From an uncultured Clostridia bacterium (lineage in GTDB: Bacteria > Bacillota > Clostridia > Christensenellales > Borkfalkiaceae), in NCBI GenBank assembly GCA_947053545.1, contig CAMRSY010000011.1, positions 1-49,497 of the forward strand: a stretch of DNA of 49,497 nt, written 5' to 3'. The notes beneath the pieces are model-generated. The model was not told the origin of the DNA. It was given only the letters and a program-made list of their open reading frames with translations, and searched no databases. Positions 1 to 49,497 of this stretch are shown piece by piece. Position numbers and translations under genes: made by a program. Each line of letters starts with the position of its first letter. Within the stretch, counting starts at the first letter, position 1.

Positions 1-55
1 ATCCCTAGCCTTTGGTTCCGTAGACCAACGCTCTATCCAGTTGAGCTAAAGGTGC
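1..55 (-). tRNA. tRNA-Arg (ACG), 3' part cut by window edge
   Basis: Read on the minus strand, the 5' acceptor arm GCACCTT begins at 55, followed by a D arm (GCTC/GAGC) and an anticodon arm with stem TTGGT/ACCAA and loop CTACGGA, giving anticodon ACG. The T arm and 3' acceptor strand lie beyond base 1. An ACG tRNA-Arg is normally modified to ICG to read CGN codons. Confidence 0.88.
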
Positions 56-84
56 GTTAACTGTATTTTATGAACAGCTTTATT

Positions 85-113
85 ATTTTACTAAATAATT
101 TTTTTATTGTCAA
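85..113 (-). promoter_or_regulatory. Sigma-A type promoter of the tRNA-Arg gene
   Basis: On the minus strand TTGACA (113-108) is followed after exactly 17 bases by TAAAAT (90-85). Predicted transcription start is near 78, about 23 bases before the mature tRNA 5' end. Confidence 0.65.
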
Positions 114-150
114 ACACTTTTAAATCTTTTAATAAAATTAAAATAAAGTT

Positions 151-182
151 TACCGCCCTGCGCCGAACGGCGCGGGGCGGTA
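151..182 (-). terminator. Rho-independent terminator of the M60 peptidase gene
   Basis: A GC-rich hairpin (ACCGCCC-GCGCC arms closed by a GAAC-type loop, with one mismatch) lies 17 bases after the peptidase stop codon on the minus strand and runs into a T-rich stretch. It separates that gene from the tRNA promoter. Confidence 0.75.
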
Positions 183-198
183 ATTTTAAATTTCGGTT

Positions 199-3100
199 TT
201 AGTCGTAGAGAATTATAGAGTCTATGCTCGCGTTGCCTACGCACTTAATCACAACGCTGTGCGTTCCGCTTGTCAGCTCACTTGAAATGTACGAAACAAA
301 GTATGCGCCGTCGTCCTTTTTAAGCTCTATCGAAGGTACTACTTTTCCGTCGATTGTAACCTCGAACTTGCTTCCGTAAGCGGCGGAGGACACAATTCCG
401 AACCTTTTGCCCGTAAACTGGTAGGACAGGGTAGAGCCGTTGCTGCCCGCATACACGTGTCCGAAGAACGACGCCGTCTGTTTACCGGTCCAGTCACCTT
501 CGAAATTAAACATTTCGTTGTCGGGCGTAATAAGCTTGCCTTTTGCCAGCGTAAGTATCGAGGAAACCTCTATCTTGTTAAGGCAAATATACTTGTTGTA
601 GCCAGTAGAGTGCGTATCTGTAACCTGCACTTTATAATAGCTGAAAGTGTGGTATTCTTCAAAGTTTGCAACAACCTGCAACTTGCCAAGAGTGGAGGCG
701 GCAACGTCTGAAACAAGCGTCCATTCATCCGCTTCGTTTGCTTTTACCCAAACTTTGAACTTTTTGGGTAAGAAGGTTGCATAACCGCTTTTAACGCCTG
801 AACCGTGGAACACCAAGCGGTTGGCAGTTACCCGAGCGTTAAGCTTTACCTCTACCATAAACGGATTGGCTTCGGAAATATTTGTTTTATTGCTGTGTAT
901 ATAAGTGTTGTCGTCGTCATCGAACAAATTGCCTATTGCGTGCGTGGGTGTATTGTCCCAAGGCTGATAGTTGTAAGCAATACACGTCTGTTTTGCGTCG
1001 AATACTTTCAGGTCGTTATACGTGTAGGTATAATCCCTTACATAGAAATAATCAGATTTAAACGATTCGTTAGAAGGGAAATCGTATCTGGTGTTGTAAC
1101 CGTTTATATACGAAGCTTTCGTTGGCGCAATGGGGGCGGCGTTGTTTGCCTCTTCTTCGGTAACTTCGTTGCCCTGATAGTCGAAATAGTGCGTTTTGCC
1201 GTCCTCGTCCTCGGTCATCGTAAACATAGGCGCCGTCCACTTGCCGTAGCCCAGACCTATAAAGCTGACCGCAGGCGTATCCTGAACAATTAGTATTTCT
1301 TTAAAATATACCCAGGAGTGTTCGGAAAGTTCCAAATCGAAATACGTTTCGGGGTCGTTTACGTAGAAGCCCGAACCCGTGCCCTTGTCTTTAATGGTTG
1401 CGCCAAGCTGATAGGTTTTGCCGCCGTCAAGCGAATAGTATACCGCGCAGTTTGTTCTGCCGCGCATGTATATCCTGTACTTGCCTTCTTCCTCGAAATA
1501 GAGTTTGCCGTCCACTACGTCGATAGTGTTGGGATGAACGAAAAATTCTTCGGGCGCGTCGGGATGTTGCTGGTGCATACTGTCGTTATTGGGGTAAAAC
1601 CATATATCCGTATTGCTGTTCTGTACTGGGTTTTTGTGGTCGCGTTCTACGGGCGTTCCGGTAAACCCTGCAAAATTGCTTTCGTAAGCCGTCTGCGCAT
1701 CCGTGTACATATTAGTCGTACTGTAGGTGTAGGTAGTTCTTGTAAGCGTGCTTTTGTAAGTTTCCGCCGACTGCTCGAACTGAAGGGTAAGGTCAACGTC
1801 GGCAACTTTAAAAGCGTTGTCGGTCTTGGTTATTCCAAGCGTAACCTTAATATCTCCCGACAGGTCGAGATTGCCGGGTTTAAACTTGTAGTGCAAATCG
1901 TCAATCTTTTCAATGGTACCGCTGGCGGGCGTTGAAACGCTCTTTACGGTATATTCAAAACCGTCGGGTATAACCACGCTGCCGCTTGCATACTGTCCGC
2001 CCGGCGCTGTGTATTTGCTGAGGTCTATTATAAAATCTCTGCCCTTGGGTATAACATAGGGTTGCATAGTTGTTATATATTTCTTCTGTCCGTCGTATGT
2101 ATAGCTTCTGCCAGTCTGGTAAACGGAGGATACGGGAACGAACATAGGATATTCTGCGGGCGCTGTGGAGGTTATGCCACCCTTTAAAATTTCGTTGAAA
2201 TAGTAGGTCATATTGTTGTGAGTTACGTGTTCCCACGCATTTGCGTAAGCCTGATAACTCTGTCCGCCGCCCTTAACCTTGGCTTTTATGTATGCGTCTG
2301 GTCCGAAATTATGCAAAAGCGTTGCGTACAGCGCAAGCCCCTGATTGCCGTTGGAGGGGTTTTCGTTGGGACGCGCAATTTTTAAAACCTCTTCAAGCGC
2401 CCAGGTTGCGCTGGTATAGCTGTTCCAGCCGCCTAGCCCCGCCGAGCCGAATCCCGATATGCCCCGGTGTGAAGAAATTTTAGTGAACAGCGCATAGGAT
2501 ACAAGCGTCATACCGTTGTTGGTAACCTCGCCGCCGTTGCCTACGCCGTAGCCCTGGAAATTGTGATGGTACTCGTGGAAATTACCCCAGCCGCCCGAGC
2601 TTACTATTGTGTTGTAGTTGAGGGAGTTGCTCATCCAGCCCATGGGGCAGTTTACCGAGCCTTGACCGGGGAACGCAACCGCCGCGCCTGCCGCAACAAA
2701 CGGGTCGTAAAGGAACACTATGCCCTGCTTGTTTCCCGTGGTTGTAACCGTGGCAACTTTATCCCAGAGAACAGCCGCCTTATATATGTCGTCGTAGGTC
2801 AAATTTTTAGCTTGGCTCTTGGGTCCGGAATGAAGCACGCCGTTGTCCCATACCTCCAAATCAAAATAGGGTGCGGAGGACTTTGCGTTCTGCTCGAACT
2901 CTTCCTGCGTGGTATATCCCAAAATGAAATGTGAGTAAGTCACGCCGCCGGATATGGTTGCCGTAAAAGTTACGCTTTCGTTGCGGATATAAATGGGTCC
3001 GCCTATAAACGTGCCTACGTAAGCGGTATATACGCCGTCTTCGAGGGTAGCCGTGTTTTTATCCACCACCATAGTGTTGAGGAGGTGGGGGATACGCTGC

Positions 3101-4569
3101 ATCTGACCCTTTGCCGTCCAGATGTTGTTGGCTTTGCCGTTGTAAAGCGCCTGACCGAGATGTATTACAATTCCGCCCGTGGCGTTCATATCGGCTTCGC
3201 TCATCTGAATTTTAATAACCTCTCCGGCGGGGGCGTACACGCCCGTTACGCCGTAGCCCCTCGTATAGCTGCGTGGACGCATAGTAACCCTTTTGATAAT
3301 GCCGGGTTCATCGTCGGAAACGTCGCCCATATACAATCCTACCGAAGCGGAATGTTTATAAAGGCGCCTGTGGTTGCCGAATTTGTCTAATGTGGGTTCG
3401 GGGTCGGCGGTTGTGCCTTTGTAAAGCATACCGTCCTTATCCATCCACTTATAGTCGCCGCCGCCCGCGTTCCAGGTGCCCGTAGCGGTGAGATAGCTCG
3501 ACTCGTTTATAAGCGCTGTACGCATAGCTTCTTTTTCTCCGCCGCCTATAACGGTGGAAAGGGTATATCCGTATTTAGGATATACGCCCAGACCTTCGTC
3601 CCTCGTCTTTTCGGGGATAACTCTCTTAACCGTACCCGTCTGCTGACCGTAATATCCTACCACGGTGTTCGTTTTGTTGTCCGTATTATAGTTGTGGTCA
3701 ACAATTTCGTCGGGGGTAAATACCGTCTCTTTACCTGCGGTTACGGTTTCGTAAGGGTCGCCTGGTTTAAGGTCGCCGGCGGGTGCGTACTGCCCTCTGT
3801 CGGGTGTGGGTATCGTAATTTCTCCGCTGCCGTTGCCAGGCTTGTTGCACGACTTTGCGCCTAAAACTATGCCTAATATAATAGCTAATACCAAAACAAA
3901 AGCAACTGCCGCTATAGCGATGACGCGGATTTTGTTGTTCTTTACCATAGCTACTACGGAAGCGCTTTTAGAGCCGCCGTTCTTCTTGGTTGTTTTAGCC
4001 TTCTTTTGCTTGTCTGGCTTGACGGAAGCGGCGGGTTTAGTCATAGCCGCAGGTTTTGCCTTTTCGGCAGCAACAGTTTTTTCCGCACCTTTTGGTGCGG
4101 TTCCGGTCGCCGCGGCGACCGGCTTATTTACTTGAGCCGCAGGTTTTGCAGGCTGAGCTGCGGGTTGTTTAGCCCTTGCGGATATTGTTGCAGCGGTTTT
4201 TGGCGCAGTCGACGCCGATTTCGATGTCGTTTCTTTTTTCGCGGTTGCGGCAGTTTTACCCGCGGGTTTCGCATCGATAACCGTTACTTTCTTACCTGCC
4301 GTGTTTTCCGCTGCGGCGCCTGATTTGGGTGCGGGCGCTGCCGCGGATTTTACTGCGTTAGTCGCAGGCTTAGCGGTCGCAGCTTTTGTCGCGGTAGCCG
4401 AAGGTTTTACCGCAGTAGCGGCGGGTTTAGCCGTTGTAGAGGGCTTCGCCGCTGTTTTGGGCGCGGCTGTTTTTGCGCCAGCGGCAGGGGTTGCCGGTTT
4501 GGATGTCGTTTTAGCAGAATTTGCAGCGGGTTTTACCGTTGCTTTAGGCTTAGTGTCTTTTTCCGCCAT
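199..4569 (-). CDS. Membrane-anchored M60 (enhancin-like) metallopeptidase with discoidin domain
   Basis: A 1456-residue protein. Residues 1-210 are almost only Ala, Lys, Pro, Thr and Ser. Residues about 213-237 form one transmembrane segment, preceded by Lys/Arg and followed by the extracellular part, so it is probably an N-in signal anchor. The catalytic zinc motif HEYHH is at 665-669, with Glu681 a plausible third ligand, typical of peptidase M60 (PF13402-type gluzincins), several of which cleave mucin glycoproteins. An F5/8C (discoidin)-like domain lies near 1190-1335, and a beta-rich C-terminal domain ends at 1456. The start is supported by AGGAG seven bases upstream of ATG. Expected role: surface proteolysis of glycosylated host proteins. 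The substrate is inferred from the family. The long basic low-complexity tail on the cytoplasmic side is unusual for such enzymes. Confidence 0.88.
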   Translation of the reverse strand: MAEKDTKPKATVKPAANSAKTTSKPATPAAGAKTAAPKTAAKPSTTAKPAATAVKPSATATKAATAKPATNAVKSAAAPAPKSGAAAENTAGKKVTVIDAKPAGKTAATAKKETTSKSASTAPKTAATISARAKQPAAQPAKPAAQVNKPVAAATGTAPKGAEKTVAAEKAKPAAMTKPAASVKPDKQKKAKTTKKNGGSKSASVVAMVKNNKIRVIAIAAVAFVLVLAIILGIVLGAKSCNKPGNGSGEITIPTPDRGQYAPAGDLKPGDPYETVTAGKETVFTPDEIVDHNYNTDNKTNTVVGYYGQQTGTVKRVIPEKTRDEGLGVYPKYGYTLSTVIGGGEKEAMRTALINESSYLTATGTWNAGGGDYKWMDKDGMLYKGTTADPEPTLDKFGNHRRLYKHSASVGLYMGDVSDDEPGIIKRVTMRPRSYTRGYGVTGVYAPAGEVIKIQMSEADMNATGGIVIHLGQALYNGKANNIWTAKGQMQRIPHLLNTMVVDKNTATLEDGVYTAYVGTFIGGPIYIRNESVTFTATISGGVTYSHFILGYTTQEEFEQNAKSSAPYFDLEVWDNGVLHSGPKSQAKNLTYDDIYKAAVLWDKVATVTTTGNKQGIVFLYDPFVAAGAAVAFPGQGSVNCPMGWMSNSLNYNTIVSSGGWGNFHEYHHNFQGYGVGNGGEVTNNGMTLVSYALFTKISSHRGISGFGSAGLGGWNSYTSATWALEEVLKIARPNENPSNGNQGLALYATLLHNFGPDAYIKAKVKGGGQSYQAYANAWEHVTHNNMTYYFNEILKGGITSTAPAEYPMFVPVSSVYQTGRSYTYDGQKKYITTMQPYVIPKGRDFIIDLSKYTAPGGQYASGSVVIPDGFEYTVKSVSTPASGTIEKIDDLHYKFKPGNLDLSGDIKVTLGITKTDNAFKVADVDLTLQFEQSAETYKSTLTRTTYTYSTTNMYTDAQTAYESNFAGFTGTPVERDHKNPVQNSNTDIWFYPNNDSMHQQHPDAPEEFFVHPNTIDVVDGKLYFEEEGKYRIYMRGRTNCAVYYSLDGGKTYQLGATIKDKGTGSGFYVNDPETYFDLELSEHSWVYFKEILIVQDTPAVSFIGLGYGKWTAPMFTMTEDEDGKTHYFDYQGNEVTEEEANNAAPIAPTKASYINGYNTRYDFPSNESFKSDYFYVRDYTYTYNDLKVFDAKQTCIAYNYQPWDNTPTHAIGNLFDDDDNTYIHSNKTNISEANPFMVEVKLNARVTANRLVFHGSGVKSGYATFLPKKFKVWVKANEADEWTLVSDVAASTLGKLQVVANFEEYHTFSYYKVQVTDTHSTGYNKYICLNKIEVSSILTLAKGKLITPDNEMFNFEGDWTGKQTASFFGHVYAGSNGSTLSYQFTGKRFGIVSSAAYGSKFEVTIDGKVVPSIELKKDDGAYFVSYISSELTSGTHSVVIKCVGNASIDSIILYD

Positions 4570-4628
4570 AAAAAAATCTCCTTGTAAAGCATAGTAATAT
4601 TTTCTATTCGTTTTCCCTTTTATACCTT

Positions 4629-4659
4629 AATATATAACATAGTAAATATATTTTGTCAA
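4629..4659 (-). promoter_or_regulatory. Promoter of the M60 peptidase gene
   Basis: Minus strand: TTGACA at 4659-4654, then an AT-rich -10 region containing TATATA (17-base spacer) and TATATT (19-base spacer). The start codon is at 4569, leaving a leader of about 55 bases with AGGAG near its end. Confidence 0.55.
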
Positions 4660-4694
4660 CTTTCGCCTGTTTGCAATAAAATCCAAACTTGTTT

Positions 4695-5231
4695 TCAAGT
4701 GTAAATTTCACGCTTCAAAACGGCTATATAAGGCAGATTGCGGTATTTCTGGGCATAGTCCAGTCCGTATCCCACAATAAATTCGTCGCCTATTTCGAAA
4801 CAGGAATAATCCGCGCATACGTCTGTCTTTCTGCGCGAAGGCTTGTCTAACAGCGTTACTGAGGTAAATGATTTTGCTCCGCGTTTCAAAAACAAATTTT
4901 GCAGCGCAAAAAGAGTGTTACCGCTGTCAACAATGTCCTCTACCAAAATTACGTCTCGCCCTTTAACGTCTGCGGACAAATCGCTTAAAATATTAATTTT
5001 ACCCGAACTTTCGGTTGAGGAACCGTAAGAAGAAACCGTAATAAAATCGAGCTGAACGTCGGTTTTTACTGCGCGTACAAGGTCGCAGAAAAACATTGCC
5101 GCACCCTTTAATACGCACACGGCAACAGGATTTTTGCCGTTAAAACGTTCGTCAAGCCAAGCCGCGGCGCGCCCTATTTCATTTTTTATTTCTTGTTCAT
5201 CGAAAAGTATTTTCTGCAAATCGCCGTTCAT
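4695..5231 (-). CDS. hpt: Hypoxanthine (guanine) phosphoribosyltransferase
   Basis: Purine salvage enzyme that joins hypoxanthine or guanine to PRPP in the cytoplasm. The 178-residue protein has the PRPP-binding signature VILVEDIVDSGNTL and the FITVSSYG segment typical of bacterial Hpt, and is of normal family length. The frame could be extended to a TTG at 5243, but that codon directly abuts AAGGAG (5249-5244), so it cannot be the start. ATG at 5231, 12 bases after the AAGGAG, is the better choice. It lies 42 bases downstream of the ferredoxin-like gene on the same strand and is probably co-transcribed with it. Confidence 0.93.
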   Translation of the reverse strand: MNGDLQKILFDEQEIKNEIGRAAAWLDERFNGKNPVAVCVLKGAAMFFCDLVRAVKTDVQLDFITVSSYGSSTESSGKINILSDLSADVKGRDVILVEDIVDSGNTLFALQNLFLKRGAKSFTSVTLLDKPSRRKTDVCADYSCFEIGDEFIVGYGLDYAQKYRNLPYIAVLKREIYT

Positions 5232-5273
5232 ATGTAAATGCAACTCCTTAAAGTTAACAGTATTAAAACTTTT

Positions 5274-5468
5274 TCAGCGGTATTCAAGCTTCAATGCTTT
5301 TTTGGGGCAAAAGGCGGAACATTTTCCGCATCTGATACATTTTTCGTGGTTGATAGTAGGCGCCTCGAAACCGTTTTGCGAAAGCGCGCCCACGGGACAT
5401 ACGTTTACCGCAGGACATTTGTGGTTTTGGGGACAGTTATCTTTGAAAATAGTAAGTATTTTCTGCAT
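5274..5468 (-). CDS. Small ferredoxin-like 4Fe-4S protein
   Basis: A 64-residue protein with a canonical C-terminal motif CxxCxxCxxxCP (Cys44, 47, 50, 54) and an atypical N-terminal half, C12-x5-C18-x5-C24P. Cys24 could complete the second cluster. The first cluster has only Cys12, 18 and 54 as obvious ligands, so it may be absent or unusual. Proteins with this CPxNHxCP pattern occur in clostridia as small electron carriers, but the partner is unknown. It has a GGAG ribosome site and is the first gene of a probable two-gene operon with hpt. Confidence 0.8.
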   Translation of the reverse strand: MQKILTIFKDNCPQNHKCPAVNVCPVGALSQNGFEAPTINHEKCIRCGKCSAFCPKKALKLEYR

Positions 5469-5519
5469 TTTATACTTCTCCGTTTTTTATTAAAATAAAA
5501 AATTTATTTTTTCACCGTT

Positions 5520-5548
5520 ATTATACCAAAAGGTAATGGTTTAATCAA
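5520..5548 (-). promoter_or_regulatory. Promoter of the ferredoxin-hpt operon
   Basis: Minus strand TTGATT (5548-5543), a 17-base spacer, and a perfect TATAAT (5525-5520) preceded by TGG (extended -10). Predicted start is about 5513, giving a 45-base leader before the ATG at 5468. Confidence 0.75.
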
Positions 5549-5621
5549 GCGTAATTTACTTATATGCTTTGCAGGGCGGAAAAAGGCATAACAAATATGT
5601 CGGGCGAACGCCTTTGCCGTA

Positions 5622-5650
5622 TAGCCATTTTGTTTGTCGGGGCATATAAT
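5622..5650 (+). promoter_or_regulatory. Candidate promoter of the 21-residue peptide gene
   Basis: TAGCCA (4 of 6 matches to the -35 consensus), a 17-base spacer and a perfect TATAAT at 5645-5650. Predicted transcription start is near 5657, just before the ribosome site GAGGTG. Confidence 0.4.
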
Positions 5651-5669
5651 AATTTATGAGGTGCAAGGT

Positions 5670-5735
5670 ATGAAAAAGTTTTCGGCGTTTGTTTTACTGC
5701 TTTTTTGCTTTGTTTTGATATTTGCCGGAGGGTGA
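5670..5735 (+). CDS. 21-residue hydrophobic membrane peptide (possible type I toxin-like peptide)
   Basis: The frame starts MKKFSAFVLLLF and ends in AGG then TGA: two lysines, one hydrophobic segment, stop. GAGGTG lies six bases upstream of the ATG, TATAAT lies about 20 bases upstream, and a strong terminator hairpin follows at 5859, so the frame sits in a complete small transcription unit. Short Lys-plus-hydrophobic peptides of this form are seen in type I toxin-antitoxin systems. It also resembles an isolated signal peptide, so a decayed lipoprotein gene is the alternative, although the bases after the stop encode only a few more residues in the same frame. I saw no clear antisense RNA promoter. 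Confidence 0.4.
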   Translation: MKKFSAFVLLLFCFVLIFAGG

Positions 5736-5858
5736 TATTACGTTCGTTAAGGGGCAGGCGGTAAAACATTTTATTCTTCGATGTTTAAAACGCCTATTAA
5801 TAATATATAACCAGTCGATTTAAAAACATATAGAATGCGCGTTTGGATAATTTCAGTT
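5736..5858. other. Non-coding stretch between peptide and terminator
   Basis: AT-rich with no supported frame on either strand. If the unit starting near 5657 is real, this is its 3' untranslated region of roughly 120 bases, which is long for such a small message and could hold regulatory RNA. Confidence 0.3.
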
Positions 5859-5889
5859 CCGCGCGGCAGATATTGCCGCGCGGTTTTTA
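5859..5889 (+). terminator. Rho-independent terminator
   Basis: A perfect 10-base-pair stem CCGCGCGGCA/TGCCGCGCGG with loop GATAT (5859-5883), followed by TTTTTA. On the plus strand the only candidate gene it can serve is the small peptide unit at 5670. Confidence 0.75.
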
Positions 5890-5904
5890 TTTTATAAATT
5901 TAAA

Positions 5905-5933
5905 TTGACCTGTTTGTAATTTCGTGATATAAT
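5905..5933 (+). promoter_or_regulatory. Promoter of nadA (near-leaderless transcript)
   Basis: TTGACC (5905-5910), a 17-base spacer, and perfect TATAAT (5928-5933) with an upstream TGA (extended -10). The predicted start is about 5940 and the nadA ATG is at 5945, leaving no room for a ribosome-binding site. Confidence 0.75.
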
Positions 5934-5944
5934 TGCTGATAATT

Positions 5945-6862
5945 ATGACGGTAAGAGATTTACAGGACGAAATTTTAAAAATTAAGCGCGATACAGATAC
6001 TTGTATACTGGCGCACAGCTATATGACGGAAGAAATTTGCGAAATAGCCGATTTTGTGGGCGACAGCTATGCGCTGTCGGTTAAAGCCAAATCCACGCCC
6101 GAAAAAAACGTTATTATGTGCGGCGTTCGTTTTATGGCGGAAACGGTAAAAATGCTTTCACCGCAAAAGCGGGTATATCTTGCAAACGCGTCCGCCGGCT
6201 GCCCTATGGCGGAGCAGTTTAGCAAAGAAGAAATAGAAGCGGTAAAAAAAATGTATCCCGCCTATGCGGTTGTAGCCTATATAAATACGACTGCGGAACT
6301 GAAAACCGTTGCGGACGTTTGCGTAACCTCGTCGTCGGCGGTTAAAATTTGCAAAGCGATACCGCAGAAGAATATTTTGTTTATCCCCGATATAAATTTG
6401 GGTTCGTATGTAAAAGCGCAAGTTCCGGAAAAAAATTTCAAGTTGCTGTCGGGCGGATGCCCCACGCATGCAAAAATTGAAGAAGAGGACGTAAAAGCGG
6501 CGAAATCCGCACATCCGAATGCGCTTTTTCTTGTTCATCCCGAGTGTCGCCCCGAGGTGGTTAAATATGCCGATTATGTAGGCTCCACGTCGGGAATAAC
6601 CGACTATGCCAAGCTGTCGGCGGCAAAAGAATTTATAATAGGTACCGAAAATTCGATAGTCCAGCATCTTCAGTTTACCTGCCCCGACAAAAAGTTTTAT
6701 CCTCTATCCAAGGATTTGGTTTGTCACAATATGAAAATAATTACTTTAAACGACGTTTACGCGTGTTTGAAGGGCGAAGGCGGCGAAGAGATTGTTATGA
6801 ATGAAGAACTCAGGCTGGCGGCGGTTAAAAGTATAGACAAAATGATTGAGTACGGCGGTTGA
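5945..6862 (+). CDS. nadA: Quinolinate synthase
   Basis: Condenses iminoaspartate with dihydroxyacetone phosphate to quinolinate in NAD synthesis, using a [4Fe-4S] cluster. The protein (305 residues) has the three cluster cysteines in family-typical contexts: Cys86 (AGCPMA), Cys172 (GGCPTH) and Cys260 (LVCHNM). The frame opens at a TTG at 5933, but that codon overlaps the -10 hexamer. ATG at 5945 matches the usual NadA N-terminus (VRDLQDEILKIK, then ILAH). No Shine-Dalgarno sequence is visible. nadB and nadC are not adjacent. The following Rrf2 regulator is 27 bases downstream and likely co-transcribed, linking this Fe-S enzyme with Fe-S control. Confidence 0.93.
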   Translation: MTVRDLQDEILKIKRDTDTCILAHSYMTEEICEIADFVGDSYALSVKAKSTPEKNVIMCGVRFMAETVKMLSPQKRVYLANASAGCPMAEQFSKEEIEAVKKMYPAYAVVAYINTTAELKTVADVCVTSSSAVKICKAIPQKNILFIPDINLGSYVKAQVPEKNFKLLSGGCPTHAKIEEEDVKAAKSAHPNALFLVHPECRPEVVKYADYVGSTSGITDYAKLSAAKEFIIGTENSIVQHLQFTCPDKKFYPLSKDLVCHNMKIITLNDVYACLKGEGGEEIVMNEELRLAAVKSIDKMIEYGG

Positions 6863-6889
6863 TAAACGGCGCGTTGCGCGAGGTGGAAA

Positions 6890-7282
6890 ATGTACATTGC
6901 AACAAAAGGCAGAAACGCCCTTAAAGTTATGCTCGATTTGGCTCAGCAGCCGAGCGGCGCCAATATTCCGCTTGCGGACATATCGGAAAGGGTGAAAGAA
7001 TCGCAGAAATATCTCGAATCTACGGTGGCAGCGCTGTCGTCCGCGGGGCTCATTTTATCCGCGCGCGGCAAGCTGGGCGGATACAGGCTTGCCAGACGGC
7101 CGGAGGAATACACCGTTGCTGAAATTATTACGGCGGCGGAAGGGTCGCTTGCACCCGTGTCGTGCCTTGACGGCAACTGCGAAAATGCCTGCAACTGTTT
7201 AACTCTTCCATTGTGGAAAGAGCTGGACGGGGTTATAATGAATTTTTTAAATTCGAAATCGCTTGCCGATTTGTTGAAATAG
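6890..7282 (+). CDS. iscR: Rrf2-family Fe-S cluster-sensing regulator (IscR-like)
   Basis: A 130-residue winged-helix regulator. The N-terminal MYIATKGRNALKVMLDLA and the recognition segment (KESQKYLESTVAALSSAGL) are typical of Rrf2 proteins. Cys92, 97, 101 and 103 form a C-terminal cluster (SCLDGNCENACNC) expected to hold an iron-sulfur cluster, and the CLTxxLWxxL tail aligns with IscR. The histidine that E. coli IscR uses as the fourth ligand is not at the same place. The ribosome site is GAGGTGG. It probably represses the iscS operon through the two palindromes at 7572-7632. The target is inferred from proximity and cluster chemistry. Confidence 0.82.
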   Translation: MYIATKGRNALKVMLDLAQQPSGANIPLADISERVKESQKYLESTVAALSSAGLILSARGKLGGYRLARRPEEYTVAEIITAAEGSLAPVSCLDGNCENACNCLTLPLWKELDGVIMNFLNSKSLADLLK

Positions 7283-7333
7283 TCCGAATAAATTCTCCGT
7301 TTCGGCGCATACTGAAATTACGGAGGTAACACA

Positions 7334-7486
7334 ATGAAGTTAAATTGCGGTGATACCTGCCCCAGAAGCGGCTCGTATAAGGTCGTTGACGGCAAGGGTA
7401 ACGTAATCAATTCCGTGTACGTGGGCGAAGGCGAAACCATGCCCCCTACACAGTATTCCGATTGCCATTACGAAAGCGAAAACTAA
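7334..7486 (+). CDS. 50-residue Cys-containing protein, YjzC-like
   Basis: A small frame beginning MKLNCGDTCPRSGSYKVVDG, with AGGAGG-like CGGAGG ten bases upstream and a strong terminator six bases after the stop. The GDxCPxSGxYK...GExMPPTQ pattern resembles small clostridial proteins often annotated YjzC-like, of unknown function. Three cysteines (5, 9 and 43) are present. It is probably the last gene of the nadA-iscR transcript. I recognise a pattern rather than a characterised family, so no role is assigned. Confidence 0.7.
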   Translation: MKLNCGDTCPRSGSYKVVDGKGNVINSVYVGEGETMPPTQYSDCHYESEN

Positions 7487-7491
7487 ATAAT

Positions 7492-7530
7492 AATTGCGCG
7501 CGGGTTTATTAATCCGCGCGCAATTATTTT
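7492..7530 (+). terminator. Terminator after the 50-residue gene
   Basis: A perfect 12-base-pair stem AATTGCGCGCGG/CCGCGCGCAATT (7492-7503 with 7514-7525), followed by ATTTTTA. It separates the nadA-iscR transcript from the iscS promoter. Confidence 0.8.
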
Positions 7531-7571
7531 TATGCGCTTTTTAGCCGATAAAAAATTTAATTATGCGCCTT

Positions 7572-7596
7572 AATTCCTATTGACTTAGTAGGAATT
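7572..7596. promoter_or_regulatory. Candidate IscR operator 1, over the iscS -35 box
   Basis: Perfect inverted repeat AATTCCTA/TAGGAATT with a 9-base centre that contains the -35 box TTGACT. Ten of twelve symmetric pairs across the 25-base site match. Size and position fit an Rrf2 dimer operator that occludes polymerase. Confidence 0.6.
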
Positions 7597-7608
7597 ATTT
7601 ATTATAAT
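7580..7608 (+). promoter_or_regulatory. Promoter of iscS-iscU-ttcA
   Basis: TTGACT (7580-7585), a 17-base spacer and TATAAT (7603-7608). Predicted start is near 7615, about 24 bases before the iscS ATG. Confidence 0.8.
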
Positions 7609-7613
7609 AAATT

Positions 7614-7632
7614 CATACTAATTCGGTAGGAT
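7614..7632. promoter_or_regulatory. Candidate IscR operator 2, at the iscS transcription start
   Basis: On the minus strand the bases ATCCTACCGAATTAGTATG repeat the plan of operator 1: CCTA, GA, TTAGTA and GA occupy the same relative positions. It covers the predicted transcription start and reaches the TAGGA ribosome site. Confidence 0.45.
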
Positions 7633-7638
7633 ATAAAA

Positions 7639-8832
7639 ATGCCAAAAACAGTTTACGCAGACAATGCGGCGACCACCGCGATGAGCGACGCCGCGATAGA
7701 GGCAATGACGCCTTATTTGAAAGGGATATACGGCAATCCGTCTTCCCTGCACACCGTTGGGCAGGTTGCTAAGGAGGCGCTGGATAAGGCGCGTGCGGAA
7801 ACGGCGGCTTTAATAGGCGCTGCGCCCAACGAAATTTACTTTACTTCGGGCGGTAGCGAGGCGGACAACCAGGCAATACGTTCGGCGGCGTACGCTGGTG
7901 CGGCAAAGGGCAAAAAGCATATAATTTCAACGGCTTTCGAGCATCACGCCGTATTGCATACCCTTAAAAAACTTGAAAAAGAGGGCTTCGAGGTAACTTA
8001 TCTCGACGTGCACAGACACGGGAATATCACGGCGCCGGAGGTAGAGGCGGCGCTCCGTCCCGATACGGCGCTGGTAACCGTTATGTATGCCAACAACGAG
8101 GTGGGCTCCGTTTTGCCCGTCCGTGAAATAGGCGCGGTATGCCGCGCAAATAAGGTAACTTTCCATACCGACGCGGTTCAGGCGGTGGGGCACATTCCCG
8201 TCGACGTTGCGGCCGATAATATCGATATGATGTCGGTATCCGCTCATAAATTCCACGGGCCGAAAGGGGTCGGGTTCCTTTATTGCCGCAACGGAGTGCA
8301 ACTTAAAAATTTAATCGAGGGCGGCGCGCAGGAAAGAAAGCGGAGAGCAGGTACCGAAAATATTGCGGGAATCTGTTCGATGGTCGCGGCGTTGAAAGAG
8401 GCGGCGGCTAACCTTGACAAAAATATGAAAAAAGAGGCGGCTTTGCGCGATAAATTAATTGCGGGATTGTCTGCAATTCCTCATTCGCGGCTTAACGGCG
8501 ACCCTGTTTACAGGTTGCCCGGAAACGTTAATATGTGTTTCGAAGGAATCGAGGGCGAAAGCCTTTTGCTGCTGCTTGACGCTAAAGGTATATGCGCTTC
8601 GTCGGGTTCTGCTTGTACGTCGGGTTCGCTTGACCCTTCACACGTTTTGCTTGCTTTGGGGCTTCCGCACGAGGTTGCGCACGGGTCGCTGAGATTAAGC
8701 CTTTCCGAATACAACACCGAAGAAGAAATCGATTATATTTTGGCTGAGGTGCCGAAAGTGGTTGAATACCTTCGTTCTATTTCCCCTGTATGGGAAGAGC
8801 TGGAAAAGGGCGGCAAACCGCATTTAATTTAG
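7639..8832 (+). CDS. iscS: Cysteine desulfurase
   Basis: PLP enzyme that takes sulfur from cysteine as a persulfide and passes it to IscU and to tRNA-thiolating enzymes. The protein is 397 residues. The PLP lysine is Lys204 (SAHKFHGPKG) and the persulfide-forming cysteine is Cys326 (SGSACTSG). The N-terminal YADNAATTAMS segment is diagnostic of the NifS/IscS class. ATG at 7639 has TAGGA eight bases upstream. It is the first gene after a promoter with two probable IscR sites, and iscU follows 114 bases later. Confidence 0.95.
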   Translation: MPKTVYADNAATTAMSDAAIEAMTPYLKGIYGNPSSLHTVGQVAKEALDKARAETAALIGAAPNEIYFTSGGSEADNQAIRSAAYAGAAKGKKHIISTAFEHHAVLHTLKKLEKEGFEVTYLDVHRHGNITAPEVEAALRPDTALVTVMYANNEVGSVLPVREIGAVCRANKVTFHTDAVQAVGHIPVDVAADNIDMMSVSAHKFHGPKGVGFLYCRNGVQLKNLIEGGAQERKRRAGTENIAGICSMVAALKEAAANLDKNMKKEAALRDKLIAGLSAIPHSRLNGDPVYRLPGNVNMCFEGIEGESLLLLLDAKGICASSGSACTSGSLDPSHVLLALGLPHEVAHGSLRLSLSEYNTEEEIDYILAEVPKVVEYLRSISPVWEELEKGGKPHLI

Positions 8833-8946
8833 CGTGCGGTCAGCATGTTAATTTAATTGCGGAAAATTCAGCGTTTAAAATTACGGTTATTTAAATTTGT
8901 GCCGCAAAAAGAAATTAATATTATACATTATTAAGAGGTATATACA

Positions 8947-9384
8947 ATGGCATTATACAGCGAAAAAGTTATGGACCATTTCACGAATCCGCGCAACGTA
9001 GGCAAGCTTGACGACGCCGACGGCATAGGCGAGGTAGGCAACGCCAAATGCGGAGATATTATGAAAATTTATATCAAGGTTGAAGGCGATATTATTTCCG
9101 ACGTTAAGTTTAATACTTTCGGATGCGGCAGCGCAATCGCTTCGTCGTCTATGGCTACCGAAATGATTAAAGGCAAGCCTATTTCCGAAGCGTTGGAACT
9201 TACAAACAAGGCGGTAGCCGAAGCGCTGGACGGGCTGCCCGCGCATAAATTGCACTGCTCGGTTTTGGCGGAAGAGGCTATCCGCGCCGCTATAAAGGAC
9301 TATTACGACAAACGCGGAATAGCTTACGACAAGGCGCAGTTTCCCGACCCGCACGAAGAGGAAGAGCACGTTGAAGAAGACTGA
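8947..9384 (+). CDS. iscU: Fe-S cluster scaffold protein (IscU/NifU N-terminal type)
   Basis: Scaffold on which IscS-derived sulfur and iron are built into clusters. The 145-residue protein starts MALYSEKVMDHFTNPRNVG and has the three ligand cysteines Cys35 (NAKCGD), Cys60 (FGCGSA) and Cys104 (LHCSV), with Asp37 and His103 beside them. It ends in an acidic HEEEEHVEED tail. AAGAGG precedes the ATG. The 114-base gap after iscS has no clear terminator. A weak promoter-like TTGTGC-16-TATTAT (8897-8924) could add transcription. ttcA starts three bases after its stop, so translation is probably coupled. Confidence 0.93.
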   Translation: MALYSEKVMDHFTNPRNVGKLDDADGIGEVGNAKCGDIMKIYIKVEGDIISDVKFNTFGCGSAIASSSMATEMIKGKPISEALELTNKAVAEALDGLPAHKLHCSVLAEEAIRAAIKDYYDKRGIAYDKAQFPDPHEEEEHVEED

Positions 9385-9387
9385 TTT

Positions 9388-10248
9388 ATGGCAAAGCAGT
9401 TAACTTTTTGCGGCGCTGTAGAGCGCAGCATAATTACCAAATTCCGCAAGGGTATATGGACTAAATTTCTGCAGGCCGTAAAGAAATACAAGCTGATTGA
9501 AGAGGGCGACAAAATAGCCGTATGCGTTTCCGGCGGTAAAGATTCGGTGTTGCTTGCCAAGTGCGTGCAGGAGCTTAAAAGACATTCGGAAATTAATTTC
9601 GATGCCGAATATATCGTAATGAATCCCGGCTACAGCAGCGAAAATCTTGCGCGGACAGAAGAAAATCTGCGGCTGCTGGAAATTCCTGCGCGAATATTCG
9701 ATTCGGATATTTTTGACGTTAACGATTTAATAGGCGGCGAACATCCCTGCTATTTATGCGCGCGTATGCGCAGGGGATTTTTGTATGCAAGGGCGCAGGA
9801 ACTGGGTTGCAACAAAATTGCGCTGGGGCATCATATGTCCGACGTAATCGAAACTACGTTGATGTCTATGTTTTTCGGCGGTCAGATACAGGGAATGATG
9901 CCTAAAATTAAAAGCTCCAATTTCGGCGGGATGCAACTTATACGGCCGTTGTATTGCGTGCTCGACGACGAAATAGTGCGTTGGCAGCAGTATAATAATC
10001 TTCAATTTATCGCCTGCGCGTGCAAGCTTACCGAAAACCTTTCTTTGGGCGAACAGGGTCAGTCGGCGCGGCAGGATATTAAAAAACTTATTAAAGATTT
10101 CAGAACGCGTAATCCCGACGTTGACGCAAGCATTTTTAAAAGTTTGCACAACGTTCAGCTCGATACGTTACCCGAGTTTAAATACAAGGGCGAGACGTAC
10201 GAATTTAATACGAAATACGAAAAAGGTATTAAAATACATAAAAACTGA
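9388..10248 (+). CDS. ttcA: TtcA-family tRNA 2-thiolation enzyme
   Basis: PP-loop ATPase that, in the characterised family, thiolates cytidine 32 of tRNA using a [4Fe-4S] cluster and sulfur from a cysteine desulfurase. Features: PP-loop SGGKDS at 48-53, CxxC at Cys121/Cys124 in CYLCARMRRG, the IALGHHxxDxIETTLMSMFFGG segment, and a further Cys210/Cys212 pair in ACACK where TtcA has its third cluster ligand. Its position directly behind iscS and iscU suits a sulfur-relay enzyme. The tRNA target in this lineage is inferred. At 286 residues it is of usual size. Confidence 0.88.
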   Translation: MAKQLTFCGAVERSIITKFRKGIWTKFLQAVKKYKLIEEGDKIAVCVSGGKDSVLLAKCVQELKRHSEINFDAEYIVMNPGYSSENLARTEENLRLLEIPARIFDSDIFDVNDLIGGEHPCYLCARMRRGFLYARAQELGCNKIALGHHMSDVIETTLMSMFFGGQIQGMMPKIKSSNFGGMQLIRPLYCVLDDEIVRWQQYNNLQFIACACKLTENLSLGEQGQSARQDIKKLIKDFRTRNPDVDASIFKSLHNVQLDTLPEFKYKGETYEFNTKYEKGIKIHKN

Positions 10249-10256
10249 TTTTAATT

Positions 10257-10289
10257 CCGCACGGCGATAAATTGCCGCGCGGCTTTTTT
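10257..10289 (+). terminator. Terminator of the iscS-iscU-ttcA transcript
   Basis: Hairpin CCGCACGGC/GCCGCGCGG (one mismatch) with an 8-base loop, followed by CTTTTTTA, starting nine bases after the ttcA stop. Confidence 0.8.
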
Positions 10290-10362
10290 ATATGCGCTAA
10301 ATTTTGGCGTTTGTTTTTCCATAAATTTTCACATAAAAAATGAAAGAAAATTTCGTTTTTTG

Positions 10363-10391
10363 TTTACAATTTTAATTTTTAATAGTATAAT
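10363..10391 (+). promoter_or_regulatory. Promoter of the pectate lyase gene
   Basis: TTTACA (10363-10368), a 17-base spacer and TATAAT (10386-10391). The predicted start is near 10398, giving a leader of about 165 bases. Confidence 0.65.
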
Positions 10392-10466
10392 AATGTTAAC
10401 TGAAATCTTATTTTTGGTAAAAGCAACCAACCTGTTATGAATTTTTTATAATTTTAAAGCGCATAC

Positions 10467-10510
10467 CGCGGGAAATATTTCCCGCGTTCCGCGTTTTAAA
10501 GCGCGGAACG
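10467..10510 (+). other. Tandem hairpins in the pectate lyase 5' leader
   Basis: A perfect 20-base palindrome (CGCGGGAAAT with its complement, 10467-10486) overlaps by two bases a second hairpin with 9-base arms CGTTCCGCG/CGCGGAACG (10485-10510). Neither is followed by a T-tract. The pair lies between promoter and ribosome site and may stabilise or regulate the message. Confidence 0.5.
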
Positions 10511-10563
10511 GATATTTTAATAGTTTAACGTATATTTTATAAAAGGAAAAAGGGGGACAATAA

Positions 10564-13500
10564 ATGAAGAAAAGAAGCGCGGTATTAGCGTTGGTGCTTG
10601 CCGGAATTATGTCTGTCGGCACTGCTGCGGCAACGGGCTGTAAAAAGAATGGCGACGGACATACGCATACGTGGTCGTCATACATATCCGACGGGGTAAA
10701 CGGTCATCACAGGGCGTCAACCTGCGTTGACCATGCTACCGTAACGGAGGCGATTGCTCCGCACGTTTACGACGGCAATGACGACGAAACGTGTAATTTA
10801 TGCGATTACGAACGCGATTTGGGCGGAGAAACCGTTCCCGTAAGTTCGGTTAGCATAGGCGGCGCCGACAGCGTGCAGGAAAATAAAAATATTCTGCTTA
10901 CGGCTACGGTTTTACCCGAAAACGCTACCGATAAAACGGTTATCTGGGAAATAGCCGAGGGCGGAAATTTTGCGAGTGTAGAACGGGAAACCGGTTTGTT
11001 AACCGGCGTTGCGGTAGGAACGGTTACAGTAAAGGCAACCGCAGGCGGTAAGTCCGCTACAAAAAAAATAAACGTAACGGCGCGTCCTTCCACCGACGTA
11101 GCGGTAACGGGCGTAAGCCTTAATATGTCTACAGCCGAACTTAACGTTGGCGGCAGCGTAAAATTAACGCCTGCGATAACTCCCGAAAACGCTACCGACA
11201 AGTCGGTTAGCTGGAAATCGAGCGATGAATCGACGGTTAAAGTTGACGGAAACGGACAGGTAACCGCAATAAAATCGGGCAGCGCAACAGTTACCGTAAC
11301 TACTTCCGACGGCGGCAAACAGGCGGTGTGTCTTATAACCGTTAAATCTGACGGCGGCGCGGTCGATCCGTCCGACCCCGACAAACAGTATACGGTTAAA
11401 TTTATAAGCGACGGCGAAGTAGTCGAAGAAATGCAGGTTTTGGAAGGCAACTGCGTGGCGGCGCCGATAACAACCAAAGACGGATATTACTTTAAAGGTT
11501 GGTACGAGAATATTTCGGGTACGGGGTCGGCGTTCGATATGACCACTCCGATAACGTCGGACAAAACTTTTTACGCGGTTTGGGAACAGCGTGATTCGCG
11601 CATAACCTATTCGCAGGCGGCAAAGGAAAAAGCCGCGTTCGAGTGGATTGACAGCAATCCCGACGGCGCTAAAGTAGAGTATAAACTTACCGGCGACAGC
11701 GCTTATAACGCAGTTGACGAAGAGCTTATACGCGCAACGGACAGCGCAACGGCGCGCGTGGATATCGTAGGATTAAAAGGCGGCGCGGAATACGACTTTA
11801 AAATTACCACAAGCGCGGGCGACCCGTTGGAAATAAGCGGTATGCGCATAAATTCTTACGACCGCTCGGGTTACGCTCATTTCAATTACACGTCAGGCGT
11901 GGGCGCGTACAACGACGACGGAACGCTTAAGGACAACGCGCTTGTTATTTATGTTACCGAGCAGAATAAAGACACGGTTATGAAAGAGGTGTGCGAGCAG
12001 AACGCCGACGTGCCGATGTTTAAAATACCCTACTGCAACGACAGCGGAGTAGTGGGTAAAAATTGGAACAAAAATGCCGATGGCATAGGCTGGTGGTTAA
12101 ACAACAACCAGTATACCGCAAGCAATGCGGCAAGCTCGAGCAACAAAGTGCCCAGCAACACCTACGATGCGACGAACGGAAGCAAACTTGCGTTTAAATC
12201 GGTTGACAGACCTATAGTTATAAGGTTTATCGGCACGGTTACCACACCGGAGGGCTGTACGGGATATAACAGCACCGAAGAGGGCGGCGGCAAAGGCGAC
12301 AACGGGCATATGGCGCGTATGAAAAACCTTAAAAACATCACCCTTGAAGGAATTGGTTCCGATGCCGAAATAAAAGGCTGGGGCTTCCATTTCATTGCGG
12401 GAACCGACGCCAAGAATGGTCAGGGAACAAGTTTCGAGGTTAGAAATTTAAAGTTCAACGAATATCCCGAAGACGCTATCGGTATGGAAGGACAGCAGAG
12501 CGGCTCGGTTATTTCGGCGGGCGTAGAAAGGTGCTGGATACATAACAATACGTTCCTTCCCGGCAGGTGCGACAATCCTGCGGAAAGCGACAAGGCGGAA
12601 GGCGACGGCAGCTGCGATTTCAAGCGCGGACAGTATTTTACCTGTTCGTACAACTGGTTCGAATATTGCCATAAAACCAATCTTATAGGTTCGTCCGATT
12701 CTTCATTGCAGTATAACCTTACCTATCACCACAACGTGTGGTGGCAGTGCGGTTCGCGTATACCGCTTACAAGACAGGCAAATGTGCATTTCTATAACAA
12801 CTATGTATATGGCGACTTTACCGAAACGTCTACGCCGTACCCGCACATATCCAAACCTGCGCTAAGCTACGTTCACTCGCTCAGGGCAAACAGCTATCTG
12901 TTCTCCGAAGCCAATTATTACGACGGAATGAAACAGATAACGGACGGTAAAGCGGGAGGAGCGGGAAAAGCGTGGAACAATATGTATTATTCGTGTTTCG
13001 GCGCCAATACGCTGGTTGCGGCTTCTTCCAGGGAACAAAAGGTTTCAAATAAATGTGCTTACAACGGCACCGATTATTCGTCGTTCGATACCAATCCTTC
13101 GCAATTCTATTACGATACTGTGAATAAGAAGAGTAATTGCTATCTCACCGACGCGGCGACGGCGAGAACCGAATGTTTGAAATTTGCGGGTGTTCAAAAA
13201 CGTACTTACGATATTAATACGGGTATGGTTTCCGCCGCCAACAGACCCGGCGAAGCGCTGAGCATTTCGCAAAGCGGTTTAACCGTCGATCTTACAAAGG
13301 CGGCCGTGGGCGGAACGGTTAGCGGCGTTAAGTTTATAAACGGCAAAAACAGTTCCGGCGCGGCTAAAGGCAAAGGTATGCTTGCGGTGTTTACTCTGGC
13401 GGAAAGGGCTGATATAACCCTGTCGGGCGGAACAAGCGGCGATACTGCATTAGAATTGGTTCGTGAAGACGGTTATTTAGTGGCCGGTAAGATCACGTCG

Positions 13501-14703
13501 TTTACAGGTACGTTGGAAGCTGGTACCTACATCATCGCTGCGGGACAGAAAGACAAGGAAGGTTCGATAACCGCGCTTTCGTTTAAGAGCGGCGTAACCG
13601 ATTCGCAGAAAGTGCAAAACGTTATAAACTATATTAACGATATAGGCGTTGTGGAAAACACCGATAGTTGCAAGTCGAAAATCGAGCTTGCGCAGGCGGC
13701 TTATAATTCGCTTTCAAGCGCGCTTAAGGCGCAGGTTACCAATGCCGACACCCTTACGGCGGCGGTAAACGCTTATAATATGTTTGCTGTTAATCCCGTA
13801 ATTCAGCTTATAAACGCTATAGGCACGGTAAATGAAAACAGCGGTATTAAAATAAGCAAAGCCCGAACGGCGTACGATTCGCTTACCGCTGCTCAGCAAA
13901 AGTTGGTTACCAACTACGGTACGCTTGTAGCGGCGGAAAAAGCTTATGAAAGTTACGAGGTTCAGGGCTTGAAAAATCAGATAGCCGCGTTAGCTTTGCC
14001 CGAAACGGCGACAACCGAATCGGAAATAAACGCGTTGCTGGAACAGTATTATGCCGTTAGGACAATGTACAACGACCTTGGCGAAGAGCAGCAGTCTCAG
14101 ATAACCGCGGCCGAGCGCAGCAAAGTAACCGCCGGAATAACCGCACTGGAAAAGGCAAATTTACCTTACGAATTGAAAGTGATGATTGCGGATTTGCCCG
14201 AAGCGAATAAAATTACTTTGGCGCACGCAAGTAAAGTAAGCGAAATACGCGCTAAATACGATTCGTTAACAGCCGCGCAAAAGGCTACGGTCGGCGACAT
14301 ATCAAAGCTGACTGCGGCGGAAGATAAGATTACTGAGCTTGCAAGTCAGACTAAAGTTGCAATTTTCGATAAAAGCAAACCCAACCTTGCAACCGAAGCA
14401 GGCTTTACGATTAACGGAACGGTAGGTTATAAGGGCACCGACCAGAAATTTACTTATAACGGCGTAGAGTACAGCGCTCCGCTTAAGTTGCAGAGCAGCA
14501 ACACCATATCGTTTAATACGGCGGCTAAAATGACGCTTACGCTGTATTTGCATAGCGGCGGCGCGCAGACGATTGTTGTGGACGGAACCAAATACACGGC
14601 TACCGACGGATATGTTGTGGTAACCATTGAAGCGGGCGACCATTTAATTGGAAGAGAGAAGGAAGCTTGGCTTTGCTATGCCGAACTTTCACCCGCAAAA
14701 TAA
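10564..14703 (+). CDS. Surface lipoprotein pectate lyase (PL1-like) with Ig-like, B-repeat and helical-repeat modules
   Basis: A 1379-residue lipoprotein with signal peptide and lipid-attachment Cys26 (AATGC). Modules in order: a His/Cys-rich segment (27-90), two bacterial Ig-like Big_2 domains (about 95-175 and 180-262, each with PENATDK), an InlB-type B-repeat (about 275-345, GYYFKGWY...FYAVW), a parallel beta-helix pectate lyase domain of PL1 type (about 430-880) with NLTYHHNVW and the catalytic-type RIPLTR near 731-736, then four helical repeats of about 60 residues with Y(D/N)SLxxAQ motifs (about 1010-1260), and a C-terminal beta domain. Expected to cleave pectate outside the cell by beta-elimination. 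Family assignment is from motifs, and substrate preference is inferred. It stands alone between its own promoter and terminator. Confidence 0.85.
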   Translation: MKKRSAVLALVLAGIMSVGTAAATGCKKNGDGHTHTWSSYISDGVNGHHRASTCVDHATVTEAIAPHVYDGNDDETCNLCDYERDLGGETVPVSSVSIGGADSVQENKNILLTATVLPENATDKTVIWEIAEGGNFASVERETGLLTGVAVGTVTVKATAGGKSATKKINVTARPSTDVAVTGVSLNMSTAELNVGGSVKLTPAITPENATDKSVSWKSSDESTVKVDGNGQVTAIKSGSATVTVTTSDGGKQAVCLITVKSDGGAVDPSDPDKQYTVKFISDGEVVEEMQVLEGNCVAAPITTKDGYYFKGWYENISGTGSAFDMTTPITSDKTFYAVWEQRDSRITYSQAAKEKAAFEWIDSNPDGAKVEYKLTGDSAYNAVDEELIRATDSATARVDIVGLKGGAEYDFKITTSAGDPLEISGMRINSYDRSGYAHFNYTSGVGAYNDDGTLKDNALVIYVTEQNKDTVMKEVCEQNADVPMFKIPYCNDSGVVGKNWNKNADGIGWWLNNNQYTASNAASSSNKVPSNTYDATNGSKLAFKSVDRPIVIRFIGTVTTPEGCTGYNSTEEGGGKGDNGHMARMKNLKNITLEGIGSDAEIKGWGFHFIAGTDAKNGQGTSFEVRNLKFNEYPEDAIGMEGQQSGSVISAGVERCWIHNNTFLPGRCDNPAESDKAEGDGSCDFKRGQYFTCSYNWFEYCHKTNLIGSSDSSLQYNLTYHHNVWWQCGSRIPLTRQANVHFYNNYVYGDFTETSTPYPHISKPALSYVHSLRANSYLFSEANYYDGMKQITDGKAGGAGKAWNNMYYSCFGANTLVAASSREQKVSNKCAYNGTDYSSFDTNPSQFYYDTVNKKSNCYLTDAATARTECLKFAGVQKRTYDINTGMVSAANRPGEALSISQSGLTVDLTKAAVGGTVSGVKFINGKNSSGAAKGKGMLAVFTLAERADITLSGGTSGDTALELVREDGYLVAGKITSFTGTLEAGTYIIAAGQKDKEGSITALSFKSGVTDSQKVQNVINYINDIGVVENTDSCKSKIELAQAAYNSLSSALKAQVTNADTLTAAVNAYNMFAVNPVIQLINAIGTVNENSGIKISKARTAYDSLTAAQQKLVTNYGTLVAAEKAYESYEVQGLKNQIAALALPETATTESEINALLEQYYAVRTMYNDLGEEQQSQITAAERSKVTAGITALEKANLPYELKVMIADLPEANKITLAHASKVSEIRAKYDSLTAAQKATVGDISKLTAAEDKITELASQTKVAIFDKSKPNLATEAGFTINGTVGYKGTDQKFTYNGVEYSAPLKLQSSNTISFNTAAKMTLTLYLHSGGAQTIVVDGTKYTATDGYVVVTIEAGDHLIGREKEAWLCYAELSPAK

Positions 14704-14721
14704 CGTTAAAGCAGTTTAGTT

Positions 14722-14770
14722 CAAAGTTAAATCCCTCGGCTTAAAGTCGGGGGATTTAACTTTGTTTATA
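14722..14770 (+). terminator. Terminator of the pectate lyase gene
   Basis: Long stem CAAAGTTAAATCCC/GGGATTTAACTTTG plus inner CG pairs (14722-14764), followed by TTTATA, 18 bases after the stop codon. Confidence 0.75.
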
Positions 14771-14778
14771 CAAAAGGG

Positions 14779-14807
14779 TTGCCAAAACGTAATAGGTAAT
14801 GTAAAAT
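14779..14807 (+). promoter_or_regulatory. Promoter of sbcD-sbcC-radC
   Basis: TTGCCA, a 17-base spacer and TAAAAT. The predicted start is near 14814, giving a leader of about 70 bases that ends in AAGGGG before the TTG start. Confidence 0.5.
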
Positions 14808-14886
14808 AATATTATACATAAAATGCGTTAGATACGCCATATTACGGGGGTAATTTACAGTTTAACGGCATTTTAAGGGGTATAAT

Positions 14887-16023
14887 TTGAAATTTTTGCA
14901 TATTGCCGACCTGCATTTGGGTAAGCGCTGTAACGAACTTTCGCTTATCGACGATCAAAAATATATACTTGGTAAAATTATAGAAATTGCCGAAGAGCAC
15001 AAGCCCGACGGCGTTTTAATTGCGGGCGACGTATACGATAAATCGGTCCCGTCCGCCGAAGCGGTGGAACTTTTCGACTGGTTTTTAAACGGACTTACTG
15101 CTTTAGGTACGCAGGTTTTCGTTATAAGCGGAAATCACGATTCGCCGGAAAGGCTGGCGTTCGGTTCGAAATTTATGGGCGCGGGCGGCGTGCATATAGC
15201 GCCCGTTTACGGCGGAAAAATTAATTTCGTAACTCTCACGGACGGTTACGGCAAAGTCAATGTATTTTTGCTGCCGTTTATAAAACCGGCTACAGTGCGC
15301 AGGTTTTTCGAAGGCGAAGAAATAAACAGCTATAATTCGGCGGTGAAATCCGCGCTTAAAGGTATTGCTCTTGACGAAAAAGAACGCAATATTTTGGTTG
15401 CCCATCAGTTTGTTACCGGGTCGCAAAGTTCGGGTTCGGAAGAATTGATAGTGGGGGATATAGGCAACGTCGACACGGATATATTCGGCGGTTTCGATTA
15501 CGTTGCATTGGGACATGTGCACGGAGCGCAGAATATAGGCTCGAATCTTCGTTATTCGGGTACGCCGCTCAAGTACTCGCTGACCGAAGCGCGGTTAAAC
15601 AAGTCGGTTACTGTGGTTGAGTTAAAGGAAAAAGGAAAAGTAGATATATGCGAATTGCCTTTAAAACCTCTTCGCGAAACGGTTGAAATAAAGGGCTCGT
15701 ACGAGGAAATTACAAAGCTTGATTATTACCGCGGAACCACCCTTCAAAACGATTTGGTACACATAGTGCTTACCGACGAGGACGAGGTGCCCGACGCATT
15801 GGGAAAACTGCGCATAATCTACAAAAACGTTATGAGTTTGCGCTACGATAACAGACGCACGCAGGCGCAGGAGAGGTTGCAACTTGACGAAGGAATTTCC
15901 GCCCGTTCGCCATTCGAGTTGTTTTCCGCACTTTACACCGCTCAGAATAATGCTGAAATGTGTGAAGAACAGAAAAATCTAGTGCGGAAGCTAATAGCCA
16001 AAGTTTGGGGGGAAGAAGAATGA
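14887..16023 (+). CDS. sbcD: SbcD (Mre11-type) nuclease subunit
   Basis: Nuclease of the SbcCD complex, which opens hairpins and trims protein-blocked DNA ends. The protein has 378 residues. Phosphoesterase motifs are DLHLGKR (near residue 8), GDVYDKSVPSAEA, SGNHDSPERLAF and ALGHVHGAQ. Translation starts at TTG (KFLHIADLH follows), supported by AAGGGG seven bases upstream. No ATG fits the conserved N-terminus. The stop codon overlaps the sbcC ATG in ATGA, so the two subunits are translationally coupled. Confidence 0.94.
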   Translation: MKFLHIADLHLGKRCNELSLIDDQKYILGKIIEIAEEHKPDGVLIAGDVYDKSVPSAEAVELFDWFLNGLTALGTQVFVISGNHDSPERLAFGSKFMGAGGVHIAPVYGGKINFVTLTDGYGKVNVFLLPFIKPATVRRFFEGEEINSYNSAVKSALKGIALDEKERNILVAHQFVTGSQSSGSEELIVGDIGNVDTDIFGGFDYVALGHVHGAQNIGSNLRYSGTPLKYSLTEARLNKSVTVVELKEKGKVDICELPLKPLRETVEIKGSYEEITKLDYYRGTTLQNDLVHIVLTDEDEVPDALGKLRIIYKNVMSLRYDNRRTQAQERLQLDEGISARSPFELFSALYTAQNNAEMCEEQKNLVRKLIAKVWGEEE

Positions 16024-18794
16024 AGCCCGAAAAACTTGTTATGTCGGCGTTCGGACCTTACGCCGCGCGTACTGAAATAAATTTTACTTTGCTTGGCGAA
16101 CGCGGGCTGTATTTAATAAGCGGCGACACGGGCGCAGGCAAAACCACCGTTTTCGACGCTATAGTATTCGCGTTGTACGGCGAAGCCAGCGGCGGCAGCA
16201 GGGAACCGAATATGTTCCGCTCAAAATACGCGGAAAGCAACGTTCCGACTTTTGTGGAGTTTACTTTTTTGTGCCGAGGCAAGCGTTATAAAATTTTACG
16301 CAATCCCGAATACAGGCGCAAAAAATCGCGCGGGGAGGGAGAAACTGAGGAAAAGGCGAACGCCGAAATTACGCTTCCCGACGGTAAAGTGATTGCGAAA
16401 GTTAAAGACGTAAACAGGGCGGTTACGGACATAATGGGTATTGACCGCGAGCAGTTTACGCAGATTGCAATGCTGGCTCAGGGCGATTTTGCGCGTTTGC
16501 TGCTTGCGCCTACCGAGGACAGGAAAAAGATATTTCAAAAAATATTCCAAACGCAAAAATATCAGCGTTTGCAGGAAGAGATAAAGTCGCAAGCTTCCGA
16601 ATTAAAGTATAAATACGACGGATTTGCCGCTTCGATTATGCAGTACGTCAAGGGGATTGTTTGTGCCGAAAATTCAAATTTCGTGCAAACTGCGGAAGCG
16701 GCAAAGCGCGGCGAACTTCCCCGCGAAGAAACCGAAAAACTGCTTACGGGACTGATATGCGACGACACAGCGGAAGAAGAGCGGGCGGAAGACAGGCTTA
16801 AAAAATGCGAGGAGCAGTTAACCGTAGTAAACGTGCGGCTGGACGGGTGTGCAAGGCGCAAGCGGCTTGAGGCGCTGTCGCAGGAACTTTCGCGGCAAAC
16901 CGCCGAATGGGAAAGGCGTTTTGAAACGTGCCGCGCAAGGTTGGAAAACCTTGCCGACGACGAGCAATCCGTTAAAAAATTGACGGCGGAAATATCCGAA
17001 ATAAAAGCTTTAATTCCGCAGTTTGAAGAACTGGAAACAAAACTGGCCCGCGCGTTATCTTTTAAGGCTGAAGCGGAAAAATGCGGCGCAGTTTTAATGC
17101 GAGCCGAGAAGGAATCGGCTAATTTAAAAAAGCATGCGGAAGAATTGGAAAGCGAGCGTGAGCGGCTTAAAAACACTCAGCTGGAAACGGTTAAAGACGA
17201 AAGCATATTAAGAGAATTGAAGGCGCGTTCGGACGAACTTAAAAAACTGCTTGACGATATAAATTCGATGGCGGAAGAGTACAGACAATTCGACAGCGCC
17301 CGATTAAAATACGAAAACAGCCGTGACAGAGCGCGTGCGGCAAGGGTTTTGTACGAAGAGAAATACAGCCGCTATCTTGACGCGCAGGCAGGCGTTTTAG
17401 CAAGTACGTTAACGGACGGACAGCCCTGCCCCGTTTGCGGTTCGGTTATTCATCCCGCCCCCGTCGCCAAATCGGAAGGGGCGCCGAGTTACGACGAGTT
17501 GGAAATTTTAAAACAGTCATACGAACAATCCGCCGCTGAAGAGAGGCGTTTAAGCGAGTATGCGGGAAAATGCAAGGGCGTGTACGAAGCGCGCGCCGAA
17601 CAGGTGAAAAGGGACGCAGCCAAGTATGCCGACGTAACCGGCGAAGCGAGGTTTAAAGACGTTAAAAACGCGGTAACTGAGGCATATTACGGGGTCAATA
17701 ATAATTTAGCCAACTTGCAAAATCGTATCGCCGATAAAAAAAGGCTGCTTTTGCGGTTGGAAAAACTTAACGATGAAATACGTATTAATTCGGAAAACTA
17801 CGACAAAAACGTGGCTGCTGCAGACGACGCGAAACAGAAAATAAGCGCGTTTGAAAGCACCGTTAAACAACTGGAAAGCGACGCGGAAAATATTCGCAAC
17901 AAATTACCGTACGACGGTAAAAGCACTGCGCTTGCAAAAATCGCGGAATGCGAAATCCGCCGTGAAACCACGGAAAACCGGTTAAAAGCATGCCGCGACG
18001 ATTATGCCGTATGCGATAAAAAACTGGGTGAACTGCGCGCCCAGTCAAAACAATGCAACGAACAACTTAAAGGCGAAAAGGTACACGACGAAAGCGAACT
18101 TTTAGAAAGTCAAAGAAATTTAAACGAAGAAAAGCAAGCGTTGCAAACCGCTTTAAGAGAGCTTAATTACCGACTGCAATCCAATAAAAAATGTCTTGCC
18201 GATTTGCAGGGCGCGTATGCCGCAATCGCCGAAACCGAGGTGAAATACCGTCTTGTCAAATCGCTGTCGGATACTGCGAACGGCACTGTTTCCGGCAAAG
18301 AAAAAATTATGTTGGAAACATTTGTGCAGGCGGCGTATTTCGACAGAGTAATACTGCGCGCCAACCGCAGGCTGTTGGTTATGACAAACAGCCAGTACGA
18401 GTTGAAACGGCGCGATGCCGCCGAAAATAACCGCAGTCAAAGCGGACTGGAACTTGACGTTGTCGACCATTACAACGGAACCTCGCGCAGCGTTAAAACG
18501 CTTTCTGGCGGCGAAACGTTTAAAGCTTCGCTTGCGCTGTCGCTGGGGCTGTCGGAGGAAATTCAGTCGTCGGCGGGCGGCATAAAACTTGACACTATGT
18601 TTGTTGACGAGGGGTTCGGTTCCCTTGACGGCGCTTCTCTTTCGCAGGCTATAAAAGCGCTTGCCGACCTTTCGGAGGGTAACAGACTGGTAGGAATAAT
18701 TTCGCACGTGGCCGAACTCAAAGATAAAATCGAACGGCAGATTGTCGTAAAAAAGGATGTTTCGGGCGGTAGCAGCATTACAATAAAATACTGA
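16020..18794 (+). CDS. sbcC: SbcC (Rad50-type) ATPase subunit
   Basis: SMC-like ATPase partner of SbcD, 924 residues. Walker A is GDTGAGKTT at 35-43. Two long coiled-coil arms flank the zinc hook CPVC (Cys470, Cys473). The ABC signature is in TLSGGETFKASLALSLG (near 829) and Walker B in LDTMFVDEGFGSLD. ATG at 16020 overlaps the sbcD stop and has a G-rich ribosome site inside sbcD. An in-frame TTG 15 bases earlier is less likely. radC follows 13 bases after the stop, so all three are likely one operon. Confidence 0.94.
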   Translation: MKPEKLVMSAFGPYAARTEINFTLLGERGLYLISGDTGAGKTTVFDAIVFALYGEASGGSREPNMFRSKYAESNVPTFVEFTFLCRGKRYKILRNPEYRRKKSRGEGETEEKANAEITLPDGKVIAKVKDVNRAVTDIMGIDREQFTQIAMLAQGDFARLLLAPTEDRKKIFQKIFQTQKYQRLQEEIKSQASELKYKYDGFAASIMQYVKGIVCAENSNFVQTAEAAKRGELPREETEKLLTGLICDDTAEEERAEDRLKKCEEQLTVVNVRLDGCARRKRLEALSQELSRQTAEWERRFETCRARLENLADDEQSVKKLTAEISEIKALIPQFEELETKLARALSFKAEAEKCGAVLMRAEKESANLKKHAEELESERERLKNTQLETVKDESILRELKARSDELKKLLDDINSMAEEYRQFDSARLKYENSRDRARAARVLYEEKYSRYLDAQAGVLASTLTDGQPCPVCGSVIHPAPVAKSEGAPSYDELEILKQSYEQSAAEERRLSEYAGKCKGVYEARAEQVKRDAAKYADVTGEARFKDVKNAVTEAYYGVNNNLANLQNRIADKKRLLLRLEKLNDEIRINSENYDKNVAAADDAKQKISAFESTVKQLESDAENIRNKLPYDGKSTALAKIAECEIRRETTENRLKACRDDYAVCDKKLGELRAQSKQCNEQLKGEKVHDESELLESQRNLNEEKQALQTALRELNYRLQSNKKCLADLQGAYAAIAETEVKYRLVKSLSDTANGTVSGKEKIMLETFVQAAYFDRVILRANRRLLVMTNSQYELKRRDAAENNRSQSGLELDVVDHYNGTSRSVKTLSGGETFKASLALSLGLSEEIQSSAGGIKLDTMFVDEGFGSLDGASLSQAIKALADLSEGNRLVGIISHVAELKDKIERQIVVKKDVSGGSSITIKY

Positions 18795-18807
18795 GGGAAA
18801 AGCTATT

Positions 18808-19497
18808 ATGGCAGACGGGTACAGGTTGGACTATTTAAAGAGATTGTCGTCCGACGGAAATATAAGCGAAAGCGAGCTGTTGAATATTATGCTGGGCAAC
18901 GCTTTCGGCGGTAAAGATATGTCGGCGGTTGCCGCGGCGCTGCTGGAAAGGTTTCCTACGGTTTTAGCTGTTTTAAAAGCCGATACGGCGGAAATAATTT
19001 CGGTTGAAGGAGTAAGCGAAAAGTTAGCCTTATATTTAAAATCGGTTGGTGGCGTTTTAAACGTTCGCGGTGATAAAAGTTTGTATATAAACGGTTCCGA
19101 GCGGTGCATCAGCGTTGCCCAAGAGAGGTTCAGCGGCAACAAAAACGAAATTGTTGAAATTTATATGTTAAACAAAAGCGGAAAGGTTACTGCAATACAC
19201 ACGTATACTTCGCACAGCCCCGACCGGGTAAACGTCAGCGCCGCCGAAATAATGTCTGTTATATCCTCTTCCCGCGCGCACGGGCTTTATTTTGCACACA
19301 GCCACGTAAACTGCGCTGCTTCGCCTTCGCGCGCTGACGACGAGGTGACGCGCAGCCTTATTAAGGTGTGCGATTTATGCAAAAAAATATTTTACGACCA
19401 TTGCATAGTCAGTTCTAACGGCGATAAGTTCAGTTATTTATACAGCGGAAGGCTGGATAAATTGAAAAGCGAGGTGTTGGGGAAAGGCAGACCTTAA
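18808..19497 (+). CDS. radC: RadC-type JAB-domain protein
   Basis: A 229-residue protein with an N-terminal helix-hairpin-helix region (SEGVSEKLALYL part) and a JAB/MPN-like metal-binding motif HSH-x8-S-x2-D (AHSHVNCAASPSRAD), as in RadC. The usual RadC HNHPSG is changed to HSHVNC, but the His and Asp positions remain. RadC's biochemical role is not firmly established. Its place behind sbcDC suggests DNA maintenance. GAGGG precedes ATG. It is the last gene before a convergent terminator. Confidence 0.8.
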   Translation: MADGYRLDYLKRLSSDGNISESELLNIMLGNAFGGKDMSAVAAALLERFPTVLAVLKADTAEIISVEGVSEKLALYLKSVGGVLNVRGDKSLYINGSERCISVAQERFSGNKNEIVEIYMLNKSGKVTAIHTYTSHSPDRVNVSAAEIMSVISSSRAHGLYFAHSHVNCAASPSRADDEVTRSLIKVCDLCKKIFYDHCIVSSNGDKFSYLYSGRLDKLKSEVLGKGRP

Positions 19498-19565
19498 TAA
19501 ATGAGTGAATTGAAAAAGCTGTCATTAAGAGACCGATTAAGGAATTTAGGTTAAAAAAATGAAAG

Positions 19566-19596
19566 CGGCAGCGGGCTTTATCTACGCCCGTTGCCG
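19566..19596 (-). terminator. Terminator between radC and dgt (strongest for dgt)
   Basis: Stem CGGCAGCGGGC/GCCCGTTGCCG with an 8-10 base loop. On the minus strand it is followed by CTTTCATTTTTTT, ideal for dgt, whose stop is at 19603. It may also stop radC transcripts. Confidence 0.7.
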
Positions 19597-19602
19597 TATA
19601 TG

Positions 19603-20799
19603 TTATTCGTCGAAATATCCTTTGTATTCAATTTTTAACGGGCTTTCTGGGAAAAGTTTAGTATGCAGGTCGATAAAGTAATCGTCGGTCATACTTGCTA
19701 TGTAGTCTACAACCGTCTGGTTTGGTTCGCCGCCGCCGTACCGTCCGTTTTTAATGTAGTGCGAACGGTTTACGTAGTTTACGTGGTGCCTGTATATCGG
19801 CGAACTTTCCACGTTGTTTTTCAAGTCGTCTAAAAGCTGCATATAAACCTGCCGCATCATCGGCTCGACTACGTCGTTAAATCCCTTGCAAGCTAAATCG
19901 CTTTTGTAAACGCGGTCGTAATTTGCGGTTTTAGCTTTTTGCAGTGCGGAAAAGTGTTTTTCGTCAAGCTTTATAAATTTTTTACCGTAGCTGTTTTCTA
20001 TAATATTAACCATCAGGTTGTTTATCATTTCGGCGTTAAAACTACCTATTTCGGTTGTTTCAAAGTCTCCCTCTTTCAAAACCCTGGCGCGCTCGGCATC
20101 CTGCCTGTCCTTACCCAAATAAGCAATTATATCCGATATTCGCACAACGCAGCCTTCCAATGTGGAGGGAACAAGCCGCTTTGTTTCGAATACGTCAAGG
20201 TAACATTTTTCAATTTGTTTGTCAAATTCGTCAAATCCGCTTATAGGTTTGGGTCGGTATTCCGAAAGTTCGAGTTCACCGTTGTGGGCGGCAATGCCCG
20301 AAAGCGTTTGCAACGATATATTTAAAGGGTATATTCCGTCGAGAACTCTTACCGAATGGATGTTATGGGAAAATCGTCTTCCGGTATTTTCAAAATAAAT
20401 AGCGTCTAAAAAACGTTCGCCAGCGTGCCCGAAAGGAGTGTGTCCGATGTCGTGTCCCAACGCAATCGCTTCGATTAAATCGAGGTTAAGATTAAGGGCG
20501 CCGCCTATGGTGCGCGCAATGCGCGATACAAGCTGCACGTGCAAACCGCGTCTGGTTATGTCGTCGTTTTTATAAAATGAAAAGACCTGCGTTTTATCGG
20601 CATAACGGTTGTAGTAGGGGCAGTTCATAATTTTGTCGATATCCCGTATAAACGGCGTGCGCCAAATATTCCCTGCGTCGTGGGGATTCGCGGTTCTGCG
20701 CGTAACGTTTCCGTCGGGGAAAGCAACTTTAATAAAGTTGCCGTCACGCTTTTCGCTTTCCATTTGCTTTGTAAGTTCAGGCGAAAGTTCTTCGTACAT
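19603..20799 (-). CDS. dgt: dGTP triphosphohydrolase (HD domain)
   Basis: Hydrolyses dGTP to deoxyguanosine and tripolyphosphate. The HD-phosphohydrolase motif is GHDIGHTPFGHAGERF, preceded by TQVFSF and RRGLHVQLVSRIARTI, with the second His in HNIHSVRVL. The frame is open to an ATG at 20880, but a divergent -35 box sits on that codon, and a perfect promoter for this gene lies inside the extra segment. The ATG at 20799 (MYEELSPEL, 398 residues) falls exactly at the predicted transcription start, so I choose it. No ribosome site precedes it, which suggests a leaderless message. Confidence 0.85.
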   Translation of the reverse strand: MYEELSPELTKQMESEKRDGNFIKVAFPDGNVTRRTANPHDAGNIWRTPFIRDIDKIMNCPYYNRYADKTQVFSFYKNDDITRRGLHVQLVSRIARTIGGALNLNLDLIEAIALGHDIGHTPFGHAGERFLDAIYFENTGRRFSHNIHSVRVLDGIYPLNISLQTLSGIAAHNGELELSEYRPKPISGFDEFDKQIEKCYLDVFETKRLVPSTLEGCVVRISDIIAYLGKDRQDAERARVLKEGDFETTEIGSFNAEMINNLMVNIIENSYGKKFIKLDEKHFSALQKAKTANYDRVYKSDLACKGFNDVVEPMMRQVYMQLLDDLKNNVESSPIYRHHVNYVNRSHYIKNGRYGGGEPNQTVVDYIASMTDDYFIDLHTKLFPESPLKIEYKGYFDE

Positions 20800-20805
20800 A
20801 CTTTT

Positions 20806-20834
20806 ATTATAATGCGAAAACTTTGATATGTAAA
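20806..20834 (-). promoter_or_regulatory. Promoter of dgt, transcription predicted to start at the start codon
   Basis: Minus strand TTTACA (20834-20829), a 17-base spacer and TATAAT (20811-20806). Six bases (AAAAGT) later comes ATG at 20799, exactly where transcription should begin. Confidence 0.7.
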
Positions 20835-20873
20835 GTTTTAAAGCGTCGGTTGTAAACTTTGGCGGCAACCGCC

Positions 20874-20902
20874 TTGACATAAGCTTAACGTACGCCTAAA
20901 AT
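20874..20902 (+). promoter_or_regulatory. Promoter of the acetyltransferase pair
   Basis: Perfect TTGACA (20874-20879), a 17-base spacer and TAAAAT (20897-20902). Predicted start near 20909, seven bases before ATG at 20916. The -10 box includes the earlier ATG at 20901, which is therefore not usable. Confidence 0.75.
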
Positions 20903-20915
20903 GATTGTTGAAACT

Positions 20916-21458
20916 ATGGAAATTATAATTTCAAAAGTAAATTCAGACAATTTCAATATCTCTTCGCTTGACAAATTCAATCGTTTTCAACGCGTAGAAG
21001 AGTGCTGGCGCAAAGTAAACGGCAAATACGAACTGTTGCCCGTGCGGTATACCGAGGACTGGGATATAGAAGAACTCCGCGCGCTTGCCAAAAGAATTTT
21101 AAGCGAAACTGCGGACGGCGGAATCGCTTACACTGCGCGGTTAAACGGAGAGGTTATAGGTTTTGCGTTGCTGGATAAAACTCCTTTCGGCACAGAAAGC
21201 CGTTATATCGATTTGTCTGAATTTTACGTTTCTGCAGAGTACCGCAGGCTGGGTGCGGGCGGGCTGTTATTTAAAGCGGCGTGCCGCGGTGCGGTAGCGC
21301 TAGGCGGGCAAAAACTGTATATATCCGCGCATTCGGCAAAGGAAAGTATTTACGCATACCAAACTTACGGCTGTGTGCCTGCAAAAGAAATTAACGGGCG
21401 GCTTGCGGAAAAGGAGCCTTGCGACGTTCCGTTGGAATTTGACTTGGATGGCTTATGA
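20916..21458 (+). CDS. GNAT-family N-acetyltransferase (first of pair)
   Basis: A 180-residue protein with a GNAT fold. The acetyl-CoA binding motif A is FYVSAEYRRLGAGGLLFKAA, preceded by the beta strand GEVIGFALLD and followed by KLYISAH and YQTYGCVPA (motif B region). The substrate is unknown. The first in-frame ATG (20901) lies in the promoter -10 box, so translation should start at 20916 on a near-leaderless message. Its end overlaps the next gene by four bases (ATGA). Confidence 0.82.
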   Translation: MEIIISKVNSDNFNISSLDKFNRFQRVEECWRKVNGKYELLPVRYTEDWDIEELRALAKRILSETADGGIAYTARLNGEVIGFALLDKTPFGTESRYIDLSEFYVSAEYRRLGAGGLLFKAACRGAVALGGQKLYISAHSAKESIYAYQTYGCVPAKEINGRLAEKEPCDVPLEFDLDGL

Positions 21459-21895
21459 AAATTTATAAAATAAACGATAAGCGCGCATTTATGCCGTTAC
21501 TGCTGTTGGGCGACGAGCAGGAAAGTATGATTGAAAAATACATTGACAGAAGCGAGATTTTCGTGCTGGACGATTGCGGAATAAAGGGAGAAATAACCGT
21601 TTGTAATAACGGCGGGGGCGTACTGGAAATAAAAAATATTGCCGTTTACCCTCAGTTTCAAAAACGCGGCTACGGCAAAGCCCTTATAAATTTCGTTGCC
21701 GAAAAATTTAAAAACGACTTTTCGGAATTGCTTGCCGGCACGGGCGACAGCCCGTTAACTCTGCCTTTTTACGAAAAGTGCGGATTTGTTAAAGTGCATA
21801 CGGTAAAGAATTTTTTTACCGAAAATTACACCGCTCCGATAATAGAGGGCGGCGTAGTACTTAAAGATATGGTCTATTTAAAAAAGAGTTTGTAA
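21455..21895 (+). CDS. GNAT-family N-acetyltransferase (second of pair)
   Basis: A 146-residue acetyltransferase with motif A in IAVYPQFQKRGYGKALINF and a motif B region with LPFYEKCGFVKVHT. The ATG overlaps the previous stop (ATGA), so the two genes form one operon with coupled translation. It resembles small YhfO/YvbK-like GNATs in layout. The substrate is unknown. The two neighbours share little sequence beyond the fold, so they do not look like a recent duplication. Confidence 0.82.
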   Translation: MKIYKINDKRAFMPLLLLGDEQESMIEKYIDRSEIFVLDDCGIKGEITVCNNGGGVLEIKNIAVYPQFQKRGYGKALINFVAEKFKNDFSELLAGTGDSPLTLPFYEKCGFVKVHTVKNFFTENYTAPIIEGGVVLKDMVYLKKSL

Positions 21896-21957
21896 CGGTT
21901 TAAGTAAATTACCGTTGCCGGTTTTGTAAATTTTTATTTAAGCTTTTTTGTCATAAG

Positions 21958-22023
21958 CGGCGTAAGGATAGCGAGTTAAGGGATTATCTTTATATGGATA
22001 CCTAAGCTATCAACGCCGTTTTT
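21958..22023 (+). terminator. Long structured hairpin with T-tract after the acetyltransferase pair
   Basis: Outer stem CGGCG/CGCCG, second stem GATAGC/GCTATC, then an inner arm with TTAAGG/CCTAA and TATC/GATA, spanning 61 bases (21958-22018) and followed by TTTTTCG. It probably terminates the acetyltransferase operon. Its length and branching are greater than a plain terminator. Confidence 0.5.
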
Positions 22024-22065
22024 CGTTCCGATAGTAAAATATAATTCCGAGTTTAGCCTGTAAAA

Positions 22066-22659
22066 TTAATTTTTGTAAATTTTCATATAGCGGTAGAAGG
22101 AAGAGGGTTTCATTTGCGTTTTAGTTAAAGCTTCCGAGAAGCCTATATTGCGGCTTAAATAAGCTTGCGCAACCTCGACAAAATTGTCGGGGCAATTAAT
22201 TCGCGGGCGTCCGAATTTTATTCCACGTTGTTTTGCCGCTTTAATGCCCTCGGCCTGCCGCGCGCGAATATTGTTGCGTTCGTTTTCGGATACAAAAGAA
22301 AGAAGCTGTAACACAATGTCTGCTATCAGCTTGCCAATAAGATTATTTTCATGGCAACGGGTGTCGAGAATGGGCATATCCAAAACGTATATGTCCGCGC
22401 CTATTTCTTTTGTTATCCGTTTCCATTCCCGTAAAATGCATTCGTAATTTCTGCCGAGTCTGTCAATAGACTGAATTACCAGCAAATCATTGCGGCGCAA
22501 TTTTTTTATAAGTTTTTTATAATTGTCCCTGTCGAAATCAGCGCCGCTTTTTTTGTCCCAAAACACTTTATCAAATGTAACGCCGCAGGTGTTGAACGCG
22601 GCAAACTGTCTTTCCAGATTCTGGTCTTTACTTGAAACTCTTGCATATGCGATATTCAT
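22066..22659 (-). CDS. Small serine recombinase (resolvase/invertase family)
   Basis: A 197-residue site-specific recombinase. The catalytic-serine segment is YARVSSKDQNLERQ at the N-terminus, followed by SIDRLGRNYECILREW, the E-helix region FVSENERNNIRARQAEGIKAAKQRGIKFGRPR, and a C-terminal Hin-like helix-turn-helix (FVEVAQAYLSRNIGFSEALTK...SSFYRYMK). This size and layout suit DNA invertases and resolvases that cut two imperfect-dyad sites of about 26 bases. No transposase or phage genes are beside it. The region upstream holds two such sites in inverted orientation around a promoter. A -35 TTGACA at 22732-22727 with a weak GATATA-like -10 may drive it. CGAGG precedes ATG. Confidence 0.88.
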   Translation of the reverse strand: MNIAYARVSSKDQNLERQFAAFNTCGVTFDKVFWDKKSGADFDRDNYKKLIKKLRRNDLLVIQSIDRLGRNYECILREWKRITKEIGADIYVLDMPILDTRCHENNLIGKLIADIVLQLLSFVSENERNNIRARQAEGIKAAKQRGIKFGRPRINCPDNFVEVAQAYLSRNIGFSEALTKTQMKPSSFYRYMKIYKN

Positions 22660-22681
22660 AATTACCTCGTAAAAAATTACA

Positions 22682-22704
22682 ATCCGCCCGTGGCGGATTT
22701 TTTT
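22682..22704 (+). terminator. Hairpin between recombinase and upstream promoter region
   Basis: Perfect stem ATCCGCC/GGCGGAT with loop CGT (22682-22698), followed on the plus strand by TTTTTTAT. It would stop plus-strand transcripts coming through the recombinase gene. On the minus strand it lies in the recombinase leader. Confidence 0.55.
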
Positions 22705-22741
22705 ATATCATTTTAATATAAAAAGCTGTCAAATAAAAAAA

Positions 22742-22768
22742 TTTTTCCAAAACGTATACTTTTTTGCA
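22742..22768. repeat. Recombinase-site-like inverted repeat, left copy
   Basis: Its reverse complement matches the right copy at 22847-22873 at 21 of 25 positions, including AAAAAGTATA and GTTTTG. It lies ten bases upstream of the recombinase's -35 box and ten bases before the plus-strand TTGACA. Confidence 0.55.
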
Positions 22769-22776
22769 TTTAACTC

Positions 22777-22804
22777 TTGACAAAATTTATTTATATGTTA
22801 AACT
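22777..22804 (+). promoter_or_regulatory. Promoter of the starch locus, inside the inverted repeats
   Basis: Perfect TTGACA (22777-22782), a 16-base spacer and TAAACT (22799-22804). The -10 box is imperfect and is overlapped by the first LacI-type operator. It points to the lipoprotein gene at 23081 with a leader of about 270 bases. Confidence 0.5.
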
Positions 22805-22809
22805 GTTAA
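22798..22809. promoter_or_regulatory. LacI-type operator O1 (one mismatch)
   Basis: TTAAACTGTTAA differs by one base from the repeated motif TTAAACGGTTAA and lies on the -10 region of the promoter at 22777. Confidence 0.45.
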
Positions 22810-22846
22810 TATCTAAAGAAATATGAAAATTAATAACAAATTGCTC

Positions 22847-22873
22847 TTTTCCAAAAAGTATAGGTTTTGAAAA
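22847..22873. repeat. Recombinase-site-like inverted repeat, right copy
   Basis: An imperfect dyad: TTTTC and AAA on the left mirror TTT and GAAAA on the right, with 8 of 9 outer pairs matched around a GTATA core. Length and internal symmetry are like crossover sites of serine invertases. Inverted relative to 22742-22768. Confidence 0.55.
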
Positions 22874-22910
22874 TACGAACAGGAAAGGGCAATTCGAGTT
22901 TTTTAATCAA

Positions 22911-22922
22911 TTAAACGGTTAA
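22911..22922. promoter_or_regulatory. LacI-type operator O2
   Basis: TTAAACGGTTAA with central CG and TTAA arms, part of a 17-base identity (TTAAACGGTTAACTAAA) shared with O3. Confidence 0.6.
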
Positions 22923-22984
22923 CTAAATTAAAATTTGCTGTAAAACGAAAAATTAAAGAAATTTAATTTTTTAAATATGTAAAG

Positions 22985-22996
22985 TTAAACGGTTAA
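22985..22996. promoter_or_regulatory. LacI-type operator O3
   Basis: Second exact TTAAACGGTTAA, followed again by CTAAA, 74 bases downstream of O2 and 85 bases before the lipoprotein start codon. Confidence 0.6.
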
Positions 22997-23080
22997 CTAA
23001 ACACAAACCACCGATGTTTCCGAAGAAATTATGACTAAATTTTTTCTTTAACATAAAAATTAAAAAGCGAGGAAAAATGT

Positions 23081-25021
23081 ATGAAAAACAAGAAACTTCT
23101 TACGGCGATTGTAACGTTGACTCTCGGCGGTGCGACTGCTATGGGTTTAGCATTTGCCGGCTGTGCGAAAGACCACGAGCACACTTATTCCGATAAGTGG
23201 GGCAAAGACGCAACGGGACATTGGCACTATGCTACATGCGACGACCTTAAAGAGGGTGACGACGCATATAGGAAAGATTTTGCCGATCACGTTTACGGCA
23301 CGGATAACATATGCGACGTTTGCGAATATGAAAAAGCTCCTCCCGCCAAAACCGAATATACCATAACTTTAAACGCCAACGGCGGAACTATCAAGGGTGA
23401 CGGTACCGTTAAGACGGTCGACGGTAAATTGGCTAATTTACCCGCAGCGCCTACGGCCGCAAAACCCGAACTGACGTTTGACGGTTGGTATACCGCGGCG
23501 GAAGACGGCGAAAAGGTTACCACCGCGACCGTATTTGATAAGGACGCTACTATTTATGCGCGTTGGAAGGCGACCGACGGAATCTACACCGCCGACGGCA
23601 AACTTATCGAAGCTCTTGAATGGATCGATCCCAGCGACACTGCAAAGAAACAGTACGGCGGAACGGGCATCGAACTTTCCGCGGGTACCGAGTTCGTGTT
23701 AAAGGTAGAAGGTCAGATTTTAACTCATAACGCGGGAACGCTCGAGCTTTGGACTGCCGACGGTTGCCACGGAATAAATTTCAACCAGTCTGAGGGTAAA
23801 TTTACTGTTAAAGAAGGCGATGACAGGGCGTTTGAAATTTATGCAAAGTTTTACGATGGGGATAATTCCACTCCCTGCTGGTCGATTTACATAACCGACG
23901 GACTTAAAGACGAACTGCACGCAGGCGGAGCGTATTTAGTTGGCGGCGGTTGGGAGAATGCTAGCTGGAATATTGCCGTTGAAAATTACATTGATCCCGA
24001 TAACGGACTTACCGTAACACTTACGAATGACGCGTCGTTTAAGATTACCGACTGTCTTGACGTGGCCGAAGGTGATAACAGGGGATGGAAATATAACGAT
24101 TCGAAGTATTACGAGGTTAAAGACAATGTTGCAGGATATCTTAATTTCGCAAACGTCGGATCTTCGGGTAACGGCAGCGTTATTACCCCCGGCGAATATA
24201 CGATTACCGTTGTAAAAGGCGAAGCCGAAGACGACATTAAATTTGTGTTCACTCCCGCAGAGGGGCTTGAGCCCGCTCCCGTAGAGGATAAGTTTGTAAC
24301 TGACGGATACTATCTGGTAGGTGAAAAATTTGCAGGCGCGGCATGGGCGGTTAAAGAAGGTTTCTATGTAGACCCTACCGACGGACTTACGGTTACTTTC
24401 GAAAAGAATGCAAGCTTTAAAGTAATCCGCTGTTCGGACGGCGCTACCGGAGCTCCCGACTGGAATAAAGTTGTAAATTACAAGATGGCTGAAGGCAAGG
24501 AAGAAGGATATATCGATCTTTCCGGCACCGGCAACAAGACCGTGCGCGCGGCGGGACAGTATACGATTACTATAGACGCGTCGGGCGAAACTCCGTTGTT
24601 TACGATTACGCCCGCAGCCGACGTAGAGCCCGATTTAACTGAACCCGTATACCGTTATTTCATAAAGGGTACTGCGGTTGATATCGGTTGGACTAATACC
24701 ACTACCGATAAATACGAGCTGAAGGAAACTGCCGAAGGTTCGAAGATTTACGAATTGACTATCGGGCTTGTCGTAGGCGAATTCATGTTCTATTCAATAG
24801 ATGAGGAAGGCGGCGCAGGCAACAAGTTTATACAGAGCGATAAAGTTGTAGAGGGAACGGATTGCGTTAATTTGGATCAGACCAATATAAAGACCCTTGA
24901 AGCCGGCACTTACAGTTTCTCATACAATGCAGAAACCGAAAAGCTGACGATATCGTTCACTCCTGCGGACCAGGGGACTCCCGAACTCCCTGCGGAGCCT
25001 ACGCCTGAGCCTGTTGAATAA
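23081..25021 (+). CDS. Starch-binding-type surface lipoprotein with tandem beta domains
   Basis: A 646-residue lipoprotein with signal peptide and lipid Cys28 (AFAGC). A His/Cys-rich segment follows (HEHTYS...HWHYATC...CDVC, about 32-90), then an InlB-type B-repeat (about 95-160), a beta domain starting EALEWID, and two tandem repeats of about 115 residues that share GxYLVG..., DPxDGLTVT, ASFKI or ASFKV and G.YTIT motifs, and a related third domain (YRYFIKGTAVDIGW). The repeats recall starch-binding domains of SusE/F type, which is a resemblance I infer from pattern only. No catalytic domain is visible. GAGG precedes ATG. It is first in the LacI-operator-controlled locus, before the surface amylase, and probably captures starch. 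Confidence 0.72.
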   Translation: MKNKKLLTAIVTLTLGGATAMGLAFAGCAKDHEHTYSDKWGKDATGHWHYATCDDLKEGDDAYRKDFADHVYGTDNICDVCEYEKAPPAKTEYTITLNANGGTIKGDGTVKTVDGKLANLPAAPTAAKPELTFDGWYTAAEDGEKVTTATVFDKDATIYARWKATDGIYTADGKLIEALEWIDPSDTAKKQYGGTGIELSAGTEFVLKVEGQILTHNAGTLELWTADGCHGINFNQSEGKFTVKEGDDRAFEIYAKFYDGDNSTPCWSIYITDGLKDELHAGGAYLVGGGWENASWNIAVENYIDPDNGLTVTLTNDASFKITDCLDVAEGDNRGWKYNDSKYYEVKDNVAGYLNFANVGSSGNGSVITPGEYTITVVKGEAEDDIKFVFTPAEGLEPAPVEDKFVTDGYYLVGEKFAGAAWAVKEGFYVDPTDGLTVTFEKNASFKVIRCSDGATGAPDWNKVVNYKMAEGKEEGYIDLSGTGNKTVRAAGQYTITIDASGETPLFTITPAADVEPDLTEPVYRYFIKGTAVDIGWTNTTTDKYELKETAEGSKIYELTIGLVVGEFMFYSIDEEGGAGNKFIQSDKVVEGTDCVNLDQTNIKTLEAGTYSFSYNAETEKLTISFTPADQGTPELPAEPTPEPVE

Positions 25022-25043
25022 TCGAAACTCATTTTCATGCAAA

Positions 25044-25071
25044 CAAAGCTCTGCCGTAAGGCAGGGCTTTG
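25044..25071 (+). terminator. Hairpin after the starch-binding lipoprotein gene (1)
   Basis: Stem CAAAGCTCTGCC/GGCAGGGCTTTG with loop GTAA. No T-tract follows, so it may be a partial terminator or a 3'-end stabiliser that lowers expression of the downstream genes relative to the lipoprotein. Confidence 0.5.
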
Positions 25072-25082
25072 GGTGCAAATTA

Positions 25083-25108
25083 CTTTCGGACTTTTGCAAG
25101 TCCGAAAG
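25083..25108 (+). other. Hairpin after the starch-binding lipoprotein gene (2)
   Basis: Perfect stem CTTTCGGACTT/AAGTCCGAAAG with loop TTGC, 11 bases before operator O4. It lacks a T-tract. Confidence 0.5.
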
Positions 25109-25119
25109 CGTTTAAAGTG

Positions 25120-25131
25120 TTAAACGGTTAA
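25120..25131. promoter_or_regulatory. LacI-type operator O4, just before the amylase gene
   Basis: Third exact TTAAACGGTTAA, followed by TTAAA, 20 bases before the amylase ATG. No convincing promoter lies between it and the hairpin, so it may act as a roadblock or serve an unrecognised promoter. Confidence 0.55.
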
Positions 25132-25150
25132 TTAAATTTGTGAGGAAAAT

Positions 25151-27790
25151 ATGAGAAAGAAAAGTTTGCTATGCGTTATCGTGGCGTTTGTAATGCTTTT
25201 AAGCATAGCTTTGCCTGCTTGCAAAGTCAGGAAGCCGGGTTCGGCTTCCGAGTATACCGTATCGTTCGACGTAGGCAGCGGCGCTGCCGCCGCTGGGGTG
25301 TCCGCCCCCGAAAGTCAAACCGTAAAGGCCGGCGAAAAAGCCGTTCAGCCTACGGTTGACGCATGGGAGGGACATACGCTTATAGGCTGGTTTAACGGCA
25401 GCGCTCAGTGGAATTTTACCAACGATACGGTTAATTCGAATATGACGCTGAAGGCGGAATGGAACTCGGGCATCGATGCCGACGTTGCAAAGCGCTATGA
25501 AGAAAATCTCGATTGGGGCAAGGCGGACCATCTGTACATACATTATCTGCGCGGCGCGCATTCTGTTGCCGAGCAGGGTATGGTAAACGACGCCGCGGCT
25601 CCCGGTTATTCCTCGCAAATAGAATCGCAGGTATACGGCGACTGGGGACTTTGGGTTTGGGAATATTTCCCCACCAACAGCGAGGGCAGAGCGTTTTATC
25701 CCATGAAGATTGACGAATCGGGCGCCGTGTACGATATCGACCTTAAAGCTTCCTACGGCGATGCGGGCTGGAACGAGGATACGCTGAACAATAAGGGGCT
25801 TACTATAACTTACGGCAGAGCTGACTGGCTGGGCATACAGGTTTATTCGCAGGACAGCCGTATAAACGGAACCGGTTTCTGGGTAAACGACGGCGGCGAC
25901 GTATACATAGTCTTAGACGACGCAAAGCGCAGTAAAGGCGATTATCACTGGTTTGTAAGGCAGGGCTCGGTGGGCGAAGGGTCGGCAACCTTTACCGATT
26001 ACGTTGTGTACGACCCCTATGAAGATATCGAACCCGGTTCAGCAACCACAAAGTACGACGTGGTTTCCAATAAGGGTAACAACGGTGTTTATCTGCAGCA
26101 GCAGGTAGCTGAAGGCTGGGAAGAAAACAGCGTAGGTTATCAGGTATTTATCGCGTCGTTTGCCGACAGCAACGGCGACGGTATGGGCGATTTGAGAGGC
26201 GTAATTAACAAACTCGATTACCTTGCCGATTTAGGAATTGATACGCTTTGGCTGACTCCGTTCCAGACGTCTAATTCATATCACGGCTACGATATTATGG
26301 ACTATTTCACGGTAGATCCCAGATTCGGTACGCTTGACGATTACCGCGAACTTCTGTACAAGGCGCATCAAAAGGGAATGAAAGTGCTTATGGACTTTGT
26401 TCTTAATCATACGTCGCCTTCTAACCCGTGGTTTGTTAAATCGCAGAATCTTGTAAAAGAAACGGTTAAACTGCCCGACGGGACCAAGAAGGAAATAGAT
26501 TACCGCAATTTTTACACCTGGCAAAACGACGATTACATAAAAGGTTTGTCCGGCGCGCAGAAGAAGGCGCAGTGGTACAAAGATTCCAACGGCTATTATT
26601 ACTATTCCAGTTTCGGTTCCTCGATGCCCGAATTGAATTTCGACTATCAGGCAACCCGCGACGCCATATTGGAGGTTGCGCTTTACTGGATGAGTTTCGG
26701 ACTTGACGGGTTCCGCCTTGACGCCGTAAAGCACATTTATATGGCTAACGAAAGCCGCGACAGTTCCGATTCGGTTGTTACGGATATATCTTCAAGCGGC
26801 GACTATTCCTTCGATATGAAGAAAAACGCACATTTCTTTATGGAGTTTAACGCCAAGCTTAAGGCAAGCTATCCCAACGCGTTGCTGGTCGGGGAAAATT
26901 TCAACGGCGACCCTATGAAACTTGCGGGGATGTACGAGGGGTTGGATTCGCAGTTCAATTTCAACTGGTATTACGACGCCACCCATGCTCTTACGGGCAT
27001 TGCTAACGCAACCACGTCTACCGGAAGGGGCGATAACGCTAAGAAAGTTATGAATCAATACGCGGCGGCGCAGTTCGATTTCTCGCTTTACAGAAAGGAT
27101 TATATCGACGGCGTGTTCACGTCCAATCACGACGTGCAGCGTGCGCGCGACAAACTGTTCAGTACCGACGTAGGCGTTCCTCTTACGGCAAAGCGCGGCG
27201 ACGAAGACTGGGTTCTGTCCGAAAATTTATCAAAACTGTGGGGCGGAATGTGTATGACCGTTCCCGGGATTACCTGGATATATAACGGTGACGAACTGGG
27301 TATGTTCGGTACAAAAGCGGCAAATCCTCAGGGCGACGGCTCGGGACATGAGGACCGTTGGTACCGTCAGCCGTTGAAATGGACCGAATCGTTTGGCGGA
27401 AGCACCTACAACTGCCGGTATCCCATAGGGTTTAACAACTATACGATGACCTGGGATCCGCTGAATATGCAACTCGGCGGCGTAGCAGAGCAGAGCGCGG
27501 ATGCCGGTTCGATACTTAATTCGTATAAATCTCTTATAAAAATCCGTAAAGAAAACCCCGTTCTGGCAAGGGGCAAGGTAGTAAACCGCTACACTACGGG
27601 CGGAGTAATTTGTTACTCCGTGCAGGATGCCGAACACGAAATTCTTATTTACGTAAACGCGGGTACGAACACAGCGGGGGCGGTTTGTAATTACGCGGTT
27701 CCCGCGGGTGCACAGCTGCTGTACGGGGACGGCATGATAGGCGCCAACAGGGTTCCCGCACTGTCAATGCTAATTTATAAGGTTAAATAA
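25151..27790 (+). CDS. Surface lipoprotein GH13 alpha-amylase/pullulanase-type enzyme
   Basis: An 879-residue lipoprotein with lipid Cys24 (LPAC). After a B-repeat (about 35-105, GHTLIGWFNG...LKAEW) comes a beta domain with HYLRGAHS...WGLWVWEYF, like the CBM41/pullulanase-associated modules, and then a GH13 barrel: VGYQVFIASFADSNGDGMGDLRG, DFVLNHTS, nucleophile Asp524 (GFRLDAVKH), acid/base Glu582 (LVGENF) and Asp661 (TSNHD). It should cut starch or branched maltodextrins at the cell surface. Whether it is an amylase or pullulanase cannot be decided from motifs alone. The last 90 residues are the usual GH13 C-terminal beta domain. TGAGGA precedes ATG. Confidence 0.88.
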   Translation: MRKKSLLCVIVAFVMLLSIALPACKVRKPGSASEYTVSFDVGSGAAAAGVSAPESQTVKAGEKAVQPTVDAWEGHTLIGWFNGSAQWNFTNDTVNSNMTLKAEWNSGIDADVAKRYEENLDWGKADHLYIHYLRGAHSVAEQGMVNDAAAPGYSSQIESQVYGDWGLWVWEYFPTNSEGRAFYPMKIDESGAVYDIDLKASYGDAGWNEDTLNNKGLTITYGRADWLGIQVYSQDSRINGTGFWVNDGGDVYIVLDDAKRSKGDYHWFVRQGSVGEGSATFTDYVVYDPYEDIEPGSATTKYDVVSNKGNNGVYLQQQVAEGWEENSVGYQVFIASFADSNGDGMGDLRGVINKLDYLADLGIDTLWLTPFQTSNSYHGYDIMDYFTVDPRFGTLDDYRELLYKAHQKGMKVLMDFVLNHTSPSNPWFVKSQNLVKETVKLPDGTKKEIDYRNFYTWQNDDYIKGLSGAQKKAQWYKDSNGYYYYSSFGSSMPELNFDYQATRDAILEVALYWMSFGLDGFRLDAVKHIYMANESRDSSDSVVTDISSSGDYSFDMKKNAHFFMEFNAKLKASYPNALLVGENFNGDPMKLAGMYEGLDSQFNFNWYYDATHALTGIANATTSTGRGDNAKKVMNQYAAAQFDFSLYRKDYIDGVFTSNHDVQRARDKLFSTDVGVPLTAKRGDEDWVLSENLSKLWGGMCMTVPGITWIYNGDELGMFGTKAANPQGDGSGHEDRWYRQPLKWTESFGGSTYNCRYPIGFNNYTMTWDPLNMQLGGVAEQSADAGSILNSYKSLIKIRKENPVLARGKVVNRYTTGGVICYSVQDAEHEILIYVNAGTNTAGAVCNYAVPAGAQLLYGDGMIGANRVPALSMLIYKVK

Positions 27791-27803
27791 GGGGGTAACT
27801 GTA

Positions 27804-28712
27804 ATGAAAAAGATTATGGCTTTAGCTCTCACCGGAATTCTTCTTGCAGGCGGCGCGGGCATAACGGTGTCTGCGGGCGCTGCGGAAGAAGGGGAATACG
27901 GATATTCGTCGACTTTGCGTGCGGAGACAGCCGCGGAAAGTCAGGGGAAAATTTATCTTGTTCCCGGCACTTATTTATCGGAAGGCGTAAAGGTTGAAAA
28001 TACAATCGCTTCCGGCGCCGACAAGCTTAGCGACGAAGACTGCGCAAAAATTTTTACGGAAAACGCGTATCTGTGTACGCTTTCCGAAGGGGAAACTCTT
28101 CCTTCGGCCTCCGGCGAAAGGACTGACAAGGAGGGTAACGTATACACGTTTAACGGATGGTGGTCTATAGTTGACGCAACGGTTACTTATTTCGAAAAAG
28201 TGCCCGCAGTTACGGAAACCACGTTTCTTTACGCCGATTGGCGCGCGGATTTGTCGCAGCGAAAAGACCCGGTAATTCCTGACGAAGGCGAGGTTGTTCA
28301 ACCTAAACACTATATGTCAATAAAGCGTGCCGAAACTGGCGAAACGGAAACGGTTACGCTGTCTATTTCGGGTACCGACGTTCCCAACGCTTACGACCTT
28401 GGATACGGCGCGCCCGTACAGATTTACAACGACTGGTTCGAGCTTAATCCTAACGACGAAATTACGGTTTATACCGCGGGCATAGAGGGGTCGGACGAAC
28501 CTCAAATGGCGCCGGTGGTTATAAACGGAAAGAGCACCGTCACTTTGGAAAAGAGCGCCGCAGAAAACAACGACACTGCAGACTACCTTGTAAAAGATGC
28601 GGTGTCAAACAAAGTTATTTGTTCGGCTACAAGATCCGCGCATTACAGAATTTACATTAAATTTTACGATATGGGCGGAACGATGACCATTTATATGCAA
28701 CCGAAAGACTAA
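27804..28712 (+). CDS. Small secreted protein of unknown function in the starch operon
   Basis: A 302-residue protein with a cleavable signal peptide (MKKIMALALTGILLAGG..., probable cleavage after SAGA). Residues about 85-150 resemble a B-repeat (YTFNGWW...FLYADW). The C-terminal 120 residues (KHYMSIKRAETGETE to YIKFYDMGGTMTIYMQ) look all-beta, with no family I recognise. It starts 13 bases after the amylase stop with a GGGGG ribosome site, so it is translated with it. A role in binding or holding starch is possible but unproven. Confidence 0.75.
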   Translation: MKKIMALALTGILLAGGAGITVSAGAAEEGEYGYSSTLRAETAAESQGKIYLVPGTYLSEGVKVENTIASGADKLSDEDCAKIFTENAYLCTLSEGETLPSASGERTDKEGNVYTFNGWWSIVDATVTYFEKVPAVTETTFLYADWRADLSQRKDPVIPDEGEVVQPKHYMSIKRAETGETETVTLSISGTDVPNAYDLGYGAPVQIYNDWFELNPNDEITVYTAGIEGSDEPQMAPVVINGKSTVTLEKSAAENNDTADYLVKDAVSNKVICSATRSAHYRIYIKFYDMGGTMTIYMQPKD

Positions 28713-28728
28713 ATATTATCCGAAAGAT

Positions 28729-28762
28729 TTTCCCTTCCGCTTAACCTTAAGCGGAAGGGAAA
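28729..28762. other. Perfect 16-base-pair intercistronic hairpin
   Basis: Arms TTTCCCTTCCGCTTAA and its complement with loop CC. No T-tract on either side, so a classic terminator is unlikely. Placed between the secreted protein gene and the regulator gene, it could protect the upstream message or reduce regulator translation. The right arm holds the only G-rich stretch before the regulator start. Confidence 0.6.
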
Positions 28763-28778
28763 GGTAACCACGTTATAT

Positions 28779-29576
28779 ATGGAAAAAATTACTATAAAAG
28801 ACATCGCCCGTTTTGCCGACGTGTCGGTGGCTACCGTTTCTTACATAATTAACGGAATTCACGAGGAAAGGTATACGCCCGAAACCAAGCGTAAAGTTAT
28901 ACAGATTGTAAACCTATACAATTTCAGGCCGTCGCGTCTTGCCCAGTCGTTTGCGCTTAGCAAAAGCCGCAATGTAATAATCCTGACGGAAAAGCATCAA
29001 AGCGTTTTTCAGAAATCCGAAAGCTACGATTTTCTCCGCCTTTTAGGAAAAACTTTCGAAAGGCTGGGGTTTAATCTCATTATGCGTACGCACTTGGAAG
29101 AAACCAAGGTTGATACCGCCGACGCCATAATCTGCGTGGGAATGGAAGAAGAAAAATTCCGCCGCCTCGCGCAGGAAAATTTCGTACCGCTATTATCCGT
29201 TGACGGAAAAATAAACGACGAATTGTTTTTTCAGATATATCAGGATTTTTCGTTCGTTATAGAAAGCGGTGAAAAGACATTCGGTAAAAACAATTTTTCG
29301 GTAGTGTTGCTGGATATGTATAACAACACGCTGAAACAGGAAATAGCAAAACTTTCCGGCAGCGTGGTATTCGTAGACGGCAACGATATAGGCTGTTTGC
29401 CTGAAGGCAACATAGTTACGGTAAATTCTTCGTTAAAAGCCGTAGCCGAATTAAGCGGAAGAAACGTGTTGCTGGTTCCTTCGAATACGCAGGCAAAGAT
29501 AGACGTGCTTATAGACTGTTTCAATAAGGCGACGGAAAGAGTGCAGGGAACGGTTCATACAGTGCTTGTCAAATAG
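28779..29576 (+). CDS. LacI-family regulator with short effector domain (MalR-like)
   Basis: A 265-residue regulator. The N-terminal helix-turn-helix and hinge are classic: ITIKDIARFADVSVATVSYIINGI, then FRPSRLAQSF. The remaining effector part (about 205 residues) is shorter than the usual 270 and lacks a clear second periplasmic-binding lobe signature. It likely binds the TTAAACGGTTAA sites at 22798, 22911, 22985 and 25120, responding to a maltodextrin signal. This pairing is inferred from the CG-centred palindrome and location. The ribosome site is poor. It sits within the operon, so its amount should follow operon expression. Confidence 0.82.
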   Translation: MEKITIKDIARFADVSVATVSYIINGIHEERYTPETKRKVIQIVNLYNFRPSRLAQSFALSKSRNVIILTEKHQSVFQKSESYDFLRLLGKTFERLGFNLIMRTHLEETKVDTADAIICVGMEEEKFRRLAQENFVPLLSVDGKINDELFFQIYQDFSFVIESGEKTFGKNNFSVVLLDMYNNTLKQEIAKLSGSVVFVDGNDIGCLPEGNIVTVNSSLKAVAELSGRNVLLVPSNTQAKIDVLIDCFNKATERVQGTVHTVLVK

Positions 29577-29592
29577 GCAAATTAAAATTCAG

Positions 29593-31296
29593 ATGAACAG
29601 ATACGCTTTATTTCACCAACCCGAAAGCCGTTATGCGTACGCTTCGGCGGGCAACAGACTGACTATAATTCTGCGCACGTCGGCAAAGGACAGTTTCGGC
29701 AAGGTGGAAATACTTTACAACAACAAATACGACTTTACAAAAAAACGTTGCTCAAGCGATATGTTCAAATGCGCCGACGACGGAATTTTCGCCTATTACA
29801 GGGCGGAATTTACTCTTTCCGACGTGAGGTTCGCATATATTTTCCGCATTACGGAAGGGGATAAAATTTATTACTTTTCGGAAGAGGGACTTTCTGAAAA
29901 ATACGATTTCGTAAGGGCATACTATACGTTCTTTCAGTTTCCGTTTATCAATTCCGCCGACGTTATGCCTGTTGTCGACTGGGCGTACGACGCAGTGTTT
30001 TACCAAATTTTCGTGGACAGGTTTGCGCGCGGGGATTTCGAAAAGGACGAAGGGTATATCAACACCGACTGGAACGGACGGATTGACCGCTATTCCTTTA
30101 CCGGCGGCGACCTGTGCGGCGTTATCAACAAATTGCCGTACATAAAAGATTTGGGGTTTAACGCTATTTATCTAACGCCGGTTTTTTTGTCGGAAACAAA
30201 TCATAAATACAACATTACCGATTATCTGAAAGTGGACCCGCAGTTCGGCGGAAACGAAAAGCTGAAACAGCTTATCGCCGCCGCGCACGCGCAGGGAATA
30301 AAAATTATCATTGATACGGTGTTTAATCACTGCGACATAACTCACGAACGCTTTAAAGACGTAATCGAAAAGGGGCGGGATTCGGCATATTACGATAACT
30401 TTTTGATAGACGGCGATTTCCCCGACGTTGAAAAAGGCAATTACGCGCACTTTGCCGATTGCAAATATATGCCGAAATGGAATACCAGCAACGCGGACGT
30501 TCGCAGATATTTAATTGATATCGCCCTCGAATACCTGAAAACCGGGTTTGACGGATTGCGTTTGGACGTGGCGGACGAAATATCCCATGAAATGTGGCGG
30601 AGTCTCCGTTCGGAGGTAAAAGCAAGTTATCCCGAAGCGTTGATGCTGGGGGAAATTTGGCACGACAACGAACATTGGCTTAAAGGCGACCAGCTTGACG
30701 GAATTATGAACTATAAATTTCAGAAGATTCTGGTCGATTATTTCGGAGCCTGTTCTGTTAAAGCAAAGGCGGCTTCCGACCGTTTAAACGGATTGCTTAT
30801 GCAAAATACCGCTCAGGCCAACGCTATGGCTTTAAATTTTTTGGACAACCACGATACGCCGCGTTTTTTAAGTTTTGCAGGCGGAAATACAGACAAGGTT
30901 TTATGCGCTATGTGCGCAATGGTAATGTATCCGGGTATGCCGTGCGTGTTTTACGGAACCGAGTTGCCTTTGGACGGCGACGGAGACCCCGACTGCCGCA
31001 AGCCGTTCGACTGGACGTTTGCAACCGCAGAAAAAAACTACGGCGAAAATTTCAGGCGGATAATAAATTTGAAACGGCATGCTGCCCTTTGCGGAGGCGA
31101 TACGGAAATTTCGGCTGAAAGCGGACTGCTGAAAATAACGAGGACAAATGGCGGAGAGATATTAACTGCATATTTCAACACAAGCGGCAGGGCAAAGCGC
31201 GCGGTTACGGACGGCGAAATAGTGTTCGGCTTGAATTTTAAAAACGGAAAAATTTTAAACGACGGCACGGTCGTTGTGAAAAATATTAAAAATTAA
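29593..31296 (+). CDS. Cytoplasmic GH13 neopullulanase/cyclomaltodextrinase-type enzyme
   Basis: A 567-residue protein with no signal peptide. An N-terminal CBM34-like beta domain (about 1-115) precedes a GH13 barrel: YQIFVDRFARGDF, YLTPVF, DTVFNHCD, nucleophile Asp325 (GLRLDVADE), acid/base Glu354 (LGEIWH) and Asp421 (LDNHDTPRF). KYMPKWNTSN is typical of neopullulanase/cyclomaltodextrinase enzymes, which cut imported maltodextrins and cyclodextrins. The frame also opens at TTG 29566, inside the regulator gene, but ATG 29593 fits the family N-terminus. Neither has a strong ribosome site, so coupling to the regulator is likely. Confidence 0.9.
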   Translation: MNRYALFHQPESRYAYASAGNRLTIILRTSAKDSFGKVEILYNNKYDFTKKRCSSDMFKCADDGIFAYYRAEFTLSDVRFAYIFRITEGDKIYYFSEEGLSEKYDFVRAYYTFFQFPFINSADVMPVVDWAYDAVFYQIFVDRFARGDFEKDEGYINTDWNGRIDRYSFTGGDLCGVINKLPYIKDLGFNAIYLTPVFLSETNHKYNITDYLKVDPQFGGNEKLKQLIAAAHAQGIKIIIDTVFNHCDITHERFKDVIEKGRDSAYYDNFLIDGDFPDVEKGNYAHFADCKYMPKWNTSNADVRRYLIDIALEYLKTGFDGLRLDVADEISHEMWRSLRSEVKASYPEALMLGEIWHDNEHWLKGDQLDGIMNYKFQKILVDYFGACSVKAKAASDRLNGLLMQNTAQANAMALNFLDNHDTPRFLSFAGGNTDKVLCAMCAMVMYPGMPCVFYGTELPLDGDGDPDCRKPFDWTFATAEKNYGENFRRIINLKRHAALCGGDTEISAESGLLKITRTNGGEILTAYFNTSGRAKRAVTDGEIVFGLNFKNGKILNDGTVVVKNIKN

Positions 31297-31316
31297 ACTT
31301 TCAGGAGGATTAATCT

Positions 31317-32585
31317 ATGAAAAAGCGTATAGCTTCGTTAATTGCTTGCGGCGTACTTGCTGCAAGTTCGTTTGCCGGATTAGCGGGTTGCAGGGATGGC
31401 GGCGTAAAACTGACCGTGTGGGGGCCTAAGGCGCAGCAGGAAACTCTTAAACAAATGGTTGCGGCTTTTAAGGAAGCAAATTCCGAAACCAAGTACAATA
31501 TTACTATAGGAGACTGCGGTGAGAACAACGCGCTTGCGGAGGTTAAAAAGGCTCCTTCGTCCGCGGCGGACGTTTACGCCTATTCCAACGATCAGATTGC
31601 AAGTCTTGTAAGCAACGGGCTTGCCGAAATAGGTTCGCAGTCGGTTTTCTATCAGACGGTAGTTGAGGAAAATTCCCAGGAATCGGTTGAGGCGGCAACG
31701 TTCAACGGCAAGCTTTACGGCTATCCGTACGCATCCGACAACGGTTGTTTTATGTATTACAACAAGTCAATTTTAAATGAAGAGGACGTTAAAACATTAG
31801 AGGGCGTAATTTCCAAATGCGAAAGCGCGGGTAAAAAAATAGGCTGGGCTTTGGACGACAGCTGGTACGCGGCTGGTTTCTTTTTCGCGTTCGGCTGCTC
31901 TTATGACGTTACGTACGATTCTAACGGAAAAGAAAGTTCGATAGAGTGCGATTTCAACAGTGAAGCGGGTATAAAAGCTTCTAAGGCTATGGCAAAACTT
32001 GCATACAGTCCGGCTTTTGCAGGCAAAGGCACGGGCGACGATACCATCCTTCAGAATTTCGAGTCGGGCGCGTATGCGGTTGCCGTTTCCGGAACGTGGA
32101 ACGTTAAAAACATCAAAAGGCTTCTCGGTGATAATTACGGTATCTGCAAGCTGCCTACCGTTACTATCGACGAAGGTAAAAGTACGGAAGAAACCGTACA
32201 GCTTTCGTCTTTCAAGGGGTACAAGCTATATGGGGTAAATTCCCATTCCCAAAACATAGTGGAAGCGCACAAACTCGCGCAGTTCCTTTCAAGCGCGAAA
32301 ATGCAGGAGTTGCGTTTTGACAACCACAATATCGGACCCACAAATAAGACGGTTGTCGGGCTTGATAAGGTTAAAAATAACGAAACGTTTGCTGTTTTAA
32401 ATACGCAAAACTCATTTGCTGTCGAACAAAAGTCGGTTCCTTCAAATTTCTGGTCTCCGTTAGATACATACGGCGGATACATAATTGACAAACTTGCGGT
32501 TGAAAATCCCACGTCTAATAAAATTTACTCCTATCAGGCTGCGTTGGATATTATAGTAAAGCAAATTAAAAATTCTATTATATAA
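31317..32585 (+). CDS. malE: Maltodextrin-binding lipoprotein of ABC importer
   Basis: A 422-residue solute-binding lipoprotein with lipid Cys25 (GLAGC). The mature part begins VKLTVWGPKAQQETLKQMVAAFKEAN, has AADVYAYSNDQIASLVSNGLA and YGYPYASDNGCFMYYNKS, and ends in the usual helical segment before IVKQIK. These match the extracellular maltodextrin-binding group (family 1 solute-binding proteins). The ribosome site is an ideal AGGAGG. The first of the transporter genes, with both permeases and the ATPase directly downstream. Confidence 0.9.
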   Translation: MKKRIASLIACGVLAASSFAGLAGCRDGGVKLTVWGPKAQQETLKQMVAAFKEANSETKYNITIGDCGENNALAEVKKAPSSAADVYAYSNDQIASLVSNGLAEIGSQSVFYQTVVEENSQESVEAATFNGKLYGYPYASDNGCFMYYNKSILNEEDVKTLEGVISKCESAGKKIGWALDDSWYAAGFFFAFGCSYDVTYDSNGKESSIECDFNSEAGIKASKAMAKLAYSPAFAGKGTGDDTILQNFESGAYAVAVSGTWNVKNIKRLLGDNYGICKLPTVTIDEGKSTEETVQLSSFKGYKLYGVNSHSQNIVEAHKLAQFLSSAKMQELRFDNHNIGPTNKTVVGLDKVKNNETFAVLNTQNSFAVEQKSVPSNFWSPLDTYGGYIIDKLAVENPTSNKIYSYQAALDIIVKQIKNSII

Positions 32586-32618
32586 CAGCACGCCCCATAA
32601 ACTTTCAAGGAGAGGGAA

Positions 32619-34112
32619 ATGATAGATTTAGAGTATTTTAAAATGTCGCCGTTTGAAAAACTGCGGTTTAAAATTAAACGCTTTTTTAAACGTATTCCGT
32701 CAGCATTTGCGGCGTTTTTCAAGGCGATACCTAAAAAACTTTATAAACTTTGGTCAGCTTTTGCGGGGGCATTTTTAAATATCGGCAGGGCGGCAAAGGA
32801 AGGCGATATGTGGACGCGCTCGTCATTTGTTGTAATGGGCGCGGGGCTTGTAAGAAGAAAGCAATACCTCCGCGGTATATTATACTTTTTATTTGAGGTC
32901 GCTTTCGTTCTTTATATGGTCTTTTTTGGCGGGCGGTATCTTTCCAAGATGGGAAGTTTAGGCACGGTTGCCCGCGTTGAAGTCGTAGACCCCTTGACGG
33001 GAGTTATAAAATATGAATATATAGACGACAGTTTTCTGATATTGTTATATTCTATTCTGACGATATTCATTATTATAGCTTTTGCATACATGTGGTACCA
33101 CAACGTTAAAGGTAGCCTGTTAATGCAGCAGCTTAAAGAAACAAAGCAGAATTTGCCCACTGTAAAGCAGAATTTTAAGTCGTACGGCGACGAAAATTAT
33201 CATAAATCGCTGTTGGCGGTTCCTATGCTCGGGCTGTTCTTTTTTACCGTATTGCCGCTGTTCTTTATGATTATCGTTGCCTTTACGAACTACGGACCCG
33301 GAACTAAACCTCCTAAGGACCTGTTTCAGTGGGCGGGCTTCGAAAGCTTTAAAATTGTATTTGGCGGCGGCGTCGACGTCAGCGCAAATATGTTTGGACA
33401 GGTGCTTTTGTGGACTATCGTCTGGGCGTTTTTCGCTACTTTCAGCAATTACGTTTTGGGGATGCTTGTCGCGATTCTGATAAACAGAAAGGGCATAAAG
33501 TTCAAAAAACTTTGGCGCACTATCCTCGTTATGACGATAGCTATTCCGCAGTTTGTATCTTTGTTGTTTATGTCGCAGTTTCTCGCTCACCAGGGGCTTT
33601 TAAACAATTTGCTGCAGGAATGGGGCTGGATAACCAAACCTATACCTTTTTTAACGGACGGAACTTTTGCGCGGGCAACAATTATAATCGTTAACATATG
33701 GATAGGCGTACCGTTTTCAATGCTTATTTGTACCGGTATACTAATGAATATTCCCGCAGACTTATACGAGTCGGCAAGGATGGACGGCGCAAGTCCTTTC
33801 AGGGCGTATATGAAAATAACCCTTCCGTATATGTTGCAGGTAACTACGCCGTACATTATTACGCAATTTATAGGAAATTTAAATAACTTCAACGTTATTT
33901 ATCTTCTTAACGGCGGCGGGCCCGATATGATTGAGGGTACGGCAGGTAAAACGGACCTGTTAATTACATGGCTTTACAAGCTTACGGTAAATAACGACCG
34001 TTTTGCAGACGCTTCGGTTATCGGTATACTTACGTTCATAGTTTCGGCGGTATTCTCGCTTGTGCTTTACAACCGTTCCAAATCGGTTAAAAACGAGGAG
34101 GAATTTATGTAA
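32619..34112 (+). CDS. malF: Maltodextrin ABC importer permease, MalF type
   Basis: A 497-residue membrane protein. A basic cytoplasmic N-terminus of about 85 residues precedes a first segment near FLFEVAFVLYMVFF, then an extra loop and segment (LLYSILTIFIIIAFAYMW), followed by the core permease of six helices. The EAA loop is YESARMDGASPFRAYMKITLPYM. The extra N-terminal segments are usual for MalF/MdxF proteins. AAGGAGAGGG precedes ATG. Its stop overlaps the next gene's ATG by one base (TAATG). Confidence 0.92.
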   Translation: MIDLEYFKMSPFEKLRFKIKRFFKRIPSAFAAFFKAIPKKLYKLWSAFAGAFLNIGRAAKEGDMWTRSSFVVMGAGLVRRKQYLRGILYFLFEVAFVLYMVFFGGRYLSKMGSLGTVARVEVVDPLTGVIKYEYIDDSFLILLYSILTIFIIIAFAYMWYHNVKGSLLMQQLKETKQNLPTVKQNFKSYGDENYHKSLLAVPMLGLFFFTVLPLFFMIIVAFTNYGPGTKPPKDLFQWAGFESFKIVFGGGVDVSANMFGQVLLWTIVWAFFATFSNYVLGMLVAILINRKGIKFKKLWRTILVMTIAIPQFVSLLFMSQFLAHQGLLNNLLQEWGWITKPIPFLTDGTFARATIIIVNIWIGVPFSMLICTGILMNIPADLYESARMDGASPFRAYMKITLPYMLQVTTPYIITQFIGNLNNFNVIYLLNGGGPDMIEGTAGKTDLLITWLYKLTVNNDRFADASVIGILTFIVSAVFSLVLYNRSKSVKNEEEFM

Positions 34113-34966
34113 TGAATACTAGGAAATATCATAGTAAAAAGAAATCGGAAAAGGTAAAAAATATTGCTACATACGCAATTTTGACATTAATTTCCCTAAT
34201 TTGGCTTATACCCTTTGTAATTCTTATATTTCAGTCGTTTAACGCAAAAACGGGTATGTCAATAAATTGGTCGTTTACGTTCGACAACTATGTAAAGTTG
34301 TTTACGCAAACTAAATTTCTCGTATGGTACGGCAACACTCTGCTCGTATCGGTTGTGGTAACGGCAATTCAGACGGTTATAGTGCTTATGACAAGTTATG
34401 CTCTGTCAAGGCTGCGTTTCAAACTTAGAAAGCCGCTTATGAACTTTATGCTGATACTTGGTATGTTTCCCGGCTTCTTGTCAATGGTTGCTGTGTACTA
34501 TTTGTTAAATGCTATGGGTTTAGCAAATGTTGTCGGACTGATTATCGTCTACTCGGCAAGCTCTGCAATGCAGTACTATATTTGTAAGGGTTTTTTTGAT
34601 ACGTTACCTAAATCTCTTGACGAAGCGGCGAGGATAGACGGTGCAAGCAGGCATACGGTATTTTTAAAAATAATTCTGCCGCTGGCAAAGCCCATAATTA
34701 TTTATACTATTCTTACCGCATTTATAGCGCCGTGGGGCGAGTATATGTTCTCATCGTATATTGCAATAGGCAGCGGACTTGACCCTAACAAATTTACGGT
34801 TGCGTACGGAATGTGGAAGATGTTGAGCGATCCCGGCACCAAAGCGGAGATGTTCACGGTATTCTGCGCCGCAGCAGTCGTAGTTTCCATACCTATAACA
34901 GTGCTGTTTATCTGGTTGCAAAGATATTATGTGGAAGGCGTGACGGGCGGCTCGGTAAAGGGATAA
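34112..34966 (+). CDS. malG: Maltodextrin ABC importer permease, MalG type
   Basis: A 284-residue permease with six predicted membrane helices. The N-terminal part is short and basic (NTRKYHSKKKSEKVKN). The EAA loop LDEAARIDGASRHTVFLKIILPLAKP contacts the ATPase. The C-terminus ends YYVEGVTGGSVKG, as in many MalG proteins. GAGGAGG inside malF gives the ribosome site. It pairs with the preceding permease as the membrane channel of the importer. Confidence 0.93.
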   Translation: MNTRKYHSKKKSEKVKNIATYAILTLISLIWLIPFVILIFQSFNAKTGMSINWSFTFDNYVKLFTQTKFLVWYGNTLLVSVVVTAIQTVIVLMTSYALSRLRFKLRKPLMNFMLILGMFPGFLSMVAVYYLLNAMGLANVVGLIIVYSASSAMQYYICKGFFDTLPKSLDEAARIDGASRHTVFLKIILPLAKPIIIYTILTAFIAPWGEYMFSSYIAIGSGLDPNKFTVAYGMWKMLSDPGTKAEMFTVFCAAAVVVSIPITVLFIWLQRYYVEGVTGGSVKG

Positions 34967-34977
34967 AGAGGTGAAAA

Positions 34978-36876
34978 ATGGCTAACGTAAGTTTAAAACA
35001 TATTTATAAGGTATACCCGAACGGAACAAAAGCGGTAAACGATTTTAATATGGAAATCGAAGACAAAGAATTTATCGTTTTTGTCGGGCCTTCAGGCTGC
35101 GGAAAATCCACCACTCTGCGAATGATAGCAGGGCTGGAAGACATATCTGCGGGCGAACTTAAAATAGACGGTTTGGTTGTCAACGATATGGAACCGAAAG
35201 ACAGGGATATAGCTATGGTTTTCCAGAACTATGCGCTGTATCCGCACATGACGGTTTACGAGAATATAGCTTTCGGTTTGCGGCTGAGAAAGCTGCCTAA
35301 AGACGAAATACATAATAAGGTGGTTGAAGCGGCTGAAATTTTAGGTATAACCGAATATCTTAATAAAAAACCCAAAGAAATGTCGGGCGGACAGAGGCAG
35401 AGGGTTGCTTTGGGGCGCGCAATAGTCCGCGAGCCCAAGGTTATGCTTCTGGACGAGCCTCTTTCCAACCTCGACGCGAAATTAAGAACACAGATGAGGG
35501 CGGAAATCGCTAAGCTGCATAAAAAGCTGGAAACAACTTTCATTTACGTTACGCACGACCAGATAGAAGCTATGACTATGGGAACGCGCATTGTCGTAAT
35601 GAAAGACGGTTACGTTCAGCAGATAGACACGCCGAAAAATTTGTACAATTATCCTGCAAACAAATTCGTTGCGGGGTTCATAGGCACTCCGCAGATGAGC
35701 TTTTTTGAAGGTACGCTTAAAAAAGACGGCGAAAGCGTAATTATTAAATTCGATAATTCCGACGAGGAAATACGCGTGCCGTATTCAAAGCTGTACAAGG
35801 CGAATCCGTCCGGTCTCGACGGTAAAACTAAGGTTTATATAGGTCTTCGCGCAGAGGACGTATCTATTGCGGAAAAAGGTAAGGAAAGCGGCGACGCCGT
35901 AATAAAAGTTACTGTTTCGCACAAGGAAGAACTGGGCAGCGAAACGCTTATATACGGTGATATTTACGGCGGAGACGGAAGCGACGAAGGTTTGTCCAGA
36001 ATTATTATAAAAGCTAACGGGATAAACGATATATCTGCCGGAGATGTTATAAAGGTTGCGTTGAATTTTGAAAGAGTGCACCTTTTTGATAAGCAAACCG
36101 AGCAGTCGGTTTTGCCACGCATACCCGAATACAACTATCTCGATTGCGAAATTAAGGACGGTAAACTTAAGTTTCTGGGGGTTGATATCGATTTGCCCGA
36201 AGCGCTTAAAACAGCCGACGTAAAGGGCGATTTGCTTTTGCCCGTAAACGCCGTAACCTTTAACGGAGATTTGAAGGCGGACGTCGTTTCGTGCGAGAAG
36301 ATTAACGGTATAAATTTAATCGGCTTAAAGCTTAACGGAAAAAGACTTTATGCCGTTGAATGCGACGCGGCTGAATTAAAGACGGCAAACATAGGCATAG
36401 ACTTAAAGAAGATAACCGTAACTGCCGACGGGGTAAACGTTATTTCGCCTTTGCCGGAAACCAACGGTTTCGACTGCCGTTTCGTAAAACGCAAGGAAAA
36501 GGCGCAGGTTGAAATAAACGGTAAACTAAAGAACAGGAAAATAATACGGTTCGGTTTTGACGTTGCAGGTACTTTTTTTAACGCGTCAGACGAAATTGCA
36601 CAAAAAATATTTTCGGCGTTAGGCGTAAAAAATGCTTTTACGTCGCAGTTGAAAATGGAGTGCGGAATTTACGACGTTGCTGTTTCCGACAGCGGGATAG
36701 AGGCGAATGTAGAGGAAACGCTCGATTACGGCGCCGATAAATTTTTAAAATGCGACGCGGGTGGAAACACGGTTTACTTAAAGTCGGATAAAGAGTGCGC
36801 GGGGAAAATTTATTTGCAACCCGATTTGGAAAAAATCGGAATTATCGAAAAAGAAAGAGATATAAAAATTATTTAA
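34978..36876 (+). CDS. msmK: MsmK/UgpC-type ABC ATPase with long C-terminal extension
   Basis: A 632-residue ATPase, where about 370 is normal. Residues 1-235 hold Walker A GPSGCGKST (37-45), signature MSGGQRQRVALGRA, Walker B VMLLDEPLSNLD and the switch His in THDQIEAM. A regulatory TOBE-like domain follows (about 245-370, YIGLRAEDVSI). The remaining 260 residues are an extension: a second TOBE-like stretch (LLLPVNAVTF...ADVVSCEKINGINLIGLKLNGKRLYAVE) and a C-terminal part of unknown fold ending RDIKII. Such ATPases can energise several sugar importers. The extension may add regulation. It starts 11 bases after malG. Confidence 0.9.
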   Translation: MANVSLKHIYKVYPNGTKAVNDFNMEIEDKEFIVFVGPSGCGKSTTLRMIAGLEDISAGELKIDGLVVNDMEPKDRDIAMVFQNYALYPHMTVYENIAFGLRLRKLPKDEIHNKVVEAAEILGITEYLNKKPKEMSGGQRQRVALGRAIVREPKVMLLDEPLSNLDAKLRTQMRAEIAKLHKKLETTFIYVTHDQIEAMTMGTRIVVMKDGYVQQIDTPKNLYNYPANKFVAGFIGTPQMSFFEGTLKKDGESVIIKFDNSDEEIRVPYSKLYKANPSGLDGKTKVYIGLRAEDVSIAEKGKESGDAVIKVTVSHKEELGSETLIYGDIYGGDGSDEGLSRIIIKANGINDISAGDVIKVALNFERVHLFDKQTEQSVLPRIPEYNYLDCEIKDGKLKFLGVDIDLPEALKTADVKGDLLLPVNAVTFNGDLKADVVSCEKINGINLIGLKLNGKRLYAVECDAAELKTANIGIDLKKITVTADGVNVISPLPETNGFDCRFVKRKEKAQVEINGKLKNRKIIRFGFDVAGTFFNASDEIAQKIFSALGVKNAFTSQLKMECGIYDVAVSDSGIEANVEETLDYGADKFLKCDAGGNTVYLKSDKECAGKIYLQPDLEKIGIIEKERDIKII

Positions 36877-36906
36877 TTTACGGCTGAAATTATACAGGAA
36901 ACGACA

Positions 36907-39144
36907 ATGAACAAACTTCTGTTTACAGATAAATTAAAAGAGCTTGATACAAGCAATAAGACCACGATACAACTTTACAACGAAATTTCCGCGCTTGCAC
37001 TTAAATGCGGGTTGGCGGGCTCAAAAGCGGTTGCGGGTAAAAGCGCATACTATTTATCAATGGAATTTTTAATAGGCCGCGGTTTTTATAACAATTTAAT
37101 GGAATTGGGCGTTATTGAGGAAACGCGCAAAATACTAGCTTTAAAAGGGATAGATATAAACGTCTTCGAAGAAATCGAGGACGCGGCGCTTGGCAACGGA
37201 GGGCTGGGCAGACTTGCGGCTTGTTTTCTCGATTCCGCAGCCGGTTTGGGTATTCCGCTGCACGGTTACGGTATAAGGTATAAGTACGGGCTTTTCAAGC
37301 AGGCGATAGAAAACGGATTTCAGGTTGAACTGCCCGACGACTGGCAGCGGTTCGGCGACCCCTGGTCGATAAGAAAGGAAAGTGAAAAGCGCGTAATTAA
37401 ATTTGCTGATATGTCCGTTACTGCGGTTCCGTACGATATGCCCGTTTTCGGAAAGCGCGTAAACGTATTAAGGTTATGGCAGGCGGAGGGAAGCGAGGAA
37501 GCGCAGAAAATAAGCGAATATTTGTATCCTGCGGACGATACGGAAGAAGGCAAGCTTTTAAGGTTGCGGCAGGAATATTTTTTCTCGGCGGCGGCGATAG
37601 GCGAGCTGGTAGAAAGGCACGCAAAGAAATTCGGCAAAAGGTTTGACAATTTCGCCGAGTATAATGCCGTTCAACTGAACGATACACATCCCGTGCTGGC
37701 AATAGCCGAATTTGTGCGGTTGCTTACTGCCGACTATAAAGTAGGTTTTGCCGACGCGCTTAAATTTGCCGGTCAAACTTTTTCGTATACAAACCATACG
37801 GTTATGCCCGAAGCGCTGGAGTTTTGGGGCTCGGCTTTCGTAAGAAAGATTTTGCCCGACATTTATGCCGTTTTGATGAGAATATTTTTAACTCAAAAGG
37901 AGGAGTTCAATAAGCTGAACTGCACTTTTGAAGAGACGGCGGCTATGTCGCTATACTATTCCGACGGATTTTCTATGGCTAATCTTGCGGTATTTGTATG
38001 CCATACCGTAAACGGCGTGGCAAAGTTGCATACAGACATACTTAAACAGAATTTGTTTAAAACCGCTTATAAATTTTACCCGGATAAGTTTCAAAACAAA
38101 ACCAACGGCATAACTCAGCGCAGGTGGCTTATGCTTTGCAACAGCGAACTTTCCGAACTGATAGATAATACCGTCGGAAGCGGTTGGCGCGGGGATATAT
38201 CGGGGTTAAGCAAGCTTAACGGGCAAATCGACGAGATTGCAAAGGCGTTTAAATGCGTAAAATCAGAAAAGAAAAAACAGCTTTTCGAATATATTTCAAG
38301 GCAGGAAGGCATAGTTATTCCGCATAATTTTATTGTATATTCACAGGTTAAAAGGCTGCACGAATATAAGCGCCAGCTTATGACGGCGTTTGCAATTTTA
38401 GAAATTTATAACGGCTTGAAAGACGGCAGTATTAAAAATTTCCGGCCAAGCGTATTTGTGTTCGGGGCAAAGAGCGCGCCCAGCTATAAAAGGGCAAAAG
38501 CAATTATAAAGTTTATAAACGAAATTGCAAAATCTATAAATTCTGACGAACAGACCAACGGACTTTTAAAAGTTGTGTTCGTCCGTAACTATAATGTTTC
38601 TTATGCGGAAAAAATAGTGGCGGGTACCGACGTGTCGTTGCAGGTATCAACCGCAGGGCTGGAGGCTAGCGGAACCGGCAATATGAAATTTATGATGAAC
38701 GGCGCCGTTACGTGCGGAACGATGGACGGCGCAAATATTGAAATTGCAGAGCTTGCGGGCCGAGAAAACAATTATATTTTCGGTGCGGAAGTAGATGAAA
38801 TAGAACGTTTGAAGGCGGACGGATACGATCCGCAGGAATATATAAAAATGCATCGCAATGCGGTTGAAAGTCTAATTAACGGAACGTTTTCTGACGGAGG
38901 CACGGGCTGTTTCAAAGATTTGTACGACAGCCTTGCCGTAGGCGCCAGCTGGCACAAACCCGATAATTATTTCGTTTTGTACGATTTAAGCAGTTATAAA
39001 GAGGCGTTGCTTAAAATTAATAGCGATTACGGTGACGAAAAGGCCTTCGCCGTAAAGCAACTGAAAAACGTAGCTAATTCGGCATACTTTTCATCGGATA
39101 GAACAATTAACGAGTACGCCGCGGATATCTGGAAAATTATCTGA
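36907..39144 (+). CDS. glgP: Glycogen/maltodextrin phosphorylase
   Basis: Releases glucose 1-phosphate from the non-reducing ends of maltodextrins or glycogen. The protein is 745 residues, at the shorter end of the family. The PLP lysine is Lys594 in EASGTGNMKFMMNG, followed by GTMDGANIEI. Other signatures are YYLSMEFLIGR near the start, NGGLGRLAACFLDS, LNDTHPVLAIAE and YTNHTVMPEALE. The regulatory N-terminal extension of animal phosphorylases is absent. AGGAAA precedes ATG. Last gene of the operon, supplying phosphorylated glucose from imported maltodextrin. Confidence 0.94.
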   Translation: MNKLLFTDKLKELDTSNKTTIQLYNEISALALKCGLAGSKAVAGKSAYYLSMEFLIGRGFYNNLMELGVIEETRKILALKGIDINVFEEIEDAALGNGGLGRLAACFLDSAAGLGIPLHGYGIRYKYGLFKQAIENGFQVELPDDWQRFGDPWSIRKESEKRVIKFADMSVTAVPYDMPVFGKRVNVLRLWQAEGSEEAQKISEYLYPADDTEEGKLLRLRQEYFFSAAAIGELVERHAKKFGKRFDNFAEYNAVQLNDTHPVLAIAEFVRLLTADYKVGFADALKFAGQTFSYTNHTVMPEALEFWGSAFVRKILPDIYAVLMRIFLTQKEEFNKLNCTFEETAAMSLYYSDGFSMANLAVFVCHTVNGVAKLHTDILKQNLFKTAYKFYPDKFQNKTNGITQRRWLMLCNSELSELIDNTVGSGWRGDISGLSKLNGQIDEIAKAFKCVKSEKKKQLFEYISRQEGIVIPHNFIVYSQVKRLHEYKRQLMTAFAILEIYNGLKDGSIKNFRPSVFVFGAKSAPSYKRAKAIIKFINEIAKSINSDEQTNGLLKVVFVRNYNVSYAEKIVAGTDVSLQVSTAGLEASGTGNMKFMMNGAVTCGTMDGANIEIAELAGRENNYIFGAEVDEIERLKADGYDPQEYIKMHRNAVESLINGTFSDGGTGCFKDLYDSLAVGASWHKPDNYFVLYDLSSYKEALLKINSDYGDEKAFAVKQLKNVANSAYFSSDRTINEYAADIWKII

Positions 39145-39168
39145 TTCAATTAAAACCGAAATTTTGCG

Positions 39169-39204
39169 CGCCTGCGCCCTGTTTTAACGGGGCGCAGGCG
39201 TTTT
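39169..39204 (+). terminator. Terminator of the maltodextrin operon
   Basis: Perfect 11-base-pair stem CGCCTGCGCCC/GGGCGCAGGCG with a 10-base loop, followed by TTTTAATTTG, 24 bases after the glgP stop. Confidence 0.85.
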
Positions 39205-39466
39205 AATTTGAATTTTTATTTATCATCTGTGTCTTTTATTTTTTAATTGTCAAAATTATTTTTCATTTACTCAAATATATCGTTATAAGCAACTCGGTTA
39301 AAGCAATTAAGTTTAACCGATTTTCTGTCAGTTAAAGTAAATCACGAAAAAAAGCAGAAAAAAAGAGAGGAAAAAATTTTAAAGAAGACGAAAATTGTCA
39401 TATAAAAGCGGTTAGGATATGCACAAACATATGTTTACGAATAAAAATAAAGGAGGTGAGGAAGAG
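39205..39466. other. AT-rich intergenic region before the RHS locus
   Basis: No supported gene except possible N-terminal extensions of the next one. It contains the inverted repeat at 39294-39320, purine-rich runs, and a weak promoter-like TTGTCA (39395-39400). I could not place a confident promoter. Confidence 0.4.
39294..39320. promoter_or_regulatory. Inverted repeat upstream of the RHS locus
   Basis: Perfect 9-base arms TCGGTTAAA/TTTAACCGA separated by nine bases and followed by TTTTCTG. It could be an operator for an unknown regulator or a weak terminator/attenuator in the leader. Confidence 0.4.
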
Positions 39467-39961
39467 ATGGGAATAATGCAGATAATAGCAGACTACGGCG
39501 TAGATACGTTAGTGATTGCGATAGGTACGGTAGTGTTTACGGGGACATTGAAGATACCAATCAAGAAGCTGGCGGAGAAGACGAAAAGCAGTAAAAAGAT
39601 AACCAGATTTATAACATTGTTGCCGATAATAATCGGGTTAGGCATAACGGCGTTGAGCAGGTATTTGCTAAGTAAACAGATAGAAATAGATAAAGAATTT
39701 AACGTGCAGTGGCTTTCGTCTGTTAGTTTAAGCTTAGCGATATACGCGGTATGGGAAAAGTTTGTACCGTCGGAGAAGAAAATACTAACCGAAGCGGAAC
39801 TGGAAGCGAACAAAGCCGCGGTTGAAGAGTTGAAGAGTAAATTACAGGATAACTTTGAAAGCATAGCGGAAGCGCCTGCCGAGGACGCCGGACAAGCGGA
39901 AATAGAAAAGGCAACAGAGCACAGAAAAATAATTTTAACAAACGATAAAAAATTGAGATAA
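39467..39961 (+). CDS. Holin-like small membrane protein preceding the RHS toxin
   Basis: A 164-residue protein with two or three predicted membrane segments (VDTLVIAIGTVVFTGTLKI, ITLLPIIIGLGITALSRYLL, and WLSSVSLSLAIYAVWEKFV) and a charged, probably coiled C-terminal tail of about 65 residues. The layout resembles phage holins and toxin-associated holins such as TcdE. No named family is certain. ATG 39467 has AGGAGG ten bases upstream. A further in-frame ATG at 39419 has no good ribosome site. It ends 11 bases before the RHS gene, whose product lacks a signal peptide, so it may help release that protein. Confidence 0.6.
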   Translation: MGIMQIIADYGVDTLVIAIGTVVFTGTLKIPIKKLAEKTKSSKKITRFITLLPIIIGLGITALSRYLLSKQIEIDKEFNVQWLSSVSLSLAIYAVWEKFVPSEKKILTEAELEANKAAVEELKSKLQDNFESIAEAPAEDAGQAEIEKATEHRKIILTNDKKLR

Positions 39962-39972
39962 GGAGAAAAATT

Positions 39973-42900
39973 ATGGGAACTATTAAATTGAATAAAAGCC
40001 GGGATAAAGAGGGAATGCAGGAGGTAAATCAGGAAAACGTATCGATAAGCGCGATAGACGAAAGCGAAGGCAAGGTTGTTACAAAGGCGTTGGATTGCGA
40101 GATTGCAAAGAACGACGGCGGATTTATCGAAGAAATCAAAGAATTAAGAACGGCGAACGAGACGGTATATAAGCGCAACGACGGCACATGCAGGAAAATA
40201 ATCACTGTGTCGCCGACAAGATACCGCGACGATAGCGGCGAGTATAAGGAAATAAGCAATAGGTTGACAGACAACGAGCGGGAGATAGTAAGCGAAGCAA
40301 ATTCGTTTAAGGTAAAGTTCGATAAAAGCGGGGCAAGCGGCAAAATCTTCGAAATGCGCAAAGGCGGGAAAAAACTGACGTTGTCGGCAGGCGGGAAACA
40401 GCCGCGCGAACATACCTGCGGATGTAAGTGCGGGATATGCGCGGGAAAGGAAAACGCGGTTATAGCAACAATGGACGACGGCACGGAAATAGAGTACATA
40501 ACGCTAAACGACAGGGTTAAAGAAAATATAATCGTAAAGGAAAGGCAGGAGAAGTACGAATACAATTTCACGCTAAATATCGGGGATATGACCGTTGAGG
40601 AAGGCGAGCATAACGACCTTTTAATAAAGGACAAAGAGACGGGGAAAACGGAGTTCAGAATACCGGCGCCGTATATGTACGACGCAAACAAAAAGCGTTC
40701 GAACAAAGTCAGCTATGAAATAGACGTAAACGGCAGCGAGCTTGAAATAAAAGTGGTTGCCGACGCGGAATTCATCAATGCAAAAGACCGTGCTTTCCCT
40801 GTGGTTATAGATCCGCAGATAATTGATCAAAAAACTACTTATGAAGGTATTTCATTTGTATCAAGAACGCAATGGCTCGATGAAGATATTACATATGATC
40901 CTAATAATTTGGAAGTAAGAAATAATGGCGACGTACTTACAGATGCTACAGTAACCTATAGAGCCCCGTCATCAATACCGGAAGGACATATCTTAGACGT
41001 AAAGCTTATTTTAAGTATCGATACGGGTATGGGAAATGTAAATATAAACGGGGATATATACGATGCAGGCGCAAATGACACAGAAATTGAGATTCCTGTA
41101 GGAGTAGGTGGAGCAGGTTCGTTTAAAATTTATTGCGCTCGTTCTGATTTTTGGAATAACTATTGTGAATTTCGCGACCCTTGGTTTGTAATTGATTACA
41201 TTGAAGTTCCCGAAGCGTACAGAGGACAGGAATTTAACGCAAGTAATCCTCCGATGATAAAGGATTTTGATTTTACCGATAAAGCTACCGGACATGTCTA
41301 TGCAAAATATGGAACACTTGCAACTGCGTTTAAATCGTTTGATGCAGAGGATTTTGTTTTACCTTTAAATATTTCGCATTGTCATAAAGTTGGAATGGGT
41401 AAAACCGAGTTTGGTATGGACTGGCGTTTAAATTTAAACAGGAAATTGAAATCGCGAGGCTCGAGTGGATATTTATATATCGACGATCTCGGAGATAAAT
41501 ACATACTTTCGGAAAAATATTATTATGCGGATGGTGACAATGTCTATACGGTGAACAAGCAGTCGGTTACTATTGATGTGAACGGAAACATGACTTATGA
41601 GGGTAAACCCGTATATAAGTATCAAACGTTCAACGGGTTAACTCTTATACCGGAGATTAAAGATTTTATAAATTACGACTTGGTGCAACAAAAAAGCGAC
41701 GAAATAATTCAGCTTGAGGATTACATAAATCAGCTTGCTCCTACGTTGAAAAATTATGTCATTGTATCCTCATCCGATGGTCAAGTAACTACCGATTTGA
41801 GTTCGTTGACAAGAAGCACGTATGACGAATTTATTAAAAAAGTTTCGTCGTCAGATTTACTTTTAAGTTCAGGCGAAGCAACTCAGTTGAGAAACTTATA
41901 TTTAAGCGAAAATCAATTTGTTACGCAAATTAGCCAGTTAGAACAGCAACTGGTCGAATGTAATCAATTATTGCAAAAATATGAAAATAATTCAACAGAC
42001 CATCTCAATGCTAAAGAACAAAATAGATTGTTAGAGGCGCAAATAAGTAATGCGGGAAACCAACTTTCGGAGATTAAAAAACAGCAAGAGATTTTCTTAA
42101 AACAATCTCGCGAAAACGTATCTATAGTCAAAGAGACTTTTATAAGATATTTCAGCAAAGAACAAGAACTTACTCTGCTTAGGAAGCAGACTCCCGTTAA
42201 CTACTTGCGCGATGAGAATGAGATTATAAGCGGATTCAATTCAAATGGTGATTTAGTTCTCATATGCGACAAATACGGTAACGGCGTCAATATAGTTTAC
42301 GACGCGAAAAATAGAATTTCCGAGATTTATGATACCCAAGGAAAAACTATGAATTTCGAATATCAGGGTAGCTTGCTTTACAGGATAACGGATAATCTTG
42401 GAAGACGCGTGCAGTATACTTATAAGGGAAATGAACTAATAAAGGTGGTTTATGCGGATGGAAGTTTCATCGATTTTGAATATCAGGGTAAATACAATAT
42501 TGTTCGTTCTGTAATGTCAAGTACTGACTTTCAAGCTAAAGTCAGCGTTGACGATTTCAATCGAGTAACAAATATTGCAACAAACTCGAAACCCGTTACG
42601 ATAAGTGCAGAAGTTTTAAAAGAGAAAGACAGTTTTAATAAAACTATTGCGAATATAGCCGTGGATTACGATAAAAACGAAAGCGGCGAAGTGCGTACTA
42701 CGTTTACAAGTAAAGACAATAAATCTGAGCGCTATACCTTTAATAGTATTAACAGGGTGAAACTGATTGAAAAGACGGATAATGACTTTGTCAAGACGGT
42801 CACCGCATTGACGTATGATAGTAACGGTAACGTAACAAAGAGTGTCATACAGCACGATATTGACGGTACGGAAGAAGAGTTTTCAACCTTTAACATAATA

Positions 42901-45621
42901 AATCAACTAAAATCTAAGACGAGCGGCTGGAAAAATATTTCCGATACGGCAAAAGTAAAAACCGAAATTACGTATTTATATGACGGTAGCGGAAACCTTA
43001 TCAAGGAAATAACAACCGAACAAACCGACGTTAGCGGAACAATAATTACCACTACCAAAATTAAGATTTATTCGTATAATCCGCAGGGTAGCGTAACGCT
43101 TACGGAAAGCTATATCAATGGCGAAGAAGCAACGGAGGGCAAAAATTATGAGAAGCGAATTTATGACGAAAACGGCAAAGTAACAAAAACTATCCGCTGG
43201 AACAGTCTGGACAGCACGTCGAAATTCTATACGGAAAGCGACCGCGCCGAAAACGGACAGGTGACGGCAGACCATGACGAAACGGGCAAAGTATCCGCAG
43301 AGTATGAATATGTGGACGGAACAAACGTAGTAAATTCGGTAAAATATCCTAACGGAAGCAGTTTTGCATACGGCAGAAACCCTAATAATTTCGAGGTAAC
43401 GGGCATAACGCGCAGCACGGACGACGGCGAAGAAAACTCCACGCAAATAGTTTATAATTACGGCTTGCCGGTTAAAGTTAAAAGCGGCAATACAACCTTA
43501 GGTTATACGTACGACCATACCCGTCGCAAAATCGCAGTTGCTGTTAACGGCGTTACGCAGGCAACGTATACATATAAGGACTACACATACAATACAAATC
43601 AGAATAAGTGTACGTTTGGCGAGCAGACTACGGTGCTTGACGACGGTAACGGAACAACGACTACGGTTTTGCAAAGCAAGACGGGCGTATTGGATTCCGA
43701 AAGCGGTAGAATTAAGGCAACCGAGGTGATAAAAATCAACGGCTCTGAAAAGAGCAGGAAGGAATACGACCAAAACGGCAGGCTTATAAGCCTTAAGGAC
43801 AGCGTGTCGGGAACAAAGACTTACGTCTACGATAATTACAATAACGTAACAAGTATTACGGGCGGCGGACTATCCGAAAATTACAGGTACAATGATTACG
43901 GCGAAGTAACGCAAAAAGTAATAACTATGGGCGAAGAAACTCAAACATATTCATATACGTATAAGAACAATGCGGCGCGTTCGCTTAAAAGTATAAGCGT
44001 GGCGGACTATACGTTTAAGCCTTTAACCGACGTAAACGGCAGGAACACCGGCAGGGAAATTTACGGCGGCGAAAATAAGCTTGCGGCGGAATACATAACC
44101 TATCGCAAGGCGGGCGACCACGCCACAAATATGCCGGCAACCGTGTGGTTCGGTAGCGGCTCGCAGATTAAGGACAGCATAAAGTACAAATACGATTCGT
44201 GCGGGAATATATGCCGGATAACCGAAAACGGACACGTGGTAGCCAAGTATGAATACGACAGTTTAAACCGTCTAATACGCGAGGACAATAAACCCTTAAA
44301 TAAAACGGTACTGTACAGTTACGACCAAAACGGCAACATAACCGAACGCTGCGAATACGCGTATACGTTGAAGAGCGGCGAGGAGCTAGAAGAACTTAAA
44401 TGTACGCATTACAGTTACGACTACGAGGGTGATAAGCTTGTAAGTTACAACGGCGAAACGTTTGAGTATAACAATCTGGGTTGCCCCACGACGTACTGCG
44501 GAAAAACCTGCGGGTGGCAGTACGGTAAAATGCTTGCGAGCTATAACGGCACATTGTTTGAGTACGACGGCTTGGGCAGAAGAACAAGCAAGAGCGGCAT
44601 AACATTTACATACGACAGCGACGGCAGACTTATAAAGCAGAGTAACGGATTAGAGTTTATATACGACAATTCGGGTGTTGTAGGCGTAAAGTACGGCGGA
44701 GTGCAGTATTTCTACCGCAAGGACGCGCAGGGCAATATAATTGCTATCCTTGACAGTTCGGGCAAAGTGGTGGTAAAATATGAATACGACGCGTGGGGTA
44801 ACCACAAAGTAGTAGACAACAACGGAAATAAAATAATAAACGGAATAGGCGTGGTCAATCCTTTCAGATACCGCGGATATTATTACGACGTTGAAACTGG
44901 TTTGTACTATTTACAAAACCGCTATTACGACCCTGAGATAGGCAGGTTTATTTCGCAGGACAGCTTAGAATACGCCGACCCCGAAACCATAAACGGACTT
45001 AACCTTTACGCATACTGTGGCAACAACCCTATAATGAACGTTGACCCTACGGGTGAATTCTTTCTTAGCTTGTTTATAGCAATTGTTGCAGGAGCTGTTG
45101 TTGGTGGGCTAATAGGGGGAGTAAAGGCTGTCTCTGAAGGCGATAGTTTTTTAAGCGGATTTTTATCTGGGGCTTTAGTTGGCGGTGTGTTGGGCGGCGC
45201 TATGGTTCTTGGCGGTGCTGCAATGCTGGCAGTTGCTGGTAAAGCAATTGCGGGCATAGGCGTTTTAACTACTTTTGCTGCCAAAGCAGGTTTTTTAATC
45301 GGTACAGCAACTATTTCTTATGTGGCATCTGTAGGTGCTGGTATGGGGGCTTATGCCATACAAGAAAGCATGAACGGACGTGAAATAAACACATCTGAAA
45401 TGATACGTCAAGGCATAAATACAGGGCTAAAGGGTTTATTATCTTTTGGTACTGGAATGATGTTTGCGGCTGCTGGTGCATACCCTAATTTATTGGCTAC
45501 AGGGAAAATGTCGTTCTTACAGACAATCAAAAGATCCGTCGATTTATTTGTGCATTATGGAATTCCCAGGATTTTTGCAAGCTTGATACTGCAAACGCCT
45601 TGGAAGATATTAATAAAATGA
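39973..45621 (+). CDS. RHS-repeat polymorphic toxin, expressed copy with membrane-type tip
   Basis: An 1882-residue protein with no signal peptide. The N-terminal part contains a cysteine cluster (Cys149, 151, 153, 156 in CGCKCGIC) and a WapA-like segment ending FPVVIDPQI (near 285). A DNRLRE-like beta region follows (about 290-420), then a coiled-coil insertion (about 570-720) and many YD/RHS repeats. The RHS core ends with PFRYRGYYYD...YYDPEIGRFISQD...NLYAYCGNNP and VDPTG (1690-1694). The last 188 residues are a separate tip rich in Gly and Ala with several hydrophobic, glycine-zipper-like helices, probably a membrane-acting toxin. AAGGAG precedes ATG. Its stop overlaps the immunity gene in ATGA. 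Toxin action is inferred from family and layout. Confidence 0.86.
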   Translation: MGTIKLNKSRDKEGMQEVNQENVSISAIDESEGKVVTKALDCEIAKNDGGFIEEIKELRTANETVYKRNDGTCRKIITVSPTRYRDDSGEYKEISNRLTDNEREIVSEANSFKVKFDKSGASGKIFEMRKGGKKLTLSAGGKQPREHTCGCKCGICAGKENAVIATMDDGTEIEYITLNDRVKENIIVKERQEKYEYNFTLNIGDMTVEEGEHNDLLIKDKETGKTEFRIPAPYMYDANKKRSNKVSYEIDVNGSELEIKVVADAEFINAKDRAFPVVIDPQIIDQKTTYEGISFVSRTQWLDEDITYDPNNLEVRNNGDVLTDATVTYRAPSSIPEGHILDVKLILSIDTGMGNVNINGDIYDAGANDTEIEIPVGVGGAGSFKIYCARSDFWNNYCEFRDPWFVIDYIEVPEAYRGQEFNASNPPMIKDFDFTDKATGHVYAKYGTLATAFKSFDAEDFVLPLNISHCHKVGMGKTEFGMDWRLNLNRKLKSRGSSGYLYIDDLGDKYILSEKYYYADGDNVYTVNKQSVTIDVNGNMTYEGKPVYKYQTFNGLTLIPEIKDFINYDLVQQKSDEIIQLEDYINQLAPTLKNYVIVSSSDGQVTTDLSSLTRSTYDEFIKKVSSSDLLLSSGEATQLRNLYLSENQFVTQISQLEQQLVECNQLLQKYENNSTDHLNAKEQNRLLEAQISNAGNQLSEIKKQQEIFLKQSRENVSIVKETFIRYFSKEQELTLLRKQTPVNYLRDENEIISGFNSNGDLVLICDKYGNGVNIVYDAKNRISEIYDTQGKTMNFEYQGSLLYRITDNLGRRVQYTYKGNELIKVVYADGSFIDFEYQGKYNIVRSVMSSTDFQAKVSVDDFNRVTNIATNSKPVTISAEVLKEKDSFNKTIANIAVDYDKNESGEVRTTFTSKDNKSERYTFNSINRVKLIEKTDNDFVKTVTALTYDSNGNVTKSVIQHDIDGTEEEFSTFNIINQLKSKTSGWKNISDTAKVKTEITYLYDGSGNLIKEITTEQTDVSGTIITTTKIKIYSYNPQGSVTLTESYINGEEATEGKNYEKRIYDENGKVTKTIRWNSLDSTSKFYTESDRAENGQVTADHDETGKVSAEYEYVDGTNVVNSVKYPNGSSFAYGRNPNNFEVTGITRSTDDGEENSTQIVYNYGLPVKVKSGNTTLGYTYDHTRRKIAVAVNGVTQATYTYKDYTYNTNQNKCTFGEQTTVLDDGNGTTTTVLQSKTGVLDSESGRIKATEVIKINGSEKSRKEYDQNGRLISLKDSVSGTKTYVYDNYNNVTSITGGGLSENYRYNDYGEVTQKVITMGEETQTYSYTYKNNAARSLKSISVADYTFKPLTDVNGRNTGREIYGGENKLAAEYITYRKAGDHATNMPATVWFGSGSQIKDSIKYKYDSCGNICRITENGHVVAKYEYDSLNRLIREDNKPLNKTVLYSYDQNGNITERCEYAYTLKSGEELEELKCTHYSYDYEGDKLVSYNGETFEYNNLGCPTTYCGKTCGWQYGKMLASYNGTLFEYDGLGRRTSKSGITFTYDSDGRLIKQSNGLEFIYDNSGVVGVKYGGVQYFYRKDAQGNIIAILDSSGKVVVKYEYDAWGNHKVVDNNGNKIINGIGVVNPFRYRGYYYDVETGLYYLQNRYYDPEIGRFISQDSLEYADPETINGLNLYAYCGNNPIMNVDPTGEFFLSLFIAIVAGAVVGGLIGGVKAVSEGDSFLSGFLSGALVGGVLGGAMVLGGAAMLAVAGKAIAGIGVLTTFAAKAGFLIGTATISYVASVGAGMGAYAIQESMNGREINTSEMIRQGINTGLKGLLSFGTGMMFAAAGAYPNLLATGKMSFLQTIKRSVDLFVHYGIPRIFASLILQTPWKILIK
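44191..44757 (+). repeat. 567-base perfect direct repeat, copy A (inside the full RHS gene)
   Basis: Identical base for base to 47511-48077 (offset 3320). It encodes the last YD repeats of the core, from YDSCGNICR to IIAILDS. Divergence begins where the tip region starts. The 67 bases at 49431-49497 match 44179-44245. Confidence 0.95.
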
Positions 45622-46115
45622 AGAAAGAACTTATTTTAAAGAACAGTATAAGATTATCTTTTGCAACTGCAATTTTTGCGACTATATCTACAGTTATTAT
45701 AGCCGGCATTGGATTCCTTGGTGAATATTTATCTTCAGGTAAAGCACATAAGTTTACTGATATTGTACTTATTGTATTTGCGTGTTTAATAGCGTTCATT
45801 TGGTTGGTTTTTATTATATCTTTTTTATTTTCAAGTAAGATAATAATAAATGACAACGAAATTAAAGCTAAAAAGTTTGGGAAAATAGTTTGGTCTTTAA
45901 AAAAAGAAGAAATTTTGGTTTGCATATATAATGAAATGCATTTATGGCAATTCTTAATACCTATAGCGAGTCTTAACGCAGGTGCTTTGCAATTTAAAAT
46001 GCAAAGTGGAAAGATTTCTCGGCATTCGTGTTCGTTGTCTAAAAAGCAAGTGGATAAAATAAAAGCAAACTTTGAATACCCTTTTAAAGAGATTCAAACA
46101 GTTTATGAGCAATAA
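45618..46115 (+). CDS. Putative immunity protein 1 (two membrane helices plus PH-like domain)
   Basis: A 165-residue protein. Two membrane segments (about 12-37 and 50-75) are followed by a soluble beta-rich part (IIINDNEIKAKKFGKIVWSLKKEEILVCIYNEM) that resembles bacterial PH-like domains. The ATG overlaps the RHS stop (ATGA), the usual arrangement of toxin tip and immunity gene. It most likely protects against the tip of the 39973 gene. The membrane location fits a membrane-active toxin. Function is inferred. The base composition is clearly more AT-rich than the RHS core. Confidence 0.6.
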   Translation: MKKELILKNSIRLSFATAIFATISTVIIAGIGFLGEYLSSGKAHKFTDIVLIVFACLIAFIWLVFIISFLFSSKIIINDNEIKAKKFGKIVWSLKKEEILVCIYNEMHLWQFLIPIASLNAGALQFKMQSGKISRHSCSLSKKQVDKIKANFEYPFKEIQTVYEQ

Positions 46116-46139
46116 TATTATTTATACTGTATAAGAACA

Positions 46140-46168
46140 GGGTGGGGAGTAATCTCCGCCCTTTTTTT
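46140..46168 (+). terminator. Terminator of RHS unit 1
   Basis: GGGTGGGGAG paired with CTCCGCCC (one bulge), loop TAAT, then seven T. Closely similar in sequence to the terminators of the next two units. Confidence 0.8.
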
Positions 46169-46173
46169 GTGTC

Positions 46174-46202
46174 TTGACGGTTTTAGCAATGTATAGTAAA
46201 AT
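46174..46202 (+). promoter_or_regulatory. Candidate promoter at the head of orphan RHS unit 2
   Basis: TTGACG, a 17-base spacer and TAAAAT. The -10 lies in the conserved coding sequence for VKYEYD, so it may be accidental, but it would allow transcription of the immunity gene at 46980. Confidence 0.3.
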
Positions 46203-46975
46203 ATGAATACGATGCGTGGGGCAAACATAAAGTAGTAGACGCAAACGGTAACGAAATAACAAGCGGCATAGGCGTGCTTAATCCGTTCAGATACCGCGGA
46301 TATTATTACGATACCGAAACCGAACTGTATTATTTGCAGACAAGGTATTATGATCCCGAACTCGGCAGGTTTATAAGTCAGGACAGCTTAGAATACGCCG
46401 ACCCCGAAACTATAAACGGACTTAACCTTTACGCATACTGCGGCAACAATCCTGTAATGAACGTTGACCCTAGTGGAAAAAGCTTACTTTTATTTTTATG
46501 CGTTTTAGGTGGAATAGTATTAGCTGGAGTTATTAATGGAGTAGGTGCGGTTATTAACGCTTCGGAAAATGAAAACAAATGGGGTGTTTTCCTCGGTGGT
46601 TTTATAAATGGTGTGGTAAGTGCCGCTGGTATTGCTATAGGCGTAGCTACCGGCGGAGTATTAGGCGGAATTATTGCAGTTGGTGCGGGATTTTTGGGTG
46701 GCTTTGTCGGCGATGCAATAAGTCAATCAATTTCGTACGGTAATGTGGATTTGACTCAAGCTACATATGCAGGAGTTGTAAACGGTTTTATTAATCTCGC
46801 GACATTTGTTGGGTTTAAAAATTTGGGTATTTTTAATGAGCCTACATGGGGGAAAAGATTTGCATCGGTTATTTCTCCTTCGATATTAACATCTGCCATA
46901 TCTATATTTTTAATGTCGTTGCCAATACCTTTTTATAAAAGAAATATTACAAAATTAGAAATAAGGAAAGAATAA
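46187..46975 (+). pseudogene. Orphan RHS tip 2 (start-less core fragment plus different toxin domain)
   Basis: The frame is open from 46187, just after a TAG, with no plausible ATG. The first in-frame GTG is at 46274. It begins at IVKYEYDAWGKHKVVDANG and repeats the conserved end of the RHS core to VDPSG (near 46477), then carries a different 165-residue tip. That tip (LLLFLCVLGGIVLAGVING..., several Gly-rich hydrophobic stretches, then KRNITKLEIRKE) again looks membrane-acting. It lacks the 567-base repeat. It is probably a silent donor for tip exchange rather than an independent gene. Its immunity gene follows five bases after the stop. Confidence 0.72.
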
Positions 46976-46979
46976 TATA

Positions 46980-47444
46980 ATGAAGAAAACATTTTATGTT
47001 TTTCCGCAAATGCCGTTTTATATAATAGCATTTAGCATAATAGAAATTTTAATAACTGTACTTTGTGTTACTGTGCCCACAATAAGTGGTGGGCAAGAAT
47101 ACATATTTTATATATTATTTTTTGTGTGTTTATTGTCAATTGTGCAAAGTGTTGGAGTAATTTGTATTATGTGGGCAAAAATTAGCTTTGATGAATGTGG
47201 AGTTACAAAATCTTTATTTGGGAAAAAAGTTAAATTTTTTTCGTGGGAAAGCATATGTGAAATTAAAGGACTAAATAATGATGCTTATTGGATAGTGTTT
47301 TGTAACAAACTTGTTTCAGATGAAAAATTGATTTTTAATAATAGAAAGAGTTATACAATACCAATTCGTAAACGCCAAGAAGTCGTTGATTCAATAATGC
47401 GGTATCTACCAAAAGAGAAATATGTAAAATGTGAAACTGAATAA
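46980..47444 (+). CDS. Putative immunity protein 2 (two membrane helices plus PH-like domain)
   Basis: A 154-residue protein with two membrane segments (about 12-34 and 43-66) and a beta-rich C-terminal part (ISFDECGVTKSLFGKKVKFFSWESICEIKGL) like bacterial PH-like domains. The plan is the same as immunity protein 1 although the sequences differ, matching the similar style of the two tips. AAGGAAAG lies upstream of ATG. The gene is AT-rich. Expression would need the weak promoter at 46174 or read-through. Confidence 0.58.
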   Translation: MKKTFYVFPQMPFYIIAFSIIEILITVLCVTVPTISGGQEYIFYILFFVCLLSIVQSVGVICIMWAKISFDECGVTKSLFGKKVKFFSWESICEIKGLNNDAYWIVFCNKLVSDEKLIFNNRKSYTIPIRKRQEVVDSIMRYLPKEKYVKCETE

Positions 47445-47460
47445 TTTTTAATAATTCAAA

Positions 47461-47488
47461 GGGCGGGGATTAATCTCCGCTCTTTTTT
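47461..47488 (+). terminator. Terminator of orphan RHS unit 2
   Basis: GGGCGGGGAT paired with ATCTCCGCTC (with G-T pairs) and loop TA, followed by six T and then GTACATTA, which marks the join to the next RHS repeat. Confidence 0.8.
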
Positions 47489-49010
47489 GTACATTAAAAT
47501 AAAGTATAAGTACGATTCGTGCGGGAATATATGCCGGATAACCGAAAACGGACACGTGGTAGCCAAGTATGAATACGACAGTTTAAACCGTCTAATACGC
47601 GAGGACAATAAACCCTTAAATAAAACGGTACTGTACAGTTACGACCAAAACGGCAACATAACCGAACGCTGCGAATACGCGTATACGTTGAAGAGCGGCG
47701 AGGAGCTAGAAGAACTTAAATGTACGCATTACAGTTACGACTACGAGGGTGATAAGCTTGTAAGTTACAACGGCGAAACGTTTGAGTATAACAATCTGGG
47801 TTGCCCCACGACGTACTGCGGAAAAACCTGCGGGTGGCAGTACGGTAAAATGCTTGCGAGCTATAACGGCACATTGTTTGAGTACGACGGCTTGGGCAGA
47901 AGAACAAGCAAGAGCGGCATAACATTTACATACGACAGCGACGGCAGACTTATAAAGCAGAGTAACGGATTAGAGTTTATATACGACAATTCGGGTGTTG
48001 TAGGCGTAAAGTACGGCGGAGTGCAGTATTTCTACCGCAAGGACGCGCAGGGCAATATAATTGCTATCCTTGACAGTAACGGCAAGGTAGTGGTAAAATA
48101 TGAATACGACGCATGGGGAAAACATAAAGTAGTAGACGCAAACGGGATAGGCGTGCTTAATCCTTTCAGATACCGCGGGTACTACTACGACACCGAAACT
48201 GGTTTGTATTATTTGCAGACAAGGTATTATGATCCCGAACTCGGCAGATTTATTTCGCAGGACAGCCTTGAATATGCCGACCCCGAAACGATTAACGGAC
48301 TTAACTTATACGCATACTGCGGTAATAATCCTGTTATGAGTGTTGACCCTAGTGGTAATGCGTGGTGGAATTGGCTCATTATTGGTATACAAGCTGTTGC
48401 TGGAATTGTTGCGTGTTTTGTGCCTGGGGGGCAAGGATTAGGTGTATCACTGCTTGTAGGCGCGACATTGGGCGCGGTTTCACAAGTTGTTGCACCAGCT
48501 GTGGCGCAAGTAATTGGTGGTGCTACGTCAATCTCTAATGGCATAGGGGCTTTTTCAACAGGTATTTCATTATTGGGTGCAGGACCTATTGGAATTATAG
48601 TGGGTGTAGGACTTATGGCAGTGGGTGCTGCAACAGCTCTTTTTGGTGCTAATGAAATGGTTGCTGGTATAACCGGTACCAATTATATTCAAAAGTGGAC
48701 GGGGATGAGTGATTATGCATATGGTTGGACCTATGCTGGTTTGAATATTGCTTCAAGTCTAGGACAACTTGTTGGAAATAGATATTTGCAATACAAATCT
48801 CGCGAGGTAAAGTTTAATTCTGACGGAAGCCCAAGACAATATAGATATTATGATAGAAGCGGTAATCGACTATATGATGTGGATTTTGGGCATGGTAATA
48901 TAAATTGGAAACATTATCATGCTTGGCTCAATAATACTAATAGATTAGGTGAAAATCATACAGGTTATCTTATAATGATTTTAGGATTGTTTAGGAGGCT
49001 ATTTTGGTAA
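47487..49010 (+). pseudogene. Orphan RHS tip 3 (core fragment plus third toxin domain)
   Basis: The frame opens at a TTG inside the preceding terminator's T-tract, so independent translation is unlikely. It encodes KYKYDSCGNICR onward, identical in DNA to the full RHS gene for 567 bases, then a diverged core end to VDPSG (near 48357). The 217-residue tip has a Gly/Ala-rich hydrophobic part (about 120 residues) and a polar C-terminal part with YYDRSGNRLYDVDFGHG, KHYHAW and ENHTGY. His/Asp-rich ends of this kind occur in polymorphic toxins that may be nucleases. I cannot name the family. An overlapping immunity gene begins at 49004. Confidence 0.75.
47511..48077 (+). repeat. 567-base perfect direct repeat, copy B (orphan tip 3)
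   Basis: Exact copy of 44191-44757. Perfect identity over this length, including third codon positions, implies recent recombination or continuing gene conversion. Confidence 0.95.
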
Positions 49011-49384
49011 ATATAATTCAATCGAATAAAATAAAAAAAGAAAAACGTATTAAAAATATAATCAAGAAAGAAAAAAGTTTGAGAACGCGAGAAGATAACA
49101 TTGAAATAGCTTATTACAAATTAGACAATGGAAAACCTATTTCATATGAAGAATATATTTTATTGTTATCTACAAATGACGAAATTTGGTTTTTATACAA
49201 TGATACTGAGTATCAGGTGGTTCATGAATCTGAACAAATTATATCTATGTGTTCTACGAGGTTTGAAAGAACACAAAGAATTTTGATAAATTGTCAAAAA
49301 TATTCATCACTTAATGAACTGCTTGAAAAATTTAGAATTGACGGTAAAACAATAAAAGAAATTTGGAACAATGTAACTTTTTAA
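49004..49384 (+). CDS. Putative immunity protein 3 (soluble)
   Basis: A 126-residue protein, starting at TTG five bases after AGGAGG and overlapping the stop of tip 3. No membrane segment. A basic N-terminal 35 residues precede a domain with SYEEYILLLSTNDEIWFLYNDTEYQVVHE and a C-terminal SLNELLEKFRIDGKTIKEIWNNV. The ending (D-G-K-x-x-K-E-I-W) is a recurring pattern in small Firmicutes proteins of unknown function, often near toxins. Soluble immunity fits a tip that acts in the cytoplasm, unlike tips 1 and 2. Function is inferred from position. Confidence 0.62.
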   Translation: MVNIIQSNKIKKEKRIKNIIKKEKSLRTREDNIEIAYYKLDNGKPISYEEYILLLSTNDEIWFLYNDTEYQVVHESEQIISMCSTRFERTQRILINCQKYSSLNELLEKFRIDGKTIKEIWNNVTF

Positions 49385-49392
49385 TTCTAAAA

Positions 49393-49420
49393 GAGTGGGT
49401 ATTTCTACCCGCTCTTTTTT
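49393..49420 (+). terminator. Terminator of orphan RHS unit 3
   Basis: Perfect stem GAGTGGGTA/TACCCGCTC with loop TTTC, followed by six T and again GTACATTA. Confidence 0.85.
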
Positions 49421-49430
49421 GTACATTAGT

Positions 49431-49497
49431 ATAAAGTACAAATACGATTCGTGCGGGAATATATGCCGGATAACCGAAAACGGACACGTGGTAGCCA
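49431..49497 (+). repeat. Start of a further RHS repeat copy, cut by window edge
   Basis: 67 bases identical to 44179-44245 of the full RHS gene, so a fourth tip unit starts here and continues beyond the window. Confidence 0.92.

Follow-up and report, generated by a model that had tools for sequence, protein, structure and literature searches.

RHS core codons as a candidate sigma-A promoter and left edge of tip-immunity cassettes in Coproplasma-related gut Clostridia

Introduction

The rhs locus of Salmonella holds a main rhs gene and an orphan, with internal P2 promoters. Recombination between main gene and orphan has been shown there, as has translation of the toxin from a CTG codon (PMC7043789, PMC3967940). 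The same work names the upkeep of unused orphan toxin modules as an open question (PMC7043789). In CDI systems, tandem start-less tips with immunity genes form orphan cdiA-CT/cdiI arrays, which the authors suggest to be an immunity repertoire and a toxin reservoir, and in EC93 a transcript that begins upstream of the main CT also takes in the orphan (PMC3150448). The silent MafB cassettes of Neisseria are likewise start-less CT cassettes followed by immunity genes, and a CT that one strain has as a cassette was found in another strain's full gene (PMC4287609). Among Gram-positive RHS toxins, truncated copies or orphans of Listeria LrhA (PMC10327511) and Streptococcus suis WapA (PMC12704120) may feed tip diversity.

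The clostridial locus described here resembles Salmonella rhs in combining a full RHS gene with start-less orphan tips and immunity genes and, judged by sequence, in having an in-core promoter in main and orphan units; orphans and an internal rhs promoter are thus already known, from Salmonella, at another core position. It differs in that many cassettes begin at the promoter-like block, in its longer arrays, and in relics that retain the block and an immunity-type ORF. In contrast to CDI EC93, terminators stand between the window's units, and every complete unit comes with a promoter-like block of its own. MafB has another carrier protein and belongs to another phylum, and the accessible text describes no in-gene promoter; nor do the corresponding parts of the LrhA and WapA reports describe arrays with promoters of their own.

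Results and Discussion

An array of RHS units at a contig end

The window, by which we mean the whole 49,497-nucleotide stretch analysed, comes from a MAG in the genus of Candidatus Coproplasma (43 contigs, 1.50 Mb, 85.6% complete), whose gut Clostridia relatives belong to the Christensenellales in GTDB. The array lies on contig C11. It begins with a full RHS gene whose end overlaps an immunity-type gene; two orphan units lacking a start follow, both having an immunity-type gene and a terminator, and a fourth unit is cut at the contig edge, units being counted up to the contig end at 49497 (Table 1). This layout had been proposed in an earlier note on the sequence and was borne out, as the ORFs, the start-less frames, the terminators and the start of unit 4 could all be located. 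The full gene contains PF05593 repeats (E 7.3e-23) and the RHS-associated core TIGR03696 (E 4.7e-25), both over cut-off.

Table 1. Features of the RHS array, in order along the window
Feature	Position	Strand	Details
Full-length RHS gene (delivery part, core, tip 1)	39973..45621	+	1882 aa; PF05593, TIGR03696
Core stretch of unit 1	44191..44757	+	identical over 567 bp to 47511-48077 of unit 3
Promoter-like block, full gene, in core codons	44750..44779	+	TTGACA-18-TAAAAT, TG before -10
Tip 1, polymorphic C-terminus	45049..45618	+	Gly-rich, three hydrophobic segments
imm1, immunity-type gene	45618..46115	+	ATGA overlap of RHS stop and imm1 ATG
Terminator 1	46139..46162	+	fold -17.6 kcal/mol, z -4.1
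Promoter-like block, unit 2	46174..46202	+	TTGACG-17-TAAAAT, directly behind terminator 1
Orphan unit 2: start-less core end and tip 2	46187..46975	+	tip 46472-46972; TIGR03696 E 3.3e-25
imm2, immunity-type membrane protein	46980..47444	+	Shine-Dalgarno-like AAGGA
Terminator 2	47458..47481	+	fold -16.7 kcal/mol, z -5.3
Unit 3 core copy, long form	47499..48351	+	
Promoter-like block, unit 3, in core	48070..48099	+	TTGACA-18-TAAAAT; P 0.004 vs synonymous recoding
Tip 3 of orphan unit 3	48351..49010	+	
imm3	49004..49384	+	TTG start, 5 nt downstream of AGGAGG
Terminator 3	49389..49418	+	fold -18.0 kcal/mol, z -6.7
Unit 4 start	49428..49497	+	contig ends before any promoter position

The perfect repeat shared by units 1 and 3 is far beyond chance, and because of it the assignment of a tip to the full gene rests on the assembly. 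Identity between the two units stops at 44757, where the earlier note had correctly placed the junction. Unit 4 matches 44176-44245 over 70 bp with one mismatch. The frame of orphan 2, open after a TAG at 46184, has no ATG, GTG or TTG upstream of a GTG at 46274; orphan 3 is effectively start-less too, since its listed start, a TTG at 47487, sits in the terminator tail.

A promoter-like block within the core codons

The block in the full gene was the top-scoring site in a promoter scan of the window (11/12), and comparison with synonymous recoding of the core gave a P of 0.008. The -35 element of the unit 2 block lies outside the open frame. A transcript starting at 44780 would run more than 800 nt to imm1. 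Taken as a whole, the generic scan found 35 promoters in the window versus 30.8 expected from shuffles, which is not above shuffles, and the case for a promoter therefore rests on the synonymous tests and the cassette edges. It is also these, and not the generic window scan, that set aside chance as the source of the promoter hits. In a second array the scan was above shuffles (34 versus 19.4).

The block was present in 41 of 54 scored units, from 15 of the 21 genomes scored, and was lacking in the other six. By unit type, judged on sequence, it was found in 11/17 full, 26/32 orphan and 4/5 contig-edge units. A synonymous-recoding null could be set against 49 units; 37 of these carried the block and 35 of the 37 reached P<0.05, units that share one genome not being independent of each other. 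Across the wider order P<0.05 was obtained in 9 of 36 scored frames (29 loci). The codons behind the -35 and -10 elements (42 units) are strikingly uniform, with GAC for Asp in 37/37, GTG for Val in 33/36, GTA for Val in 34/34 and NAA for Gln, Lys or Glu in 35/35. As an offset-matched set these five codons are the most synonymously constrained: their mean observed/expected value between genomes was 2.30, versus 1.15 (sd 0.33) for 130 other columns. The set ranked best among 65 slid positions and was equalled by 0 of 100000 random sets. Singly, a few other codon columns match the block codons in constraint, and the spacer codons of the block are mostly ordinary.

Cassette edges, substitute promoters and relics

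Where the left edge of an orphan is visible (32 cases), core homology begins within six codons of the block site in 18, of which 17 bear the block; the remaining 14 edges lie elsewhere, and one orphan (L098) starts downstream of the block site. The named collection partly coincides with the genus set; there, 67 sites have a stop upstream, and 35 of them open within 30 codons. Six orphans have a blockless core, one of them (L049) from another family. Of the five genus-set orphans examined, three carry a distinct TTGACA promoter at the junction, its spacer 17 bp long (by score in L009 and L086, by eye in L093), and no clear substitute promoter was seen in the other two (L100, L047). We also found relics in which the block and an immunity-type ORF are present and an intact tip is not. 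The ORF of relic L205 is 42% to a protein behind an orphan tip of G001, and that of L204 is 41% to a protein behind a tip in L149; L209, L206 and L203, the last in the window's own genome, are weaker cases.

Tips, immunity-type genes and exchange

An ORF of at least 60 aa directly follows the tip, in the position of an immunity gene, in 62 of 64 units. A Shine-Dalgarno match of at least 4 nt precedes 45 of the 62 (best start chosen, no null); the other 17, imm1 included, have no such match, and some of these may therefore depend on the tip being translated. Toxin-family matches were found for one of 60 tips scanned together (TNT, tip of L009), and there was one weak NCBIfam T6SS effector match.

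Orphan tip 2 of the window is 69% over 157 aa to the full-gene tip of a sister species (G059), and imm2 is 46% to the immunity-type protein behind that gene; further tip families occur in both full and orphan positions. The nearest core was in the same genome for 38 of 47 units, the nearest tip for 4 of 26. A dN/dS of about 0.16 for tip 2 versus its G059 counterpart, and of 0.23 for two orphans of G004, places the tips of these pairs under purifying selection, and this constraint may date from time spent in full genes.

We also considered whether the orphans are independent genes with a start codon. The window frames and the 64 units gave no convincing start: AGGAG or GGAGG between promoter and tip occurred in 0 of 39 orphan or contig-edge units, and 6 of the 64 units, three full genes among them, had an in-frame start close to the tip with a 5-nt match. 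This search covered starts other than CTG and leaderless ones. With no tip start signals and with promoter-like blocks constrained at synonymous sites, the orphans look silent for toxin and not for transcription or immunity. The idea in the earlier note of a storage array of silent tips, for which start codons or promoters of the orphans were to be checked, is partly supported: the cassettes, the tips in both positions and the cores homogenised within a genome agree with it, as does the apparent silence of the toxin, but silence as a whole has to be corrected.

A model for the cassettes and its alternatives

These features suggest that the 3' end of the full gene and the orphans share one cassette, made up of a core-codon promoter, the last ~95-100 aa of the core, tip, immunity gene and terminator. 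Within the full gene, this promoter would add immunity-gene transcripts independent of the long gene, and in an orphan, sited after the preceding terminator, it would be the promoter of the unit. An orphan tip without start codon or ribosome-binding site would leave immunity made and toxin not, and the shared core DNA would allow homologous recombination to swap cassettes into the full gene, so that the array would serve both as a library of expressed immunity and as a reserve of toxins. What we infer here is transcription, the activity of immunity proteins and toxins, delivery, and switching in living cells. We consider it likely that each cassette is such a transcription unit, with immunity expressed and toxin not, able to recombine into the full gene.

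If the internal promoter instead yielded tip and immunity protein together in the cell, the units would be type II toxin-antitoxin systems, as selfish or growth-control modules. The Salmonella internal rhs promoter does give low-level toxin from a CTG start, and both the immunity-type ORFs without a Shine-Dalgarno match and the purifying selection in the tip pairs measured would fit; we nevertheless regard this as unlikely, given the rarity of tip start signals and the relics, in which loss of the tip with block and immunity-type ORF retained is contrary to what addiction predicts. Plain storage, with orphans unexpressed and relevant only after recombination and the block a side effect of codon use or common ancestry, appears quite improbable. 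Start-less tips, terminators between the window's units, tips at both positions and the generic window scan agree with it, whereas the synonymous-site tests, which hold with local codon use and between genomes, the ordinary spacer codons and the substitute promoters speak against it.

The block could also be a recombination or integration site and not a promoter, which would account for the cassettes that start there. In the window, identity between units 1 and 3 falls from 1.00 to 0.82 at the block, 8 bp into it, and more than half of the visible left edges lie there. The conserved letters, however, spell out a sigma-A promoter whose 18-bp spacer is loose, the substitutes found at junctions are themselves promoters, with spacers of 17 bp, and the same pattern precedes two other ORFs (L210, L211). 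Nor is the identity step a general feature: a sharp drop was seen in only 1 of 17 same-genome pairs, and between-genome pairs also rise by 0.10; the block as a general recombination breakpoint was thus rejected, and we hold such a site to be highly improbable.

Relation to the Salmonella promoter and a signature for cassettes

Our reading of the block itself is that RHS core codons of Coproplasma-related gut Clostridia double, through their silent positions, as a sigma-A promoter that forms the left edge of an exchangeable tip-immunity cassette; lying elsewhere in the core than the Salmonella promoter, it would have arisen separately. On balance we favour this reading. Salmonella P2 starts 89 nt before the PxxxxDPxGL motif, which by eye puts it in the ETGL block, further along the core, whereas the clostridial block precedes the tip by ~270 nt. 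Synonymous constraint comparable to that of the block was not seen in the ETGL columns, again placed by eye. Judged by sequence, the block would work like P2 but is not the same promoter. A promoter locked in core codons would directly answer the question of orphan upkeep, with immunity expressed and toxin unmade. Given an independent origin, an immunity promoter placed inside the gene would be a solution that recurs, and a cell could hold many unmade toxins yet stay immune to kin that have switched to them.

The block pattern offers a cheap signature for finding cassettes of this type, as well as relics of them, in the genomes of uncultured gut bacteria. A search gave 51 matches in 17 of 93 genus genomes and none with the reversed pattern; ten of the sites were looked at more closely, and two of these proved to be ordinary gene starts. 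The record of Pumilibacter muris CLA-AA-M08 also contains a full gene and two orphans that bear the block.

An RHS array and its sister array in one genome

An earlier note had described one full RHS gene, two orphan units (start-less core ends, each with a tip, the polymorphic C-terminus) and the start of a fourth unit, and all of these are present as described on contig C11 (49497 bp), which the window covers in full and which is one of the 43 contigs of a 1.50-Mb MAG that is 85.6% complete. A genome assigned to this genus has a contig (L091) that is identical to a Candidatus Coproplasma avicola contig (L119), which makes the host a Clostridia-type bacterium. Contig C27 of this MAG carries another array (locus L009); here the full gene has a TNT tip (PF14021, E 1.3e-17) and is followed by its immunity-type gene and then an orphan. 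The cores of this orphan and the full gene share an identical stretch, 1387 bp long, that stops at the tip. These arrays are places where assemblies break, as C11 and C27 both end there: C27 stops within the region behind its orphan tip and C11 within unit 4. Unit order in the window and the tip assigned to its full gene depend on how a perfect repeat of 567 bp (see table) was assembled, because MAG assemblies break at such repeats; the junctions are local and were found again in many assemblies.

The gene directly before the RHS gene of the window encodes a protein of 180 aa that has two hydrophobic segments. Homologues (47% and 53%) precede full RHS genes in loci L078 and L094, and the protein may be a delivery partner. 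No Pfam family matched it over the cut-off, and its PHROGs matches were weak and of unknown function.

Of 93 genomes from the genus, 21 carry the RHS-associated core; among 297 genomes sampled across the order it was detected in 70, of which 66 exceed the cut-off. Genome G004 has four orphans in line with one full gene, and G297, from another family, has one long and six short core-bearing frames in line. Stretches from all 21 core-bearing genus genomes plus genomes G030 and G032 gave 71 core matches, of which seven were dropped (tip below 100 aa or core match stopping early). The 64 core-tip units kept comprise 17 full ones, 34 orphans and 13 whose left side meets a contig edge; homologous loci in these counts are not independent.

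A constrained promoter-like site within core codons

The top promoter-like score in the window, at 44750-44779, falls within RHS core codons, and the same site recurs in unit 3. The position could be scored in 54 of the 64 units, the other 10 being without anchor or enough sequence, and 41 of the 54 reached at least 10 of 13. Every high-scoring unit but one has a spacer of 18; the exception is window unit 2, with a spacer of 17 and a -35 situated outside its open frame. Against recodings of the unchanged amino-acid sequence that drew on the core codon use of each unit's own locus (49 units), P<0.05 was obtained in 35, all among the 37 scoring at least 10. Across 42 aligned units, the -35/-10 codons are Asp GAC (37/37), Val GTG (33/36), Val GTA (34/34) and NAA at Gln/Lys/Glu (35/35). 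Comparing different genomes only, synonymous identity at the five -35/-10 columns was 2.30x expectation vs 1.15 for the 130 others, and most spacer codons resembled the remaining core codons. Single other columns are also high (one Arg column 2.66, others 2.1-2.3); among offset-matched column sets, the next best reached 1.81 and shares columns with the site, and none came near 2.30.

Homology to the core begins at most six codons from the site in 18 of 32 orphans with a visible left side, and 17 of these 18 have the promoter-like block. The remaining 14 left edges lie elsewhere, and most of these orphans include the site because they start further upstream. Many site-edge orphans lie close behind a terminator-like hairpin, as judged by eye, folding having been computed for the window alone. 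Five genus-set orphans have a block-less core (a sixth, L049, is from another family and outside this set). At the junction of L009 and L086 (scored) and of L093 (by eye) there is a TTGACA promoter separate from the core, its spacer being 17 bp, unlike at L100 and L047, where no separate junction promoter was found.

A scan of a collection of 84,980 species genomes gave 71 stretches, overlapping the genus set, with the block and an RHS anchor. They hold 91 sites, 67 with an upstream stop, and in 35 of these 67 the frame opens at most 30 codons from the block. The titles are mostly Clostridia-type MAGs; Pumilibacter muris is also among the carriers, with two orphans and a full gene that runs off the edge of the stretch after at least 1185 aa. 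Two stretches (L157 and L161) are titled Candidatus Scatousia and Acholeplasmatales, which could be horizontal transfer or misbinned contigs. In 29 wider-order stretches picked regardless of the block, 36 frames were scored and nine of them gave P<0.05, so some lineages commonly have the block and others lack it. Of the 21 genomes that supplied the 54 scored units, six have no block, two of these six lying outside the genus.

Relic sites that keep the block

A looser block pattern gave 51 matches in 17 of the 93 genus genomes, and the same pattern read backwards gave none in the 93. Ten sites outside the already sampled stretches were followed up. At five the block is kept, the tip is lost or broken, and an immunity-type ORF comes then (relics, see table); no homologue was found for the ORF of relic L203. 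Among the others, L207 is decayed, L208 is unclear and L212 is a long frame at a contig edge.

Positions of window features and of ORFs at relic sites
Feature	Position	ORF	Remark
180-aa protein	39419-39961		
Identical core DNA	44191-44757; 47511-48077		
Promoter-like block	44750-44779		TTGACA-18-TAAAAT
Relic L205		+194	42% to protein behind orphan tip in G001
Relic L204		+128	41% to protein behind tip in L149
Relic L209 (weaker assignment)		+81	34% to protein of L206 locus
Relic L206 (weaker assignment)		+740, other frames between	50% to protein in L102, a stretch with RHS remnant
Relic L203 (weaker assignment)	C2:66567, window's genome	+400	167-aa membrane-type ORF

The last two sites, L210 and L211, stand before other ORFs, whose starts follow the -35 of the same -35/-10 pattern by 38 and 69 nt. 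They offer a natural check, by which the block pattern appears to resemble promoters of this genus.

Tips at full and orphan positions

Orphan tip 2 of the window shares 69% identity over 157 aa with a full-gene tip in genome G059, and their immunity-type neighbours are 46% identical. Other orphan-full tip pairs are L043/L044 (42%, same genome), L089/L094 (52%) and L045/L100 (51%); the full tip of L041 is 37-41% identical to the orphan tips of L100 and L047. For 38 of 47 units the closest core DNA belonged to the unit's own genome (1000 label shuffles gave a mean of 4.0 and a maximum of 13), as did the closest tip for four of 26 tips with a match reaching the C-terminus. dN/dS was about 0.16 for window tip 2 and the G059 tip and 0.23 for two G004 orphans; in the other six tip pairs dS was high or saturated.

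In Salmonella, an orphan has been shown to recombine into the main rhs, according to the available text of PMC3967940, and that of PMC7043789 reports promoters inside both the main and the orphan rhs, and low-level toxin from CTG. Placed by eye, the Salmonella promoter lies in a different core block, and the matching columns here had no constraint comparable to the site; for these reasons the two look independent of each other. Judged by the available text, CDI (PMC3150448) and MafB arrays (PMC4287609) are the closest array forms. No such in-core promoter in Bacillota was reported among the matches listed from open-access full text.

An ORF of at least 60 aa lies behind the tip in 62 of 64 units. 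A ribosome-site match of at least 4 nt precedes 45 of the 62 (best of several starts taken; no null). Between promoter and tip, AGGAG or GGAGG occurred in none of 39 orphan or contig-edge units. For starts other than CTG and leaderless ones, these predicted signals would be compatible with immunity being made and toxin unmade. Against this, 17 of the 62 ORFs, imm1 of the window included, are without such a match, and in six of 64 units a start codon in frame, with a match of 5 nt, lies near the tip.

The 60 genus-set tips (L009-L100 plus the window) have a Gly content of 14%; 58 have at least one hydrophobic segment and 48 at least two, and in a family search one of the 60 matched a known toxin family. 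Hydrophobic segments are also found in 39 of 58 immunity-type proteins. HExxH, presumably a metalloprotease-like motif, occurs in tips at both positions (L041, L089 and L144 orphan, L094 full), and the long full-gene tip of L101 has inside it what we take to be a Hint-type self-processing domain.
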